From assembly GCA_002786715.1 (NCBI GenBank), contig PCTW01000070.1, positions 1 to 64,000 of the forward strand: a stretch of 64,000 nucleotides of DNA, in the 5' to 3' direction. The position numbers and the translations under genes are program-made. The notes beneath the pieces are model-generated. The model had not been told where the DNA came from and ran no database searches. It saw nothing but the letters and a program-made list of their open reading frames with translations. Below, piece after piece: positions 1-64,000 of the stretch. Position 1 is the stretch's first letter, and the number at the start of each line of letters is the position of its first letter. Source of the DNA: Bdellovibrio sp. CG22_combo_CG10-13_8_21_14_all_39_27. Its GTDB lineage: Bacteria; Bdellovibrionota; Bacteriovoracia; Bacteriovoracales; Bacteriovoracaceae.

Positions 1-462
1 GATATCTTCAGGATGACCAGCTGCTTTCGCTGCGCGAGAGACCTCTTCGTGGCGCAGCAAATGGATCATTGGATAAGGAGAGCAATTAACCAGATTTTCT
101 CGATCGTGGATGCTGGAGCCTTGAAATTGGAATTCTGGATGAAAGGCCACCAGCTGATAAGTTGCTTGAAGATCGCGCTCAAGCAAGTCATCAGCAAGAC
201 GGTCTTCAAACTGTAAAAAGGATAAAAATGATGCTTCCGCGTTTGGATAGATCAGAAGCATGTTTGAAATTTCATTACTCGAACTATTCTGAATAAGGTC
301 AATTTGTTGGCGAAAAAAATCCATTCTTTGCTTTAAATCGCTTTCTTCACAGAGCTTGATTTGAATTAGGCCTCTTTCATAAGGTACTTTTGCAAAGGGG
401 CAGATATTCAGGCCAATGACGAATTGTTCCAGCCACAGTTTTGTAATTTCTAGTTCAGACAT
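1..462 (-). CDS. DUF1415 family protein (partial, 3' end outside window)
   Basis: The reverse strand reads from an ATG at 462 without a stop to the window edge, giving 154 residues. The N-terminus has a Trp-Leu-Glu helix followed by IGLNICPFA, and later come LVAFHPEFQF, a DRENLVNCSPYP stretch and a HLLR motif. These are the hallmarks I know for DUF1415, a small widespread family of unknown function. The Cys in NICPFA and the invariant His/Asp/Asn residues suggest a metal or catalytic site, but no role is established. It is divergent from murF, with only 55 bases between the two ATGs. The C-terminal tail is missing because of the window edge. Confidence 0.75.
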   Translation of the reverse strand, partial: MSELEITKLWLEQFVIGLNICPFAKVPYERGLIQIKLCEESDLKQRMDFFRQQIDLIQNSSSNEISNMLLIYPNAEASFLSFLQFEDRLADDLLERDLQATYQLVAFHPEFQFQGSSIHDRENLVNCSPYPMIHLLRHEEVSRAAKAAGHPEDI

Positions 463-517
463 ATATTCATTATATTCTAGCGCACGATAGGTGCATACTT
501 CTTTTCGCTCTGGCATA

Positions 518-1921
518 ATGGAGAGAACTTTAGAGAGGATAACAGTGATATCACTTATACAAAAACTAAAACGTCAGTCATTACATGGTGTATGGCCAAG
601 TGTGGAATTAAGTTTATCAACTGATTCTCGTCAGGCTGACCAAACGAATTTTTTTTTCGCCCTGGTGGGGGAAAAGTTTGATGCTTTTCAATTCGTAGAG
701 CAAGTGATCTCGCAAGGCTGCCCACTCATCCTATTTCAATATTCTGAAGAGAAAGATAAAAAAGCGCTTGAACTTTCAAAGCTTCATAATGTTACTTTTG
801 TTGGAGTAAGCGATACCACTAAAAGTCTGCAAGAGTTGGCCCATCTTCGTCGCTTTGAATGGGGACAAAAAGGGGGAAAAGTTATAGGAGTTGCCGGTTC
901 CAATGGCAAGACAACGACTAAAGAAATTCTACGTTCATTACTAGAGCATTCAGGCTTTAATGTCTGTGCCACTGAAAAAAATAATAATAATCATATTGGT
1001 GTACCTCTCACTATTTTATCAGTTAAAGATTTTCATCAAGTTCTGATATTAGAATTTGGTTCTAATCATCCAGGTGAAATGGAAGTGCTTTGTCGTATTA
1101 GTGAAGTCGATGCAGGCATCATTACTAATATTGGGGATACTCATTTAGAGTTTTTTCAGAATCGTGAAAACGTTTTAAAAGAAGAGGCTGAAATCTTTTT
1201 TCAAATGCAAAAAAAATCTAAGGGGTTGATTGTTCTTCCTCAAGAAGACGTCTTATTGGCGACTTTAAAGGATAATTCAATTATTCATCAGGTCTCTCAA
1301 TTGAATTGGTCAAAAAAGACAATTGCTTTTGATTTTGGAAATTCTCATTTTGAGTTAGAAAATGATCAACTGGAAGGTCGCCATAATTTCGTAAATCTTG
1401 CGATGGCTACTTCATTGGCCCAAACAGTATGGCCTGCTATGAAAGATAAAATTTTGCTTTCCGCTCAAAAGGTGAATCTACCTAAAAATAATAGGTCTGA
1501 GTTTATTCATCTCCAAAACACGACCATTTTTTTAGATGCCTATAATGCCAATCCGTCATCCATGAGAGCAGCCTTGGAGCTATTCAATCATTGGTGTACT
1601 GAGAAATCGATTCCTCTTGAAAAGAGGTGTTATATTTTAGGCGACATGTATGAATTGGGGGATAAAGAAGAAGCTTATCATCAAGAATTGGGTAAAGAGT
1701 TGAGAACCATGAAAGCATCTCACTGTTATTTTGTGGGTAAGTTTTCACTCGCATATAATCGTGGTTTTGGGCAAGGTCATTGCTTTTCTCATCCAGACGA
1801 TCTAAAACCCCAAATGAGTGATTTAAAGAGCAAGTTCTCAGCCTTTTTTATTAAAGGGAGTAGAGGCATAAAACTGGAAAGTCTATTAGCGAATGAAGAA
1901 AGAAGTCACACAGGCCATTGA
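518..1921 (+). CDS. murF: UDP-N-acetylmuramoyl-tripeptide--D-alanyl-D-alanine ligase
   Basis: MurF adds D-Ala-D-Ala to UDP-MurNAc-tripeptide, the last cytoplasmic step of peptidoglycan precursor synthesis. Visible motifs are the N-terminal substrate domain with STDSRQ, the ATP loop GSNGKTTTKE near residue 127, the ligase motif NNNNHIGVPLTIL, the central-domain NIGDTHLEF, and the C-terminal DAYNANPSSM and GDMYELG. Length (467 residues) is normal. I chose ATG 518 because the TLERIT stretch then aligns with the usual MurF N-terminus; an in-frame GTG at 491 would add nine residues. Neither start has a clear ribosome site. The 3' end overlaps the TsaC gene by 29 bases, so the two are probably co-transcribed. 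Confidence 0.93.
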   Translation: MERTLERITVISLIQKLKRQSLHGVWPSVELSLSTDSRQADQTNFFFALVGEKFDAFQFVEQVISQGCPLILFQYSEEKDKKALELSKLHNVTFVGVSDTTKSLQELAHLRRFEWGQKGGKVIGVAGSNGKTTTKEILRSLLEHSGFNVCATEKNNNNHIGVPLTILSVKDFHQVLILEFGSNHPGEMEVLCRISEVDAGIITNIGDTHLEFFQNRENVLKEEAEIFFQMQKKSKGLIVLPQEDVLLATLKDNSIIHQVSQLNWSKKTIAFDFGNSHFELENDQLEGRHNFVNLAMATSLAQTVWPAMKDKILLSAQKVNLPKNNRSEFIHLQNTTIFLDAYNANPSSMRAALELFNHWCTEKSIPLEKRCYILGDMYELGDKEEAYHQELGKELRTMKASHCYFVGKFSLAYNRGFGQGHCFSHPDDLKPQMSDLKSKFSAFFIKGSRGIKLESLLANEERSHTGH

Positions 1922-2840
1922 AGCTTTTAATTTAGGCAAGCTTGTCGCAATACCGACAGAAACCGTTTATGGTCTAAGCGCACCTATTAATAATCCCAAA
2001 TTAATTGAACGAATTTTTAAATTAAAAGAGCGTCCGTTCTTTGATCCTCTCATTGTGCATGTGAGTTCAATTGATGAAGCAAAAAAATGGTGTGGGAAGT
2101 GGCCAGAACTCGCGCAAAAACTAGCTGAAAAATTTTGGCCAGGACCTCTCACTCTTGTCTTGCCAAAAAATGACAAGGTCTCAGATATGATCACTTCGGG
2201 GCTACAAACTGTTGGCATTCGCTGTCCAAACCATCCTTTGTCATTAGAATTTATTAAAGAACTGGGCATTCCCTTGGCCGCTCCTTCCGCGAATAAATTT
2301 GGTAAAACTTCTCCGACACATATCGATCATGTGAAGTCCGAATTCAATTCAAGTGACGTTTATTTTTTAGATGGAGGAGAAAGCCAAGTCGGGATTGAAT
2401 CGACTATCATTCAAATCAATGACGATAAAGTAATCTTTCTACGCAAGGGGGCGATTACTCCTTCAATGATCAAACCCTATTGTGATCAATTCGAGTTCAC
2501 TATTGTTGAGGCTGACCCGCATAAGATTTTAGCCCCCGGTCAAATTAAACATCATTACATGCCAAAAATTCCATTGGTACTGGTTAAAGACAAAGGAAAC
2601 GCATTCGAGAATGCAAAGGCTGCTTCAACTCTGTGTGGGATTGATATAAATTTAGGAAGAGAGCTTGTATTGTCTGAAGATCCTTCGATGGCAGCGAGAA
2701 TTCTTTATTCCGAAATGAGAAATACTTGTGCTGATGGAGTTGAATTTATCTATTTTGTTTTCAAACAACAATGGTCTGAGTCTGAATTATGGACTGCGAT
2801 TCTTGATCGTTTGACCAGGGCCAGTTCTTTTATTGGTTGA
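1893..2840 (+). CDS. tsaC: L-threonylcarbamoyladenylate synthase (TsaC/Sua5 type)
   Basis: This enzyme makes threonylcarbamoyl-AMP from threonine, bicarbonate and ATP for the t6A37 modification of ANN-decoding tRNAs. The YrdC fold covers residues 1-200: PTETVYGLSA, KLKERPFFDPLIVHV, the glycine-rich FWPGPLTLVL, and SANKFGKTSPT near residue 130. After a linker containing APGQIKHHYMP, a further 100 residues match the C-terminal Sua5 domain, so this is the long Sua5 form (315 residues) rather than the short TsaC. It begins inside the end of murF and ends in an 11-base convergent overlap with the HD-domain gene. Confidence 0.92.
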   Translation: MKKEVTQAIEAFNLGKLVAIPTETVYGLSAPINNPKLIERIFKLKERPFFDPLIVHVSSIDEAKKWCGKWPELAQKLAEKFWPGPLTLVLPKNDKVSDMITSGLQTVGIRCPNHPLSLEFIKELGIPLAAPSANKFGKTSPTHIDHVKSEFNSSDVYFLDGGESQVGIESTIIQINDDKVIFLRKGAITPSMIKPYCDQFEFTIVEADPHKILAPGQIKHHYMPKIPLVLVKDKGNAFENAKAASTLCGIDINLGRELVLSEDPSMAARILYSEMRNTCADGVEFIYFVFKQQWSESELWTAILDRLTRASSFIG

Positions 2841-3723
2841 TGATACTTTCGAGTTGCTCGACATATTTGTCAAAATCAGATCCTTGAAAAAACGTCTTCA
2901 CATCTCTTAAAGCTTGTTGGGCCATGGCCGAGGTGAGTTGGTAATTATACATTCTGGTTACAAATTCATGAGCAACAATAAAAACCATACTTAATCGTGA
3001 CAAGTGGGGATTGAGGAGATTGTGATGATCTTTGACAATTTTAACGACATCATCAGGAATCGATGGCTCGTGTTGAAGTTCTTGGGCGATCATGTCCGCG
3101 TGCTTGAGGTGGGCTTGGCGAACGCTTATAGTGACGTTCGGACTTAGCTCATTCGTATCGGCCATGGTTGCCAAGTCTTCAGGGAGCCGCAGGTCATGCA
3201 TCAAAGCGGCCATTGTCATTTTTTCTTTGGTAGCACCGACGCCCCAGTCACTTTTTTTCGCTAATTCAACACTGATCACACCTACTAAGTAACTATGGTC
3301 ATAAATAAAACGCTTTTTGCTATAGACCATACTTCCTAGAAGAGAAGAGATTTTTTCGTACTTAGAAGTATCGGTAAGAATTTTTTCATAGGTTTTCGAA
3401 ACTTCCGAGCAGGTTAATTGATTAACCCCAAAGGAAGTGAGTAACTGGTTGAGCTCCCCATGATCAGGAAGCACCACTTTCGATTTTGGTGGTTCTGATA
3501 GCGGAGTTAACTCCTGCCCAATTTGCGTGAAAGCATCTTTCGTAACATAAAAGTAGGCAATATTTTTGTTCTCAAAATTCTTTAAAACATCATCTGAAAC
3601 AATGTCTCCAGTATTGACGATTTTGACATATTTTTCCTCGCTTAAGCGCAGGTAGATATCGCACTTTGTATTTTCCAAGCGGTGGAAAAATTTTAAAGGA
3701 ATACTTTTAAAGGACTGATCCAT
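2830..3723 (-). CDS. HD-domain signalling protein with N-terminal PilZ-like module
   Basis: The protein has an N-terminal module of about 80 residues (CDIYLRLSEEKYVKIVNTGD, then a stretch ending FYVTKDA) and a C-terminal HD phosphohydrolase-like domain with AALMHDLRL, a following HADMIA and DHHNLLNP. The pattern resembles HD-GYP or HDOD proteins but the GYP motif is absent, so c-di-GMP hydrolysis cannot be assumed. The same two modules in the same order occur after a receiver domain in the protein at 56761-58206, so these are paralogues. I chose ATG 3723; a TTG at 3741 would add six residues. GGAG lies 12 bases upstream of the ATG. Confidence 0.65.
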   Translation of the reverse strand: MDQSFKSIPLKFFHRLENTKCDIYLRLSEEKYVKIVNTGDIVSDDVLKNFENKNIAYFYVTKDAFTQIGQELTPLSEPPKSKVVLPDHGELNQLLTSFGVNQLTCSEVSKTYEKILTDTSKYEKISSLLGSMVYSKKRFIYDHSYLVGVISVELAKKSDWGVGATKEKMTMAALMHDLRLPEDLATMADTNELSPNVTISVRQAHLKHADMIAQELQHEPSIPDDVVKIVKDHHNLLNPHLSRLSMVFIVAHEFVTRMYNYQLTSAMAQQALRDVKTFFQGSDFDKYVEQLESIINQ

Positions 3724-3754
3724 ATATGTTTTTGGCTCCAAATCTTTTAAATTT

Positions 3755-3784
3755 CTTATAGATATCTTATCGACAATTAGACAA
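3755..3784 (-). promoter_or_regulatory. candidate sigma70-type promoter for the HD-domain gene
   Basis: On the minus strand a TTGTCT (-35, 3784-3779) and TATAAG (-10, 3760-3755) are separated by 18 bases, 31 bases upstream of the HD-gene ATG. It lies in the 121-base divergent gap shared with the DUF2452 gene. Confidence 0.4.
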
Positions 3785-3844
3785 AATATCTTAAAAAAAT
3801 TGTTCGCCCCTTTTCGTCAAGATTGTTTATGGTAGCATGAACAT

Positions 3845-4321
3845 ATGGATGATTTAAAACCAAAGCCCATTACTATTTCAGATCGAGAACTTGAAGTCAT
3901 GAAGACAAAAACAGTTGATCTGCCAGGATTGCTAGAATATGCACATTCTGTTGGCGGCTTTGCAATTACGCCTAGTAAGGAAGGCGATATTAAGTCCAAG
4001 GCAATGGAGGCCATGAAAGAGCAAACTCAAGATCAATTGAGTATGTTATTTGATCAGATGAAGCTTCTTGCTAAACAAGCACAAGAGATAAAAGACAGAG
4101 TCGATGTATCCCAAATGATCTATCTGGCAGAGATGAAGTTTGAACCTGTTTTGGGTAAAAATTATTATCTCTATAAAAAAGATAGTGGTGGAAATATTAT
4201 TTCGATTATTGGTCCTCACGAATGGGGAAAGAATTCTTCATTCGACAAATGTATCGCTAAAGTTTGCTTGCTTCATGATCATACTTGGAAAATTTTAGAA
4301 AAGTACGATCAAGAAGATTGA
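3845..4321 (+). CDS. DUF2452 family protein
   Basis: A 158-residue cytoplasmic protein without signal peptide. The N-terminal half is helical and charged (residues 50-95 likely coiled coil). The C-terminal half carries IYLAEMKFEPVLGKNYYLY, IIGPHEWG and a terminal LLHDHTWKIL, a combination I associate with the DUF2452 family of unknown function. The conserved aromatic, His and Asp residues at the C-terminus suggest a compact folded domain. It is divergent from the HD gene and ends in a 13-base convergent overlap with the MFS transporter gene. Confidence 0.65.
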   Translation: MDDLKPKPITISDRELEVMKTKTVDLPGLLEYAHSVGGFAITPSKEGDIKSKAMEAMKEQTQDQLSMLFDQMKLLAKQAQEIKDRVDVSQMIYLAEMKFEPVLGKNYYLYKKDSGGNIISIIGPHEWGKNSSFDKCIAKVCLLHDHTWKILEKYDQED

Positions 4322-5463
4322 AGTTTTCGTCTTACTTCAATAAAGATTAGAACGAGAAGACTGATGATAGAAGCCAATGGTCCCATCAAAAAAGCTACTT
4401 TGACATCATACATCTCAACAACTCTGCCAAACAAATCATGCATTCCCAAGAGTAAAAAACCAGTGAGAGTTAACACGGAGGCAGTCATGAACTCAATTCC
4501 CGAATTGAAGTGAGTTTGTAACCAGGCCATGGTGGTGGGAAAAAACCAAGACATAGTTAGGCCAGTCAAAGCTAAAAAGTAATGGTTGGATAATCCTAAG
4601 TAAAAGAAGAGTAAAGTAAGGGCATGAGAAATGAGCAGGTGAAAAGTGAGAGAACCTGGAATTTTAAGGACGGAGAAAGCAATTCTACCAAAGGCCAAGC
4701 CCAAGAAAAAAAGGGCGAGCAAATAATTGGCTTGAGTCAGTGGCATTCTTTCATTTTCGGTCAAAAAATAAACCAATCTGGTTGAAACGAGAATTTCGGA
4801 AACAACATAAGAAGCTAGCATCAATCCAAAAGGAAGGCGTTGGAATAAATTCACTGGAGCTTTTAAAGGGGTCTTTGGAATTTCTCCGATGTCAGGCAAA
4901 TTTTTTAAAAGATAGAAGCTAAAGATAACGAGGGGAAAGAAGCTTAGGCAAAGATAGGCCAAATTCCATTTTCCCAAAAGGACAAAAAGAAAATTAAATA
5001 AAAGGGGAGCGATGAGAGAAGAAACTCCATAGGTCGAGTGAAGACCGGAAAAAGCACGAGACATCAAACGAGGTGGAGCTGCTTTTGTTACTAGTAGGTT
5101 CATGCTGATGGTGCTGCCTCCAATTCCTAAACCTAAACACAATCCACTTATAATGAGCATGCTGTGTTTAAACTCCATGAAAAAGGGCATCAAGCTGACC
5201 ATGATAGTTCCTAAGAACATAAAGAAGAGTGAAGCGAGAATGGCCTTCACAATTCCAACATGAGGTAACCAATAGCGAGTTGTGAAATTCATGATGAAGC
5301 CTGAGAGGGCCACAACTGAGAAAAGACGTGAACCTTCGCTAGCGCTAAAGTCCATCTGTCTCAAAAATTCAGGATAAAAAGCTCCCCGGGTATTGTCGAT
5401 GAGGCCCAGACAGAACAGCGCCAAATAAGATAAAATCAGGTAATTCCATTTGATTTGTGACAT
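4309..5463 (-). CDS. MFS family transporter
   Basis: A 384-residue integral membrane protein with about 12 hydrophobic segments, a typical length for the major facilitator superfamily. The N-terminal helix contains LGLIDNTRGAFYPEF; helix 4-5 has the glycine-rich GLCLGLGIGGSTISMNLLV and the next segment includes SGLHSTYGVSSLIAP. The GAFYPEF and LHSTYG segments resemble the sugar/fucose permease-like branch, but the substrate cannot be told from sequence. The central loop around residue 200 is short. Convergent with the DUF2452 gene; no co-transcribed neighbour gives a functional hint. Confidence 0.8.
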   Translation of the reverse strand: MSQIKWNYLILSYLALFCLGLIDNTRGAFYPEFLRQMDFSASEGSRLFSVVALSGFIMNFTTRYWLPHVGIVKAILASLFFMFLGTIMVSLMPFFMEFKHSMLIISGLCLGLGIGGSTISMNLLVTKAAPPRLMSRAFSGLHSTYGVSSLIAPLLFNFLFVLLGKWNLAYLCLSFFPLVIFSFYLLKNLPDIGEIPKTPLKAPVNLFQRLPFGLMLASYVVSEILVSTRLVYFLTENERMPLTQANYLLALFFLGLAFGRIAFSVLKIPGSLTFHLLISHALTLLFFYLGLSNHYFLALTGLTMSWFFPTTMAWLQTHFNSGIEFMTASVLTLTGFLLLGMHDLFGRVVEMYDVKVAFLMGPLASIISLLVLIFIEVRRKLQSS

Positions 5464-5644
5464 TTTTTTGAGGCACCTAAAATTTGTTTTGAGAACATTA
5501 TCTCAGGGACTTAGCTCTTTGTCCTTCAATCTTTTTCGATACTTCGCGATCATCGATTAAACTGATTCAGTTGAAATTAATTTAAGGTTTTTTAGTCAAG
5601 TACCCGAAAAGCTTTCGATGAAGTGTATTGAAAGGGAAATTAAG

Positions 5645-6196
5645 ATGAAGATTTTTTCTCCTCTAATATTGGCCAGTCTATTTTTATTGTCAGTTGCAAC
5701 TGCTTCAAGTGGCGATTGGATTGAACTCAAAAAAGCTGATGTCAAAATAGAGTTGCCTAAAGATTGGATTGCTCAAAAGGATATGCTTGGAATGCCCTTG
5801 GTCATTTATAGTCCAATTAAAAATACTGGTCGAGTTACTATTTCAATTACACCCACAGGAATTGAAGATGCAGGATTAGATGCAAAAGGCTTAGCTGAAG
5901 GCTGGGATAAATATAAAGAAGGTCGACTTAACTGGCTAAAGAGAATAGGCGGGAGAACGGACACTGTCTTTCCTTATGTAAATGAAAACTGGAAGTACTT
6001 AAAAAATATTCATCATGTCGGACATCGTTACTATCTCGCCGACGTTCATTATACCGAACACTCTTATTATGTTGAATGTCACAATCAAATGTTTCACATC
6101 AAATCCCTATATCGATATGAAGAATACAAAGGGGAAGAGCAGTTTATTGAAAACGTTGTAAAGTCTTTCGAATGCAAAAATAAGAAGGTTCCGTGA
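5645..6196 (+). CDS. secreted protein of unknown function
   Basis: I start this 183-residue protein at ATG 5645 because AAGGGA lies nine bases upstream and the first 20 residues then form a clean signal peptide (hydrophobic core, cleavage after VATA). An upstream ATG at 5618 would put charged residues in front of it. The mature part is a small alpha/beta domain with paired Cys residues near the C-terminus. I do not recognise the family. Its stop overlaps the start of the next gene, so the two are likely translated together and may act together in the envelope. Confidence 0.7.
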   Translation: MKIFSPLILASLFLLSVATASSGDWIELKKADVKIELPKDWIAQKDMLGMPLVIYSPIKNTGRVTISITPTGIEDAGLDAKGLAEGWDKYKEGRLNWLKRIGGRTDTVFPYVNENWKYLKNIHHVGHRYYLADVHYTEHSYYVECHNQMFHIKSLYRYEEYKGEEQFIENVVKSFECKNKKVP

Positions 6197-9100
6197 TGAG
6201 AAAAATACTATCACTCCTTTGTTCCTTTTCTTTGTTTATTTTAAATATTCAAGCTTTTGCCATTGAGAATGCTGGCGTCGAAGCTGAATCGGCGAGATTA
6301 GAAAGAGAGCGTGTTCAAACTGAAGCCGTTTCGAATCAAGTTTTGGCCGCATTACAAGCAAATGAAAAAGAAGTGCGAGATGCATCTGAAGTAAAAGAAA
6401 CTGAAGAAGAGCTTGCAAGTGATTACTCGATTCAAATGGTCGCTGAACAGGTTGAACTATGTAAAGAAAAGAATGGTAGCTGGAAAAAAGGAATGGTTCA
6501 ATTACCAACTGAACCTGAGCCATTTGATTGTACTCATTTAGCTTTGCTTGAATTTGAAATTTTAAAACAACAAGCTGGAGATAATTTAAATGGAGAAAGT
6601 GCAGCATTAGTTTGCGCTACGAAAGGTTGGAAAAAAGATGATCGCTTAGATTTTGCAAAACAACTTGAGGGTCTAGGCAAATTAAAGCATGGAATTGATG
6701 AGCACTTTAGTTGCCCAGGTAAAAATGAATCAACTCTCTCTTGTGCTAGAGATGTTGGTTGTAAAGTTTTAAAGGCCGGAATGGCCGTCTCAACTGCTGG
6801 ATTATCTCTTGGCGTAGAAAAAGTGATGGATGTTTTCGGAGTTAAAGCTCCCATCTGTTCTAAAGATACTTTGTCTAAAGGTTCGGGACTAAATTATTTA
6901 GGCAGTTGCCTTACTGAAGCTGTATGGGGTGTTTGGAAAGATCTCGTAAGTAATGTCGAAGGAATTTGGGATATCGCTAAAATGGGTTGGAGCGCCGTCA
7001 AAGGAGTTGCTTCAAAGGCTTGGGGGTGGGTTTCAAGTTGGTGGGGAAATTCTGATAAAGCAGAAGACTCTACATCTATAAAGCAAGCCTTCATGGAGAG
7101 TAAGCCCGATTCATTTTTTACAAAATTTATAAATGATCCCGTAGGTACATTTAGTGAAATGATGTCAGGGTTCATGTCTTATATTGGTGATTCCATTCAA
7201 AGTAATTTTGGTTGTGCTGAATGGGAAGAAAGTCGATTGATGAATCCTATAAATCCACCTCACTGTAAAACTCCAGTTGTTAGTTGGAAATGTGCCAGTT
7301 GTGAGCAAAAAGTTCAAATGGCGTGCGGAACTGTTGGCTTTGTTGGTGGAGAAGTTCTCCTGTCATTTTTAACAGGAGGAGCGATTAATGTTGCCGCTAA
7401 AGTTGGTAAGACAGCAGCAGCGACTAAAGTTGCGAAGGCAGTTAGCATAAGTGGAAAATTTACTGGACGCTTGAAGGCCGTTGACTATGCGGTTAAAGGT
7501 TTTGGCATATCAAAGCGCACAGCCTTAGGTCTAGTGGCAAGAGGTGGCAATTTCGCTGTTAAAGTTGGTTCAAAATTATACAAATTTAGACCTAGTGCTG
7601 CTGAGAAAATGTTGAAAGTTTTGAGAGGCGGGAAAAAAGCTCTTAGTGCTGTGGCGTATCCATTTAAAAAATATGGCGATTTGATGGAGGAAGCTTTTGT
7701 CTTTGGTGCTTCAGGAATGTCGAGAGAAGCAGTAAGAGATCTTAGAGCTGCTCGACTAGCCTCGAAGTCAATTGATGGAATTAGAAAAATAAAAACAGCT
7801 GGAATGAGTGAATCGGCTGTTTCTAAATTTGATGATGTCGGAAAGGCAGCAGAAGAACTTAGAAAGGCCAGAGAGCAGTTATTAGCTGCTGCTAAAAAAG
7901 GCAAGGCTGATGATGCTTCTAAAACAGCATTTGAATTAGCTCGAAAAAATATCGATGATGCCACTAAAAAAATGGTTGAAGCTCGACAGGCACTCCAAGC
8001 TCAAGTAAAGGCCGATGATATTGCGAAAGCTCAACAAGTCGCTCGTGCAAAAGAAGCTGAGCAAAGAGCGAGAGATGCAGAGAAAGCGAGATTATTAGCG
8101 GAGAGAAAAGCAAAAGAAGCGGCGGAGGCCCAACGCAAATTAAAAGCAGAAGAAGATGCGAGACTTCTAGCTCAACAACAACAAAGAGCAAGAGATGCAG
8201 CTGAGGCTCAGCGAAAAATTCGTGAAGCAGAAGCTGCACAAAAAAGAGCAAGAGATTCTCAAAGAGCTGCTGATGCAGCTGAAGCTCAGAGGAAGTTAAA
8301 ACAAGCTCAAGCTAACCAAACCAAAATGTTGGAATCGCAAAAATTGGCCGATACTGCCGAAGCAGAGAGAAAGTTGAAAGCTGCTGCAGATCAGGCGAAA
8401 AAACAGAGAGATGCATTAAAGGCACAAAAAGATGCTGACGAAGCTGCTGAAGCAAGTCGTATCGCACGCCAAGTTGCAGATCAGGAAAAAGCAGCTCTTG
8501 AAGCTGCACGAGCAGAGAAATCTCGTAAATTACTTCTCGCTAATAATACTGATGAAGTCTCTAAGACGACCAAAACGACGAAAGCAGACGACGTTACTGA
8601 TGGAAGTAAAATAGATGATGCAGGTACATTGACTTTAAAATCTGATACCACCCCTGTCGCTTCTTCGGGGCCTGCCAGAAGACCAGCTAAAAAGCCAAAA
8701 GAAGTTAAGCCTACGACGATTCCAAAAGCGAGTAAGGTTGATGATGCCGTTGCGATTGAGAAACCAATTGTTCCTGATAATTTAGGAGCGAAAGGTGATC
8801 GTGTCGAAGTGGCCATCAAAGGAAGTCCAGAGCCATTGAGAGGGAAAATTATTGATTCTTCTCCCAATGGAGTAACATTACGTCAAGCTGATGGAATTGA
8901 TGTCAGTATTCCTGCTCGAAACATTGATGGAGCAAGAACTAGGAATCTTTTTGAAACTCCAAACATTCCTGGTCTTAATATCGCCAAACCTGGTGACAAT
9001 GTTGTTTTGCTGACATCCAAAGGCGAACGCATTTCAGGTCAAATTGAAAAAGTTAATGACAAGTCAATTCGACTCATTGGAGAGAATGGAAAATCGGTTA

Positions 9101-10185
9101 GCATCAGGACGAGAGACCTCGATGTCAGTTCAGTGCAATTGACAAGAAATGGCCAGGACCCCATGGGGCAAGCGATGAAAGCTGCAGATACTAGTTCAGA
9201 TGTTGGACAGATTTCTGCTGCAAATAAAAAGGATGATCTAGGAACTATCATTGATGATGTTGATCAGGTCGTCCCTGTTTCAAATTTACCAGTGCCAGTT
9301 CCTGCTGCAAGTACCGCTTTAACTAAAACTGATGATGGACTTAGACTTGTATCAAAAATTTCAGATGATGTTGCTGATAGACTTGGACCTTTTTCAATTC
9401 TTCAAAGTAAGAAAGTTGACCTCGTCGATCCTAAGAATGGAGTCAGAATAAAAGGGGCAACTCTTGAAAGAGCGGAATTGTTACCTGATGGTAGCTATAT
9501 CCACCATTACCGTACTGCAGATGGAAACACAGTTAAAATTGATCTCGGTAAAGATCAGCTTATGATGGATTTATCAAAATTAGGCAGAGGCGAAGTTCAT
9601 TATGTCAGCTCAGAATCGTCTCAAGCTCGCAGGGCAATGGTAGAGGGGAGAATGAGTGAATTGAGGATGAATCGAGTTATTGAACATGAAGGTGTTCCAA
9701 TTCGCTTGAGTGGAAATAAAGCAGTCGCTCGTATAGAAGATCTTAGTGCTTCAAAACAGACTCATATTTTATTATTAGAAGATGGAACGAAGTTAAAAGG
9801 AAAGATACTTTCTTATAAAAATGGATTTATTGAAATGAGACTGGCAAATGGGAAAATTATCAAATTTCTATTTCCTAAGAAACTTGTAATGTTAGGGAAG
9901 GCTGGTCAATTGATAGATCTGATTTCTAATTCTAGTGATTATCAAGATAGAATTCGAAGAGGGGTTGCCGATAATGTTCCGCCTGTGAAAGGTCCGAAAA
10001 CAGACCCTGCTGGCGACGACCCAGCGAAGAAAGATTCATCTGAGACAACATTTGAGGATGAGGACACTGCCGTCAATGTTTATGATCTAGATCCGACAAA
10101 GGGTGGAAAGGCCGTTCAGTATAAACCGACTTATATTATTCCTCCTCCTGAGGGCTTTTCAGGAATCTTACGCGGGATGAATTAA
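6196..10185 (+). CDS. giant secreted protein with coiled coil and three SH3-like repeats
   Basis: A 1329-residue exported protein. Residues 1-22 are a signal peptide. Residues 60-420 are cysteine-rich, with a Trp-rich segment around 250 and two CxxC pairs near 370. Residues 380-480 contain Ala/Gly-rich amphipathic helices, 550-780 form a long Ala/Lys/Glu/Arg coiled coil with TolA-like composition, and 780-860 is a Pro/Thr/Lys linker. Three copies of a 45-residue beta-barrel-like module follow near 866-916, 929-976 and 1189-1236; each reads roughly G-D-x-V, then LRGKI/ISGQI/LKGKI, then a strand. The tail is acidic. No enzyme domain is visible. The ATG overlaps the previous stop (TGATG) and GAAGG lies nine bases upstream. 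A structural or surface role is likely, but the function is unknown. Confidence 0.75.
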   Translation: MRKILSLLCSFSLFILNIQAFAIENAGVEAESARLERERVQTEAVSNQVLAALQANEKEVRDASEVKETEEELASDYSIQMVAEQVELCKEKNGSWKKGMVQLPTEPEPFDCTHLALLEFEILKQQAGDNLNGESAALVCATKGWKKDDRLDFAKQLEGLGKLKHGIDEHFSCPGKNESTLSCARDVGCKVLKAGMAVSTAGLSLGVEKVMDVFGVKAPICSKDTLSKGSGLNYLGSCLTEAVWGVWKDLVSNVEGIWDIAKMGWSAVKGVASKAWGWVSSWWGNSDKAEDSTSIKQAFMESKPDSFFTKFINDPVGTFSEMMSGFMSYIGDSIQSNFGCAEWEESRLMNPINPPHCKTPVVSWKCASCEQKVQMACGTVGFVGGEVLLSFLTGGAINVAAKVGKTAAATKVAKAVSISGKFTGRLKAVDYAVKGFGISKRTALGLVARGGNFAVKVGSKLYKFRPSAAEKMLKVLRGGKKALSAVAYPFKKYGDLMEEAFVFGASGMSREAVRDLRAARLASKSIDGIRKIKTAGMSESAVSKFDDVGKAAEELRKAREQLLAAAKKGKADDASKTAFELARKNIDDATKKMVEARQALQAQVKADDIAKAQQVARAKEAEQRARDAEKARLLAERKAKEAAEAQRKLKAEEDARLLAQQQQRARDAAEAQRKIREAEAAQKRARDSQRAADAAEAQRKLKQAQANQTKMLESQKLADTAEAERKLKAAADQAKKQRDALKAQKDADEAAEASRIARQVADQEKAALEAARAEKSRKLLLANNTDEVSKTTKTTKADDVTDGSKIDDAGTLTLKSDTTPVASSGPARRPAKKPKEVKPTTIPKASKVDDAVAIEKPIVPDNLGAKGDRVEVAIKGSPEPLRGKIIDSSPNGVTLRQADGIDVSIPARNIDGARTRNLFETPNIPGLNIAKPGDNVVLLTSKGERISGQIEKVNDKSIRLIGENGKSVSIRTRDLDVSSVQLTRNGQDPMGQAMKAADTSSDVGQISAANKKDDLGTIIDDVDQVVPVSNLPVPVPAASTALTKTDDGLRLVSKISDDVADRLGPFSILQSKKVDLVDPKNGVRIKGATLERAELLPDGSYIHHYRTADGNTVKIDLGKDQLMMDLSKLGRGEVHYVSSESSQARRAMVEGRMSELRMNRVIEHEGVPIRLSGNKAVARIEDLSASKQTHILLLEDGTKLKGKILSYKNGFIEMRLANGKIIKFLFPKKLVMLGKAGQLIDLISNSSDYQDRIRRGVADNVPPVKGPKTDPAGDDPAKKDSSETTFEDEDTAVNVYDLDPTKGGKAVQYKPTYIIPPPEGFSGILRGMN

Positions 10186-10188
10186 GGG

Positions 10189-10288
10189 TTGCTACGTGGT
10201 GAGAAAATGAAAGAGGGAAATAGGCGGAGAGAGTTGCCCCATTTCCCTCTAAGGCTCCAATCTAATGGAGTCCACCACGTGGAGGCAA
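10189..10288 (+). ncRNA. candidate structured RNA with three-way junction
   Basis: Immediately after the giant-protein gene the sequence folds as a closed three-way junction. The outer stem is TTGC (10189-10192) with GCAA (10285-10288), then ACGTGGTG (10194-10201) with CACCACGT (10273-10280). Arm A is AGAGGGAAAT (10212-10221) with ATTTCCCTCT (10241-10250), fully complementary. Arm B is the 7-bp stem 10253-10259 with 10266-10272 closing a six-base loop. There is no terminal T-run, so it is not an ordinary terminator. It could be a small RNA, a processed 3' UTR element, or a leader of the penicillin-acylase gene 150 bases downstream. Strand is inferred, since the fold is nearly symmetric. It does not match any riboswitch core I know. 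Confidence 0.45.
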
Positions 10289-10380
10289 AGTAGCGTTAAT
10301 CCAGAAAATTTTCAAGTGTTTTACTCCAGCTTGTAAATATGATTCACAAGCAAAATTATTGAAATGAATGGATTCTTGTG

Positions 10381-10409
10381 ATGACTCGAGGGAGCTCTTT
10401 TTCTATAAT
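10381..10409 (+). promoter_or_regulatory. candidate promoter of the penicillin-acylase gene
   Basis: A perfect TATAAT at 10404-10409 lies 29 bases before the ATG, with a weak -35 ATGACT at 10381-10386 (17-base spacer). A strong AAAGGA ribosome site follows at the ATG. Confidence 0.5.
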
Positions 10410-10438
10410 AGGGCCTACCTCGAAATCAAAGGATTTTC

Positions 10439-12820
10439 ATGTATTTGGCAGGCTTTTTCGCCCTCCTCGTAGCACTCCTGATCCCAGCTGATCTGTTTCT
10501 CAAGTCGCACTTGCCGCTGATTGATGGTGAAGTTCAGGTTCCAGGGCTTTCATCTCAAGTGGAGATCTATCGCGACCGCTGGGGCATTCCGCATCTCTTT
10601 GCTCAAAATGATGAAGATTTGTTTAAGGCCTATGGCTATACCGTGGCTTCAGATCGTTTGTTTCAAATGGAACTTTTGCGAAGAGTTGTGAACGGAGAGT
10701 TGTCTGATTTGATTGGCGAAAAAGAAGAGCTGCTCAAAGCAGATAAAATGCTACGTAAGCTTCGGTTAAGAAAAAGTGCCGATGAATATTTAGAACTTCA
10801 TGAAAAAGATATGGACCCCCATCTTCTCAAAATTCTTAGTTCATTTGTTGATGGTATTAATTTTTATGTTTCAACTCGACCGATGCCACTTGAATTAAAA
10901 CTTTTGGGACAAAAGAGTATGAGACCATTTCAAGTGGCGGAGATAATGGGTGTTGCTGGTTATATGGGTCTCTCTTTCGCTGAAGGGCTTATTGCGGATC
11001 CTCTGAAGACTTCATTGCTTGAAGAGTTTTCACCCGAAATGGTGGGAGAGCTTTTCATTAAAGAGAATGCCGATACTAATCAAGCTGTGCAAAACAAAAC
11101 CAAAGTTTCACTTCAGTCACAATGGTACAAGGATATCATGATTGCGATGCAGGAAATTGATCAAACAGTTGGTCTTTTTCATGGCAGTAATTCTTGGGTT
11201 CTCTCTCCTAAACGATCTAAAAGCGGAGCTGCCCTATTGGCCAATGATCCCCATATTGCTTTTTCGAATCCTTCCGTTTGGTACGAGGCCCATCTCCATA
11301 CTCCGGAGTGGGAAGTTTATGGAAACTTCGTTCCCTTGGCGCCATTTCCGGCCATTGGACATGATCGCAATCGTGCATGGGCAGTGACCATGGCCGAGGT
11401 CGATGACCAAGATATGTATCAAGAGCAAGTTGATTTTACTCAAAAAACTGTTCTGTTTAAAAATGCTCCCGTGCCTCTCAAAATCGAACAAGAGATCATC
11501 AAAGTTAAAGGAGCTGCGGATGTCAAAATTGACGTAATTTCAACTCCCCACGGCCCATTAGTTGATGACACTGACTTTGGATTGAAAGGAAAACACTTAG
11601 CTCTTAAATGGGCCTATCACAATCCGGAGAATCATACCTTGTCGGCCATTTATGAAATGATGAAGGCCACTAAATATGACGATTTTAAGAAGGCACTCGC
11701 TAAAGGTGTCACTCCAGCATTAAATGTCAGTTGGGTCGATCGTGAGGGGAATATTGCTTGGCATATTATGGCCAAGATCCCTGTTCTTCCTAAGGGCGTT
11801 GACTCTACCCAAGTTCTAGATGGTGCGAGCGGTAAACATGAGTATCTTCGCTATGCTACTTTTGAAGAAAATCCTCATATTTTAAATCCTGACAGTGGAG
11901 TGATTGTTACTGCCAATTATTATCCCGAATACAACCCTGGAAAACTTACCTTGCAAGGCTATTGGCAAGCGAGTGAACGTTTTGAACGCATTAACAAACT
12001 TTTAAGTGAAAAAGAACTGTGGGACCTTGATGATCTTAATGAAATTCAATTCGATGCCTATGCACAGCTCTACGATTATTTTAAACCAGTGCTGCTCAGT
12101 TCAGTGACGAAAAAAAGAAACCATCTAGATGAAGTCGCTTTAAAAAAATTAAGAGAATGGGACGGGGTTTCGAGAGTCAATAGTATCGGTAGTTCAATTT
12201 TTTATATGTGGTTTTATCAAATCACTCAGCACATGTTAAAAGACGAAATGGGTGCAGATAGACTTAAAGCTTATGGCAGTGTCGCTGATATGTTGCACTT
12301 TATGAAATGGGCCATCACTCATCCAGAATCGAAATGGTGGGATGATCATACGACGATGAGCGAAGTCGAGAGCAGAGAAGTGATTGTCGAGAAAGCCTTT
12401 TATGAGGCTATTGATGCTTTAAAAATCAGGCTTGGAAATCATATTGGATCTTGGAAATGGGGCAAACTTCACACCATTGAGTTTGAGCATTTGCTAGGAA
12501 AGAAAAAGCCTTTAAACAAAATTTTTAATATCGGGCCATTACCTGCACAGGGCTCATTTAGTCACATTGATAATATGTCCTACAGAAGATATGAGGATTC
12601 ATTTGATGTGAAATTAGGGCCATCCACACGTCGTCTCATCGATATGGCAGAGCCGGAAAGGTCATGGGGAATTCTGCCAACTGGCAATAGTGGGCTTTTT
12701 AACTCGCCCCATTTTGACGATCAAACCCCACTTTATCTGAAGGGAAAGTACAGAAGACAGCTCTTGGATATTGCTGATATCAAAAAAAGTGGTTTTAACT
12801 TATTGAAATTAAAGCCCTAA
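10439..12820 (+). CDS. penicillin acylase family protein (S45 N-terminal nucleophile hydrolase)
   Basis: S45 enzymes cleave amide bonds such as those of beta-lactams and N-acyl homoserine lactones after self-processing into alpha and beta chains. An N-terminal hydrophobic segment (residues 1-22) would anchor or export the protein. The alpha part has VEIYRDRWGIPHLFA and YGYTVASDRLFQMEL. The beta chain should begin at Ser250 in HGSNSWVL, the expected nucleophile, followed by ANDPHI, GHDRNRAWAVT and GPLVDD. Late motifs include LPTGNSGLFNSPHFDDQTPL. Length (793 residues) is normal. It has its own promoter and AAAGGA seven bases before the ATG. Substrate unknown; acyl-homoserine lactone or peptide amide are possible. 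Confidence 0.9.
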   Translation: MYLAGFFALLVALLIPADLFLKSHLPLIDGEVQVPGLSSQVEIYRDRWGIPHLFAQNDEDLFKAYGYTVASDRLFQMELLRRVVNGELSDLIGEKEELLKADKMLRKLRLRKSADEYLELHEKDMDPHLLKILSSFVDGINFYVSTRPMPLELKLLGQKSMRPFQVAEIMGVAGYMGLSFAEGLIADPLKTSLLEEFSPEMVGELFIKENADTNQAVQNKTKVSLQSQWYKDIMIAMQEIDQTVGLFHGSNSWVLSPKRSKSGAALLANDPHIAFSNPSVWYEAHLHTPEWEVYGNFVPLAPFPAIGHDRNRAWAVTMAEVDDQDMYQEQVDFTQKTVLFKNAPVPLKIEQEIIKVKGAADVKIDVISTPHGPLVDDTDFGLKGKHLALKWAYHNPENHTLSAIYEMMKATKYDDFKKALAKGVTPALNVSWVDREGNIAWHIMAKIPVLPKGVDSTQVLDGASGKHEYLRYATFEENPHILNPDSGVIVTANYYPEYNPGKLTLQGYWQASERFERINKLLSEKELWDLDDLNEIQFDAYAQLYDYFKPVLLSSVTKKRNHLDEVALKKLREWDGVSRVNSIGSSIFYMWFYQITQHMLKDEMGADRLKAYGSVADMLHFMKWAITHPESKWWDDHTTMSEVESREVIVEKAFYEAIDALKIRLGNHIGSWKWGKLHTIEFEHLLGKKKPLNKIFNIGPLPAQGSFSHIDNMSYRRYEDSFDVKLGPSTRRLIDMAEPERSWGILPTGNSGLFNSPHFDDQTPLYLKGKYRRQLLDIADIKKSGFNLLKLKP

Positions 12821-12905
12821 CGGCGATCGTTTAGAAAAACGACAGGACTAACTTTTTTTCAATCGAGACCTCTCATTTTTTGATTTATGGCAGAATGCCT
12901 AGGTT

Positions 12906-15119
12906 ATGAAAAAAATGATGTCTTCAATTGTATTGATTTCGGTATGTCCTATCCTCTTGGCAGGAGAAGTTCCGGGTAAATCTGTTCTTTTTCCCAATCA
13001 TGAAATTAAATTTGCTCATCAACGAGACTCTAGCAATGTAGCGATTCATCGCAGTCAGATTGTTGTTAACGATGTCTTTGATGGAAACAAGAAAGGCAAG
13101 CTTTCTTTTAAAGCCAGTGATGTTCAAGAATTAGTTCTTTTAAAGGAAATTCCAGAATTAAGAGGTCGACTCATCAATGCTTATGATGATGAGGATCGAA
13201 AGTTTTTGAGTCAATTGCATCTGAGATTAAATTTTAAACCTGATCAAAGTCCTGTTCTCATCACTGGAAATGAGAAACAAACTCTCTCTTCATTAGTCTT
13301 GTCCATTGACTTTAAAGTCGAAAATGAAGAACAGCGAAAAAAATTAGAAAGCGATTTTCATGTTATAGATCAATTATCCCTTCCGATGACTATGCAAGTT
13401 CGAACATTAAAAGATACGGGGCTAAAACTGGCCAAGTATTCAAAGGAAATTGGCCAGTATCCGTTAGGACTTAGTCAACGTGAAGTTGCCATGGTGGTTG
13501 ATAAATTCTTCAATCAAAAAATAGATCGAGAAACATTTGATAGTGAAAAGTTCTCTTCCTCAACTTTGGTATGGAGTACGATCACAGAAGTGATTAAGAA
13601 AACAAGAGGATTTAATTATATTAAGCCTTCTCGTATCCGCATGAGAGGTGGAGATGAAAGATCTTCACAGCTTTTTAACCAATTAAAGCTTAGAAAGATC
13701 ATGTCTAATCCTTCTATGATTGAGCAGAACCTTGAGATGAGAAACCTAAAAGGAGCATTGCCTGAATTTCGCTTTCTTTCTCTCAAAGATGAGCTTTGTA
13801 TTAAAGAATTAGAAGTGGCCAAAGATTTAGAATGTTTGGGAGCTCTCAAATTCAACCAATCTCAAGTTGACTCTGCGCTGAGTGAACTTGAGAAAATCTT
13901 TAAAGAGCGCTCTCTTTTGAAACATGATTATATCCATAAAGGGTTTGAAGCAAAAATTGATCATGAAATGAGCTTTATTCTCAAGTCTGATAATGATTTG
14001 ATTGATAGGGGAACTAAAGAAGCTCAGGTTTTACGATTGAGAATGTGGGATCAATTCCTAAAAATTGTTGCAAGAAACAAAAACTATGATGAGATTAGAT
14101 TTTTTGAAGAAGGCGGATTCTTCAAAGAGTACTCGCCAAGGTTTATCGACCTCCTCACAACTCAAATGCTAAATTCAAAAACAGAGCTTCTTACTCAAGC
14201 CGAAGTTCAAAGAGAATCGATCGAAAGCATTCGCGGAGAGTTTATTGATACGAAGTTAGAACACCTTGGCAATAATATGGCCAACGAGATTATTAATATT
14301 TTAGGACAAATTTTCAAGAAACGTGACTGGGTTCCTTATATTAGAATTTCAAGTAATTTTCGTCAGAATTATTTAACAGAGTTCCGTGAAAGAGTTTTTA
14401 AAGATCTTTTCACCGATAAGGGAATGAAGCCTGGTGACATTATTCTCGAAAAGGATTTGCAGGCAAATACAGATGTCCTCATTCCTGGATACTGGGTTCA
14501 TGCTTCAATTTATCTTGGGTCAATTAAAGACCTCAAGCGCTTAGGTATGTGGAATAGTCCGAGCTTTGACGTCATCCAATATGAAATCGAAAAATATAAA
14601 ACAAGTGTTGATCGACAACACTACTTAAATGATGTTTGGAAAAACAATCTGGATTGGGAAGATATACCATGGTTTTATGAAAGTGACAGAACAGGAGTTG
14701 CCGTTCACCCGTTGATTAAGTTTTTACGAACCGATGGAATGGCGGTGTTAAGACCGACAAAGAATTATGGTGTGGCTCAAATTCAAGAAGTCATGAAAAG
14801 GGCCAATCAAAGAATGTATTTTTCTTATGACTATAATCATAATGTGAGGAATAAGTTTACAGTTTCGTGTTCTAAAGTCGTGCTTAAAGTTTTTGACCAA
14901 ATAACCTTTCCTGTGAGCCATAATCTTGGATACGTCTCCGTATCTCCTGATCAAATTGGACAGGCCGTTTCTCTTGATCCTCAACGACAGGATGAAGGGG
15001 AGCTTAAGCTCATCATGTTTTTAGATGCCTATGCTAAAGGAAAAAAGACTTATGATTACTCAAATCCTGAAACCTACGGGACTTATCGGGAATACCTGAA
15101 ATCAAGTGGTGCTCTTTAA
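12906..15119 (+). CDS. secreted protein with C-terminal YiiX-like permuted papain domain
   Basis: A 737-residue protein with a signal peptide cleaved near LLAG. About 480 residues of mixed alpha/beta sequence with no recognisable family precede a C-terminal domain with KPGDIILEKD, His532 in WVHASIYLG, YDYNHN, and Cys655 in SCSKVV. This order (His before Cys, GDI at the start) is that of the circularly permuted NlpC/P60-like YiiX/YebB group (C92), which includes thiol amidases and lipid hydrolases. A peptidoglycan, lipoprotein or lipid substrate in the periplasm or outside is plausible. Catalytic residues are assigned by motif only. It stands alone between the acylase and a response regulator gene. 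Confidence 0.65.
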   Translation: MKKMMSSIVLISVCPILLAGEVPGKSVLFPNHEIKFAHQRDSSNVAIHRSQIVVNDVFDGNKKGKLSFKASDVQELVLLKEIPELRGRLINAYDDEDRKFLSQLHLRLNFKPDQSPVLITGNEKQTLSSLVLSIDFKVENEEQRKKLESDFHVIDQLSLPMTMQVRTLKDTGLKLAKYSKEIGQYPLGLSQREVAMVVDKFFNQKIDRETFDSEKFSSSTLVWSTITEVIKKTRGFNYIKPSRIRMRGGDERSSQLFNQLKLRKIMSNPSMIEQNLEMRNLKGALPEFRFLSLKDELCIKELEVAKDLECLGALKFNQSQVDSALSELEKIFKERSLLKHDYIHKGFEAKIDHEMSFILKSDNDLIDRGTKEAQVLRLRMWDQFLKIVARNKNYDEIRFFEEGGFFKEYSPRFIDLLTTQMLNSKTELLTQAEVQRESIESIRGEFIDTKLEHLGNNMANEIINILGQIFKKRDWVPYIRISSNFRQNYLTEFRERVFKDLFTDKGMKPGDIILEKDLQANTDVLIPGYWVHASIYLGSIKDLKRLGMWNSPSFDVIQYEIEKYKTSVDRQHYLNDVWKNNLDWEDIPWFYESDRTGVAVHPLIKFLRTDGMAVLRPTKNYGVAQIQEVMKRANQRMYFSYDYNHNVRNKFTVSCSKVVLKVFDQITFPVSHNLGYVSVSPDQIGQAVSLDPQRQDEGELKLIMFLDAYAKGKKTYDYSNPETYGTYREYLKSSGAL

Positions 15120-15149
15120 TATATTGTTTTAATCGTGCATAATAGGACT

Positions 15150-15956
15150 ATGACGACTAAAAAAATATCGATACTTATCATTGATGATGAAGTTCAGCTT
15201 GAGAAGATTTATTTCACCTTTCTCAATCGTTTAAACGCCAATATTGATTTTCATGATCATCCTCAAAAGGGATGGAAGGCCATTGATACAAAAGAATATG
15301 ACCTCATCATTACAGATCTAAAAATGCCTATCATAAATGGTGACGAATTTATTGGAATTGTAAGAAGCTCTAGGCTCAATTCCCATACTCCTATTATATT
15401 GTCATCCGCTCATATTGATCGTCCTGTGATGGCAGAACTTTCTCGACAGAGTAAAGTCTATTTTGTCTCTAAGCCCTTCGACAGTAAAACTCTTGTGGAT
15501 ATGGTAAGCAAAGTATTAGGTGCAAAAGGTAAGCAGGGCAAACTCAATCAAGACGTTTGGCAACATTGGCAGCAAAATTTTTTGAAAGTTTTGGATTCGC
15601 AATCTCTTCAAATTCAAGATCAACAAGAATTAGAAACTTGGGATCAATCCAATGTTGAGTCCATTCTCGCTCAATACTCTGTCCTACAAGAAGAGGGACA
15701 TCTTAATATTTCACTTCTACTAAAGACTAAGGCTTTCCTCGACATCGCGGGGAACCGTCAGGGGACCCATTATAATGATTTGGAAGCAGAATCTTTTTTC
15801 GTTTGGGAACAAATGCTTTCTAAGTGCGCTAAGACTTCAACCGCCGTTAGTTTTAGCAAAGTTATTGGTCATCAATTTATGACGATGGGTGGACAGAAAA
15901 AGCCTCTCTGGCAAATCACAACTTCACTTGGCGAAATCGTTATTTTCCGAGTTTGA
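15150..15956 (+). CDS. response regulator with uncharacterised C-terminal domain
   Basis: Residues 1-125 form a canonical receiver: IIDDE, phosphoacceptor Asp56 in IITDLKMP, SSAH and the switch Lys in SKPFD. After a linker, about 130 residues form a domain I do not recognise (it contains GTHYNDLEAESFFVWEQM and ends with a beta-rich stretch). No DNA-binding helix-turn-helix, GGDEF, EAL or HD motif is visible. I start at ATG 15150, preceded by TAGGA; a GTG at 15135 would add five residues. No sensor kinase is adjacent. Its stop abuts the convergent gene's stop. Confidence 0.8.
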   Translation: MTTKKISILIIDDEVQLEKIYFTFLNRLNANIDFHDHPQKGWKAIDTKEYDLIITDLKMPIINGDEFIGIVRSSRLNSHTPIILSSAHIDRPVMAELSRQSKVYFVSKPFDSKTLVDMVSKVLGAKGKQGKLNQDVWQHWQQNFLKVLDSQSLQIQDQQELETWDQSNVESILAQYSVLQEEGHLNISLLLKTKAFLDIAGNRQGTHYNDLEAESFFVWEQMLSKCAKTSTAVSFSKVIGHQFMTMGGQKKPLWQITTSLGEIVIFRV

Positions 15957-16412
15957 TTACGCTTTTCTTCTATAGGGAAATTCAATGAAGCTTACTTCAT
16001 CATCATGCTCAATAGCTTGAGGTGATGGAGGTGGGCTTAAGAGATCTTTTTGTTGAACAACTTTTCGAGGGGCAGCTGGTCCTTTATCTCTTGAACCAAG
16101 CTTTTGACTAAAATCAAACTTGCCTTGAACGATTGCTGCGAAAACTAAGATCGCTAAAATGATGGCAAGATTTCCTAGCTCAGGGTGACTGACCGAAAGT
16201 ACAGCTAAAGCGATAGTAGCGTATATCGCCAATTCGATTTGCTTTGAATAATCACGGTCAATTTTGAGTTCTGCTTTATGTTGTCTGCGCATAACACTTT
16301 TCTTGTGCTCTCTCATGGCCCATTTTTTATAATCGCTTTTAACTGGTAAGCGATTCTCTCTATTTTTTTGAGAAACTATTCTTACTGCTCTTTCAAGTTT
16401 TGCATCTCTCAT
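15957..16412 (-). CDS. small basic membrane protein
   Basis: A 151-residue protein with a strongly basic N-terminal cytoplasmic helix (about 60 residues of Arg/Lys/Glu), a hydrophobic region near residues 65-95 that could be two membrane passes, and a Pro-rich acidic C-terminus. No family recognised. I start at ATG 16412 because AGGGG lies six bases upstream; a GTG at 16442 is possible. It follows lspA on the same strand after 129 bases that contain a TTTACA box and a short ATGGT/ACCAT inverted repeat, so it may have its own promoter. Confidence 0.55.
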   Translation of the reverse strand: MRDAKLERAVRIVSQKNRENRLPVKSDYKKWAMREHKKSVMRRQHKAELKIDRDYSKQIELAIYATIALAVLSVSHPELGNLAIILAILVFAAIVQGKFDFSQKLGSRDKGPAAPRKVVQQKDLLSPPPSPQAIEHDDEVSFIEFPYRRKA

Positions 16413-16541
16413 TGTGGACCCCTTTTTTAAAACTATTCTCACAAGTCTTATTACAAAACTGATGCCATGGTTACACCATTTATCTATCTGATATTACTAG
16501 AGTTATAGCTGTGTAAAAAGGTTACAGTTTATTAGGGGTGT

Positions 16542-17051
16542 CTAAAGATTAGACGAAGGACTGACTTTTTTGAGCTTCCATTCTTTGTATTGACCGAGAA
16601 GCAAAAGGCCAAAGCCTGTCATGATAGCAACGTCGGCGATATTGAAAATGTTGGTATGGCCAAACGGGACATCAAAACCCATCCACATAAAGTCGACAAC
16701 ATGACCATAACGAATGCGATCGATGAGATTCCCCATTCCTCCCGAGACAATAAAAGCATAGCTCCACAAGTCCAAAGCTGAGATTTTCTTATTGAAGAGC
16801 GCAAAGCCGGCCATGCCTAGGAGGACAACCATGGGCAATATAATGAGAAAAGCCATGCGCCAAAAGGGAGACCAGTCACTTCCCATGCTGCCCCAAGCTC
16901 CAGTGTTTTCGGCATAGACAAGTCTAAAAACTCCACCCAAATACTGTCGCGGGTAACTATTTTGGAGATGTTCGATGGATAAAATTTTAGTCCACCAATC
17001 AAGTCCAATGCTGACAATACAAATTGAGAGGAAGGTTAGGATTTTTTTCAT
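16542..17051 (-). CDS. lspA: lipoprotein signal peptidase (signal peptidase II)
   Basis: LspA removes the signal peptide from diacylglyceryl-modified prolipoproteins in the inner membrane. Four hydrophobic segments are visible, with conserved motifs VYAENTGAWGS, SGGMGNLIDRIRYGHVVDF and FNIADVAI; the two aspartates in NLIDR and NIADV are the known catalytic pair. The usual start is ATG 17051 (MKKILTFLSI), giving 169 residues; an upstream ORF extension to 17090 is not supported by any ribosome site. Several lipoproteins in this window would be substrates. Confidence 0.93.
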   Translation of the reverse strand: MKKILTFLSICIVSIGLDWWTKILSIEHLQNSYPRQYLGGVFRLVYAENTGAWGSMGSDWSPFWRMAFLIILPMVVLLGMAGFALFNKKISALDLWSYAFIVSGGMGNLIDRIRYGHVVDFMWMGFDVPFGHTNIFNIADVAIMTGFGLLLLGQYKEWKLKKVSPSSNL

Positions 17052-17130
17052 TTCAACATTGTAGCAGTGTTCGAAGCGGATTGAGAACAAAAGAGAGATA
17101 ATCTTGAGCGAAAAAGTCCGGTGATAAATA

Positions 17131-17160
17131 TTGGTAATTTGACCCTTTCTTCACTAGAAT
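17131..17160 (+). promoter_or_regulatory. candidate promoter of the thiolase gene
   Basis: TTGGTA (17131-17136) and TAGAAT (17155-17160) with an 18-base spacer, 29 bases before the thiolase ATG, which has AAGGAG six bases upstream. Confidence 0.45.
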
Positions 17161-17189
17161 AAAGAAGTTTTATCATTCAAGGAGTCAGA

Positions 17190-18467
17190 ATGTCTTTACC
17201 AAGAAAAGTATGTGTCATCGATGGAAGTAGAATCCCTTTTTGCCGTTCGGGTGGAAAATATTTGGGCGTGACTAATCAAGAGTTGATGAGCACTGCTTTA
17301 AAAGGACTGGTAGAAAAACTTAATCTCAAAGGAAAAGTTTTAGGAGAAGTGAGTTTAGGTGCTGTCGTTAAACATACTGCCGATTTTAACTTGGCCAGAG
17401 AATCTTCTCTCGATGCAGGATTAGCTTTTGAAACGCCGGCTTATGACCTTCAAAGAGCGTGTGGAACTGGACTTGAAGCTGCTATCAATGTCGCTAACAA
17501 AATTGCCATGGGACAAATAGAATGTGGAATCGCTGGTGGATGTGACACGAATTCTGAAGTTCCTATCGAGTTTAAAAAAGCATTTTCAGATCGCTTAATG
17601 AAAATGAATTATGCCAAAACAACTCTTGATAAAGTTAAAGCCCTCGCGGGACTAGTGCCGTCAGACTTATTGCCAAAAATTCCTGGAGTCAGAGAGCCAA
17701 GAACCGGTCTTTCCATGGGAGAGAGTTGTGAGTTGATGGCGAAAGAATGGAAACTTACTCAAAAAGATCAAGATGAACTTGCGATGATAAGTCACAAAAA
17801 TGCTGAGAAAGCTTATCTTGATAATTTCTATAGCGACTTGGTCATTCCCTTCAAAGGAATAACAAAAGACAATAACGTGAGAGGGGATTCTTCAATTGAA
17901 AAACTTTCAAAATTGAAACCAGCTTTTGATCGCACTAGTGGTCAGGGTACAATGACTGCTGGAAACTCGACTCCATTAACCGATGGTGCATCGGCCGTCT
18001 TTTTATGTTCTGAAGAATACGCCCAGAAGAATGGATTAAAAGTTAAAGCTTATCTTACTCATGGGCAGGCTGCCGCAGTTAATTTTGTAAGTGGTGAAGG
18101 ACTTTTGATGGCCCCAGCTTATGCTGTTCCCGTGATGCTCGATCGTGCAGGTCTTAAACTTCAAGATTTTGATTTCTACGAAATTCACGAGGCTTTTGCC
18201 GCCCAAGTTCTATGTACATTGAAAGCTTGGGAGAGTGAAGATTTCTGCCGCAATAAATTGAAGAGAGCAGAAGCACTAGGAAGTATCGATCGTTCAAAAA
18301 TGAATATAAAAGGTGGATCTCTTGCCCTTGGACATCCTTTTGCCGCGACCGGAGGCAGAATTGTTGCTTCCCTTGCGAAAATGATTGACGAGAATCAAGG
18401 CGGAAGAGGACTGATTTCTATTTGTACTGCTGGAGGTATGGGTGTTACAGCTATTCTCGAAAAATAA
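17190..18467 (+). CDS. acetyl-CoA C-acyltransferase (thiolase, FadI-like)
   Basis: Thiolases cleave 3-ketoacyl-CoA in beta-oxidation or condense acetyl-CoA. The acyl-accepting Cys91 sits in QRACGTGLEA; the C-terminal pieces EIHEAFAAQ, GGSLALGHPFAATGGR and CTAGGMG carry the catalytic His and Cys. The 425-residue length and extended loops around residues 140-180 resemble FadI rather than the shorter PhaA/AtoB. No hydroxyacyl-CoA dehydrogenase partner lies next to it, so it is not part of a local fad operon. Strong ribosome site and promoter upstream. The last 26 bases overlap the FecR-domain gene. Confidence 0.9.
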   Translation: MSLPRKVCVIDGSRIPFCRSGGKYLGVTNQELMSTALKGLVEKLNLKGKVLGEVSLGAVVKHTADFNLARESSLDAGLAFETPAYDLQRACGTGLEAAINVANKIAMGQIECGIAGGCDTNSEVPIEFKKAFSDRLMKMNYAKTTLDKVKALAGLVPSDLLPKIPGVREPRTGLSMGESCELMAKEWKLTQKDQDELAMISHKNAEKAYLDNFYSDLVIPFKGITKDNNVRGDSSIEKLSKLKPAFDRTSGQGTMTAGNSTPLTDGASAVFLCSEEYAQKNGLKVKAYLTHGQAAAVNFVSGEGLLMAPAYAVPVMLDRAGLKLQDFDFYEIHEAFAAQVLCTLKAWESEDFCRNKLKRAEALGSIDRSKMNIKGGSLALGHPFAATGGRIVASLAKMIDENQGGRGLISICTAGGMGVTAILEK

Positions 18468-19413
18468 ATTAATTCTCATTTTTACTTTTCTCTTTATGGG
18501 TCAAGCATTTGGGCAAGAATTGGCAACGGCCATTTATGTTCGTGGGGCGGTAGCTTATATCCATCATGAAGTAGAAGGATTGCTCCAGCAGGGCCAAAAA
18601 GTGGAAGCTGGAGATGAAATCATTACGGGAAAGAGTGATCTGGTTATATTAAGTTATGTGAATAACTCAAAAATCAAAATTGATCCAGACTCTCATATTA
18701 TTGTTGAAGATTTAGAGCCAGCAGAATCAGGTCAAAGATTGTCTCTCTTTGTTAAGCTAGGGAGTTTGATGATTCAGTTTTTCAACCCTAAGAAAAATCA
18801 TCAGCTTCAAGTCAGAACGAAAAATGCTTCTTTGGGAGTGAGAGGGACGAAATTTCTTTTAGGAATTGATGAAACTGATCAAAACGTACATGTCTCCGTT
18901 GACGAAGGTCGTGTCGCGATGATGAGTACCGAGGATGATGATCACGAGATAATCGCAGCTGGAGAAAGTCTTGTCATGGAAGAGGGAAGAAGGTTGACAA
19001 AACCTTATGCTTCTCAGTGGATTCGAAAGTTGAACTGGTCTATGAATAATGATGTTTCAGGTTTTAAGAACAAAGAAATTCGAGCTCAGCGAAGAGACGA
19101 ATTCTTAAAGCGTCGCCCTCAACTTCTTAACCGTCGAGTACAAAAAATTGAGCCTCTCTTAAAAGCAAGATTTCGTTGGACAGAAGTGCATGGTTTCAAA
19201 GGGCTTCCCAAGAAAGAAGCATTGAAGAAATTTGCGAAAAAAGGTGTGATTGGTAAGAATATTATCGATGATCAAAATAAACAGCGATTAAAACAAAGAT
19301 TAAAAAAACGACTCAAAGATCGTAAAGAAGTACCGATTGTCGATGAGCCTATTAAACTTCCCGAGCCCATCAAGCCACCGCCGACAACGAGGCCACCTGA
19401 GTCGAATGATTAA
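18442..19413 (+). CDS. secreted FecR-domain protein
   Basis: Starts at GTG 18442 inside the thiolase gene; GGAGG lies six bases upstream, which supports the unusual start. Residues 1-24 form a signal peptide. Residues 30-175 contain a FecR-type domain: AGDEIITGKSDLVILSY, KLGSLMIQF, ASLGVRGTKFLLGI and VSVDEGRVAM. In such periplasmic or surface proteins the domain is usually a beta-roll scaffold, here without a sigma-factor/anti-sigma context. The C-terminus is very basic and then Pro-rich. Four-base convergent overlap with the next gene. Function unknown. Confidence 0.78.
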   Translation: MLQLFSKNKLILIFTFLFMGQAFGQELATAIYVRGAVAYIHHEVEGLLQQGQKVEAGDEIITGKSDLVILSYVNNSKIKIDPDSHIIVEDLEPAESGQRLSLFVKLGSLMIQFFNPKKNHQLQVRTKNASLGVRGTKFLLGIDETDQNVHVSVDEGRVAMMSTEDDDHEIIAAGESLVMEEGRRLTKPYASQWIRKLNWSMNNDVSGFKNKEIRAQRRDEFLKRRPQLLNRRVQKIEPLLKARFRWTEVHGFKGLPKKEALKKFAKKGVIGKNIIDDQNKQRLKQRLKKRLKDRKEVPIVDEPIKLPEPIKPPPTTRPPESND

Positions 19414-19952
19414 TTTGTACTTAATAGTTGCATGAGTTGAACTTTTGATTGAGTAAAGAGCTCTTTTAAGTAGCCCATTTTAAATTTATCATATTCACCG
19501 GGTGAAACGATAACTGAACTCATCATACTGGACTTATAATTTTGACCATTCGTCAGAATTTTTGAATCGTCGTGATCTCTTCCTAAACGACAATGACCTA
19601 ATTCGTGAAAAAGAAGGGATTCTCGATAAGTGTCACTCGCCGCGTTCCACCACGTTTCTCTTATGATTATTTCTTTTTGACCATTTTGATAAGTAAAACA
19701 GACTCCTTGATAGTCAGGGTCTTCCGTATCTCCAAAATTGACAGGAACATCACCGACTGAAAATTGCGGGTCGCCAGTTTCTGCCTTTGCAACTTGCTCG
19801 AAACTTGCGACATATGAGGAAAAGACAGCATTGGATGTGTTATTCACTCTGACGGCTTGAGACTTCTTTTTATTGTCAGCACCAAAAGGCAATCCACACG
19901 AACTTAAGGTCGTGAGAGTGAGTACAAATAGAAGTATCAAAGATTTCGACAT
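19410..19952 (-). CDS. lipoprotein with zincin-like HExxH motif
   Basis: A 180-residue lipoprotein: the signal peptide ends in a lipobox with Cys19. Near the C-terminus His116-Glu117-x-x-His120 is followed by Gly124 and His127, giving HExxHxxxGxxH, one residue longer than the metzincin consensus HExxHxxGxxH. A Met-Met pair about 20 residues later could be the Met-turn. This suggests a small outer-membrane-anchored zinc peptidase, though the spacing is unusual and activity is unproven. AGGAG lies six bases before the ATG. Convergent with the FecR gene. Confidence 0.6.
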   Translation of the reverse strand: MSKSLILLFVLTLTTLSSCGLPFGADNKKKSQAVRVNNTSNAVFSSYVASFEQVAKAETGDPQFSVGDVPVNFGDTEDPDYQGVCFTYQNGQKEIIIRETWWNAASDTYRESLLFHELGHCRLGRDHDDSKILTNGQNYKSSMMSSVIVSPGEYDKFKMGYLKELFTQSKVQLMQLLSTN

Positions 19953-20025
19953 TCAGGTCTCCTAACTAGACCAGTGCATCTTTGATGCCGAAAATCTCTT
20001 CATTAAATCAACAAGTTAATCGTCA

Positions 20026-20052
20026 CAAACTGTCATCTTTTTAGACAGTGTG
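20026..20052. promoter_or_regulatory. bulged inverted repeat upstream of the phosphatase gene
   Basis: CAC-AA-ACTGTC (from 20024) and GACAGT-GTG (20044-20052) form nine pairs with a two-base bulge around a nine-base spacer. It lies 40 bases before the phosphatase ATG and 75 bases from the divergent lipoprotein gene. Possible operator or RNA hairpin. Confidence 0.25.
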
Positions 20053-20091
20053 TAATTGTTTCTTCTATTCTTTATCGTTAAGATAGTTTCT

Positions 20092-20751
20092 ATGCAAAGA
20101 ACAATCGTGATCGGTGATGTCCATGGATGTATAGAGGAGCTTGAAGAACTACTTCAAAAGCTTCAATTAAAACAAGATGATAAAATCATTTTTGTGGGAG
20201 ATCTTATTAATAAAGGACCCCACACAAAACGAGTCTTAGAAAAAGCAGAGGCTTTAAATGCCATCGTTTTACTGGGCAATCATGAGCTTGGCTTCTTGAA
20301 GTATCTAGAAAATAAGCGCTCTCCTCGGCATACTCAGTTTGAAGAAGTCATTTCGGATCTTGGTGCAGATCTTCCAAAGTGGAGAGCTTGGATGAGAGGA
20401 CTTCCCACTTTTTATGAGACAGATGATTTTTTAGTTGTGCACGCAGGGGTAATTCCAGGTGTTGCAGTCAAAGATATTCCTCCATCAATTATTACTCGAG
20501 TCAGAACTTGGGATGGGGAAGGACTCGATATGAACAATAACAAAGATCCTGCATGGTACGATTTCTATGCGGCAGACAAATTGATCGTTTATGGTCACTG
20601 GGCGAATCAGGGTCTTTTTGTGAGAGAAAATACAATCGGCTTAGATTCGGGTTGTGTTTGGGGAGGAGCTCTCTCGGCCGTCATCCTTCCTGAAAGAACC
20701 ATCATTCAGGTTAAGGCCAAAAGAGCATACCGCGATTTTGATCTTGAATAA
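20092..20751 (+). CDS. metallophosphoesterase, ApaH/PrpE-like
   Basis: A PPP-type phosphatase of 219 residues. Metal-binding motifs are GDVHG (residues 8-12), VGDLINKGP, LGNHELGF, VVHAGVIPG and a later VYGHWA. This is the arrangement of symmetrical diadenosine-tetraphosphate hydrolases and serine/threonine phosphatases. Substrate could be Ap4A or phosphoprotein. I start at ATG 20092; the longer reading from a TTG at 20056 has a hydrophobic leader but no ribosome site. The stop is directly next to the stop of the convergent gene. Confidence 0.82.
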   Translation: MQRTIVIGDVHGCIEELEELLQKLQLKQDDKIIFVGDLINKGPHTKRVLEKAEALNAIVLLGNHELGFLKYLENKRSPRHTQFEEVISDLGADLPKWRAWMRGLPTFYETDDFLVVHAGVIPGVAVKDIPPSIITRVRTWDGEGLDMNNNKDPAWYDFYAADKLIVYGHWANQGLFVRENTIGLDSGCVWGGALSAVILPERTIIQVKAKRAYRDFDLE

Positions 20752-21561
20752 TTAAAGTTGAATGACGATCAAATCACCATTCACTGAAATATTTTTTATA
20801 TTGGACTTTGCAAGTTGGCTTAAAAGTTTTGATTTAATGCCAAAAATTCCGGCTTTCGCACTAATGAGTTTGAGCTGAACTTGATTATTAACTTGATCAA
20901 TAACAACTGTTCCGGTGGCCTTCACTTTCCAATTAAAGAGGTACTTCGCTTCAAAGCTCAAAAGAAAAGCATTTCTTGAAATAACCATCTGAACATCGTT
21001 AAGTTTATCGATACCTTTTTCAATTCCAATGGCCTTCGAAACACTGCTGACCGAGTTCTTATCTAGCCTTAGAGTTGGTAATGAGAAAAATCCTTGTTCT
21101 TGGCAAGGAATGAGCCAATGCAAGTCGAGACCGCCTCCAGCACGATCGAAGCGACGACAAGAAATGAGGAGTTGATCAAAAGTTTGAACTCCATCACCTA
21201 TGGCCGCAGAGAGGTGATCAGCTTTAAAGGCGAGGACTTCACCTGGTAGAAAATGTCCTGCAGCCGATACGACTTCAACATTATCAAGAGATGATAGAAC
21301 TCCTTGTCCTTCAATCGGCAGTGCTGCTTTAATTCCTTCTTTATTAGCAGAGAATTGCTTTTCATCTCTTCTCAACTCCAAGAGTTCTTCATTCAAAGTA
21401 ATTTGAATACTATCGCCTTTATAATAAAGAAGAGAGGCTTCAAGACTTCCTGTATCACGAGAAAAATAAGCATTGAGTTTTTCAAATTGAATTTCGGTCG
21501 CACTGGCACTCGAGAGAGTGAGTAAAAGTCCAGTGGCGAAGGGCGCGATTAGTCGCTTCAT
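20752..21561 (-). CDS. secreted protein of unknown function
   Basis: A 269-residue protein with signal peptide (cleavage near ASA) and GGAGG eight bases before the ATG. The mature sequence is mostly beta-strand-forming, with two Cys (in ISCRRF and LIPCQEQ) likely paired. The last 80 residues alternate hydrophobic and polar positions (KVKATGTVVID, VQLKLISAKAG) in a way that recalls lipid-binding DUF2993-like domains, but I cannot assign a family. Located between convergent phosphatase and a divergent TGase-like gene; the upstream gap carries CCGATA/TATCGG arms. Confidence 0.6.
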   Translation of the reverse strand: MKRLIAPFATGLLLTLSSASATEIQFEKLNAYFSRDTGSLEASLLYYKGDSIQITLNEELLELRRDEKQFSANKEGIKAALPIEGQGVLSSLDNVEVVSAAGHFLPGEVLAFKADHLSAAIGDGVQTFDQLLISCRRFDRAGGGLDLHWLIPCQEQGFFSLPTLRLDKNSVSSVSKAIGIEKGIDKLNDVQMVISRNAFLLSFEAKYLFNWKVKATGTVVIDQVNNQVQLKLISAKAGIFGIKSKLLSQLAKSNIKNISVNGDLIVIQL

Positions 21562-21762
21562 TGCAGGTTCCTCCGATAGTGTTTAATTTCTTATCGGTGG
21601 TTGAGGCTATATGGCGCAAAGCAAAGCCTTTGGTTTTGTAATGACCGGCAAATGCTTCCCTTATTATTCCTGATCAGAATCATCTTATTCTCTGAATTAG
21701 CTCGCTTCAGCTTGTGACTATTAATTGATAGGTTCGTTCATACAATATTTATAGAGGTCTTC

Positions 21763-23211
21763 ATGTCTCGCTATACACTTTTGCTTTTGAGTTTTGCTTT
21801 CATTTTTTCAGCTCACGCTGAGCAAGCTTTTAGCGATTGGCTACAGAATCCCAAGGCATTTGCCAAAGCGCTACCGGTTCATCAAGGTGCAGACGCTAAT
21901 TTCAATGAAGTTTCTGTTTACCAAAAACAAAGTTGGCGCAACCTTCAATTTTTACCCTACTCAAGTAACAAAGCTGGCCTTGGAGCAAATGAAGATGCTG
22001 GATACTTGCTCGAGCTCAATAAGCTTGTGACCAATCCAGAAGAAATGGAAATTCAAAAGTTAACCAAAGGTGCTTCTGCTCTGCAACCTTGGTCAGATGA
22101 CTATTGGCCAATCTATGCAGGTATTTTAGGCAAACGTTATGCCGATCCAATGTTCGCATACAAAGATAATTGGCAAGAAAACTATCGCTACATTTTAGAT
22201 GTTTCTGCAAATCATATTGTCGAAGAAGGAAATAGTGAAAAGATTAAATTTCTTTCGCCTTCCGAAAAATATGACTTACTCGTTGGAGACAAGTCTTTGG
22301 GATTAACTAACCAGTCTTGGCAAGTCGGAAAACCTTACTGGGATCGATATGGTGAAGTTGAAACGTGGATGGGAATTTGTCATGGCTGGGCCCCTGCTTC
22401 ATTCAAGGAAAAGCGCGTCCATCAAAAAGTCGAAGTGCTTGCAGCCGATCAGAAAACAAAACTCATTTTTTATCCGGCAGATATTAAAGGGCTCTTCTCT
22501 TTAATGTGGGCCAATGCTCGCTATGAGCAAAGATTTATTGGGACTCGATGTAATTCTCAAGATCCTGAAGAAGATGAAAATGGTCGCACGACTTCACCAG
22601 AATGTTTTGATAATAATCCCGCTTCATGGCACTTAACAGTTGTGAATGGCATGGGGATTGAAAAGAGAAGTTTTGTCTTCGATGCCACATATGACTATCA
22701 AGTATGGAATCAACCCATGGCCAGTTACGAGTATTGGCATTTCAATCCAATGACAAAAACGGAAAAGCTCTCATTTAAAGATTCAGTGGTCGATCTTAAA
22801 ACTTGGAATGACGATCCTTATAAAAAGTATCGCTCTCCAAAGGCCCGTTATATTTCAGGTGTCGAAATGAGAGTGGATTATTCAGTAGAAGTAGAGCCTG
22901 AAGCTCTGGATTTTGAAGATTCAAATCATGATCGCATTGTCAGTGTCTATTATTTGTATGATTTAGAACTTGATGAAAAGTATCAGGTAGTTGGTGGGGA
23001 ATGGTATCAGAATGCCCATCCAGATTTCATTTGGACACCAAAATTAGAGAGTTTTGCGGAAAGTCCTTATGATCAGTACATATCTGGCGTATGGTCAACG
23101 ACTGAAACTATTCCTGCTAGCTGGCAAAAAGCTGCTCAAGCAAGTTCGCGTCGGGGAATACCTTTGCGAAAAATTTTGGTACCTTTGTTGCAGCGCTCTG
23201 CGAATCCTTAG
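21763..23211 (+). CDS. secreted transglutaminase-elicitor-like protein
   Basis: A 482-residue exported protein (signal peptide ending SAHA). Motifs match the transglutaminase elicitor family first known from Phytophthora GP42: Cys206 in GICHGWAPAS, His290 in ASWHLTVVNGMG and Asp307 in VFDATYD, which would form the Cys-His-Asp triad of a protein cross-linking enzyme. Bacterial homologues are uncharacterised. Secretion suggests a role in cross-linking envelope or host/prey proteins. GAGG lies six bases before the ATG. The 201-base gap upstream has no strong promoter that I can see. Confidence 0.75.
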   Translation: MSRYTLLLLSFAFIFSAHAEQAFSDWLQNPKAFAKALPVHQGADANFNEVSVYQKQSWRNLQFLPYSSNKAGLGANEDAGYLLELNKLVTNPEEMEIQKLTKGASALQPWSDDYWPIYAGILGKRYADPMFAYKDNWQENYRYILDVSANHIVEEGNSEKIKFLSPSEKYDLLVGDKSLGLTNQSWQVGKPYWDRYGEVETWMGICHGWAPASFKEKRVHQKVEVLAADQKTKLIFYPADIKGLFSLMWANARYEQRFIGTRCNSQDPEEDENGRTTSPECFDNNPASWHLTVVNGMGIEKRSFVFDATYDYQVWNQPMASYEYWHFNPMTKTEKLSFKDSVVDLKTWNDDPYKKYRSPKARYISGVEMRVDYSVEVEPEALDFEDSNHDRIVSVYYLYDLELDEKYQVVGGEWYQNAHPDFIWTPKLESFAESPYDQYISGVWSTTETIPASWQKAAQASSRRGIPLRKILVPLLQRSANP

Positions 23212-23227
23212 GATGCTTTATTTCTTA

Positions 23228-23267
23228 GTTTAGGTTTGACCTAAACAATGTTAGGCTAGGGCTAACA
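23228..23267. promoter_or_regulatory. tandem palindromic operator sites upstream of a response regulator
   Basis: Two adjacent inverted repeats: GTTTAGGT-TTG-ACCTAAAC (23228-23246, 8-base perfect arms) and TGTTAG-N7-CTAACA (23249-23267). Both share the core TTAGG-N-CTAA, and their centres are 21 bases apart, two helical turns. This is the layout of a double operator bound cooperatively on one DNA face. Confidence 0.5.
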
Positions 23268-23289
23268 CTTCAATTAGTAGAGTAGAAAA

Positions 23290-23652
23290 ATGTATAAAAA
23301 ACAAACCATTTTGTGCGTTGATGATGAAAAAGATATCCTTGAGCTTTTCAAAGATCAGTTTGAAGAAAGCGGATTTAATGTTCTCGAAGCAACAAATGGC
23401 AAAGAGGCCTTTAAAATTTTTCAATCCGAAAACATTGATTGCATCTTATCTGATATTCGTATGCCAGGTGGCGATGGCGTGGAGCTTGTAAAGAGCGTAA
23501 AGCAAACGGGAAGTGCTATTCCTATTTTTTTAGTGACTGGCTTTTCCGATTATACGGCAGAAGAATTGATGGGACTTGGAATCAACGCTGTCATTTTTAA
23601 ACCCTTCGATCTTGAAGAAGTGGTTACGATGGTTGCCTCTACTGTTCAATAA
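23290..23652 (+). CDS. single-domain response regulator (CheY-like)
   Basis: A 120-residue stand-alone receiver: VDDE at 10-13, phosphoacceptor Asp55 in ILSDIRMPGGDG, Thr in VTGF and Lys in FKPFD. All catalytic residues are intact. With no output domain it should act by protein contact, as a chemotaxis-type or phosphorelay intermediate. No kinase is adjacent. The paired palindromes 40 bases upstream suggest controlled transcription. Seven-base convergent overlap with the TrmB-like gene. Confidence 0.9.
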   Translation: MYKKQTILCVDDEKDILELFKDQFEESGFNVLEATNGKEAFKIFQSENIDCILSDIRMPGGDGVELVKSVKQTGSAIPIFLVTGFSDYTAEELMGLGINAVIFKPFDLEEVVTMVASTVQ

Positions 23653-24257
23653 TTTTTTTTAAGAATAATTTCAGTACAAGTTTCTCCTCTTTGAAGGTAT
23701 TTCTTTTCAAAGTGTGTTCTTGCTAATTCTACTCTTTCATTTTTTACAAGTTCAAGCTTCCAAAAATGCAAGGCGTATTCCATAACTTCTTCAATGTAAA
23801 AGATCTCATTGGAAGCGAAAATCAACTGACCATTCTTTTTTAAACATGAAAGTAATTGTTTCATGAAAGGCATACATATCCATCTTTTGGCCCGGTCCTT
23901 GGGATTAGGATTTGGATACAAAAGAAAAATTCGGTCGAGACATTCTTCATTTAAATGTGTTGTCACCCATGAGATTGCATTAGCGTGGATAGGAAGAAGG
24001 TTCAACAGCTGATGCTTTTCAAATCGTCGTTCAAATTTTTTGAACTTTTCCGCTGTATGTTCTATCGCAATGAGCCTTCGATCGGGATTGTTTTGTGCGT
24101 AGGTGATGGGATGCCAACCAACGCCACAACCAATTTCTAAATCTATAGGAGTGCTTATATTCTCAATAAAGTGCCGTTCGCTTTCTGATAAGGGAGCGAG
24201 TTGTGGTACCGCACTTTTGTCAAAGGGTCTGACATTTATTTCTTTTGGATTGAGCAT
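23646..24257 (-). CDS. trmB: tRNA (guanine-N7-)-methyltransferase, TrmB-like
   Basis: A Rossmann methyltransferase of 203 residues. The SAM motif LEIGCGVGWHP is followed by IAIEHTAEKFKKF and a LNLLPIHANA stretch. The TrmB signature is present in altered form: YPNPNPKDRAKRW instead of FPDPWPKKRHHKRR, and ARTHFEKKYLQRGETC instead of TxFExxxxxxG. TrmB makes m7G46 in tRNA. The assignment is likely but the substitutions in the tRNA-binding motif mean that another substrate is possible. Divergent from the DMT transporter gene, only 23 bases between starts. Confidence 0.72.
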   Translation of the reverse strand: MLNPKEINVRPFDKSAVPQLAPLSESERHFIENISTPIDLEIGCGVGWHPITYAQNNPDRRLIAIEHTAEKFKKFERRFEKHQLLNLLPIHANAISWVTTHLNEECLDRIFLLYPNPNPKDRAKRWICMPFMKQLLSCLKKNGQLIFASNEIFYIEEVMEYALHFWKLELVKNERVELARTHFEKKYLQRGETCTEIILKKNY

Positions 24258-24280
24258 TATTCTTTGATACTCTGACTGTT

Positions 24281-25168
24281 ATGGACGCGCAACAATTACC
24301 GGTCATCTTTTTTGCTTTAGGAGCTAATCTTAGCTTTGCGCTTGGTTCTCAGGTCTTTACTCATTACTCTAGGGCCGTAAACCCAGCTTGGATGAATGCC
24401 GTTAAGGCCATCGTTGCTCTGGTTTGTTTCATTCTTATCAATCTCTTTTTTGTTCCTCAGGTTTCGACCTCTGTAGTGACGATCTTAGTCTTAGGGATTT
24501 CTGGTTTTATTGGGCTCGGTTTTGGAGATATTTTTCTATTGAGGTCATTTGCAGAACTCGGTCCGGGCCGAACACTAATGCTCTTTAGTTTTCAGCCACT
24601 CATTTTAGGATTCTTCTCCTATTTCTTATTTGATCAAGGAGTTGATACTCGAAAATTTTGGGCCATTCTCTTTTTTGTCCTCTGCGTTTTTCTTTTTTCA
24701 TTTGAGAGTTTTCAAAAGTCTCGCAAATGGCAAATGGCTCCGATCATGTTGGCCTTTTCGGGAATTCTTCTTGATGCGTGTGGGGTTCTCATGAGTCGTT
24801 GGTCTTTTAACTCCACCCCAGAATTAGGAAGTCTTCAAGGCAATCTCTATCGTACCTTTGGCGCTGTTTTATTTTATTTAATCTTAGGGATGAAAGGGCG
24901 TTTTCAGTTGAGAAATTTATGGAAGGCAAGAAGCACTAAAGATAAAGGCTATCTCATTATAGGATCTTTCTTGGGAACTTTTCTTTCTCTCTCTCTTTAT
25001 CTCAATGCAATTCGATTAGGCCATCTTGCTACTATTTCAGGACTCTCAATAACAGGCGTTCTCTTCTCTTCTTTGTTTGAATGCTTGATTGAAAAGAAAT
25101 GGCCATCACGCTATTTTATGACTGCCTTTTGTGCCTTCTTGATTGGGATGAAATTTCTACTTTTCTAA
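24281..25168 (+). CDS. DMT-family (EamA) transporter
   Basis: A 295-residue membrane protein with ten predicted helices in two five-helix halves, each an EamA repeat. The first half contains the motif FGDIFLLRSFAELGPGRTLML, the second LSLYLNAIRLGHLATISGLS. Such transporters export amino acids, metabolites or drugs; the substrate is not evident. Start ATG 24281 gives a clean N-terminal helix. It converges on grxB, two bases between stops. Confidence 0.85.
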   Translation: MDAQQLPVIFFALGANLSFALGSQVFTHYSRAVNPAWMNAVKAIVALVCFILINLFFVPQVSTSVVTILVLGISGFIGLGFGDIFLLRSFAELGPGRTLMLFSFQPLILGFFSYFLFDQGVDTRKFWAILFFVLCVFLFSFESFQKSRKWQMAPIMLAFSGILLDACGVLMSRWSFNSTPELGSLQGNLYRTFGAVLFYLILGMKGRFQLRNLWKARSTKDKGYLIIGSFLGTFLSLSLYLNAIRLGHLATISGLSITGVLFSSLFECLIEKKWPSRYFMTAFCAFLIGMKFLLF

Positions 25169-25170
25169 GC

Positions 25171-25812
25171 TTAGCGCCAAAAGTCTTCATGATAATTAAA
25201 ATGAGTTCGCTTTTTTACATCTTGAAGATAGTCGTGAATTTGTGATGGGAACTGATATTCGGGGAATATATAAAGACCCCATAAATGAGCTGCAACCATA
25301 ATATCGGCAATTGAAAATTCACTACCACAATAATAGGGCGACAGATGCGAGCTAAGCTCTTCCATTAAAGGGGGGAGTTGTTTCAGAAATTCATCTTTTC
25401 TTAGGGCCAAGAGATTAAAGGGACCGCGCTTTTTGGACTTTTTATTTTCAAAGTAGCTCCGCGATTCTGAGTCAAATTCTGGTGTCCAAACCCAATAAGG
25501 CATACAGAGATTGTGCACCGGTGAGGCCACTCTATCTAAAAAGGACTCTAATCCATCGGCCTTGGGAGCAATGAGATCAAATCTAAGTACTTGCTTTTCA
25601 TCAATTCGCTTTAAAATGTCCAAACTCTCATTCATGGCCACTCCCATCTCATCGACCATTATGGGGAGCATTTTTACGCCAGTTAAATGAAGAGGAGTTT
25701 GCTCGTCATTGTAGGGAAGAACGTGGGATTCAAATGGAATTCCTAATAGGCCAAAACCCATACGCACGCGAATACAATAGGGACAATGAACGTAGTGATA
25801 GAGTTTTTTCAT
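25171..25812 (-). CDS. grxB: glutaredoxin 2
   Basis: A 213-residue GST-fold glutaredoxin. The N-terminal thioredoxin-like domain has YHYVHCPYCIRVRMGFGLLGIP with the CPYC active site (Cys10, Cys13) and the cis-Pro in MLPIM, then an SLDIL helix. Residues 85-213 form the helical GST-type C-terminal domain. This follows the architecture of E. coli GrxB. It reduces disulphides and glutathione mixed disulphides in the cytoplasm using glutathione. Confidence 0.88.
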   Translation of the reverse strand: MKKLYHYVHCPYCIRVRMGFGLLGIPFESHVLPYNDEQTPLHLTGVKMLPIMVDEMGVAMNESLDILKRIDEKQVLRFDLIAPKADGLESFLDRVASPVHNLCMPYWVWTPEFDSESRSYFENKKSKKRGPFNLLALRKDEFLKQLPPLMEELSSHLSPYYCGSEFSIADIMVAAHLWGLYIFPEYQFPSQIHDYLQDVKKRTHFNYHEDFWR

Positions 25813-25927
25813 GCCCTATTTTAGCTGATGATACGGTCAATGACATTGTGCGCAGTGTTTGATGTTGTCAGAATAGAAACATCTAAATGACGAAAATTAT
25901 TCACTTGTAATCTTTTCACACCCACCT

Positions 25928-25944
25928 CTCAAATTAGATTTGAG
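25928..25944. promoter_or_regulatory. perfect inverted repeat upstream of a secreted-protein gene
   Basis: CTCAAAT-TAG-ATTTGAG: seven-base perfect arms with three-base centre, 37 bases before the ATG of the gene at 25982. No T-run follows, so an operator is more likely than a terminator. Confidence 0.35.
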
Positions 25945-25981
25945 CTTGATAGAGTAGCCCACCTTGTTAAGGAGGGGAGTT

Positions 25982-26455
25982 ATGAAAAGCATTTTAATCT
26001 TGGTCACATTATTAAGTTCATCTTTGGTAATGGCCGCTGATCAGAAAATTTTGAATATCATCAATGCCATTGATAATAAAAACTATGACCTCATTATGGA
26101 AGTCGATGAAGATAACCGTGCTAGTGGTTTGAAAGTTTTCGATCATAGTAATAAAGACACAAAAAATTATAATATGGATAAGCTTGAATCAGGCGTGGTT
26201 CTGAAAGAAGAGCAGGGCCATAAAGTAATTGTCTTAAAAGGTCAGTCTTTCGACCATGATCGTGGTGGAGACGTAAAGATTGATTATCTTTACAACGGAA
26301 TCACAGGCTCACGAAAAGATATGGAACTTGAAATTCAATTTGACGGTCAGAAATGGCAAGTTTACTCAAATGCGAGAAGAATTTCTAATTTGAAGTTCAA
26401 AGGGAAAACCATCTTTGGAAAAGTCGTTGGTGTTGCCTCTGTAGAAGCCTATTAA
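25982..26455 (+). CDS. small secreted protein of unknown function
   Basis: A 157-residue protein with a signal peptide (hydrophobic core, cleavage after VMAA). AAGGAGGGG lies just before ATG 25982, so the ORF extension to a TTG at 25964 is rejected. The mature part is beta-rich, contains many Lys/Asp residues, and has no Cys. No family recognised. A palindrome lies in its upstream region. It is 77 bases before the LplT-PlsC fusion gene. Confidence 0.65.
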   Translation: MKSILILVTLLSSSLVMAADQKILNIINAIDNKNYDLIMEVDEDNRASGLKVFDHSNKDTKNYNMDKLESGVVLKEEQGHKVIVLKGQSFDHDRGGDVKIDYLYNGITGSRKDMELEIQFDGQKWQVYSNARRISNLKFKGKTIFGKVVGVASVEAY

Positions 26456-26532
26456 TATCTCTCACTTACTTGTTTATCCGTTGCGTCCTTTGCTAGAATG
26501 AATCAAAGATTTATTTAGCAAAGGACAATGGA

Positions 26533-28446
26533 TTGGCCAAAAATCTTATCTTCGGTGACCGGCGGTTCTGGCCGCTTTTCTGGACTCAATTCTTAGGTGC
26601 TCTGAACGACAATTTCTTTAAGAATGCGTTGGTGATGTTGATCACTTATAAATCCGTTTCTTTATGGAATTTAGCACCAGCGATGCTTGTCCCCTTGGCC
26701 GGTGGGATTTTCATTTTTCCTTTTTTTATTTTTTCTGCAACAGGCGGACAAATTGCTGATCGGTACGGCAAACACACTGTTATTCAAATTGTAAAATTCT
26801 TAGAAATTGTCATCATGGTTGCTGGCTCAATAGGAATTTACTTTGAGCTCTATCAAACTTTATTTGTGGTTTTGTTTTGTATGGGGGCTCAGTCGGCTTT
26901 CTTCGGCCCACTCAAATACGGTATCATCCCATTCTTAGTTGAAGAGGATGAATTAGTCGCTGCCAATGCGGCCGTTTCGGCCGGTACTTTTATTGCTATT
27001 CTGATGGGAACTATTGTCGGTGGAAGTTTTATTGAACTTCCTTTTTTCGACACGCTTTTGACAACAGGCTTGATTGGTATGGCCATTATTGGCTTTATCG
27101 CTTCTTTGAAAGTTGAAAAGGTTCCTCCTGTCGATCCCAGCATTAAAGTGGATTACAGTTTCCTGAAGCCGACATGGGAAATTCTTAAAATGACGAAGAA
27201 GAACAGAGATGTCTTCTTAACCATTATGGGAATTTCTTGGTTCTGGTTTCTAGGTGCTGCTATTCTTTCGATCTTACCTCCTCTCGTGAAAGATGTGTTT
27301 GGTGGTAAGCCTGAAGTGGCAACAACCTTTCTTGCCGTTTTCACTATTGGAATGGGGATTGGTTCTTTTTTAACAGAGAGAATTTCTCGCCATCAAATTG
27401 AAATAGGTGTTGTTCCAATTTCAGCTTTGTTCATGAGTTTGTTTCTTTTTGATTTAGTCTGGGTCAGTTCCCACTGGCCAGTATTCATTGATAGTCAGCT
27501 TTTAGGTCTTGCTGATTATTTTAAGATGGATAATTCTGTTCGCGCTTTGTTCGACCTTTTCATGATGTCTATTTTCGGCGGCGGTTATATCGTTCCTCAA
27601 ATGAGTTACGTGCAATGGAAAAGCCCGAGAGAAGAACTATCACGAATGATTGCGGGTAATAATATTATCAATTCACTTTTTATGGTCTTAGCTGCAGTTG
27701 CAGTGATGGTTTTAGTGAAGTTTGGAATTCCAACAGTCATTTTTGTGTTATCAATCTCTAATTTTATTGTTTCTTTTATTCTCTATGCTCTCCACTCTGA
27801 ACAAAGTTTAAGAATTTGGGCATTTTTACTAACTCATATCTTTTACAAAGTAGAAGTCCGAGGTGAAGAAAATATTCCTAAAACGGGTTCATTTATCGTG
27901 GCCTGTAATCATGTTTCCTTTGTTGATTGGTTGCTCTTGATGGGAATTCTAAAACGCCCAATACGCTTTGTGATTGATTGGAATTATTATTATGTTCCCA
28001 TGGGGCCTTTTTGGTTCAAGCAAGCAAAGCTCGTTCCTATTGCCACTAAAAAAGAATCTGTAGAAATTTTAGAAAAGGCCTTTGATAACATTCATAACCA
28101 TATTAACGAAGGTGCGATTCTTGGAATATTCCCAGAAGGCTGGATCACTCGAAATGGTCAAATGAGAAAATTTCAACCAGGTATTCACAAAATTTTAAAA
28201 AGAGACCCTGTTCCAGTTGTGATGGTTGGAATCGATGGTTTATGGGGGAGTATTTTCTCCTACGAAGGCGGAAGAGTTCTTTTCAAATTTCCAAAGTCTC
28301 TAAGAAAGCATGTGATAATTCAAATCTCAAAGCCAATCGCCCCCCAAGAATATGATTCTAAAAAGGCAGAAGATATTGTGAGAGGTTTTGTGTCCCATTA
28401 CACAGAAGCACACGAACAGATAGAAAGTGAAGAAGGAGCAACCTAA
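26533..28446 (+). CDS. LplT-like transporter fused to PlsC-type acyltransferase
   Basis: Residues 1-420 are an MFS-type domain close to the lysophospholipid transporter LplT: FWPLFWTQFLGALNDNFFKNALV, QIADRYGKH and GPLKYGIIP. Residues 440-637 carry an acyltransferase of the PlsC/LPLAT class: NHVSFVD (HX4D, near 460), FPEGW (near 531) and a Arg-containing middle block. Together this would flip lysophospholipid inward and re-acylate it. E. coli Aas adds an acyl-ACP synthetase domain that is absent here, so acyl donor would be acyl-ACP or acyl-CoA. Starts at TTG 26533 with AAGGA upstream; first gene of a long operon, stop overlaps the next start. Confidence 0.82.
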   Translation: MAKNLIFGDRRFWPLFWTQFLGALNDNFFKNALVMLITYKSVSLWNLAPAMLVPLAGGIFIFPFFIFSATGGQIADRYGKHTVIQIVKFLEIVIMVAGSIGIYFELYQTLFVVLFCMGAQSAFFGPLKYGIIPFLVEEDELVAANAAVSAGTFIAILMGTIVGGSFIELPFFDTLLTTGLIGMAIIGFIASLKVEKVPPVDPSIKVDYSFLKPTWEILKMTKKNRDVFLTIMGISWFWFLGAAILSILPPLVKDVFGGKPEVATTFLAVFTIGMGIGSFLTERISRHQIEIGVVPISALFMSLFLFDLVWVSSHWPVFIDSQLLGLADYFKMDNSVRALFDLFMMSIFGGGYIVPQMSYVQWKSPREELSRMIAGNNIINSLFMVLAAVAVMVLVKFGIPTVIFVLSISNFIVSFILYALHSEQSLRIWAFLLTHIFYKVEVRGEENIPKTGSFIVACNHVSFVDWLLLMGILKRPIRFVIDWNYYYVPMGPFWFKQAKLVPIATKKESVEILEKAFDNIHNHINEGAILGIFPEGWITRNGQMRKFQPGIHKILKRDPVPVVMVGIDGLWGSIFSYEGGRVLFKFPKSLRKHVIIQISKPIAPQEYDSKKAEDIVRGFVSHYTEAHEQIESEEGAT

Positions 28447-28883
28447 TGGAGTGGACAACTGTTGAAAATGGAGACTGTCTTATCCGCATGAATAAAGATC
28501 AAGAAATCATGACGGCCCTCACTCAATGGGCAATTGATAACGGGCATAGCGCTGGTTCGTTTCAAGCGATTGGAGCCCTTAAAGAAGCGGAACTTGGCTA
28601 CTATCATCTTCATTCTCAGACATATGATAAAAAGGTCTTCAAGGATGAAATGGAGCTCATTTCTCTGCATGGAAATTTATCGTTAGTTGATGGCAAACCC
28701 TTTGTTCATATTCATGTTTCACTTGGCGATGCCGAATTCAAAGTTTGGGGAGGGCATCTTTTTAATGGAAAAGTAGCTGTTACCTGTGAAATCTTTTTTC
28801 GCCCATTTAAAGCGAATGTTTACCGAGAATTTAATCCTGATATCGGCTTGAAGCATTTGTGCTTTATTCATAACAACCGATGA
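28446..28883 (+). CDS. DUF296/PPC domain protein
   Basis: A 145-residue protein spanning one PPC (DUF296) domain: an N-terminal strand and MTALTQWAIDNG helix, GSFQAIGALKEAELGYY, HGNLSLVDGKPFVHIHVSLG and the GGHLF signature. In plants this domain accompanies AT-hooks; bacterial single-domain forms are trimers with a conserved His site and unclear role, some suggested to bind metal. Starts by TAATG overlap with the previous stop, with AAGGAG upstream. Translationally coupled to the HAD gene downstream by ATGA. Confidence 0.85.
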   Translation: MEWTTVENGDCLIRMNKDQEIMTALTQWAIDNGHSAGSFQAIGALKEAELGYYHLHSQTYDKKVFKDEMELISLHGNLSLVDGKPFVHIHVSLGDAEFKVWGGHLFNGKVAVTCEIFFRPFKANVYREFNPDIGLKHLCFIHNNR

Positions 28884-29320
28884 AGAAGGCAATAATCGTT
28901 GATATTGACGGAACTTTAGCTGATGTCGAGCATCGAGTTCATCATGTACGCCAAGAACCAAAAAATTGGCGTGCTTTCAATCAGGCCATGGAGCTCGATA
29001 TTCTTAATCCTTGGTGCCGTGATTTAATCTTGGCCATGAAAAATCAGAGTACTGACGTTTTGTTGGTAACAGGGCGAGATGAAGACTATCGAAGTAAAAC
29101 AGAGCAATGGTTAAAGAAGAATGATGTCCCTTTTGATCACTTATGGATGAGACAGGCCAGCGATTATAGAGGCGATGATGTGGTTAAAAATGAAATTTAT
29201 AATGTTGAAATAAAACCAAAGTACCAAGTCCTTTTTGTTGTCGACGATCGTCAAAGTGTCGTAAAGATGTGGCGATCAATCGGACTGGTTTGTTTACAAT
29301 GTGACTGGGGGGATTTCTAA
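28880..29320 (+). CDS. HAD-family phosphatase (PNKP 3'-phosphatase-like)
   Basis: A 146-residue HAD protein with DxDGT at residues 8-12, the Thr motif VTGRD near 64 and the acidic motif VVDDRQSVVKMWRSIG near 128. The small size with no large cap and the VEHRVHHV insert after motif I resemble the phosphatase domain of T4 polynucleotide kinase (PseT). A nucleotide or 3'-phosphate nucleic acid end is a plausible substrate. Overlaps DUF296 by ATGA and the following lipoprotein by TAATG. Confidence 0.75.
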   Translation: MKKAIIVDIDGTLADVEHRVHHVRQEPKNWRAFNQAMELDILNPWCRDLILAMKNQSTDVLLVTGRDEDYRSKTEQWLKKNDVPFDHLWMRQASDYRGDDVVKNEIYNVEIKPKYQVLFVVDDRQSVVKMWRSIGLVCLQCDWGDF

Positions 29321-30006
29321 TGAAGATTTATCAAATCTTATTTTTATCAATTGTTCTAATGACTCTTCACTCCTGTAAACAGGAGAAAAAAGCGGATGAG
29401 GCTCCATCAACACCTCGTTATACTTCATGGGATCAGGCGATTCAAGGTATTGGTGACATTACTGGTGATCAAAAAGAAGTTGGAGAACAGATTTGCCGTT
29501 CATTACAGGACAAGCGCTATTTCCTTTCTCGTCAGGTTGATCAGAGTCTTCTCTTTAACTTCGTTGTTAATAAAAAAGAATGTGTTGAAACTAAGGCCAA
29601 GTCCTATAATGCTTTTACTCGTCTAAGAGTCACTCGAAATGGAGAGTTGAGCTTTGAAGAAAATAGCAGAAGTCGCATGTTGAATGATGTATTAACGGAT
29701 ATTACCCCTAATCTTAAAGATGTTTGTGCCAAGTTATTAAATGGTGAAACCCCAAGTAATACTTTTGGTGATGACCGAACGAAAACTCAAATTACTTTTC
29801 AGAATGCCAACGGAAAGGCCATTGTTCAAATTGCCCAATTTGAAAAACGTGGCAACCTCTTCTTTCCGTACTTAATCGACCGAGCTCAAATCTTGAGAGA
29901 CTCAGATACGAGAGATTCTCGCTATATTGGAATGGCAATAGAAAGGGCCTTTAATCAAAGATGTCTCAATGGGCAAACATATTATATTTCTCAAGTTTTA
30001 AAGTAA
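29320..30006 (+). CDS. lipoprotein of unknown function
   Basis: A 228-residue lipoprotein: short signal peptide with lipobox LHSC (Cys19). The mature domain begins with an acidic linker, then about 190 residues of mixed alpha/beta with three further Cys residues. No family recognised. GGGGGG lies eight bases upstream of the ATG. Placed between the HAD phosphatase and a membrane-anchored protein in a continuous operon. Confidence 0.65.
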   Translation: MKIYQILFLSIVLMTLHSCKQEKKADEAPSTPRYTSWDQAIQGIGDITGDQKEVGEQICRSLQDKRYFLSRQVDQSLLFNFVVNKKECVETKAKSYNAFTRLRVTRNGELSFEENSRSRMLNDVLTDITPNLKDVCAKLLNGETPSNTFGDDRTKTQITFQNANGKAIVQIAQFEKRGNLFFPYLIDRAQILRDSDTRDSRYIGMAIERAFNQRCLNGQTYYISQVLK

Positions 30007-30013
30007 GGTCATC

Positions 30014-30748
30014 ATGAATAGTGAAAAGTTGAAATTCTTTTTTGGTCTTCTTTTGATCGGCCTCGCCGGATACATTTACCTGTCAAATCACCATTTAGAA
30101 GATCAAACGAACGATAATGGCGAACAAGCGCAAGCTATCGACAGTCAAAATCAAGAAGTCGAAACAAACGAAGTTAAGGAAGTCTATGCTCCTTTGCCTG
30201 AGGGAAAAGTTGAACTCGCTAAAAAATTAGAGGCCAATTCCAGTGAAATCCAATCGGCAATTGTCGACTCAGTTACTGAGCAAGAATTGCTCAAAACTGA
30301 TTTTCAAAAAACGATCAAAGCAAATGTAAAATTGCCAGAGAATTTAAAATATACTCAGCTTGATTTAGAGGATGGTATCGGTGGACTTTATGGAACGGAC
30401 GCCAGCGGACAAAATGAATTCGCCATGCTTGGGACGGAGAAGTCAGCGACCCTAGATCAAATTGTGGACTACCTTAATAATTCGCAGGGAGCATTACCTC
30501 AAGTGCGCAATGGTGATTTTCCAAATCGTCCTGTCATTAGAAAAATCACACCTCCTTCAGGTAGGGGGATCTCTTCTATCCAAGTCATTCAAGGCAAGAA
30601 ATCCAGTGATCGAATGCTCTATGCTGCGATTGTTGAAAGATCAGATAGAAAGGGCACATACGTTTTTGTCATGAAAGCTCCAACCAGTTTTTTTGATACT
30701 AATGAAGGAATGCTTGATTCCATGCTCGAATCACTACAGGTCAAGTAA
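30014..30748 (+). CDS. N-terminally anchored protein of unknown function
   Basis: A 244-residue protein with one hydrophobic segment (residues 8-24, FFGLLLIGLAGYIYL) followed by a periplasmic Gln/Glu/Asn-rich linker and a globular domain of about 150 residues. No cysteines and no recognised motif. Seven bases after the previous gene and immediately before the TTG start of the next; part of the same operon. Confidence 0.6.
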   Translation: MNSEKLKFFFGLLLIGLAGYIYLSNHHLEDQTNDNGEQAQAIDSQNQEVETNEVKEVYAPLPEGKVELAKKLEANSSEIQSAIVDSVTEQELLKTDFQKTIKANVKLPENLKYTQLDLEDGIGGLYGTDASGQNEFAMLGTEKSATLDQIVDYLNNSQGALPQVRNGDFPNRPVIRKITPPSGRGISSIQVIQGKKSSDRMLYAAIVERSDRKGTYVFVMKAPTSFFDTNEGMLDSMLESLQVK

Positions 30749-31414
30749 TTGCAAACTCAATTGAGCCGACGAAATGTTCTTCTCCTCTCCTGCGGCCTTG
30801 CCTTATGCTCTCTTGCCTATGAACTTATCTTTACGCAAATCCTTGGCGTTTTATTTGGTTCACAAGTTACACAGTATAATTTAGTTGTATCTCTCTTTAC
30901 TTGTTTTTTAGGATTAGGGGCTTTGTTATTTCCTCGAAGTCTATTGAACCGAAGTGAATTATCAGTTTTTGTGATCGTAGAGTCCGTGCTTTTTCTTATC
31001 GGCTTTTTTGCGCCTTTTCTTATTGTCTGGATAAATTCAACTTCACCTTTAATCGCCTCAAAATTGTTTTCCTATACAATTATCTCGCTCGTCGGTTTCC
31101 TTTCCGGGTTTGAGTTGCCCTTAATGCTAAGATTTCTTAAAAATTCTCAAGGCTCTGTTTTGGCCTATGATTATCTTGGAATGGTTGTAGCGACTATTGC
31201 TGTTCCACTTCTGTTGTTTCCTTTTCTGGGAGTGGGAGCTTCATCTCTTTTTGTTGCCTTCTCAAACCTCTTCCTTCTTTTTTTTGTCACTATCAAGGAA
31301 AAGTGGAAAATTCCTTTAATTCTTATATTTATAGGTTTATTCATTATAACTTATCTCTATCGATTCAATATAAATCTCTTATTGACGACCTTTTATCTTA
31401 AAGGTCAGCTATGA
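30749..31414 (+). CDS. membrane protein resembling the N-terminal half of spermidine-synthase-like proteins
   Basis: Starts at TTG 30749 directly after the previous stop, with AGG eight bases upstream. The 221 residues contain six to seven transmembrane helices with motifs such as ALCSLAYELIFTQILGVLFG and SLVGFLSGFELPLMLRFL. These are typical of the first membrane unit of large bacterial membrane-bound aminopropyltransferase-like proteins, where it is normally fused to a second unit plus the catalytic domain. Here it is a separate polypeptide; the next gene begins inside its stop codon, so the two probably form a complex. Confidence 0.65.
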   Translation: MQTQLSRRNVLLLSCGLALCSLAYELIFTQILGVLFGSQVTQYNLVVSLFTCFLGLGALLFPRSLLNRSELSVFVIVESVLFLIGFFAPFLIVWINSTSPLIASKLFSYTIISLVGFLSGFELPLMLRFLKNSQGSVLAYDYLGMVVATIAVPLLLFPFLGVGASSLFVAFSNLFLLFFVTIKEKWKIPLILIFIGLFIITYLYRFNINLLLTTFYLKGQL

Positions 31415-33000
31415 AAAATATTTTTGTTATCATTATTGCGACCCTCACATCATTCACCAGTCTTTTTTACTATCTCATGATCTCCGGACAGCTTTCCGAA
31501 CTAACTGGCGAAGAAACGATTGCTCAATCTTTGAGTTTAGGTCTCTACTTAACAGGCATGGCGCTTGGTTCTGGACTTTGCGATAAAATGCTCTCAATCA
31601 TGTATGATAGGAATCATAAATGGAAATTGCTCATCCAAGCAGAGATGTTTGTTGCGACAATAGGAAGTTCCCTTTTTTTAATTGGCCCTCTTTGTTTAGC
31701 TTTTTATCTTGTTTATGTTAATCAATACTTGTTTTCGCCCTATGATATCCCTCTTCCTCTGATCTTTCAGATTTACGTACCAATGATTTTTGGACTTGGA
31801 TTTTTCTCAGGAATACAATTACCAATCCTTTTACACTTGAATCACGAAGAAGAGTCTCAAATCTTGTTTCTTAATTATTTGGGTGCGCTCTTTGCTGGAG
31901 TTCTCTTAAATGTCTTCTTGGCCATGGGGCAATCGACTCAAGAACTGCTTATCTTTGTTTTGTTATTGAATTTTTTTACACTTTTTCTTTTGATGATTCT
32001 TCAGCGAAAGTTTGCTTTGTCTAAGTATTTTACTATGCCACTACTATCACTTCTTCTCATTTTAAATTGGCTTCCCAAAATAGAGAAGGCTGAACTTCTC
32101 AGCTATTATTTAGGATTTAAAATTCAAAGTTTAAAACAATTAGGTGATTGGTCTCGAGTTCTTGGCCAATATGCCAACTTGGAAAGACATGTGAGTCCTT
32201 ACCAGAAAATAGACATCGTTACGGAGCCTCCTCAGATAGAATCGTATTTCCACGGAAATGTGTCTCTCTTTTTAAATCGTAAACCTCAATTTGATCTTTA
32301 TTCACATAAAACCTACCACCAATCGATGGTGGCAGGTTCAATCAATCTCAATAATCAGATTCCTAAGAAAATACTTGTTTTAGGTGCAGGTGATGGAATT
32401 CTTGCTCATGAGCTTTTAAAGCATAAAGAAGTCGAAAGTATTCTCATGGTTGAACTAGACCCTGCCATGATTGAAATTTCACGTCGTCATAGAGTATTGA
32501 GCTCTCTTAACGGGGGAGTTCTTGAACTTGAAGATCCTCGTTTGAAAATAGTTATTAACGATGCTATTTCTTTTTTAAGAACAGACAAAGAAAAATACGA
32601 TGGAATATATATCGATTTTCCCTATCCCTATAGTAACGAGTTGAAAAAGCTTTATAGTTTAGAATTTTATCAAATGATTTCGGCTCACACCAATAAAGAT
32701 GGGTTTTTTATTTTTGATTTTCCTTTAGAATCAGAAATTCAAGAGAGCCGACATAATAAAATGACAGGTTGCTTACTTAATACTTTGAAGAAAGCTGGAT
32801 TTGCTCATCCCTTTGGGTTCGGTCCTTATTCCTCTTTTGTGTTTGTTTCAAAAAGTGACATTCAGAGATCATTTAATTATTCCACCTTGCCTGAGAAATT
32901 AGACTTATCCAGCTCACTTAATCTCGTTTCTCTAGAACACGTCTTAAAACGAGAGCGTAAAGGGAATTGTTATTATTCTCTGTTTTATGGGAGAGATTAA
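31411..33000 (+). CDS. membrane-bound spermidine-synthase-like protein
   Basis: Residues 1-215 hold a second membrane unit (GLYLTGMALGSGLCDKM, GLGFFSGIQLPILLHL) related to the preceding protein. Residues 240-529 are a spermidine-synthase-type Rossmann domain with KILVLGAGDGILAHELLKH, MVELDPAMIEISR, LKIVINDAISFLR and a YDGIYIDFPYP catalytic-loop equivalent. The soluble enzyme moves an aminopropyl group from decarboxylated SAM to putrescine; membrane forms have unproven substrates. The usual catalytic Asp (D[LV]TDP) is altered to YIDFPYP, so the activity may differ. ATGA overlap with the previous gene. Confidence 0.75.
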   Translation: MKNIFVIIIATLTSFTSLFYYLMISGQLSELTGEETIAQSLSLGLYLTGMALGSGLCDKMLSIMYDRNHKWKLLIQAEMFVATIGSSLFLIGPLCLAFYLVYVNQYLFSPYDIPLPLIFQIYVPMIFGLGFFSGIQLPILLHLNHEEESQILFLNYLGALFAGVLLNVFLAMGQSTQELLIFVLLLNFFTLFLLMILQRKFALSKYFTMPLLSLLLILNWLPKIEKAELLSYYLGFKIQSLKQLGDWSRVLGQYANLERHVSPYQKIDIVTEPPQIESYFHGNVSLFLNRKPQFDLYSHKTYHQSMVAGSINLNNQIPKKILVLGAGDGILAHELLKHKEVESILMVELDPAMIEISRRHRVLSSLNGGVLELEDPRLKIVINDAISFLRTDKEKYDGIYIDFPYPYSNELKKLYSLEFYQMISAHTNKDGFFIFDFPLESEIQESRHNKMTGCLLNTLKKAGFAHPFGFGPYSSFVFVSKSDIQRSFNYSTLPEKLDLSSSLNLVSLEHVLKRERKGNCYYSLFYGRD

Positions 33001-33744
33001 ATGATGGTTTTGAAGTCATTTTTGTTAGCTTCTGCAATCATTTCCCATGCGATGGCCATTATCCCATCTCTCATAAATAGTCCTGCACAAGAAGAGCATA
33101 CTCGCTTTTACCTGAAACGTTATTGGAAATGGCAAAATCAAAATGTCTACAATTGGAATCACTATCTGACTCCTTTTGAATCAGAAGTAGTGGAGCAGAT
33201 CATCAGTATGCAGGGGCAATGGTTGGTAAGCCTTCCTGTTTTCAAAAAAGAATCTCTTTTGATAGGCTATCATTCTCAAAAAATGACGAGTCACCTTACT
33301 TATAGCCTCTCGCTTTATATTCCTGAGAAACAGGCCATTAAAGATTTAGCGAGTCTCTACAAAATACGTGATTTTGCTTTCGTTCAATTCGTTCTATGGC
33401 GGACCATTGACAACGCCATTTGCTTTGGGCGCTCAGGGGGAGACCAGGAACAAATCTATAGATGTTATAATCGTCAGACTCAAGTTGAATTAGGATCATT
33501 CTCTGAAAAAAATATTCCCTCGGGTTCGACAGGCGATAAGCTTTTTCACGACTCCGTTATCCATGAAAGGGAAATAGTGAATAAAGAGAAGAAGGAGTTT
33601 TTCTATTATATAGCTTCATCCCAATTTACCCTGTTGCCAGACGTTTTAAAACCAATTGTCGTTCATCATGGAACTGAAGCGAGGTTACCTTTTGACAAGA
33701 TTTCGATTAGTGAAGGTGGAGATGTTGCAATATTTTATCCATGA
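33001..33744 (+). CDS. secreted protein of unknown function
   Basis: A 247-residue protein with a short signal peptide (cleavage near AMA). The mature part is rich in Tyr, Trp and Phe in its first half (YLKRYWKWQNQNVYNWNHY), with one CFGR and one YRCYNR Cys that could pair. No family recognised. Follows the membrane aminopropyltransferase-like gene with no gap and ends in an ATGA overlap with the next membrane protein gene. Confidence 0.6.
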   Translation: MMVLKSFLLASAIISHAMAIIPSLINSPAQEEHTRFYLKRYWKWQNQNVYNWNHYLTPFESEVVEQIISMQGQWLVSLPVFKKESLLIGYHSQKMTSHLTYSLSLYIPEKQAIKDLASLYKIRDFAFVQFVLWRTIDNAICFGRSGGDQEQIYRCYNRQTQVELGSFSEKNIPSGSTGDKLFHDSVIHEREIVNKEKKEFFYYIASSQFTLLPDVLKPIVVHHGTEARLPFDKISISEGGDVAIFYP

Positions 33745-34790
33745 TTGAAATAAAGAAAACACCCCATTACCATTTGCTTAATATCATCAAGTTGGTGAGT
33801 GTCATCGCGATTACTGTTTTCCATGTTAATGAGTTTATTTTCTTCGAAGATTTTTTCCCATTAACGGAGCGAACATTCATTTATCCCACTTTTTTAAAGT
33901 TTGCCCACCTCTTTCCCTTTAGCGGTCATAGCATTGTCAGTATTGTTTTTTTTATTTGGGGCTTTAAGCAAACGACATTTTCTTCCTTGAAAAAAGTCTT
34001 GCCGATTCTATTTATTGGTCAACTTTTGATTACTTTGAGTTTCCTTGAGGGGCGAAGTTTTCTTGAAGCTTGGGAATGGGATATCTATTGCTATCTCTTT
34101 GTGGCCATTTTGTGTTTAAAATTGATTCAAAATTTTAGTCAGAAATTCTTTAAGCTTACGATGCTTGTTTGCGTTGCTCTTTTTGTACTTTCTCCTTGGG
34201 TGCAGGCTTCGTACTTTGGCAATAGTATATTCTCTGAAATATTCATTGGACGTTGCTCGTGGGGAAAAACAGGAGCATGGCCATTGTTTCCTTGGATTGG
34301 TCTTCCTCTTTTTTGCTATTCGGCAGGACAACTTTTGAAGGAAAGAGGAAGGCTATTTCATTTTAATGAAATGATCTTTTGGTTTTTTGCTCTTATCTGG
34401 ACGCCTGTGACTTGGGGAAAACTATACCAGGCGCCTATTGGCCCACAATTCTATTGCTATATGTTTAACCAGGCAGAGTTCATTTTCTGGGGGAACTTTC
34501 TAATTGTGCTCTTCATGATGAGACTTTCATTGGTTGAGCGAATTCAAGTTAAACTTGATCAAATGAAATTCGTCCGTTGGTTATCGCAACTTCATTGGTC
34601 TCGTCATCTGGGCCTTTGTTATCTGTCAGAAATCTTAATTCTTTGTTTACTCTCAAATGCAGGTCCTTTTTTTCAACAGTATCCTATCGCTTTTGATTTG
34701 ATGTTTTTGGCCCTTTTGCCACTGATTGAAGGGGTTGTCGCAAGTCTGATTAAAGTACGTAAGAGAGTCTTTTTAGGGCAAAAAAATTGA
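33741..34790 (+). CDS. polytopic membrane protein, acyltransferase-like
   Basis: A 349-residue protein with about ten transmembrane helices. The N-terminal SVIAITVFHVNEF, the SGHSIVSIVFFIWGF helix and WPLFPWIGLPLFCYSAGQLL resemble the DUF1624/heparan-glucosaminide acetyltransferase-like and acyltransferase-3 families, which use a membrane-embedded His to move acyl groups across the membrane. His24 in FHVNEF would be the candidate. The similarity is distant. Co-translated with its upstream neighbour. Confidence 0.5.
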   Translation: MIEIKKTPHYHLLNIIKLVSVIAITVFHVNEFIFFEDFFPLTERTFIYPTFLKFAHLFPFSGHSIVSIVFFIWGFKQTTFSSLKKVLPILFIGQLLITLSFLEGRSFLEAWEWDIYCYLFVAILCLKLIQNFSQKFFKLTMLVCVALFVLSPWVQASYFGNSIFSEIFIGRCSWGKTGAWPLFPWIGLPLFCYSAGQLLKERGRLFHFNEMIFWFFALIWTPVTWGKLYQAPIGPQFYCYMFNQAEFIFWGNFLIVLFMMRLSLVERIQVKLDQMKFVRWLSQLHWSRHLGLCYLSEILILCLLSNAGPFFQQYPIAFDLMFLALLPLIEGVVASLIKVRKRVFLGQKN

Positions 34791-34807
34791 CAAGGAGTCG
34801 CTGGGAA

Positions 34808-35653
34808 ATGCTATTATCTTACATGAAAAAATTATTTAAATTAGCTCTCAATTCCGATGGTTTTTCACTCGCTGAAGTCATGGTGGCGGCGGGATTGGTT
34901 GGTGTCGTTGGACTCGGCGCTATGCAACTTGTCGGTCAAATCAATTCTGTAAGCTCACGTAGTAGAGTGCTTAACGACACGATGAATTTTTCGAGCAGTC
35001 TTGGTCGCTACATTTACGGACCTAAAGCTTGTGATGAATTTCGCGGGAAAACTTTCACCAGTGCTTACACTAATATTACGCTCGACGAATGGAAATATGA
35101 GGGGAAAAGTCCAATTGGTACGGGTGAAACTTTTGGTGCTCTTACTCTCTCTTCACTTCGTGCAAAATTGGATACGACTGTGGGACTTCCAAAGATCACT
35201 GTGAGTGGTGTTGAATTGACTAAGACAATGCTTCTCATTGATATAGGTCTGACTGCTGCCAATAAAACTTCCAACAGTTTCTATAACATTCCTGTGCTTG
35301 CAGATGCTTCCGGTATTGTTAGATATTGCGGAGAGATGAAGGACTCTGTCGAAATTTGTAATTCTATGCTCGGAGTTTTTGATGCGGCTACTGGACAATG
35401 TAAAGTTGCTGAAGCTTGTCAGGTGAGAGGAGCATACAAATTAATTAGCTGCGTTCCTTCTTCGTATGGTTGTAGTCCTACTTATGGATTAACTACTGAT
35501 AATCCACTGACGGGGGCGACGAATTGTCCAACTGGGAGTGTGGCTTCGCAAACGGGAGTGCAAACCTGGAATCACAGCGTATCTTGTGGAAAGAAATGTA
35601 CGGCGACCATTGTTAATACGGCCCAATGGTATACATGTTTGGAATGTCCATGA
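34808..35653 (+). CDS. type IV pilin/pseudopilin-like protein
   Basis: A class III-signal protein: an 18-residue leader ending in Gly, then FSLAEVMVAAGLVGVVGLG with Glu at mature position 5, the hallmark cut and N-methylated by prepilin peptidase. The globular part (about 260 residues) is Ser/Thr-rich, and the last 100 residues contain twelve Cys, ending with WYTCLEC. ATG 34808 has AGGAG nine bases upstream; an earlier TTG at 34787 is less likely. It and the next protein share the Cys-rich end and ATGA coupling, suggesting a pair of minor pilins or surface adhesins. Confidence 0.75.
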   Translation: MLLSYMKKLFKLALNSDGFSLAEVMVAAGLVGVVGLGAMQLVGQINSVSSRSRVLNDTMNFSSSLGRYIYGPKACDEFRGKTFTSAYTNITLDEWKYEGKSPIGTGETFGALTLSSLRAKLDTTVGLPKITVSGVELTKTMLLIDIGLTAANKTSNSFYNIPVLADASGIVRYCGEMKDSVEICNSMLGVFDAATGQCKVAEACQVRGAYKLISCVPSSYGCSPTYGLTTDNPLTGATNCPTGSVASQTGVQTWNHSVSCGKKCTATIVNTAQWYTCLECP

Positions 35654-36426
35654 TTCTGTTTGATCGTCACCACGGCCAAAGAGGCTCTGCTATCGTTTAT
35701 GTTCTTTTTGCCGCGGGCCTTTTAGGTGCTGTCGCGATTCACGTCATGCAACTTTCAAAAAATCTCGATACTAATTACCGAGTAGATAAAAAGCATCTCG
35801 TTTATAACAATTTCGTCTCCCATATGAGAACGCTCTTTGAAAATCCTCTTTACTGTACCCAGCTATTAAGCGGCAAGAACATAGATGATTCTTTCACTAC
35901 TGCCGAAGCTAATCTTCTCCCTTTTAGTGGCAAGTATGGAAACTCGGCGGTTAATTTTGTTAATGGTTGGAGAAGCCCAGAAGGACTCATCCTTGATAAA
36001 ATTGTACTAGAATCTGAGGCGACACCGGTCAGAACGAATTTAAGACGAGACATTCCTTCTAGTCCAAACCTCACCGCGAGCAATGCAGTGGTTAAAATCT
36101 ATGCGAAAGAAGGAACTCCCTCGCTCTCTATTTCAAAATTCGATCATCTTAAAATTGAAATCATGCTTTATTATTCTATCGTGGGCGGAGTTAAAACCCT
36201 TTATTCCTGCTTCGGACGTTTTGGGGATGGAGCGCTTTGTACTTTATCGGGCGGTGCTTATAATGCTGGAGCTGTAGGCACGAATAGAACTTCTTGCGAA
36301 CCCGATTTGAATTGCTTTATTTCTAAACAAGGTTTTGTCACAGATCCTGCAGCATGCGTTACTCCCTATCAATCAATCGATATTTCAGTGGGTCTCTATC
36401 AATGTCAATGGTGTAATCAGAACTAA
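35650..36426 (+). CDS. pseudopilin-like protein lacking Glu5
   Basis: Starts by ATGA overlap at 35650, giving 258 residues. A short basic leader ending HGQRG is followed by SAIVYVLFAAGLLGAVAIHVM, a prepilin-type hydrophobic helix without the usual Glu5, as in GspK or PilX-type minor pilins. The C-terminal 60 residues contain six to seven Cys and end with YQCQWC, similar to the end of the preceding protein. Last gene of the operon that starts at 26533. Confidence 0.65.
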   Translation: MILFDRHHGQRGSAIVYVLFAAGLLGAVAIHVMQLSKNLDTNYRVDKKHLVYNNFVSHMRTLFENPLYCTQLLSGKNIDDSFTTAEANLLPFSGKYGNSAVNFVNGWRSPEGLILDKIVLESEATPVRTNLRRDIPSSPNLTASNAVVKIYAKEGTPSLSISKFDHLKIEIMLYYSIVGGVKTLYSCFGRFGDGALCTLSGGAYNAGAVGTNRTSCEPDLNCFISKQGFVTDPAACVTPYQSIDISVGLYQCQWCNQN

Positions 36427-36430
36427 AGAA

Positions 36431-37456
36431 TCAAAAATGGGGAAACTCTGGATGATTTCTTTTCCATATCACTCCATCAAAATAAAAATGGAAAAAAAGT
36501 GGAACTAAATACAGTCCATGAAAGAGTGACTTGGCCATTGAAAAATGTTGATTTTTAAAATCGATAAAATATTTTTCAAGAGACGACTCAAATCCACCGA
36601 GCACCATCAAAGTGAGAAGTACAACAAGAATGACATTCTTGTTTGTTTGAAACCATTTGAGAGGTTGTTTTTTCTTAAGCGATTTCTGAATAAGACGTGA
36701 ATAGGGGATCGAGTGAGACAAAATAAGACTTGAGAGAATCACAGGCATCGAAAATTGCGGTGTCAAAAAGAGGACAATATAAAACCAACTCATGATGAAA
36801 ATATATAAAACTGCGGGCAAGCAAAATCGTTTTAAAAAATAGTTTCTTAATTCCCAAAAAATAAAAGAGACATGGAAAAGCAAAAGGGTAATGAGACTCG
36901 TTTGATATAGTTTTTCAGAGGGAAAGAGAAGGAGATCGTTCTGGGTATAAAATCCCGTTGAGACGAGATCTGGTTTAAAATGAAAGGCGCAAAAGGGAAG
37001 AAAAAGCAAAAGGGAGAAGAGTATTGTTTGAAGCTTATCCCTAGCTCGCCCCTTACGATAAAGATGATAAAAGCCAATAACTTGCTTGATGTAATGAAAG
37101 GCCGTTGCATAAAGAACTAAGCTCCATATATAGCTAAAATCAAAATAGAAAAGCGTGGTAAATGTTAGCAAAATCAAAAGTGGAACGATGAAATAAGAAG
37201 AAGTTCGCCCTCGTTCCTTAGGATTGAATATCGTTCTCCACCAGGTCAAATAAACGTGACCCGAGTCGAGAAAAGCAAAAGTGATGAAAAAGAGAATGCT
37301 CGCCAAGGCTGACATGGGACCGACAAAACTGATTAGAAAGAGAAAAAGAGGCCCTGGAAATAAGAGCCATAGAGCATCTTGTTGTAATGAGCCAAAAATC
37401 CAATTTGTTGCCAGTGAACGCATAGTCACTCTATTTTGAGCAATTCTATGGGCCAT
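36431..37456 (-). CDS. polytopic membrane protein with conserved histidines
   Basis: A 341-residue membrane protein with eight to ten helices. Notable motifs are LDSGHVYLTWWRT (near 65), FHYIKQVIGFYHLY (near 120), LSHSIPY (near 250) and FHFYFDGVIWKR at the C-terminus. The spread of membrane-face histidines suggests a metal-dependent membrane enzyme, distantly like Brp/Blh or membrane di-iron proteins, but I cannot assign it. A start at ATG 37423 is also possible. Divergent from the barrel gene of the cytochrome cluster, 41 bases between starts. Confidence 0.55.
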   Translation of the reverse strand: MAHRIAQNRVTMRSLATNWIFGSLQQDALWLLFPGPLFLFLISFVGPMSALASILFFITFAFLDSGHVYLTWWRTIFNPKERGRTSSYFIVPLLILLTFTTLFYFDFSYIWSLVLYATAFHYIKQVIGFYHLYRKGRARDKLQTILFSLLLFLPFCAFHFKPDLVSTGFYTQNDLLLFPSEKLYQTSLITLLLFHVSFIFWELRNYFLKRFCLPAVLYIFIMSWFYIVLFLTPQFSMPVILSSLILSHSIPYSRLIQKSLKKKQPLKWFQTNKNVILVVLLTLMVLGGFESSLEKYFIDFKNQHFSMAKSLFHGLYLVPLFFHFYFDGVIWKRNHPEFPHF

Positions 37457-37497
37457 GTCATGTCAAAAGGGCATAAAATTAGATAATATAACAGCTT

Positions 37498-38685
37498 ATG
37501 GGTGTTTTTTGGATCTCACTAATATTGAATCTCTTCAATGGCGCTCATGCTTACGTTTCTAGCCAAACGACTTTCTCCACTGGCGCCTATCGCGATTATG
37601 CAGAAAAGAATCAATTTTTGACCACTCTCGACTGGCAATTTTCTTCGCTTCATATTGGAGGAAGTGAGTTCTATTCAGACCTCGGTATTAATAATAATCT
37701 TGAGAGAGGTGAGTGGAATCTCTATCCGCAACAACTTCATCTCACTCTTCCCCTTTTTCAAGCGAAGGTAAAAGTTGGTCGACAGGTTTGGAGTGAAGCG
37801 CTGGACTACTCTTTGATGGACGGAATTGTTTTGGCCGTTCCTATTCATCATCATTTAAAGTTTGTTAGCTACGCAGGTGGTTTGACTCATCTTGAACAAA
37901 CAAATGAGCTAATAACCAATGAACAGGTTTATGGTGGAACACTGAAATGGTCGCAAGAGCAATTTCGATTAAATGTGGGGCAGTTGGCACGTTATCAAGA
38001 CAATAAGTCAACTTCGGTTGGATATGCCCAAGCACTTTATTCAATTCCAGATTTCTATCAAAGTCTCCTCTTAGGAGAAATGAGATTCAATCAATCCAGA
38101 GGTCGTTCTGAAAAATGGACAGCAATGATTGAAACACATCCCTTTGAGAAACTTGCCAGCAGCTACACTTATCTCGGAACTCGACCAGACTTATCAATGC
38201 CGACAAAACAAAGCATTTGGTACCGCTTAACGAGTAGCTCGACTCAATCGGCCCATCAGTTCAATCAATCCTTGCAAATAACCAAAGAGCACGGCCTAAC
38301 TTTGTCTTTGAGAAGAATTTTGTTTACATCTAGAACGAAAGAAGAGAGGGGAAGCAAGGCTGAGCTTGCATGGGATTGGATTGTCCTTGATCGTCGTCTC
38401 GACACTCACCTCACATATTTGAAATCATTTGGCGGAGAGATGGTAAGTCTTGGTTTGAATGGCTCGCAATTCATGACGACTTCTTGGTCAATCAATAGTG
38501 GAGTTGAGGTTAGCGATTTTAAAAAAATTAATGGTATTTCGACCCACGCCTACGAATTGCGGACAGGGCTCAAAAAAAGCTGGAGTCGAAGTTTCGAGAC
38601 TCAGCTTTCGATGGAGTTTGAAAGAAATCATTATTATGCACTGGATATGAGGGCCATGCTCTATGTTTCACATTTTACTTATTAG
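37498..38685 (+). CDS. outer-membrane beta-barrel protein of the cytochrome cluster
   Basis: A 395-residue exported protein (signal peptide ending AHA). The rest alternates polar and hydrophobic residues in many amphipathic strands (LTTLDWQFSSLHIGG, LHLTLPLFQAKVKVGRQVW), often with aromatic belts, and ends with Tyr in VSHFTY, as outer-membrane barrels do. It is shorter than MtrB, the 28-strand barrel of the Shewanella cytochrome conduit, but its place at the head of a multihaem operon suggests a similar casing or an associated porin. Its 3' end overlaps the next gene by 23 bases. A TA-rich GATAATATAA lies just before the start. Confidence 0.65.
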   Translation: MGVFWISLILNLFNGAHAYVSSQTTFSTGAYRDYAEKNQFLTTLDWQFSSLHIGGSEFYSDLGINNNLERGEWNLYPQQLHLTLPLFQAKVKVGRQVWSEALDYSLMDGIVLAVPIHHHLKFVSYAGGLTHLEQTNELITNEQVYGGTLKWSQEQFRLNVGQLARYQDNKSTSVGYAQALYSIPDFYQSLLLGEMRFNQSRGRSEKWTAMIETHPFEKLASSYTYLGTRPDLSMPTKQSIWYRLTSSSTQSAHQFNQSLQITKEHGLTLSLRRILFTSRTKEERGSKAELAWDWIVLDRRLDTHLTYLKSFGGEMVSLGLNGSQFMTTSWSINSGVEVSDFKKINGISTHAYELRTGLKKSWSRSFETQLSMEFERNHYYALDMRAMLYVSHFTY

Positions 38686-39256
38686 CTTGTTGTTGTCCCT
38701 AGGGGTACAAGCTGAAGTTAAAAAAATTCAAAATGAGAAACCGCTCCTTGCAAGTACGGTGAGGCAGCTCTTTTCCCATAAAAAGCATGAAATCGTTTTA
38801 AAAAAGCTGCAAGTGAGTTGTCAGGATTGCCATTCTTTTTCAATTAAAAGTCGTGATCCAGGTCCTCTCGGAGCGCCCGTAGCAATGGGCTTTTTAAAAC
38901 CGAACCAAAATTCCTGTCACCAGTGCCATCTTGAAAAGGTGATGGTCTCGACCCCCTCACAGTGTATTCTTTGCCACCAATCGGGTGAAAATCTTAAACC
39001 TGAAGACCATAACGCTTTATGGAAACAGCAACATGCTCAATTTGCTCGCCTCGATTCCCAAGGATGCCAAGACTGTCATACTCAAAAGTCTTGTTCACAA
39101 TGCCATTTTAAACGCGATCAGATGAACCCCATGGTTCATCGAGGCAATTTTCGTTTAACTCATTCAATAGATGCTCGACTCAATCCTGCCAGTTGTGTCC
39201 AATGCCACCAGCAACAGCAGTTTTGTCAAAAATGTCATGACGGGAGTGTGAGATGA
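38663..39256 (+). CDS. periplasmic c-type cytochrome with seven CxxCH sites
   Basis: A 197-residue exported cytochrome; signal peptide ends VQA. Seven haem-binding CxxCH motifs are visible (CQDCH, CHQCH, CILCH, CQDCH, CSQCH, CVQCH, CQKCH) plus His residues such as FSHKKHE for axial ligation. Size per haem (about 28 residues) is typical of multihaem electron-wire proteins. Starts within the barrel gene; its stop overlaps the next start by ATGA, so the operon is translationally coupled. Confidence 0.88.
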   Translation: MFHILLISLLLSLGVQAEVKKIQNEKPLLASTVRQLFSHKKHEIVLKKLQVSCQDCHSFSIKSRDPGPLGAPVAMGFLKPNQNSCHQCHLEKVMVSTPSQCILCHQSGENLKPEDHNALWKQQHAQFARLDSQGCQDCHTQKSCSQCHFKRDQMNPMVHRGNFRLTHSIDARLNPASCVQCHQQQQFCQKCHDGSVR

Positions 39257-39534
39257 AAAAAATGCTCATCCTCGCGATTCTTTTCTTTTCTAGTTGTGGA
39301 AAAGAAAAAAGACAATTTGAGGTTTATCAAGTCGCTCAACCTGCAGACATTCTCTTGAGTGTCGAAAATCATCCTCATGGTTACGGCGAGTCTCAGTGCT
39401 TTGAATGTCACGTGGTAGATAATATTCATCGCGATAACCAAACCGGTTCCTCGACACTAGAGTTGGCAAGAGAGTTGACTCGAACCCAAGGCATTAGTAG
39501 CTGTCAAACTTGTCATGGGAGGAATGGGTTATGA
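39253..39534 (+). CDS. dihaem cytochrome c lipoprotein
   Basis: A 93-residue lipoprotein: signal peptide with lipobox FSSC (Cys15), then two haem motifs CFECH and CQTCH and a spare His in NHPHGYG. Anchoring to a membrane would place two haems next to the barrel or periplasmic cytochromes. ATGA overlaps on both sides. Confidence 0.8.
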   Translation: MKKMLILAILFFSSCGKEKRQFEVYQVAQPADILLSVENHPHGYGESQCFECHVVDNIHRDNQTGSSTLELARELTRTQGISSCQTCHGRNGL

Positions 39535-39956
39535 GAATCCTTGTCTTTCTTATAAGCTTGGCCTGTGCTCAGGTTCGTCTTGATCCCCATGGGTTTAAAA
39601 ATTGGGAACTTTCAAAAATCGATTCCAAAAAAGAGAAAGGATGTTTAGTTTGTCATTTGGAGACAGGAAAAAACTGGAAATTGCAAATTGATGTGGCAGA
39701 TCGCTGTACGGATTGTCACAATAAAGCGACCCATAGTGGGATTCTTGAGCATAAAAAGGCGAAAGTTGATTGTCTTTCTTGCCATCGTCCTCATCGGGCA
39801 TTATTGCCAGGAGCGAGTGAAGTGGAGACTTATTATGAAAAGAGCTACTTCAGTGTTGGGACACATCACAAGCTGACAGATAAGATTCATTATGAGCGTT
39901 CAACGATGCCCATGTTAAAAAAGAGCTGCTCGAATTGTCATGGAGACCTCCCATGA
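39531..39956 (+). CDS. tetrahaem cytochrome c
   Basis: A 141-residue exported protein with an N-terminal hydrophobic segment and four haem motifs: CLVCH, CTDCH, CLSCH, CSNCH. I start at ATG 39531, where GGAGG lies eight bases upstream and the start overlaps the previous stop; the ORF reading from a TTG at 39510 has no signal peptide at the right place. The RPHRALLPGA segment resembles the doublet CxxCH-RPH seen in the next protein too. Overlaps the downstream gene by ATGA. Confidence 0.82.
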   Translation: MRILVFLISLACAQVRLDPHGFKNWELSKIDSKKEKGCLVCHLETGKNWKLQIDVADRCTDCHNKATHSGILEHKKAKVDCLSCHRPHRALLPGASEVETYYEKSYFSVGTHHKLTDKIHYERSTMPMLKKSCSNCHGDLP

Positions 39957-41848
39957 TTATTGGGATGATCTTGTTTTTTCTTTTTTTCCAGAAGAGCTTT
40001 GCTCTCAGTGTTGCTGGACAACTCTTTAGCATTGAAATCGCGGCACCAACGAAATTAACTATTTGCCAAAATTATCTATGGGCCTCATCTCTTCATTCTC
40101 AAGAGATTAAGGCTTTTGATCTTCAAAAGGGAGACTTGAAAAAGAGTTTTTCATTTCCAAAGGGAAAGAGTTGGAAAGTTTCTGGACTAAATTGTGTCAA
40201 TGATCATGTGGCAGCATCCTTTTGGAATCCTGAGACTAAAACGGCACAAATTGTGATTTCTCAAAATCAGGTTAAAGCAATAACACATTTACCCGGGCGT
40301 GGCGACGTCAAGGCGATTCAGTGGATTGATGGTTATTATTTTTTGCTACAAGATCAATTCTATCGAACTCGTGATTTTAAAAACTATCAAGATCAAAAGA
40401 TTTTGACTCGAAAAGAATTAAAACCGAGTGATAGTGAACTGAAGAAAAATCCCTTTGCTCAGTGGCAAAATTCAATGCCGATCACGAGTGGGCATTACAT
40501 TGATTTCTTTTTTAATAATAATCGTTTTTGGTTTCTGGACGCTTTCATGCAAACGGTGATGAGTACTAAAAGCATTTGGCCGCTTGAAGACTTTAAGCCT
40601 CTCGGAGAGTGGGGAGTTTGGGAAGGCTCGCTGATGTTTCCCAAGGCCATGACTTTTTTTGATCGTGAAATAGTCATTGCCGATAGTGGATTAAAACTTT
40701 TAAATCGTTATGACTCCGCAGGCAGGTACGTAGATTCCTATACGATCGAAAATTTGGAGAAACGATTTGATTACCTCATCGATGTGGCGAGTTCTTCCAA
40801 AGTTGTTTTTGCAGCTGACTTTTTAAAAAATAAAATCTATGCGCTAAATTTAAATGTCGCTGATCAAATGCGCAGTGGCGTCTTTAGAAGAAATCATTTT
40901 CAACACCCCGAAGTGACGAAAGATTGGGATCAGGTTCGTTGTCTCAATTGTCACGATGGAACAGAGGCTTATCATTTAAATGTCATTGAACCCCAATCTC
41001 AACATCATCGGTTAAGAGTTATAAATAAAACAGAAACGAAACTTCCCCTTTATCAAAATTCACAGGTCTCCTGTAGTTCCTGCCATGAAAATCACCACAA
41101 ACAAATTGATGATAATCCCCATTTCTTAAGAAAGTCTAAAACTGAACTTTGTCTCGAGTGTCATCAAGACAAAGGCTCTTCGGATAAAAACCATCTCAAT
41201 CTTCAAAAGATTAGCAAGCTAGCTTCTCAGTGCACCGATTGTCATCGTGCCCATCAAGCCAATGACAAATTACTGATTCAAGATGGGATTAAAACTTGTA
41301 CCCACTGCCATCAGCAGCAAATTTCTCATAGCTCACATCCGATTAATAATGAGACGAGCTGTATCGATTGCCATTCTCCCCACCATGGTGACAAAAGTAC
41401 GTCTTGGAGCAAAGAGGCAACATGTTTAAAATGTCATCAAAGTGAAGGGGAGTATATGGGGCAGAATAAACACCTCCAATTGCTTCCCAAGAAAAGTGCT
41501 CATTGGAATCAAAAGGAGATGACTTGTCTTTCTTGTCATCGCCCACATGATGGCAATCATTCCGCTGAACAACGTTGTCTTGAATGTCATAAGGAGCAAA
41601 GTGGACATCGTCATGTCAAGGCCCTCTCTGTTGCACTGGCCGGTCGAGCAGAGGGATTAGTATTAGGTTCGGGCCATCGATTGAGTTGTATCACATGTCA
41701 TGATCCTCACAGAGGTGAAGATCGCGATAAGTATCTTCGACAAAATGATACTAGTAAAATTCGAAATCTCTGTGCCAGCTGTCACACTGGAGATGTTGAA
41801 CAGTTGGTTCGCGAATTTCATCCTCGCTTTGAAAGGAAAAAGAAATGA
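39953..41848 (+). CDS. beta-propeller fused to eleven-haem cytochrome
   Basis: A 631-residue exported protein (signal peptide ending SFA). Residues 20-320 look like a beta-propeller: repeated strands with Trp, such as LWASSLHSQEIKAFDL and VIADSGLKLLNRYDSAG. The C-terminal 310 residues hold eleven CxxCH motifs (CLNCH, CSSCH, CLECH, CTDCH, CTHCH, CIDCH, CLKCH, CLSCH, CLECH, CITCH, CASCH), several followed by PH or AH (CxxCHxPH) as in doubled-CXXCH cytochromes. The propeller may dock a partner or a surface substrate. I chose ATG 39953 (ATGA overlap, GGAGA upstream) over a TTG at 39935. Confidence 0.8.
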   Translation: MIIGMILFFLFFQKSFALSVAGQLFSIEIAAPTKLTICQNYLWASSLHSQEIKAFDLQKGDLKKSFSFPKGKSWKVSGLNCVNDHVAASFWNPETKTAQIVISQNQVKAITHLPGRGDVKAIQWIDGYYFLLQDQFYRTRDFKNYQDQKILTRKELKPSDSELKKNPFAQWQNSMPITSGHYIDFFFNNNRFWFLDAFMQTVMSTKSIWPLEDFKPLGEWGVWEGSLMFPKAMTFFDREIVIADSGLKLLNRYDSAGRYVDSYTIENLEKRFDYLIDVASSSKVVFAADFLKNKIYALNLNVADQMRSGVFRRNHFQHPEVTKDWDQVRCLNCHDGTEAYHLNVIEPQSQHHRLRVINKTETKLPLYQNSQVSCSSCHENHHKQIDDNPHFLRKSKTELCLECHQDKGSSDKNHLNLQKISKLASQCTDCHRAHQANDKLLIQDGIKTCTHCHQQQISHSSHPINNETSCIDCHSPHHGDKSTSWSKEATCLKCHQSEGEYMGQNKHLQLLPKKSAHWNQKEMTCLSCHRPHDGNHSAEQRCLECHKEQSGHRHVKALSVALAGRAEGLVLGSGHRLSCITCHDPHRGEDRDKYLRQNDTSKIRNLCASCHTGDVEQLVREFHPRFERKKK

Positions 41849-41982
41849 TTGATACTGAATGGATGAAAAAACATAAATGGTGGTTGCATCTTCTGGCCTT
41901 GGTGATCGGCCTTTTCTTGGGCTGGTTCCTTTTTTTTCAAGTTCCTTTTCTCTATAGAGTCATTCCGCACGGAGGATTTTAG
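41845..41982 (+). CDS. 45-residue single-pass membrane protein
   Basis: A short ORF that falls inside the operon: ATG 41845 overlaps the previous stop (ATGA), AAAGGA lies eight bases upstream, and its TAG overlaps the GTG of the next gene (TAGTG). The protein has a basic start (MKKHKWW), one transmembrane helix (LHLLALVIGLFLGWFLFF) and ends HGGF. It contains no haem motif. Tight coupling on both sides argues that it is translated; it may be an assembly or anchoring subunit of the quinol-oxidising cytochrome encoded next. Confidence 0.7.
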   Translation: MIDTEWMKKHKWWLHLLALVIGLFLGWFLFFQVPFLYRVIPHGGF

Positions 41983-42710
41983 TGAAAAAGTTTGGGAAAA
42001 TTCTTCGGGCCTTTTTGATGTTAACTTTTCCCTCTCTATTAATTGGTATGGGGATCGGTGCCTATCCAGGTTACAAAACTTACGAGTATACATGGAAAGA
42101 CGCCAATTTTTGCATCTCTTGCCACGTCCATGATTATGCCACATATTCTTGGGAAGAGAGTTCACACGGACAAGCAACAACCTGTCACGATTGTCATCAT
42201 CAACCTCTACATCAGTATATTAAAGAAGCTTATGTTTATGTCACCAAACGTCCAGTTTTCCCAAAAGACCTTCATCACACTCCCAATGTTCCAAGTGATT
42301 TGTGTCAATCATGTCATCTCTCGGCCCATGCTGATCGCTCAACCATAACTGGGCCATTGGCAAAGGAAAATCTCGCCCACGTGCCTAAAGTGGATAAGCT
42401 CTACTTACATGCTTTCCATCTCGAGAGGAAAACCAAGCTCACGCTCCTCAAATCTCATCAATTATCTGATGAAGAGCGAATGGGACAATTTGTGAATCCT
42501 AAGGTTATTAAACAGGATGAAGAACGAGCTATTGCTTGCAGTGATTGTCATGGAGGTCCAACCAATCGGGCCCATCACTTTTCAGCAGTTGATCTGTCAT
42601 GTGTTCGCTGCCACGGAAATATCCACCGTTCTCCCATGGGGCAAGAATACGGATGTCGCAATTGTCATTTTCAAGAATTTTTACTTCCGCTCGATAATTC
42701 TGCCAGGTGA
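41982..42710 (+). CDS. NapC/NrfH-like membrane cytochrome with six CxxCH sites
   Basis: Starts at GTG 41982, with GGAGG six bases upstream. After one N-terminal transmembrane helix comes the family pattern CISCHVHDYATYSWEESSHG, then CHDCH, CQSCH, CSDCH, CVRCH and CRNCH, six haems in 242 residues. NrfH and NapC proteins oxidise menaquinol and pass electrons to periplasmic partners; usual forms bind four haems, so two extra sites sit in the C-terminal half. It would feed the other cytochromes of the operon. Last gene on this strand; 30-base convergent overlap with the eight-haem gene. Confidence 0.85.
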   Translation: MKKFGKILRAFLMLTFPSLLIGMGIGAYPGYKTYEYTWKDANFCISCHVHDYATYSWEESSHGQATTCHDCHHQPLHQYIKEAYVYVTKRPVFPKDLHHTPNVPSDLCQSCHLSAHADRSTITGPLAKENLAHVPKVDKLYLHAFHLERKTKLTLLKSHQLSDEERMGQFVNPKVIKQDEERAIACSDCHGGPTNRAHHFSAVDLSCVRCHGNIHRSPMGQEYGCRNCHFQEFLLPLDNSAR

Positions 42711-43550
42711 TTTCCAAACGGGAGTTTCAGGCGAAGAAATCGCGCGTTTCACGGCCGGATGATTTTTTGGCATGACACTATTTTTACTAACGGCTTCGTG
42801 GCAGAGAGTACATTGCTTGGCCGGTGGATCTGAAGGGTAAGTATCATCTTTATGATATTTATCGAGGGGGTTATGGCACTGAGTACACTGCTTCTTCTCC
42901 GTTTCTCGATAGGTCCCAGCTTCTCTCGGATGTCTCATAAAAGAAGCAAAATCATGAGGGACTTGGTAATGACATTGGGTACAGCTCATAAAACTTTTTT
43001 CATTGCGACGGTGAAATTCTCCATCCTTTTGATGACAATGCTGACAACTCACTTTTAAGTTTTCATCTTTTTTTCCATCCCAATAAGCTTTGGTATGATT
43101 TTTTCCAACCCATCCGGCTTGATGAGGATATTGATGACAAGTGGTACAGTTTTGAGCAACTTTTATGGTGAGACCACTTTCACTCTGGTGACAGCTTTTA
43201 CAATTATTAGAATCTTTCAAATAAGCAACTCCATGATCAAAGCTCTCTTTGAATTGAGGAGTATGGGGATAATTCTTATGACAACCCATACAGAATTCTT
43301 GGCGAATTTCACCAGTTTCGTTTTGAGTTGGTATATGACAACTTTGGCAAAGTTTTTGATCTCGCAAGTAGAAGGCACCATGCTGACGGCTTTTTTTAAA
43401 TTCAGCGGAATGAGGGAAGATCACTTTGAGGGTTTCGGAACTTTGTTGTTGCTCTAAAGTGTTCACAACTACCGGCTCATCATTTTTTTGATGACATGAA
43501 GTCATCATGATCGAAGATACTATCGAAATAAAAATAAGCCATTTGTTCAT
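42681..43550 (-). CDS. eight-haem cytochrome c lipoprotein
   Basis: A 289-residue lipoprotein: lipobox MTSC (Cys19) and eight CxxCH motifs (CQSCH, CMGCH, CKSCH, CTTCH, CQHCH, CTQCH, CTQCH, CTLCH). Several are followed by Tyr-Pro-His or His pairs for bis-His coordination. No CxxCK (the nitrite-reductase haem) is present, so it is not NrfA. It could be the outer-membrane exit of the cytochrome chain or a terminal reductase. It is transcribed toward the operon, from its own upstream region, and converges on the NapC-like gene. Confidence 0.85.
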   Translation of the reverse strand: MNKWLIFISIVSSIMMTSCHQKNDEPVVVNTLEQQQSSETLKVIFPHSAEFKKSRQHGAFYLRDQKLCQSCHIPTQNETGEIRQEFCMGCHKNYPHTPQFKESFDHGVAYLKDSNNCKSCHQSESGLTIKVAQNCTTCHQYPHQAGWVGKNHTKAYWDGKKDENLKVSCQHCHQKDGEFHRRNEKSFMSCTQCHYQVPHDFASFMRHPREAGTYRETEKKQCTQCHNPLDKYHKDDTYPSDPPAKQCTLCHEAVSKNSVMPKNHPAVKRAISSPETPVWKSPGRIIERK

Positions 43551-43630
43551 TTGAGTTAGCCCTACACAATCCCTTATCGGAATGGTTGGGTTTGGACTTA
43601 AACTGATTGATAACAGCTTTTTAAACAGGA

Positions 43631-43735
43631 TTAACTGACTCGATTGAGAATATAAGAGAGCAACAATGTGATCACTAAGATCAACATGGGCGAATATCGT
43701 AAGTAATTTAAATTTCGTTCATTCTTCGTTTTCAT
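43631..43735 (-). CDS. 34-residue membrane micro-ORF
   Basis: On the minus strand ATG 43735 opens a 34-residue ORF ending at 43631, with GAGGGA a few bases upstream. It has a basic polar start (MKTKNERNLNYLRYS) and one hydrophobic helix (MLILVITLLLSYIL). It sits between the transketolase terminator and the eight-haem lipoprotein gene, in the same direction as both. Coding status rests on ribosome site and composition only. Confidence 0.4.
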   Translation of the reverse strand: MKTKNERNLNYLRYSPMLILVITLLLSYILNRVS

Positions 43736-43796
43736 ACATTCCCTCATCATCCTTAAGAGGTTCCTTTATGTATTTTTTACAAGCAAGAATTTTGCC

Positions 43797-43822
43797 AAAA
43801 AAACAGGGCCATATTGGCCCTG
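43797..43822 (-). terminator. intrinsic terminator of the transketolase gene
   Basis: On the minus strand CAGGGCCA and TGGCCCTG (43822-43815 and 43811-43804) form a perfect eight-base stem with a three-base loop, followed by seven T (43803-43797). It lies 46 bases after the transketolase stop. Confidence 0.85.
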
Positions 43823-43867
43823 ATTTCAATAAAAGAAGTATGACATTGGTGCCAAAGCGGGACTGTT

Positions 43868-45868
43868 TTATTTAACAATCTCTAACGCGGCCTGCGCAAT
43901 GGAGCCACTATCGAATCCATGCTTGTGGTAAAGCTCGACGGCCTTGTATGAACTTTGACCAAAATGATTATGAATTCCGAGAGATCTTACTTTTGGTTGA
44001 ATGCCTTTTTCAGCGAGAGCGTGTACAAGAAGAGACCCCATTCCGCCTACAACTTGATGATCCTCTACTGTGATCAACTTATTTCCTGCCGCGGCCAATT
44101 CTTTTCCAAAAGTTTCTGTATCGACATGATTGACGAAAGGATTATTAATCACTGTGGCCTTAATTCCCTTGGCGGCTAATTCATCGGCCGCAAGAAGAGC
44201 TTGAGGAACAGTTGAGGCACAAGCTGCAATCACAACATCACTTCCGCGACGAAGAACTTGAGCGCGTCCCCATTCATATGTGAGCTCACTCGAGTAAGAA
44301 GCTGGGAAATCTTCGCGACCAAAAAAGAAGACAACCGATTCAGGAACTTGATCATTCTCGCGAGCTGTAACAAATCTTCTGACGGCGAGTTCGAAATATT
44401 TTTCAGCTTCACTTGAGCTGGCACAGCAAATAACGGCCGTGTTTGGAATTCCGGCCACTGCCGAAACATAAGTTGTCGCTTGGTGAGAAGCACCATCAGC
44501 TGCATCTTGAAAACCAATATGGGAAAAGAGCGCCAAGACTGGAGCGAGCGAGAGTTGAGACATAATAAGAGGCAAATTGCCTTTAGTAATTCCAAATTGG
44601 GCAAAAGTATCGACGACAGGAATAAAACCTTGGCGTGATAAACCAACGGCAGTACTAATCATGTTTGATTCGGCAACACCGACATCAATCCAGTTGTTAG
44701 GGCACTGCTTTTGAAAATCAGCAATTCCAGTCGATCCCTGAAGATCGGCTGTCACTGAATAGAGCGGAAGTCCTTCTCCGGCGAGGCGAGTGGCGGCACG
44801 AGAAAAACCTGGTTGGACTTTTTCTTTTTTAACGGCACTTGGAGCTGAATCTTTTGGTGCCGGTTTTTGCGCAAGCAAGCTCTTTGCCCAATCAAGAAAT
44901 TCCGCAGGAGCTTCGCCACCGTAAATTTCATTTAAAAAAGAAACCAACTTTTCGTCATAGGCTTTAAGCGGATAACCATGGCCTCCACTCTTAGCTTCTT
45001 CAGTCGCTTTAACTCCGTAGCCTTTGATTGTTTTGAAAACCACTGCAATTGGCTTCTTAGGATTTTTTTCCGCAGTTTGAATGGCCCATTCAATATCGTT
45101 ATGAACTTTTTGCAGATTGTGACCTTGCTCTTGAACGCGAACTTCCCAACCTTGAGCTGAGAGCGCTTCAAAGCTCTTATGCATATCGAAAGCATCTTCA
45201 CTGATACGTCCACTGAGTTTGGTATTATTGTCACTGATAAGTAAAACAAAAGGGGCCAACTTTCCTCTGGCAGCAAGACCTGGAATGGCCGCGAAAGATT
45301 CGCGCGCTTCACCTTCCATCGCTCCTCCGTCAGAGAGAGTGCAGATGGTCGTTCTTTGAGTTCCACTCAAATGATCGGCCAGTGCCAAACCTTGAGCTTG
45401 AGGAAGTCCTGAACCTAATGGTCCGTTAGAAATGAGAACACCCTCAGGATTGAGGTGAGCTTCACCATGTCCTGTTAGTTTACTTTTAATTGAGCGAAAA
45501 TCGCGAAGCGCTTCGAGACTCATTTGATCGAAACCATAAAGAGCGCGTAAGGCGTAAATACCATTTTCGGTGTGGCCGGCATCATTCACGAAATTGTAGT
45601 GATTAAACCAGTTGTCCTTTCTAAACATGATCCCATGAACTGAACTCATAATTTCAGCAAAAGCTGCAGGGCCTCCCCAGTGGCAAGCGGCTCCACCAAT
45701 TACGGCGTGCATATTCATCAGTGCGACGAGTGCTCTCGTGGCCTTAGGATCGGCGAGTGTTTCTTCAGCACCTTGAGCGTTTTTGACGGTGATGCTGTAG
45801 TTGAGCTTGTTCTTTGGAGTAGGGGCTAAATGGTTTTTAACTTTTAATGGCTTAAGAGTTGAAGTCAT
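43868..45868 (-). CDS. tkt: transketolase
   Basis: A thiamine-diphosphate enzyme of 666 residues that transfers two-carbon units in the pentose phosphate pathway. TPP site: SDGGAMEGEARESF with the IDNNTKLSG-type stretch (here ISDNNTKLSG). Other motifs are AACHWGGPAAF near the N-terminus, GPLGSGLPQAQGLAL, the pyrimidine domain with FAQFGITKGNLP and SHIGFQDAADGASHQATTY, and a C-terminal transketolase domain with TVEDHQVVGGMGSLL. The N-terminus is longer than usual. ATG 45868 has GGAGG five bases upstream (a TTG precedes it). Terminated by a strong hairpin. A 251-base gap lies upstream. Confidence 0.93.
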   Translation of the reverse strand: MTSTLKPLKVKNHLAPTPKNKLNYSITVKNAQGAEETLADPKATRALVALMNMHAVIGGAACHWGGPAAFAEIMSSVHGIMFRKDNWFNHYNFVNDAGHTENGIYALRALYGFDQMSLEALRDFRSIKSKLTGHGEAHLNPEGVLISNGPLGSGLPQAQGLALADHLSGTQRTTICTLSDGGAMEGEARESFAAIPGLAARGKLAPFVLLISDNNTKLSGRISEDAFDMHKSFEALSAQGWEVRVQEQGHNLQKVHNDIEWAIQTAEKNPKKPIAVVFKTIKGYGVKATEEAKSGGHGYPLKAYDEKLVSFLNEIYGGEAPAEFLDWAKSLLAQKPAPKDSAPSAVKKEKVQPGFSRAATRLAGEGLPLYSVTADLQGSTGIADFQKQCPNNWIDVGVAESNMISTAVGLSRQGFIPVVDTFAQFGITKGNLPLIMSQLSLAPVLALFSHIGFQDAADGASHQATTYVSAVAGIPNTAVICCASSSEAEKYFELAVRRFVTARENDQVPESVVFFFGREDFPASYSSELTYEWGRAQVLRRGSDVVIAACASTVPQALLAADELAAKGIKATVINNPFVNHVDTETFGKELAAAGNKLITVEDHQVVGGMGSLLVHALAEKGIQPKVRSLGIHNHFGQSSYKAVELYHKHGFDSGSIAQAALEIVK

Positions 45869-46119
45869 CAATCCTCCGAGGATTTTGCAGTTTGGGTTTA
45901 ATGGGTGGCGGTTCGAAGAAGGCTAGATTAAAAGCCTGAATTTGCAAAGGTAATCCGAGTCGCGCCTCAGTTTATTGGGCATTTTGGTAAATATAATTAA
46001 TTTATAAAAATAGCTAACCCATTAATTTTATGGGGTGACAAAGATCATGAAAAATTGACTGGATGCGTTGGGCTTTTTTCAATACAATTAGGCATAACAA
46101 TTTTTGTGGGGCGATACTC

Positions 46120-46347
46120 ATGTGTGATGTTTGCAAAGCCGAAGGAAGAGATTGGAATTTTGCTAATGGTGATAAGACCAGATTGGCAAATGCAAAACTT
46201 TATAGAGTCTATGTAGGCAGAACGGCGGCAGTTAAGCTTTGTCATTTACACGATATTCAATTGTTTGTTTTAGGTGAGCAACGCTTCTTAAAAGAGCATA
46301 TCAGTTTGGCCAGTAATCTGTTTGATAAACGCTCTGACTTTGCCTGA
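46120..46347 (+). CDS. small zinc-ribbon-like protein
   Basis: A 75-residue protein starting at ATG 46120 with a GGGG ribosome site; an ORF extension to 46063 would add a hydrophobic, non-conserved stretch. It has MCDVCKAEG at the N-terminus and VKLCHLHDIQLF in the middle, giving C-x2-C and C-x-x-H pairs that could bind zinc. A TTGACT box lies about 65 bases upstream. Function unknown; it precedes the aldehyde dehydrogenase gene by 39 bases. Confidence 0.55.
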   Translation: MCDVCKAEGRDWNFANGDKTRLANAKLYRVYVGRTAAVKLCHLHDIQLFVLGEQRFLKEHISLASNLFDKRSDFA

Positions 46348-46386
46348 TCTCATTGTCATATAATTCTCCCATGCTAAAGTCGATTC

Positions 46387-47763
46387 ATGAAAAATGAATT
46401 GAAAGTCTATGATAAGTATTCTCAAAAATTACTAAAATCTCTTCCAATGGCCTCTGAAGCCGAGGTGGAAAATGTGATGGTGCTCTCTGAGAGTGCTTTT
46501 ACTCTTGAACGCAAGCGATCAGCTGGAGAGCGCTACAATCGCTTAGAAAAAATTATTCAGCTTTATCAGTCTCGTAAAAAAGAATTCGCACAATTAATTA
46601 GTGCCGAAGCTGGCAAGCCCATAGGCTACGCTAACGCTGAAGCGGATCGAGTTTTAGCTACTCTTGTTTGGGCGCTTGAAGAATCCCGTCGAGTTGGTGG
46701 GGAAGTTGTTCCCATGGATTTTAATCATGGAATGGGTTTAAGCGCGATGACTCAGCGATTTCCCATCGGTCCGATTATTGCCATTTCTCCCTTTAATTTT
46801 CCACTCAATCTTGCCATTCATAAAATTGCACCAGCTCTCGCCTGTGGTTGTTCTATCGTGGTTAAGCCTTCACCTTTTGCTCCTCTTAGTATTTTGAAGT
46901 TTGAAGAACTTTGTCGAGAAGCTCAAGTGCCTCAAGGACTTTTTCAAGTGGTCCTTTGCGATAATCAATTAGCTGAAAAAATGGTGCGAGATGATCGCTT
47001 TAAGATGCTCTCTTTTACAGGTTCTCCAACGGTGGGTTGGATGTTAAAAAATATTGCGGGAAAGAAAAAAGTTATTTTAGAACTTGGTGGTAACGCTGCA
47101 GTTATTGTCGACGAGACTGCCGATATAAATAAAGCTGCTGCTCAAGTCGCCACGGGCGCTTTCCTTTACTCAGGTCAAATTTGTATTTCAACGCAAAGAG
47201 TTTTCGTGGTTGAAAGTGTCTTTGAAGATTTTCAAAAAAAATTGTTAGAAAATGTCGCAAAATTGAAAGTGGGCGATCCCTCTGATCAAATGACTACAAT
47301 AGGCCCTCTTATCGATCGCGTGCATCTCAATCGCATCCAATCTTGGGTGGAAGAAGCAACAGCTGCAGGTGCCAAAATTTTATGTGGAGGAGAGATTATC
47401 GATAGTGATAAAAATCTCTACGCCGCAACTGTTTTAACCAATGTTCCTCGTGATCAAAAAGTTTGTCGCGAAGAAGCCTTTGGGCCGATTGTTGTGATTG
47501 AACCGGTTGTCGATTTTGAGCAAGCGATAAAATTGGCCAATGATTCAAGTTTTGGATTGCAGGCCGGCGTTTTTAGTCATGACCTCAATCGTATGAAAAA
47601 GGCCCATTCCGAGCTTGAAGTGGGGGCCGTGATCATGAATGGGGTTCCCGGCTACAGAATCGACCATATGCCCTATGGAGGGGTTAAGGACTCAGGATTA
47701 GGTCGAGAAGGCCCTCGTTACGTTATTGAAGAAATGACAGAACCCCGTCTTTTAGTCTTCTAA
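46387..47763 (+). CDS. NAD(P)-dependent aldehyde dehydrogenase
   Basis: A 458-residue class 3-like aldehyde dehydrogenase. NAD and catalytic motifs: IAISPFNFPLNLAIHKIAPALA, the FTGSPTVGW motif, Glu232 in LELGGNAA and Cys266 in YSGQICIS, then EEAFGPIVVIEP and YGGVKDSGLGREG. Succinate-semialdehyde, lactaldehyde or piperideine-carboxylate type substrates are possible; the residues that separate them cannot be read with confidence. No ribosome site is obvious. It precedes gltX by 56 bases. In the light of the lysine-type genes downstream, a role in amino-acid breakdown is conceivable. Confidence 0.88.
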   Translation: MKNELKVYDKYSQKLLKSLPMASEAEVENVMVLSESAFTLERKRSAGERYNRLEKIIQLYQSRKKEFAQLISAEAGKPIGYANAEADRVLATLVWALEESRRVGGEVVPMDFNHGMGLSAMTQRFPIGPIIAISPFNFPLNLAIHKIAPALACGCSIVVKPSPFAPLSILKFEELCREAQVPQGLFQVVLCDNQLAEKMVRDDRFKMLSFTGSPTVGWMLKNIAGKKKVILELGGNAAVIVDETADINKAAAQVATGAFLYSGQICISTQRVFVVESVFEDFQKKLLENVAKLKVGDPSDQMTTIGPLIDRVHLNRIQSWVEEATAAGAKILCGGEIIDSDKNLYAATVLTNVPRDQKVCREEAFGPIVVIEPVVDFEQAIKLANDSSFGLQAGVFSHDLNRMKKAHSELEVGAVIMNGVPGYRIDHMPYGGVKDSGLGREGPRYVIEEMTEPRLLVF

Positions 47764-47819
47764 AACTATTCAAATTTATTCACATCTGCTACATTGAGCC
47801 CCTAAATTCAGGAGTGTTT

Positions 47820-49250
47820 ATGACTGTACGCGTTCGTTTTGCGCCTTCTCCAACGGGTTATCTCCATATTGGCGGAGCTCGCACTGCTCTTTACAACTAT
47901 CTCTTCGCTAAAAAAAATGGCGGGGTTTTTCTTCTCCGCATCGAAGACACCGATCAAGAGCGCAGTAAAAAAGAATACGAAATTGAGATGATGAAAGATC
48001 TCAAGTGGCTTGGCATCGATTGGACCGAAGGCCCTGATTGCGGAGGTGAGTATGGACCTTACCGCCAAAGTGAGCGCATGAATCTCTATAAAGAAAAAGC
48101 TTGGGAATTGGTATCAGAAGGAAAAGCTTATCCCTGTTTTTTAACTGAAGCAGAACTCGAAGAACTTTCACAAAAAGCCATTGCTGAAAACAAAGCACCC
48201 CACGCTTATCATACTAAGTTTCGCGATTTTCCGCTTTATGAAGCCAAGAAGAGAGTTGATGCAGGTGAAGACTATGTGATTCGCTTTAAGACTCAACAAA
48301 AAGTTTATCATTTGAAAGATCATGTTCGTGGAGACGTTGATTTTGGCGAGGATATGGTAGGAGATTTTGTCCTCCTCAGAAGTAATGGCATGCCAGTTTA
48401 TAATTATTGTTGCGCCATTGATGATTGGATGATGAAAATCACTCACGTTATTCGCGCTGAAGAGCATTTGCCAAACACATTACGCCAGTTGATGTTGTAT
48501 GAAGCCTTTGGAGTAACGCCTCCTCAATATGCTCACTGTTCACTTCTTGTCGGAGAGGATCGTCAGAAACTTTCAAAGCGCCATGGCGCTACTTCTGTAA
48601 AGCAATATATTGAAATGAAATATTTGCCAGAAGCTTTGAATAATTATCTTTGCCTCCTCGGTTGGTCTCATCCAGATGAAAAGGATATTTTCAATAAAGA
48701 AGATATCGTTGATGTTTTCACCATGGATCGTTTTAATAAGGCGCCTGCACTTTATGATGTTCAAAAATTAAATTTCTTTAATGGCCAACATTTAAGAAAA
48801 TTGCCAATCGCTGAATTAGTGGGCTTGGCCTCTGATTGTCTTCCAAGTCATCATCCTTTTCAAAATCAAACCGCTGAATGGAAAAATCAGGCGATGGAAA
48901 TTTTTAAAGAAAAAATTCAACTCATCACTGAACTTGAAGCTGTGCTTGAAATTATCTTTAGAACGGAAGTGATGACTTCTGATGAGTATCAAGAAATCTG
49001 GAGCTGGGAAACGACAGGGCAAATGGCATCTTACTTAAAAGAGCAAGTGATGGCCTTAACTGCTCCTGCCACGGCCGAGCAATTTCAGGCTTGGGGCGAT
49101 CATATTAAAACGGAATTGAAAATTAAAGGAAAGCCTTTGTTCAAAGGAATGAGAGCTGTGCTGACTTTAGAGGCAGAAGGACCTGATTTGAAAATCGTGA
49201 TCCCTTTGACTCCGGTTGCTGTTTTAAAAGAGCGCATGACAAAATTCTAA
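47820..49250 (+). CDS. gltX: glutamyl-tRNA synthetase
   Basis: Class I aminoacyl-tRNA synthetase of 476 residues: RFAPSPTGYLHIGGARTALYNYLF (HIGH), KLSKRHGA (KMSKS), FLLRIEDTDQERS. It charges tRNA-Glu (and possibly tRNA-Gln for amidation). AGGAG lies five bases before ATG 47820; the GTG two codons upstream is not needed. No glutaminyl-tRNA synthetase is in the window. Confidence 0.96.
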   Translation: MTVRVRFAPSPTGYLHIGGARTALYNYLFAKKNGGVFLLRIEDTDQERSKKEYEIEMMKDLKWLGIDWTEGPDCGGEYGPYRQSERMNLYKEKAWELVSEGKAYPCFLTEAELEELSQKAIAENKAPHAYHTKFRDFPLYEAKKRVDAGEDYVIRFKTQQKVYHLKDHVRGDVDFGEDMVGDFVLLRSNGMPVYNYCCAIDDWMMKITHVIRAEEHLPNTLRQLMLYEAFGVTPPQYAHCSLLVGEDRQKLSKRHGATSVKQYIEMKYLPEALNNYLCLLGWSHPDEKDIFNKEDIVDVFTMDRFNKAPALYDVQKLNFFNGQHLRKLPIAELVGLASDCLPSHHPFQNQTAEWKNQAMEIFKEKIQLITELEAVLEIIFRTEVMTSDEYQEIWSWETTGQMASYLKEQVMALTAPATAEQFQAWGDHIKTELKIKGKPLFKGMRAVLTLEAEGPDLKIVIPLTPVAVLKERMTKF

Positions 49251-49262
49251 AATCTTCTTGCA

Positions 49263-49277
49263 TGCTGATCATTATCA
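49263..49277. promoter_or_regulatory. Fur-box-like inverted repeat
   Basis: TGCTGAT-C-ATTATCA (49263-49277) matches the 7-1-7 Fur consensus TGATAATnATTATCA at 12 of 14 positions; a wider seven-base hairpin (TGCTGAT/ATCAGCA) overlaps it. It lies 21 bases upstream of the -35 box. No T-run follows, so it is not a simple gltX terminator. Confidence 0.4.
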
Positions 49278-49298
49278 GCACTTAGAGGACGATCAGAT

Positions 49299-49327
49299 TT
49301 GTCTAATGAGCGGGAGCTTTAGATAAT
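49299..49327 (+). promoter_or_regulatory. promoter of the dihaem cytochrome gene
   Basis: TTGTCT (49299-49304) and GATAAT (49322-49327) with a 17-base spacer, 25 bases before the ATG. AAGGGA ribosome site follows. Confidence 0.6.
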
Positions 49328-49352
49328 GGTCTGACAAGGTGAAAAAGGGACG

Positions 49353-51041
49353 ATGATGAAAATGCTTTTATGTGCACTGATACTTGTTACTCAATCGGCC
49401 ATGGCCTTTGATTGGAATGAGCCGGATTGGTCAGCGAATTCGACTTTGCCTGCAGAAGGCTCTCGCCAGAATCTTTATCAGCTCCCTGAAGACCAATTCT
49501 CACAAATTCAAGATGTCGGCTATGTCCACGCGCTTCGCTGGCCAGTGAACGTCTCAGGTCTCTATATTCCCTATAAGCCCCTCGAAAATTTTTTAGAAAG
49601 TGATAGCAATAATCCGATTAAGCGCTTGATTCAAAAATTTGGCCAACGTCGTCTTGGTTACAGTGATATGGACGGGCTCTATGCTTGGCTTGGATTGAAC
49701 AAGTATCCTGATGAGGGATCAGTCACTGGAATTTATCGCATTCCTTTTCCCGACGGGTTTAAACCCAAGTATCGCATGGGAGCGAGTATTCTCAATCTCA
49801 ATGGGGTTCAGGGTTTAACATTCGGCTGCGCCGGCTGCCACTCGGGAGTCTTCATGGGACGCACCATTATGGGGCTCACCAACAAGCGACCGCGCGCCAA
49901 TGAATTTTTTATGATGGCGAAAAAATATGTACCCAAAATTCCTTCGCATCTTTTTGCCTACGGGACTAATGCCAGCGAAGAAGAGCGCAAGCTGTACAAG
50001 TATACCCAAGACAATTTGAGAGCGGTGGGGGCGGTTATGCCTCAATCCCTCGGTCTTGATACATCACTTCCGCACGTGGCCCTTTCTTTATCACATCGCA
50101 AAGATGACGAGTATGCGACTAAGTCGCGGGTGCTTGAGCGAAATCCAACTCCGAATAAGCTTGAGACGATGGTGGCGGATTCAAAACCTCTTCCTTGGTG
50201 GAATTTAAAACATAAGACTCGTTGGCTCTCTGACGGTTCAATCGTTGCGGGCAATCCTATTCTTACTAACTTTTTATGGAATGAATTGGGAAGAGGAACG
50301 GATCTTAAAGAGCTTGAGCAATGGATGAAAGATAATCAAGATACGGTTCGAGAATTAACCGCTGCTGCTTTTGCCACGCAAGCTCCTCGTTGGACTGATT
50401 TTTTTCCAGCGGGAAGCATTGATCTTGATTCAGCAAAACGTGGTCAGACACTTTTTAAGAACAGCTGTCAAAAGTGTCATGGCGAATATCAAAAAGCCTG
50501 GGATCTTCCCAATGCTTCGGAACTCTCAGAGGTTGAAATCTTAAGCAATTCAAAAGTTCTTTATCCTAAGAAAACCGAAGTCAAAGATGTAGGAACTGAT
50601 CCCAATCGTTGGATGGCGACACAATACTTTGCTGAACGTTTAAATAAGCTACGCATTTCAAAATGGATGAAGACCGTGGTTGAACCACAAAAAGGTTATG
50701 TCCCGCCACCGCTGGAAGGAATCTTTTCTCGCTATCCTTACTTCCACAACAACTCGATTCCTAATCTTTGTGCCTTGATGGAACATCCTACGCGTCGACC
50801 GAAATTTTTCGTGCAAGGGCCATCAACAGACGCCTCTCATTACGATGCTGATTGTGTGGGCTATCCAGTTGGGGACAAGATTCCAGCTTCGTGGATGAAA
50901 GAGAAAGAGGCCCATTATAAGGCCAATAAGCCAGGACTACTCAACATTGGTCATTCGAAGGCCTTCTACGATGAGCAGAGCCAGCCGCTTATGTCAGAGA
51001 GCGAAAAACGTGACCTGCGCATGTTCTTAAAAACACTATAA
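49353..51041 (+). CDS. RoxA-like dihaem c-type cytochrome
   Basis: A 562-residue exported protein (signal peptide ending AMA) with two haem motifs, CAGCH near residue 160 and CQKCH near 375. Later segments include YVPPPLEGIFSRYPYFHNNSIPNL, like the SVPTLxDLL-type pattern of MauG/RoxA cytochromes. RoxA and RoxB are secreted dihaem oxygenases that cleave rubber; this resembles that branch in size and layout but the substrate cannot be inferred. It may instead act as a peroxidase or electron carrier. It has its own promoter and Fur-like box, so iron may control it. Confidence 0.65.
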   Translation: MMKMLLCALILVTQSAMAFDWNEPDWSANSTLPAEGSRQNLYQLPEDQFSQIQDVGYVHALRWPVNVSGLYIPYKPLENFLESDSNNPIKRLIQKFGQRRLGYSDMDGLYAWLGLNKYPDEGSVTGIYRIPFPDGFKPKYRMGASILNLNGVQGLTFGCAGCHSGVFMGRTIMGLTNKRPRANEFFMMAKKYVPKIPSHLFAYGTNASEEERKLYKYTQDNLRAVGAVMPQSLGLDTSLPHVALSLSHRKDDEYATKSRVLERNPTPNKLETMVADSKPLPWWNLKHKTRWLSDGSIVAGNPILTNFLWNELGRGTDLKELEQWMKDNQDTVRELTAAAFATQAPRWTDFFPAGSIDLDSAKRGQTLFKNSCQKCHGEYQKAWDLPNASELSEVEILSNSKVLYPKKTEVKDVGTDPNRWMATQYFAERLNKLRISKWMKTVVEPQKGYVPPPLEGIFSRYPYFHNNSIPNLCALMEHPTRRPKFFVQGPSTDASHYDADCVGYPVGDKIPASWMKEKEAHYKANKPGLLNIGHSKAFYDEQSQPLMSESEKRDLRMFLKTL

Positions 51042-51092
51042 AATTGATTGAAAAAATCAAGCATCTCTATACTTATTCCGATAAGTTAGGGC

Positions 51093-52178
51093 ATGACTCG
51101 GTTTAAAATTTTCCTCGTTTGTATTCTCCATTTAGGTGTTCTCTTAACGCCTGCCTGGGCAATTGAATTAGTAGTTTGGAAGGCGCATGACCACGTCCCT
51201 GAAATGATTTTGCCGAAACTTGATCATGAATCACCAGAGCAAGCTGTTCGTCGCTACCTAAAGTTTCTCAATGAGAATCCAGACATGATCAAAATGATGA
51301 ATCGCGATCGATTCACAGTAGATTCTTTGCAGATTCAATCGGTCAAAAATTTTGATGTGAAAAGAGTGGAGAAGAGTTTTGATCCAACTTTTCTTTTTAT
51401 CGCGAATCACTTTGATGATCTCAAGCCCAATGATGATCGGATTGCAAACTTTTTTCCGGTGATGAAAAAAAAGGGAGCTCATCCCTTTTTACTTCCTGTA
51501 AGTGCCGACGGAGGCTTAAGTGCCGAAGACGCTCAAGACTATCGCCGCTTAGTTGGCGATACTTTTGATGTGCTGTTTGGAATGGGAGGAGACGATGTTC
51601 ACCCCAAAACTTATCGTCAAAGAATTACTTTTGCTCATATTCAAGATTTAAACATCACACGCGATCAATCTGAAATTTTGCTCATTCAAGAATATATGCA
51701 AAGACAGAAAGGTGTATATTACGGCATCTGCCGAGGAGCTCAGATATGTGCAGTTGCTCGAGGAGAGCAATTAGTTCAAGACTTAAAAGATGAACAAGGC
51801 GTGACTAAGCCTCACAAGAGCGCCATTCATGAAGTCGATCTTAAAAAAAGTGATGATAATTTGATTCGTGCTTTTGTCGGAGACAAGGATCAGATAGGGA
51901 TTCAAAGTTATCATCATCAAGCTGTGAAGCCGCGAGAAGGGATGCATCTCGACATCGTCGCCAGTGCCGATGAAGGGCGAAATTTTGTGGTTGAAGGTTA
52001 TCAATTTAAAAATGGTTTAGGATTAGCTTTTCAATTTCATCCCGAACTCTTGCCAGAAGACAAAGATAATTTAGCGATCATGCAGGGAATGGTTGATTAT
52101 GCAGCTTATGTTAAGAAACAGAAGTTGCTCAATCAAAATTGTACCGGACTCATTAAAGGATTTATCAACGCGCGCTAA
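51093..52178 (+). CDS. secreted gamma-glutamyl-hydrolase-type (C26) protein
   Basis: A 361-residue exported protein (signal peptide ending AWA). The class I glutamine amidotransferase fold carries GGDDVHPKTY, nucleophile Cys213 in YGICRGAQICAV, SYHHQAVKP, and His316/Glu318 in FQFHPE, the C26 triad. Cytoplasmic relatives include PuuD (gamma-glutamyl-GABA hydrolase). A signal peptide is unusual and suggests a periplasmic or secreted gamma-glutamyl hydrolase, perhaps acting on peptides from other cells. AGGG lies just before the ATG. Confidence 0.78.
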   Translation: MTRFKIFLVCILHLGVLLTPAWAIELVVWKAHDHVPEMILPKLDHESPEQAVRRYLKFLNENPDMIKMMNRDRFTVDSLQIQSVKNFDVKRVEKSFDPTFLFIANHFDDLKPNDDRIANFFPVMKKKGAHPFLLPVSADGGLSAEDAQDYRRLVGDTFDVLFGMGGDDVHPKTYRQRITFAHIQDLNITRDQSEILLIQEYMQRQKGVYYGICRGAQICAVARGEQLVQDLKDEQGVTKPHKSAIHEVDLKKSDDNLIRAFVGDKDQIGIQSYHHQAVKPREGMHLDIVASADEGRNFVVEGYQFKNGLGLAFQFHPELLPEDKDNLAIMQGMVDYAAYVKKQKLLNQNCTGLIKGFINAR

Positions 52179-52889
52179 TTACCAACCACGGTAAGGTTGG
52201 TAGTCTTGTTTGACTTTTTTGACTAAAACTTCTTCACCTTGCTCATTCGTATCGACATAATCAAATTCCCATAACAGTTTTTGGCTGGCAGGAAATGGCC
52301 ATTGCACGTATTTTGGAGTGATCTTCAAACCAAAGCCTTTTTCTAGTGGAAAAGGGGAGTCGGTACAAACAATTCCATGTCCCAGCCAACGATCGAGATT
52401 TCCTTCTTGGCGTTGCAGTTTTGTTCTGACTGAACGACGCTTGAGATCCTCATCTCGCCAGAGCATGGGATACTCGTCAAGACCAGCATCGATGAAATGG
52501 ATTTTCCAATCTTCAAGTTGCGAGGCTTGCTCAAAATTAACCACAGCAAAAGAAACATTGAAGCAATTTTTTTGGGCCAAGAATTCTTGTTCATGGGTGA
52601 GATTTACTTTTTTCACTTGTTCTTCTGAGAGGCCACGGGATTTGGCCAATTCGCGCGCCTGAACTTCAAGCAGGGAGCGAGTAATCGGATAAGCTTGAAC
52701 TTCATAATTTCCACCGGCCATAGTCATGCTCCGGCCAATGACATTGACGACTTGCTCCGAGGTGGTTTCTGGTGTGATGTCCTTACCAGTTAAGTAATAA
52801 TAAGTGCGATCTTCATCTTTCGGACTAAAAAAGGCACAACTGCTTAAAAGAACACCGGACAAAGCTGTTAGAACGATATTTCGCATCAT
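52179..52889 (-). CDS. lipoprotein of unknown function
   Basis: A 236-residue lipoprotein whose signal peptide ends in LSSC. I start at ATG 52889, preceded by GGGA; the ORF extension to 52934 lacks a signal peptide at its N-terminus. The mature part has three further Cys and a QKLLWEFDYVD-type strand region. No family recognised. Convergent with the C26 peptidase gene, stops adjacent, and divergent from yajQ. Confidence 0.65.
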   Translation of the reverse strand: MMRNIVLTALSGVLLSSCAFFSPKDEDRTYYYLTGKDITPETTSEQVVNVIGRSMTMAGGNYEVQAYPITRSLLEVQARELAKSRGLSEEQVKKVNLTHEQEFLAQKNCFNVSFAVVNFEQASQLEDWKIHFIDAGLDEYPMLWRDEDLKRRSVRTKLQRQEGNLDRWLGHGIVCTDSPFPLEKGFGLKITPKYVQWPFPASQKLLWEFDYVDTNEQGEEVLVKKVKQDYQPYRGW

Positions 52890-53015
52890 TTCAAATTCCC
52901 TATTTATATGAGACCTCATTGTAGGGAATGGCAATTGCTATCGTCTAGTGATTTCACTTCCGCAAGGCCTCGTGATAGTGTTTTTTCTTATAAAATCATG
53001 ATGAAAGGAGGAACT

Positions 53016-53504
53016 ATGCCGTCTTACGACCTAGTCTCAAAAATTGATAGCGGAGAAATGAAAAACGTTATTGCGATGACTCAAAAAGAAATCTCTTCAC
53101 GCTTTGATTTTAAAAATTCAAATACAACGATTGAGCTGACGGAAAATACGGTTGAGCTCGATTCAAGTGACGAGGAAAAGCTTAAAACAGCTTTAAGTGT
53201 GTTGCGCGAGAAAATGATTAAGCGAAATATTGGAATGCGCGCACTCGAACCGCAAGATATTCGCCCAAGCGGAAATATGCGATTCAAGCAAACTCTCAAT
53301 TTAAAGAATGGCATTGATAAAGACAGTGCCAAGAAAATAACTAAAATCATTAAAGACTCGGGCATGAAAGTTAAGGCCCAAATTATGGATGACAAAGTTC
53401 GGGTTGAAGGCAAGCAAATTGATGAGCTTCAAGAAGTTTATCATATGCTCAAGGGCCATAAAGATGTGAGCGTTGAATTGCAGATGGAGAACATGAAGCG
53501 GTGA
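53016..53504 (+). CDS. yajQ: YajQ family nucleotide-binding protein
   Basis: A 162-residue cytoplasmic protein of the YajQ/DUF520 family: MPSYDLVSKID, EISSRFDFKNSNTTIEL, and the C-terminal DDKVRVEGKQIDELQEV. Family members bind nucleotides and, in Xanthomonas, c-di-GMP. AAAGGAGG lies before ATG 53016, so the ORF extension to 52908 is rejected. First of six tightly packed genes; the next begins within its stop. Confidence 0.93.
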   Translation: MPSYDLVSKIDSGEMKNVIAMTQKEISSRFDFKNSNTTIELTENTVELDSSDEEKLKTALSVLREKMIKRNIGMRALEPQDIRPSGNMRFKQTLNLKNGIDKDSAKKITKIIKDSGMKVKAQIMDDKVRVEGKQIDELQEVYHMLKGHKDVSVELQMENMKR

Positions 53505-54049
53505 TTATTCGAGAACTTCAAGCCCATGATTTACCCTCGGTCAAAGCTTTCACTGATCAATGGATTGGTGAAAACTATTATCAACTTGAAGAACTCAGTG
53601 AATGTTTGAAGTTTTCTCAGTCAAAAGGATTGAATGCTAGTTTTCTTGCTCTCGATGGTGAAAAAATTGTGGGTGTTCGATTGACTTATGCTCCAGGTGC
53701 CTGGGTGGAAAAAGCGAGAGGAATAACACCAGATAAATGGGAATCTCAAAAAGACCAAGTCGCCTACTTTAAAAGCCTCTTTATTCATGGCGATTATCAG
53801 AAGAGAGGAATTGGAAAGATGCTCTCTGACAAATCGATTGGCGTTTTAAAGGAACTACAAGCCAAGGCCATCGTTTGTCATTCCTGGTTGGAGTCACCCG
53901 GAAATTCTTCACAAAAATATTTAATGAAGATGGGATTTTCTGAAGTCGCTCAACATCCAAAGTTTTGGTATCCGATTGATTATGAATGTACTCGATGTGC
54001 TCCCGATAGATGTATTTGTACCGCCAGTGAAATGATTAAATTTTTATAA
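53501..54049 (+). CDS. GNAT-family acetyltransferase with C-terminal cysteine cluster
   Basis: A 182-residue acetyltransferase. The acetyl-CoA loop is GDYQKRGIGKML (R/Q-x-x-G-x-G/A type), with a preceding strand YFKSLFIHG. The C-terminus has ECTRCAPDRCIC, four Cys that could bind zinc or form a thiol site; this is not typical of the basic GNAT fold. Starts at GTG 53501, overlapping yajQ by four bases. Substrate unknown; the FAD oxidoreductase follows after ten bases. Confidence 0.75.
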   Translation: MIIRELQAHDLPSVKAFTDQWIGENYYQLEELSECLKFSQSKGLNASFLALDGEKIVGVRLTYAPGAWVEKARGITPDKWESQKDQVAYFKSLFIHGDYQKRGIGKMLSDKSIGVLKELQAKAIVCHSWLESPGNSSQKYLMKMGFSEVAQHPKFWYPIDYECTRCAPDRCICTASEMIKFL

Positions 54050-54059
54050 GGAATAATTT

Positions 54060-55238
54060 ATGACAGTGTCCTATTGGATGGATCGCTCAGGTAACAACAA
54101 AATCAATGCTGACGTCGTCATCATTGGTGGAGGAATCGCGGGACTTTCAACTGCTTTTTGGATTAAGAAAGAAGATCCCTCCATGAAAGTGGTTTTGGTT
54201 GAACGATACCAAATTGGTGATGGAGCAACTGGCAGAAATGCTGGTTTTATCACTTGTGGTTCAGTGGAACACTTTAATCGTCTCGTCGGTAAGCATGGAA
54301 GAGATGAAGCCGCTTTGATCTGGAAATTCTCTGAGGAGAATCTTCGTCTGTTAAAAGAACATGTAATACAAGAATCTGGTGATGAATTGCTTTTTGAAAA
54401 TAAAGGCAGCTTCTCTCTTGCCAGCACGAATAGTGAATTTACTGAACTTAAATCTTCGGCAAAACTCATGGAGAGTTTCGATATCAAAGTTGAAGAACTT
54501 GATGAAGTGGCCATTCGCCAAAGGTTGAATGCAGAGGGATTTGTTGGAGGGATCAAGTATATTGACGACGCTTCAATTCACCCTTTGAAACTTCTGCATA
54601 AAATGAAAGAAAAGATTGAACAGCTGCCCTCAGAAGTGACATTTTTAGAAAACAATGAAGTGTATTCCATAGAAAATAAGGGCGATAATAAACTCGTTAA
54701 AACCAAACATGCTCAAATTGAAGCTCCCATTGTCGTCTTCGCGACCAATGGGTACTCCGCAATGTTGAATAATTTCTTTGCCGATAAAATCTTTCCAACT
54801 CGTGGACAAATTCTTGCGACGGAACCAGTGCCTCGCTTTATGGAAGGCCCTTGCTACGCCAATTTTGTTCTCGATTATTTTAGACAAATGCCAACCGGTG
54901 AAATGATCATTGGTGGCTTTCGCCAGCTGCAAAAAGATGCTGAAATTGGTTACTCGGATCAAACCAGCGACACGATTCAAGCGGCCCTGGAAGAATTTTT
55001 GCACAAACATATTCCACCGGTGAGAAAGGCCAAGATCACCCATCGTTGGAGTGGGATTATGGGATTTAGTGTTGATGGTCAACCCATGGTTGGGGCGATG
55101 CCCACTGATCCGCAGCTCTTTTTTGTCGGAGGATTTACCGCTCATGGATTAGGCCTCGCCTTCCATAGTGGGAAGTGTTTGGTAGATACACTTTTTGATC
55201 GGCCTATTCCTTCATTCATCTCAGCAAGAAGATTTTAA
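54060..55238 (+). CDS. FAD-dependent amine oxidoreductase (DAO family)
   Basis: A 392-residue DAO-family flavoenzyme: VVIIGGGIAGLSTAFWI (dinucleotide motif, Gly23-Gly28), VERYQIGDGATGRNAGF and the C-terminal HRWSGIMGFSVDG, FVGGFTAHGLGLAFHSGK. The GATGRNAGF segment is the PuuB/pipecolate-oxidase-like type that oxidises secondary amines or gamma-glutamylated polyamines. AAGGA before the ATG. Placed next to an HglS-like gene, which in lysine catabolism acts downstream of pipecolate oxidation, so pipecolate is an attractive but unproven substrate. Confidence 0.82.
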   Translation: MTVSYWMDRSGNNKINADVVIIGGGIAGLSTAFWIKKEDPSMKVVLVERYQIGDGATGRNAGFITCGSVEHFNRLVGKHGRDEAALIWKFSEENLRLLKEHVIQESGDELLFENKGSFSLASTNSEFTELKSSAKLMESFDIKVEELDEVAIRQRLNAEGFVGGIKYIDDASIHPLKLLHKMKEKIEQLPSEVTFLENNEVYSIENKGDNKLVKTKHAQIEAPIVVFATNGYSAMLNNFFADKIFPTRGQILATEPVPRFMEGPCYANFVLDYFRQMPTGEMIIGGFRQLQKDAEIGYSDQTSDTIQAALEEFLHKHIPPVRKAKITHRWSGIMGFSVDGQPMVGAMPTDPQLFFVGGFTAHGLGLAFHSGKCLVDTLFDRPIPSFISARRF

Positions 55239-55240
55239 GC

Positions 55241-56044
55241 ATGAACACAGCATACTTTAATTTTTTAGAGAGTTGTTGGCAGGATTATATTGCCAGCACT
55301 CCCTCGGCCCGTAAGATCAATGAGCTCTTGAGCGCGGAAGGTGAGCAAGTCATAAATGATCATATCGCTTTTAGAACTTGGAGTGATTCCGCTTTTTCCA
55401 TCGATCATTTTAAAAAGATTTTTTTGGAATGGGGACTGGTTGAGGGAGGAGAATATTTTTTTCCTAACAAGAAAGTACGGGCGATTCATCTTCAGGATCC
55501 AACCGACCCCAGTGTCCCGAAAGTTTTTATAAGTGAAATCTTATGGAAGGAATTTTCATCAGAATTTGCACGAATCACTGCTAAAACAATTGAGCAACTG
55601 CCGACGGATGGGGACCTACTCTCCATGATGCAAAAGAAAATTTGTTGGGAACAGAATAGTGAGGAATATGAAACTTTAAGTCGGGAATCTGAGTATGGTT
55701 CCTGGCTGTATGCTTGGGGAATTCGCCCCAATCATTTTACTGTTTCAATTAATTCGTTAAAAAAGTTTAACGATATTTTAACCCTCAATGCCTTTCTTAA
55801 AGAAAAAGGCTTCTCGCTCAATTCAAGTGGGGGGGAAGTGAAGGGTTCTGCTCAGCTATTTCTAGAGCAATCTTCCATTATGGCCGATAAGATGACAGTT
55901 TATTTTTCTGGTACTGCGAAAAGTATCCCTTCGTGTTATTATGAATTCGCCAAAAGATATCAACAAGAAAATGGAATTCTCTATCAGGGCTTTAATGAGA
56001 AGAGCGCTGATAAGATTTTTGAGAGTACAAATGCGAAAAGCTAA
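55241..56044 (+). CDS. short HglS-like (DUF1338) 2-oxoadipate dioxygenase/decarboxylase homologue
   Basis: The DUF1338 protein HglS converts 2-oxoadipate to D-2-hydroxyglutarate with a metal and O2. The metal ligands are in place: His41 in NDHIAFRTW, His165 in GIRPNHFTVS and Glu235 in CYYEFAKRY. At 267 residues it is a short form; characterised HglS is larger. The FAD gene precedes it by two bases and the GDPD gene overlaps its end by 14 bases. The pair could link pipecolate or lysine degradation to the TCA cycle. Confidence 0.78.
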   Translation: MNTAYFNFLESCWQDYIASTPSARKINELLSAEGEQVINDHIAFRTWSDSAFSIDHFKKIFLEWGLVEGGEYFFPNKKVRAIHLQDPTDPSVPKVFISEILWKEFSSEFARITAKTIEQLPTDGDLLSMMQKKICWEQNSEEYETLSRESEYGSWLYAWGIRPNHFTVSINSLKKFNDILTLNAFLKEKGFSLNSSGGEVKGSAQLFLEQSSIMADKMTVYFSGTAKSIPSCYYEFAKRYQQENGILYQGFNEKSADKIFESTNAKS

Positions 56045-56774
56045 TTGGATTACGATAGAACCCATCGCCCACAGAGGACTTCATCACGCTGGCGAAATAC
56101 CAGAAAACTCTTTACTGGCTTTTGAAAAAGCGATAGAGGCGAACTTTCCCATTGAGTTTGATGTTCAATTGACCAAAGATAAGCAGCTTATTGTTTTTCA
56201 CGATGACGATCTCTTAAGACTCACTGGTCGAGAAGGTTTGGTTTCAAACTTTACTTGGGCCGAGATTAAAGATCTTTCACTTTTTGGAACTCAACAAAAA
56301 ATCCCTCTCCTTTCAGAAGTTTTAGAATTTGTCAGAGGAAGGGTTCCCCTCTTGATTGAACTGAAAAGTTTAAAGCAATATGGAGTTATGGAGCCACTCG
56401 TGATGGAGTTGCTAGGAACTTATGAAGGGGATTTTGCGATTCAGTCTTTTAATCCTAAAACAGTTTATTGGTTTAAGAAAAATGCACCAGAAGTGAGAAG
56501 GGGTTACCTCTCTGGTCCGATGGATGATGAGGACTTAACTCCACCCACTCGTTTTTTTCTCTCCAATCTGGGGCCCTTGCCCGTGATACAACCTGATTTT
56601 ATAGGCTACGACAAAAAAGGTCTTAATCATAAGATCATCCACTTGATTAAAAACTATTCTCATATTCCTGTCATTGCTTGGACTATTAAAGCGAGAGAGG
56701 AAGAAGAAGAGGCTTTGCAATTGGCCGATAATATTATCTTTGAAGGATTTCAACCTTTTCATGGTCGCCGTTAA
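56031..56774 (+). CDS. glycerophosphodiester phosphodiesterase
   Basis: A 247-residue GDPD-family protein: IAHRGLHHAGEIPENSLLAF, IEFDVQLTKDKQLIVFHDDDLLRLTG, LLIELK and IQSFNPKTV are the conserved TIM-barrel motifs with His, Glu and Asp metal ligands. It cleaves glycerophosphodiesters to glycerol-3-phosphate and an alcohol. I start at ATG 56031, since the ORF extension to 55941 lies inside the HglS-like gene and has no ribosome site; overlap is then 14 bases. No signal peptide, so cytoplasmic. Confidence 0.87.
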   Translation: MRKANWITIEPIAHRGLHHAGEIPENSLLAFEKAIEANFPIEFDVQLTKDKQLIVFHDDDLLRLTGREGLVSNFTWAEIKDLSLFGTQQKIPLLSEVLEFVRGRVPLLIELKSLKQYGVMEPLVMELLGTYEGDFAIQSFNPKTVYWFKKNAPEVRRGYLSGPMDDEDLTPPTRFFLSNLGPLPVIQPDFIGYDKKGLNHKIIHLIKNYSHIPVIAWTIKAREEEEEALQLADNIIFEGFQPFHGRR

Positions 56775-58206
56775 AATCAATATTCTTTTGGCCGATCCTG
56801 AGGTCAATTCGTTATTCGAAGTCATCAATGAAATGAAGACTAAAAATTGCGAGTTCTCTCTTGTTGACAATGGAGCTGCCGCTCAAAAAGAAATTCGTGA
56901 TCACAAAACTAAGTTTGATATAATCTTCTTATCGCCAGATATCACAAAGCCTTCAGGTCTTTCTGTTATCAAATTTGCTCATCAATTTGCTCCAGGTATT
57001 CCGCTTTTTATTATGACTTCCCTTAGTTCAACTCCCGATCGTGAAGTTGACTTAGTTGATGCGGGAGTTAGTGGAATGATTGCCAAGCCTTTTGGTGCCA
57101 CTCAAATGATGAATGCCTTGGGCCCTTTATTTAAAAGTTTTGATGAGGGGTCGGTTCTAGAGCTCTCAAAGAAGTTTGATGATAAAGTCGATGAGGAGTT
57201 AGAAGGAAAAGACCAAGAGTTTGTGGCGATCCAGGCTAAATATTTCGTTTCGGGTTCAAAATGTCTTTTCGATGTCTATGTCAAATTACGAGAAAATAAA
57301 TTTGTAAAAATCCTCCAGGGCGGTGATCCTTTTGAGCCTGAAAGACTTTTGGGCTATCTTAAAAAGGGAGTGGAGCACTTCTTTATACGCAAAGAGGCCC
57401 AAGAAGCCTACGTTAGTTATTGCGACAAGGTTTCAAGCGCTATATTAAAAGTTGAACAAATACCCTTAGATAAAAAATTTAGTCTTCTTTTTAATCAATG
57501 TGAATCCACTCTCAACACCTTGGTAGAACTCGGAGTTAATAATGAAACGATTGCTTACTCGCAACGTTTCACCCGAAATTCGATAGAGCTGCTGAATCAC
57601 TTAGGAAAGAAACACGATGGAATCGGAAAGCTGCTCAAAGATTTAACTCAGTTTGAGCACTCGTCGGCCGTTGTGCTACTCGCTGGAATGTTTGCTAAAG
57701 AGCTTGGAGTTGAAACGGGGAAAAGCTTAGAAACTCTTGGTCTCGCTTGTATGCTTCATGATATAGGACTGTACCTTGTTCAGGAACAAGAGGAAGAAGT
57801 TATTTCTAAAAGTAATAAAAGATTTAGAAGTGAAGAAGAAATCGAAGAGAGGCTGAAAGATCCTAAATGCTTTGCCGAAGAGAAGAAAAACCTCTCCCAT
57901 CTGCTCGAAAAACATGCAAAATGGGCCGTCGATTACCTATCGGAAGTTGAAGGGGTCAATCCTGTTGTCATGCAAATTATCGCTCACCACCACGCCTATG
58001 ATGAGAAAGAAAAGGGAACGTGGAGTGGGGGAACAATTCATCCCATGGCCGAAATTCTGGCACTCAGCGATCGCTTGGTAAAACTGCTTAAAAAATTTCA
58101 ACAAACGGGAGCTAGTAAAGAGTATTTAAAAAATGCTCTTCAATCCACGATGTCAGTTTTTCCAATGAGAATTCAAGAAGTTTTTCTAAAAACCTTTAAT
58201 ATTTAA
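56761..58206 (+). CDS. degenerate receiver plus PilZ-like and HD domain protein
   Basis: A 481-residue protein. Residues 1-125 align with receiver domains without gaps (ILLADPE, FDIIFLSPDI, MTSLS, MIAKPFG) but the phosphoacceptor position is Ser58 instead of Asp, so it is probably not phosphorylated. A middle module (LFDVYVKLRENKFVKILQGGD) and a C-terminal HD domain (CMLHDIGLYLV, HAKWAVDYL, IAHHHAYDE) match the protein at 2830-3723. The GYP motif of HD-GYP phosphodiesterases is missing. Likely a signalling output in the c-di-GMP or related network. Starts at ATG 56761, overlapping GDPD by 14 bases; a longer ORF from 56674 is not needed. Confidence 0.75.
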   Translation: MVAVKINILLADPEVNSLFEVINEMKTKNCEFSLVDNGAAAQKEIRDHKTKFDIIFLSPDITKPSGLSVIKFAHQFAPGIPLFIMTSLSSTPDREVDLVDAGVSGMIAKPFGATQMMNALGPLFKSFDEGSVLELSKKFDDKVDEELEGKDQEFVAIQAKYFVSGSKCLFDVYVKLRENKFVKILQGGDPFEPERLLGYLKKGVEHFFIRKEAQEAYVSYCDKVSSAILKVEQIPLDKKFSLLFNQCESTLNTLVELGVNNETIAYSQRFTRNSIELLNHLGKKHDGIGKLLKDLTQFEHSSAVVLLAGMFAKELGVETGKSLETLGLACMLHDIGLYLVQEQEEEVISKSNKRFRSEEEIEERLKDPKCFAEEKKNLSHLLEKHAKWAVDYLSEVEGVNPVVMQIIAHHHAYDEKEKGTWSGGTIHPMAEILALSDRLVKLLKKFQQTGASKEYLKNALQSTMSVFPMRIQEVFLKTFNI

Positions 58207-58207
58207 A

Positions 58208-59017
58208 TCAGACAATCTTTTCGAGCACGCGAAATTGAATAGGTGAATACTGGCCAATGCCTGGGCCAATCGCCTCATCAAAGAAATCCACAAATTCAGT
58301 TTCCTGTAATTGGCCGCCTTCTGGTCGCATGAGATGGTGATAGATTCGTGAAAAGTAAAAATGAGTGGAGAGATGATGAGGAGAAAAGATTCCTTTCAGT
58401 TCGACAAAACCTAAGGGAAAGTAATCCTGAATATCATATTCCGACATATAGCGATTTTGTTTTGATTGTGGAATGGGACTCAATTTCACTTCTCGTCTTG
58501 CTGTGTTGAGCTTGCGCCAGCTCTCGAGAAAGCTCTCTGACATGAGCAATCGTCCTTGGACAGAAAGCTGCTGAGCAATCGCCTGTGCCGCTTTTTGTTT
58601 GTCATTATCACTTAACAGATTGATGAGAACTCGCTCTGTAATGATGACGTCTGCTTTGGTCGGAAGGGCCTTGGGATCGCGAATATCACCTTGGAGAATT
58701 ACACAACGAGGAATTTCTCTTGCGACCGCTAATTCATAAAGCTCAGGGGTAAACTCAATGCCCATCAACTCACATTGAGGAAAAGTCTCTCTTAGGACTT
58801 TTAGCAAATGGCCATTTCCGCATCCCATGTCAGCTATGACCGGTCTAGGGTTGCGCTCTTTCATATAACGCTTAATTTCTTCAATAAAGAATTCTTCTTC
58901 AGCACGGCGAATGACATGGTCTTTCATCGTGGATTGAGAAGAGTGCCCAAAACGCTGGGCCACATCGCGGTAGAAATCGAGAATGAATTGATCAGGGTTG
59001 CTCATATAATTGCCCAT
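58208..59017 (-). CDS. SAM-dependent class I methyltransferase
   Basis: A 269-residue methyltransferase: VIADMGCGNGHLLKVLRE (motif I), MGIEFTPELYELA (acidic motif II) and ILQGDIRDP. The C-terminal third has an unusual PHHLSTHFYFSRIYHHL block with several His. Substrate cannot be told. M5 at 59005 is an alternative start. Convergent with the signalling gene, stops adjacent, and divergent from the anchored helical protein by about 70 bases. Confidence 0.8.
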   Translation of the reverse strand: MGNYMSNPDQFILDFYRDVAQRFGHSSQSTMKDHVIRRAEEEFFIEEIKRYMKERNPRPVIADMGCGNGHLLKVLRETFPQCELMGIEFTPELYELAVAREIPRCVILQGDIRDPKALPTKADVIITERVLINLLSDNDKQKAAQAIAQQLSVQGRLLMSESFLESWRKLNTARREVKLSPIPQSKQNRYMSEYDIQDYFPLGFVELKGIFSPHHLSTHFYFSRIYHHLMRPEGGQLQETEFVDFFDEAIGPGIGQYSPIQFRVLEKIV

Positions 59018-59089
59018 AGTGGCATAAGCGTATGACTTTGTCTGCAGTGGCCATTTACCTTGAGTGTCAAAATAGGGTAGAATTTTCGG

Positions 59090-59728
59090 ATGAATTCAAA
59101 GCTCAAAATTGTCCTCATTATTGGCTCCGTTATTGGCATACTTGCATTTGCCTATATTTATCGCCGCGATTCCGGTTACGAAGTCGTTCGCGAAAGTTCA
59201 GTCGAAGAGATTGAAAAAGGCAATAGCACCCAAAACAAAGAGGCTGCTCAAAGTGAAGTGGTCAAAAAACCTGTCCATCGGACGGCCTCACCCGGTCTGA
59301 AATCTTCGACTGGTGAGGACAAAGTTTTAAGTGATGAAGAGTTAGAAGAGTTGGATCGCTATTTTGATCAAGTGGAAAAAGATTGGGATACGACAATGGA
59401 GTCCTTTTTCTTGAAAGAAATGGCGATGCCTCCAGAAGAATTTAAAGAGTATAAAAAGTTGCGTGAAGCCTATGACATGGATCGGCTCGAAGCTTACCAA
59501 GAATTTCATGAGTACATGCTTGAGAAATACGGTGAGAAGTACACTTATAGTCCAAGTGACGATATGGAAAAATTCGAGAATAAAGTTCGTGAACAATATC
59601 TTGATGTTCTTCGCAAACGCATCGGCGATGACACTTACAAAAAGTATCTCGATACACTCGATCAATTCAATGAAAAATTAAGACGTGAGCAAGACCCTTA
59701 TAAAGGGGTCATGGTTATCGACTTTTAG
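59090..59728 (+). CDS. N-terminally anchored helical protein
   Basis: A 212-residue protein: one transmembrane segment (residues 6-24), a Gln/Glu/Lys linker to about 85, then a highly charged, aromatic, helix-rich domain (EELDRYFDQVEKDW, LREAYDMDRLEAYQEFHEYM). No recognised family. Its 3' end overlaps the NYN gene by 14 bases on the opposite strand. Confidence 0.6.
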   Translation: MNSKLKIVLIIGSVIGILAFAYIYRRDSGYEVVRESSVEEIEKGNSTQNKEAAQSEVVKKPVHRTASPGLKSSTGEDKVLSDEELEELDRYFDQVEKDWDTTMESFFLKEMAMPPEEFKEYKKLREAYDMDRLEAYQEFHEYMLEKYGEKYTYSPSDDMEKFENKVREQYLDVLRKRIGDDTYKKYLDTLDQFNEKLRREQDPYKGVMVIDF

Positions 59729-60236
59729 TTTTATTCGTCGCCTTTTTAGACTCAGGCTTCTTGTTGAGGACAAACCAATCTTTGTCAGTAATTGGGTGGA
59801 AATAATCAGCTTCTTCAATCAGTAAATGCGAAGTCGTGGATTCGACAGATGCAATTTCAACTCGAACACCTTCTGATTTTAAGTGATTCACAAGTTCAAT
59901 ATAATCGCTGTCTCCAGACATGATGATAATTGTATCAACCTTACCTGAGAGCTGAGTGGCCTTAATTGAAAGCGGGATATCAGCACTTTTATGACATGGT
60001 CTCACTGAGCCATGGTAACGGCTGTGCAATCTCTCACGAAGCTTTGAAGAAATACTTTTGCCTTCGCGAAAATAAATGAGTCGGTTAAGACTACGATTGC
60101 CTAAGAGGCGAGGGATGAGTGTATCAAAGTTGAGCATGGCATTGGTGTGCCCTGCTTCGGTATGAATACTTCTTTCGATATTGTTACCGTCGACTAGGAT
60201 CGCTACTGACTGACTTATGAGGACTTGAACTTCCAT
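59715..60236 (-). CDS. NYN-domain protein (LabA-like)
   Basis: A 173-residue PIN/NYN-fold protein: VAILVDGNNIERS (Asp-Asn-Asn metal site), IYFREGKS, and MSGDSDYIELVNHLKSEGVRVEIAS. LabA-like NYN proteins are predicted metal-dependent RNases. I start at ATG 60236; extension to 60260 adds a Lys-rich tail. Its 5' part lies inside the last 53 bases of the large lipoprotein gene on the same strand, in a different frame, so the two may be co-expressed. Confidence 0.78.
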   Translation of the reverse strand: MEVQVLISQSVAILVDGNNIERSIHTEAGHTNAMLNFDTLIPRLLGNRSLNRLIYFREGKSISSKLRERLHSRYHGSVRPCHKSADIPLSIKATQLSGKVDTIIIMSGDSDYIELVNHLKSEGVRVEIASVESTTSHLLIEEADYFHPITDKDWFVLNKKPESKKATNKTKSR

Positions 60237-63093
60237 TTTCTTCTTCTTCTTTACCTGCATTGACGAGGTAATATAAAATTGCCCCGATGTTAAGCCGTTT
60301 GGCCGTGATCTTACTCATACCATTCCATGGTCTGTAATGAAAGGTCGCAAGCTGCAATTTACCCGGGATTTTCATTTCTTTGACCATATAGAAGTAGATC
60401 GACTTCGTGTATTTAAACTCTTCAGGTTTGAGTTTCGCTACTAGCTTAATGGCATTTTCATAGACTTTAAATGATTCGAGAAGCTCGTTATTGTCCAAAA
60501 GGTTAGACAAGTTAGAGTCATATCTAATGTATGTGGATTCGATGTTCATCATGGCCCCGACAACTAATAACAAGTTGCGTTTATCCATTGGAACCATTGG
60601 ATCTTCCACATCGCGAGCAAAGCCCTCTACAGAAGAGAGGAATGTGTACCATTCGTCGCGAGAAGCATTCTTGATATATGAATTGAGCTTTGGAAAATAT
60701 TTCTTATAGCCGAAATCATCAAGTAAAAGCTTAAAGAAGTTGTCGCGATAACAAAGCACACCGTATTGAGGAACCTCAGGTGTTCCAATATTGGGACAAT
60801 AATTTTCGTAATTAACGAGCATCTCATCGCCAATTTTGATGGCGACTAAAATGAGACCTGCATACTCCGCAAATTCATCCATGCCAATGTTCAAGTTTCC
60901 ATCTGATTTAGATTGAAAAAGATCTGACAAGAGAAGAGTGTTACGGCCAAAAGTATCAATACTATTGGACCAAAGTTTAAAATATTCAAGTACTGGCTTG
61001 AAGGCTTGCAGAGTGGCATCGACTTCTTCGATATTCAATTCATACTGACCTGTCTTGTCTGGAGCAGCATGACCAAAAATCTTAGCGACTAATTTAAAGG
61101 CCCATCTAAAAAGACCTGTTTCAACGATTCCTTTCGGGCTTCGCTTAATCTTCTCAGAATACAAAATCATCTGCTTGTCATCACGGAAGAATCTAAATTT
61201 AGTGATGATCTCCATGAAATTGGTTCTTAATTCTTTAATGCGATCAGCACTCCAACGAGAATATTCAGGGAGGTGACGATACTCGAGATCGCGAACAGGA
61301 CCTTCTGTCGAGAGTTCCTTTTCGTAAACTTGATACGTAATATAATTGAAGTAAATTTCTTCAAAGAGCGATTTTGCTTCACTTAATACAGTTTGAATAT
61401 CCCACATGGTGAATACTCGTCCATAACCACCAACCCAACGGGCCTTAATGATGGCGAGAGTCGGAGCAAAGGCTTCCAGATCATCTTTTTTGAGCAAGTG
61501 CTTGGCCACAATGATCAGATCATCCATGGTGAGAATTGGGCGATAGAGCTCTCCAGTATAAAGAGTTTCAAGAACTCCAATGATTCCATCAAGGAACAAT
61601 TGATAGCTATCAGCATTCGTGTACTTATCCTTCTTATAGGTCATGAAATCAAAGAAGAACTCAGAGATCTTAACTGAGCGTTCAACCAATCGTTGAAATT
61701 CAGGCCAAGTTAAATACTCTTTCTGCCCACCAGCAAAGAGCTTCTTCACATTAAAGATTGTTTCTAAAAAAGTGACATCTTGATTGAAAATATCAAAATC
61801 TGAATTGATAAACTTGGCATAGGCCAGGATTTCCATCTTGCCTGGGAAAATCGAACGATTGCGAGTCACAATATCAATACGCTCTTTGAATTCTTGTCCA
61901 TATTTCAGATACTGAATTTTGAGCTCTTTCTTTTCAATTGGAGTGAGATCTGGAGCGATCTTTAAAAGAGGTGATATCTGTTCGTAATAGATAAGCCCAT
62001 CCAGACCCAAATGCATGAGTGTCGTAACAAGCTTGATTTGATTAAAGGTATAAGTATCTGAAGATTCTCCACCATCAATCATTAGCAATTTGGTTTTGTC
62101 GGCGAGTTTTACATAAAGCTCTAGATTTTCACTATCGGCCATATGATGACGGATGGTCGCGATGACAGAATCGTGGGTAAAGATCTTCTCTTCAGCAGCA
62201 TGGGGATAGAAGAAGTTTTCAATTTCATTGAGCTTTTGTGAATAGAACTCGTATTGCTTATCCTTCCCAGGAAAATCTTCTAAACGAGAGTACATGACAT
62301 CAAAAGCTACAGATAGCACTCGTTGAATTTTAAAGGTAAAGTTTTTGACCTCATTATAAGTTAAAATTTCTTTTTCACCACCAACCACTAAGCGCTTGGC
62401 ATTTAATATCAGGTCTAATGTCAGGTCACTGAAGCTTGCATCAGGTAAGACTTCACGAATTTTTTTAACAAAAGCTTCAAGATTTAAAACAGGAGGCACT
62501 CTATTTGAAGTAACTTCACTGTCAACCATGGACAAGATGATATCTTGAAGCTTACCAAATGATAGGTTGACTTGAGCTCGTATCGACCAAAAGTCTCTTT
62601 CTTTCTCTTCTTTAAGCTTCTTTATCAGATCAAAAATGGTAACAGCTTCACGATTGAAAACTCTTAGAAGCTGACCAAGTCTCTTAATGTTTCTGTTTGA
62701 AATGGAATTGGTCTCATCATTTAAGATAATAGAGTTGAGGTCAAAAAGAAGTCCTAAGCTTTTATTGATTTTCTCTGCTTCCTTAGGAAAAAAGCGTTTC
62801 ACAAAACTCTTAAGTTCGGTATCACTTATAGAGTCTTTATTTTGACGACGAACATATTTGGTGAAGTTTTCGAGGTTTTCTTCGAGACAATTAATCTGCT
62901 GCTCAACGATTTGATCAAAGAGGTGTGCGAAGGCCGATGCTTCAAGCTTACAGGTATTCTGTAATCTCTCCGCACGGTAGGTGTCTGTGTTCTCAACCGG
63001 CTCATCTGTAAAATAGCCACAACCAGCGAGCACAAAGACCGCGATTAAATGAACTATGGCGAGAGCCTGTTTCTTCATAATGTTTTTAATCAT
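60184..63093 (-). CDS. large lipoprotein with EF-hand-like repeats
   Basis: A 969-residue lipoprotein: signal peptide with lipobox LAGC (Cys25; ATG 63078 would also work). The rest is helical with a repeated module of roughly 100-125 residues. Each repeat has a helix, a K-x-L-hydrophobic-GG-x-x-x-x-L-T-aromatic loop and a second helix; visible copies lie near residues 236 (VGGEKEILTYNEV), 337 (DGGESSDTYTFNQI), 457 (AGGQKEYLTWPEF) and 557 (VGGYGRVFTMWDI). Later loops, near 683 and 735 (SDGNLNIGMDEF), look like EF-hands. This suggests a calcium-binding or structural lipoprotein. No homologue recognised. Divergent from the gene at 63216. Confidence 0.7.
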   Translation of the reverse strand: MIKNIMKKQALAIVHLIAVFVLAGCGYFTDEPVENTDTYRAERLQNTCKLEASAFAHLFDQIVEQQINCLEENLENFTKYVRRQNKDSISDTELKSFVKRFFPKEAEKINKSLGLLFDLNSIILNDETNSISNRNIKRLGQLLRVFNREAVTIFDLIKKLKEEKERDFWSIRAQVNLSFGKLQDIILSMVDSEVTSNRVPPVLNLEAFVKKIREVLPDASFSDLTLDLILNAKRLVVGGEKEILTYNEVKNFTFKIQRVLSVAFDVMYSRLEDFPGKDKQYEFYSQKLNEIENFFYPHAAEEKIFTHDSVIATIRHHMADSENLELYVKLADKTKLLMIDGGESSDTYTFNQIKLVTTLMHLGLDGLIYYEQISPLLKIAPDLTPIEKKELKIQYLKYGQEFKERIDIVTRNRSIFPGKMEILAYAKFINSDFDIFNQDVTFLETIFNVKKLFAGGQKEYLTWPEFQRLVERSVKISEFFFDFMTYKKDKYTNADSYQLFLDGIIGVLETLYTGELYRPILTMDDLIIVAKHLLKKDDLEAFAPTLAIIKARWVGGYGRVFTMWDIQTVLSEAKSLFEEIYFNYITYQVYEKELSTEGPVRDLEYRHLPEYSRWSADRIKELRTNFMEIITKFRFFRDDKQMILYSEKIKRSPKGIVETGLFRWAFKLVAKIFGHAAPDKTGQYELNIEEVDATLQAFKPVLEYFKLWSNSIDTFGRNTLLLSDLFQSKSDGNLNIGMDEFAEYAGLILVAIKIGDEMLVNYENYCPNIGTPEVPQYGVLCYRDNFFKLLLDDFGYKKYFPKLNSYIKNASRDEWYTFLSSVEGFARDVEDPMVPMDKRNLLLVVGAMMNIESTYIRYDSNLSNLLDNNELLESFKVYENAIKLVAKLKPEEFKYTKSIYFYMVKEMKIPGKLQLATFHYRPWNGMSKITAKRLNIGAILYYLVNAGKEEEENGSSSPHKSVSSDPSRR

Positions 63094-63151
63094 CTGTTTG
63101 CATTTTAGATGCTCAAGGACAGTCCGTGAAATAAAAGTGACACCCCGGCTA

Positions 63152-63174
63152 CTTTTTACACGACCTGTAAAAAG
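63152..63174. promoter_or_regulatory. perfect inverted repeat in a divergent promoter region
   Basis: CTTTTTACA-CGACC-TGTAAAAAG: nine-base perfect arms around a five-base centre, 41 bases before the ATG at 63216 and 58 bases upstream of the lipoprotein gene. A two-sided operator for the divergent pair is likely. Confidence 0.45.
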
Positions 63175-63215
63175 ACTTAGACTCTAGTCCCCTTAAAACG
63201 CTAAACTAGGGGGGT

Positions 63216-64000
63216 ATGAAAGGTAAAAAGCTCGTCTTATTAAGTATTTGTTCTACTTTGTCGACCCTCGCCATGGGCTCTGAGTGGAATCGCACTGAAC
63301 TCTCTTTAGAGAATTTTCAAAGACTTAATACACCCTCCAACAGATCTAAAGGTCAAAACTGGGGTAACTTCGGTTTAACTTACGACTTCAAACGCTCGAT
63401 CGTGGAAGGTAAGTTTGATGGCGATATTCGCATGTCTATAGAAGATGGCCAAACCATGACCTCTATCTCTGAAGGTTATTTTCGTTATAAAGGTACTGAA
63501 AATGATATCGCTCTCGGGCGCAAGAAGCTCAACTGGAACCCAAACGAACAATTTTGGATGCTCGGTCATATCAATGGTGTTCGCGGATTTAGACTTCTCG
63601 ACAGTAAAGAAGAAGGGCTTATCGGCCTTCACTACGTCAACCCAGCAGGCCCTTTAAAGACCGAAGTTTTCTTGTCTTATTTCTATGTTCCAACTTTGTC
63701 TCCGGGAATTAAAATTGAAAATGGTCAAGTCTCATCTCCCTCAGAATGGGTGAAGCTTCCTCCCAAAAGAACAGTTCTTTCAGGTCAAGATGTCGATGTT
63801 TATTACAAGCTTGATAAGCCCAATGTTCGCGATGTGGTGATCAATAAGTCGCTTGGTCTTAATATGGAGTATAGCTGGAAAAGGGGACGCCTCGCTGGTT
63901 ACAGTCTTTATAAACCAGAGAATAAATTGCGTATCAACGCCGAAGCTTACTACGATCCTAATATCGGCGCGGTGGCCGTAAATGCCGACCCCGTGGTAAA
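63216..64000 (+). CDS. exported outer-membrane-type protein (partial)
   Basis: An ORF from ATG 63216 runs without a stop to the window end, giving 261 residues plus two bases. The N-terminus is a signal peptide (MKGKKLVLL, core, cleavage near AMG). The mature sequence is rich in alternating strands with Tyr, Trp and Gly (NWGNFGLTYDFKRSIVEG, TSISEGYFRYKG), like an outer-membrane barrel. AGGGGGG sits just before the ATG. The C-terminus is outside the window, so barrel size and family cannot be judged. Confidence 0.65.
   Translation, partial: MKGKKLVLLSICSTLSTLAMGSEWNRTELSLENFQRLNTPSNRSKGQNWGNFGLTYDFKRSIVEGKFDGDIRMSIEDGQTMTSISEGYFRYKGTENDIALGRKKLNWNPNEQFWMLGHINGVRGFRLLDSKEEGLIGLHYVNPAGPLKTEVFLSYFYVPTLSPGIKIENGQVSSPSEWVKLPPKRTVLSGQDVDVYYKLDKPNVRDVVINKSLGLNMEYSWKRGRLAGYSLYKPENKLRINAEAYYDPNIGAVAVNADPVV

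Follow-up and report, generated by a model that had tools for sequence, protein, structure and literature searches.

The window, a stretch of 64,000 nucleotides of Bdellovibrionota DNA, contains a compact cluster that encodes an outer-membrane barrel and six multihaem c-type cytochromes. We consider that this cluster probably specifies a porin-cytochrome conduit, which links the menaquinol pool to the cell exterior and which in different members of the phylum is served by interchangeable quinol-oxidising modules. The barrel belongs to a family that has no NCBIfam or MtrB match and no convincing Pfam match, and it is accompanied across the phylum by a conserved set of small cytochromes.

Gene content and haem motifs of the cluster

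The translated open reading frames from A to G contain 7, 2, 4, 11, 6 and 8 CXXCH motifs, respectively, amounting to 38 in six genes (Table 1). In a six-frame scan of positions 37498-43550 all 38 of the CXXCH sites fell inside these six genes, while the remaining 58 kb of the window contained 5. Residue-shuffled copies of the six cytochromes averaged 0.25 such motifs and never had more than 3, against the 38 observed, and a chance origin of this density was accordingly rejected. The coordinates and counts that a first-pass annotation had assigned to the barrel and the six cytochrome genes were thereby confirmed, save that the tetrahaem gene D, although present, has its start corrected to 39531. 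The same annotation had described a run of ATGA and TAGTG overlaps. These are present, with ATGA at four junctions (B/C, C/D, D/E and E/S) and TAGTG at S/F, but the latter arises because a small gene that had gone unlisted, S, lies between E and F. With the 23-nucleotide overlap of A and B, the genes A through F, S included, form a single chain in which each junction overlaps, and the convergent G overlaps F by 30 nucleotides. No CXXCK site was found in the genes of the window.

Table 1. Genes of the barrel-cytochrome cluster, with positions in the window
Gene and product	Position	Strand	Properties
A, outer-membrane barrel	37498..38685	+	395 aa; signal peptide ending AHA; C-terminal aromatic residue
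B, 7-haem c-type cytochrome	38663..39256	+	197 aa; cytochrome c7-like
C, dihaem lipoprotein	39253..39534	+	93 aa; lipobox FSSC, +2 residue Gly
D, tetrahaem cytochrome	39531..39956	+	about 141 aa, with signal peptide; Paired_CXXCH_1 above Pfam cut-off
E, NHL propeller fused to 11-CXXCH MtrA/DmsE-like cytochrome	39953..41848	+	profile and Foldseek matches
S, single-helix membrane protein	41845..41982	+	45 aa; PHGG then one or two residues at the end
F, hexahaem NapC/NrfH-family membrane cytochrome	41982..42710	+	GTG start; PF03264 match
G, 8-haem lipoprotein	42681..43550	-	lipobox MTSC, +2 residue His; convergent

The barrel and its conserved cytochrome partners

A profile search for the barrel in 369 genomes of the phylum recovered the A family in 35 genomes from 29 genera, and 34 loci, that of the window included, were inspected. 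B lies directly after A in all 33 loci whose contig extends far enough, C follows B in 31 of 32 (in the exception, L079, it lies upstream), and a tetrahaem gene is usually next after C. In the barrel tree two well-supported halves are seen, with the barrel of the window on a long branch, and the A-B-C core order is kept in both of these deep clades. The conserved gene neighbourhood to which the first-pass annotation had looked for support thus extends across the phylum. Absence of the cluster from relatives, which together with a periplasm-only barrel would have told against that annotation's reading, is not what was seen. A plasmid search with A found nothing.

The assignment of A as a barrel was borne out by a confident AlphaFold2 model of the single chain (31-sequence alignment, pLDDT 90.1, pTM 0.80), in which the turns between the 22 strands are mostly short and a plug domain is absent. 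The pore formed by these 22 strands is narrower than that of MtrB. When 31 members of the family were compared with protein family models, there was no match in NCBIfam and no convincing one in Pfam, and 0 of the 31 were recognised by the MtrB/PioB family model TIGR03509 at E 0.1; likewise, a PDB sequence search with A revealed no relative. Foldseek recovered generic barrels only (query TM-score <=0.57 among the matches listed), the best of which include the solute porins OpdK and MOMP, and no solved structure matching A as a barrel-cytochrome pair. MtrB-type barrels were found in 16 genomes of the phylum, elsewhere than A, and 9 of these genomes also have A, implying that the two are distinct proteins able to coexist; none was found in the window's own genome.

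As a wide barrel with nothing in its lumen would perforate the membrane, the always-adjacent cytochrome B is the obvious candidate for a filler, and we propose that it may occupy the lumen of A. B is the most conserved of the core proteins, and each of its 7 haems is matched by a conserved distal histidine (33 sequences). Conserved distal histidines also accompany both haems of C (32 sequences) and all four haems of D (15 sequences). These spare histidines, together with the lack of CXXCK, fit a role in electron transfer rather than catalysis, and D is likely to be a periplasmic carrier. The lipobox cysteine of C is kept in 32 of 32 members, the sorting residues of both C and G predict an outer-membrane location, and relatives of G, lipoproteins of 8 up to 30 haems, are encoded beside the core in many loci.

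The resemblance of A to OpdK and MOMP among its best Foldseek matches, the small and soluble character of B and D, and the precedent of the Geobacter porin ExtI, which has been associated with the reduction of selenite and tellurite (PMC5877670), would also suit an ordinary solute channel, through which a soluble acceptor would enter and be reduced by the cytochromes, arranged as a chain in the periplasm. We regard this as very unlikely: the cluster contains no catalytic subunit, CXXCK site or molybdenum enzyme, the core haems all have a distal histidine, C and G are predicted to be sorted to the outer membrane, and an unplugged 22-strand pore would leak to an unusual degree. The lack of a catalytic subunit and of CXXCK in the cluster also led us to reject a nitrite reductase or other periplasmic reductase.

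Putative quinol-oxidising modules and the proposed route of electrons

The propeller that had been noticed in E is real: it is a six-bladed NHL domain spanning about residues 22-300, which matches the TRIM71 NHL domain in profile searches (6.6e-23) and NHL domains in Foldseek (1.2e-12). The 11-haem half had been taken to be foreign to the known Mtr sets, and this view had to be abandoned, for its profile matches MtrA (6r2q_A, 3.5e-21). Judged from sequence, the cytochrome half of E is a relative of MtrA/DmsE with clear homology to MtrA, so that the gene set retains some kinship with Mtr systems. Against the DmsE/MtrA family model TIGR03508 E scores 62.5 bits, below the cut-off of 192 bits; stand-alone MtrA-like cytochromes of relatives, at 66-105 bits, also stay below this cut-off and match MtrA more strongly than E does (1.4e-37). 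Since the predicted fold of the cytochrome half of E is of low confidence, we claim no haem arrangement for it. One weak scan of contigs beyond the phylum with E gave a single weak multihaem match.

The small protein S has one membrane helix and the C-terminal end FQVPFLYRVIPHGGF, in which PHGG is invariant in 11 of 11 aligned members; comparison with Pfam gave no meaningful match. A profile of S finds strong matches (E < 1e-8) in 15 genomes, and the F family is found in exactly the same 15. In every one of them the gene order is E-S-F and barrel A is present, the genomes representing 15 genera and six families. The probability that the 35 barrel genomes would include every one of these 15 is 2e-17 on the assumption of independent genomes, a figure which kinship makes too small. 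As the E-S-F triplet is common to 15 genomes, an assembly oddity was rejected. We infer that S is a subunit or an assembly factor of F. F itself exceeds the gathering score of the NapC/NirT family PF03264 (25.7 bits against 24.1), and 10 aligned members of its family are 48-53% identical to the protein of the window; we propose that it is a menaquinol dehydrogenase. Identity with the nitrite reductase subunit NrfH was rejected, as F scores 36.2 bits against the NrfH equivalog TIGR03153, below the cut-off of 134.2, and the genes of the window lack CXXCK.

The partner of the core in the clade that includes the window is either E-S-F or an NrfC/NrfD complex, an alternative module consisting of NrfD and a TAT-exported NrfC-type Fe-S protein. 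Of the 15 clade II loci, 12 have an MtrA-like gene with 8-10 CXXCH immediately upstream of the barrel, mostly with NrfC/NrfD in the vicinity; of the other three, one is truncated where its contig ends and two have no upstream MtrA-like gene. The exceptions with E-S-F in this clade are L037, where the triplet is at the barrel locus, and L123, where it is on a separate contig. Across the relatives, then, E-S-F is swapped for, or joined by, a stand-alone MtrA-like cytochrome and a tetrahaem/NrfC/NrfD complex.

Several lines of evidence favour a conduit from menaquinol to the outside, which the first-pass annotation had already suggested while overlooking the MtrA/DmsE kinship of E and the many parts shared with described systems. 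First, there are the conserved A-B-C order, the plugless barrel model, the distal histidines, the lipoprotein signals and the presence of menA in the window's genome. Second, F exceeds the NapC/NirT cut-off, and the alternative NrfC/NrfD is another type of quinol oxidoreductase. Third, E and the stand-alone cytochromes with 9-10 CXXCH are related to MtrA, and the placement of the latter upstream of the barrel is the mtrAB arrangement. Fourth, S and F share the same set of genomes, all with barrel A. Finally, lipoproteins of 8-30 haems lie beside the core, and the genome of the window has the cytochrome c maturation pair ResB/CcsA. We infer that in such a conduit F, probably helped by S, would oxidise menaquinol at the inner membrane and pass electrons by contact to E, whose MtrA-like wire would take them into the periplasm and whose NHL propeller would dock to a partner. 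From E, or through the small carrier D, the electrons would enter the bis-histidine 7-haem B, the presumed filler of A, and would leave through C and G to an external acceptor. We also put forward, tentatively and as a somewhat unlikely variant, an independently evolved wire, in which the 22-strand barrel would surround the 7-haem B and not a cytochrome of the MtrA type, and a supercomplex of F, S and the NHL-MtrA fusion would span the periplasm, with no soluble shuttle needed.

A serious rival is a conduit that runs inward: Fe(II), some other mineral or a different cell would supply the electrons, which would pass G, C and the barrel on their way to the quinone pool or an oxidase. The two haem-copper oxidase genes in the window's genome mean that it has genes for oxygen respiration too, making electron uptake possible. 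Moreover, conduits of this kind run both ways, and MtoAB and PioAB are electron uptake systems. Modules of the NapC/NrfH and NrfCD types mostly oxidise quinol, yet hosts of MtoAB-type systems also use CymA-like proteins. The Uet system, whose porin, NHL and 11-haem parts recur in the cluster, is likewise an uptake system (PMC10734462). We consider the inward direction unlikely and retain the outward conduit as the preferred reading.

If the latter is correct, at least 29 genera in a single phylum possess an electron conduit of the outer membrane whose barrel forms a family of its own. Searches for extracellular electron transfer that depend on Pfam, NCBIfam or MtrB models, by which A goes unrecognised, would then miss it. 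It would further amount to a natural experiment, in which two different quinol-oxidising modules serve one and the same conduit core, and would offer a case of a tiny membrane protein, S, strictly tied to one of them.

Comparison with described systems

The cluster resembles MtrCAB, MtoAB and PioAB in having a barrel beside multihaem cytochromes, an MtrA-related protein (E or a stand-alone gene) and a NapC-family quinol oxidiser, F here as against CymA. It differs from them in its barrel, which at 395 aa and 22 predicted strands has no match to TIGR03509; nothing in Mtr corresponds to B, C, the NHL fusion or S, and the cluster is without MtrC. We rejected an Mtr assignment, given that A is not recognised by TIGR03509 and that the scores against DmsE remain below cut-off. 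By taxon the closest precedent may be the mtrAB operon of the MAG FG-1, a magnetotactic member of Bdellovibrionota (PMC13200544). This too is a porin-cytochrome operon, but its barrel is of the MtrB type (E < 1e-45 to MtrB), whereas A has no match to MtrB.

The named systems that share most with the cluster raise the question of whether it is a divergent member of one of them. Besides its porin, Uet (undecahaem electron transfer), the system of Tenderiales/Gallionella, comprises an 11-haem cytochrome with doubled CXXCH, NHL repeats and a tetrahaem cytochrome, as well as a peptidylprolyl isomerase and three trihaem cytochromes (PMC10734462). The ORF list and family scans found neither of these last two features in our cluster, in which, moreover, NHL and 11-haem parts make up one protein and NapC-like F is added, as are S, B and C; this comparison covers the part lists. 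PCC3 and PCC4, also predicted porin-cytochrome conduits, are defined by a five-helix inner-membrane protein with two WX3HX13H motifs (PMC5566968). A membrane protein with the WX3HX13H motif is present in another cluster of the window's genome. PCC4 has 4-, 5- and 10-haem cytochromes, to which one of its subgroups adds an Fe-S protein (PF13247) resembling the NrfC-type module of the relatives (PMC5566968). In our case the haem numbers are different, NrfD or NapC-like proteins are found instead, and no WX3HX13H membrane protein occurs in the 34 loci or in the window; an assignment to PCC3/PCC4 was rejected on the absence of this marker from the cluster. The Geobacter conduits OmbB-OmaB-OmcB, ExtABCD, ExtEFG and ExtHIJKL similarly combine a barrel with multihaem and lipoprotein cytochromes (PMC5585712), but their descriptions, which this comparison covers, contain no NHL fusion, NapC partner or S. 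With its propeller fused to the cytochrome, and with F, S, B and C absent from the part lists of Uet, PCC4 and Pcc/Ext, the cluster is in our view quite unlikely to be a divergent form of any of the three.

The open-access literature, as distinct from subscription papers and preprints, yielded no description of this gene set. The first-pass statement that no described system has such a composition therefore needs qualification: none of the testable systems matches, but Uet, PCC4 and Geobacter Pcc/Ext share many parts with the cluster, and E is related to MtrA. The best reading is that of a conduit which would function as MtrAB, Geobacter Pcc and Uet do but differs from them in composition.

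Divergence and possible decay among barrel genes

The window's own barrel forms the longest end branch in the barrel family tree, at 2.08 changes per site, and its neighbours B (the 7-haem cytochrome) and F (the hexahaem NapC/NrfH-family cytochrome) show ordinary divergence. Genome G028 has its barrel gene split over two reading frames by one internal TAA, a result of either decay or an assembly error. Divergent MtrB/PioB-type barrels, scoring below the curated cut-off, were found in 16 of the 369 genomes of the phylum (L095-L100 and other places), and 9 of these 16 also possess the barrel A family.

Variation among cytochromes

Relatives of the 8-haem lipoprotein G, encoded beside the same barrel-cytochrome core, differ in their CXXCH counts (Table), and the length of the outer cytochrome seems to be freely variable. 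Elsewhere in the window, a 562-aa dihaem cytochrome counts both cytochrome c peroxidases and RoxA-type rubber dioxygenases among its relatives, its matches to those families falling below the curated cut-offs.

Table. Genes discussed (locus coordinates count within the locus)
Feature	Location	Strand	CXXCH
Window's barrel A	window 37498-38685	+	
G028 split barrel	L074:1493-2773	-	
G relative	L030:1787-4267	+	30
G relative	L032:407-2740	+	25
G relative	L023:13321-14841	+	18
Dihaem cytochrome	window 49353-51041	+	
Second-cluster gene	L093:3877-4698	+	
Second-cluster gene	L093:9585-11369	+	
Second-cluster gene	L093:11371-13869	-	
Second-cluster gene	L093:13866-15197	-	

Second multihaem cluster of the host genome

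Separate from the barrel A cluster, the window's own genome carries a further multihaem cluster (L093, G000:C72:37000-56999), which encodes a lipoprotein with 21 CXXCH motifs, another protein with 30, and a barrel-like protein of 443 aa, apparently of the outer membrane. The host may have two outer-membrane electron routes. The L093 cluster also encodes a membrane protein of 273 aa in which the WX3HX13H motif occurs twice, together with SGIVG; this combination is the signature described for the inner-membrane protein of PCC3, a predicted porin-cytochrome conduit (PMC5566968).
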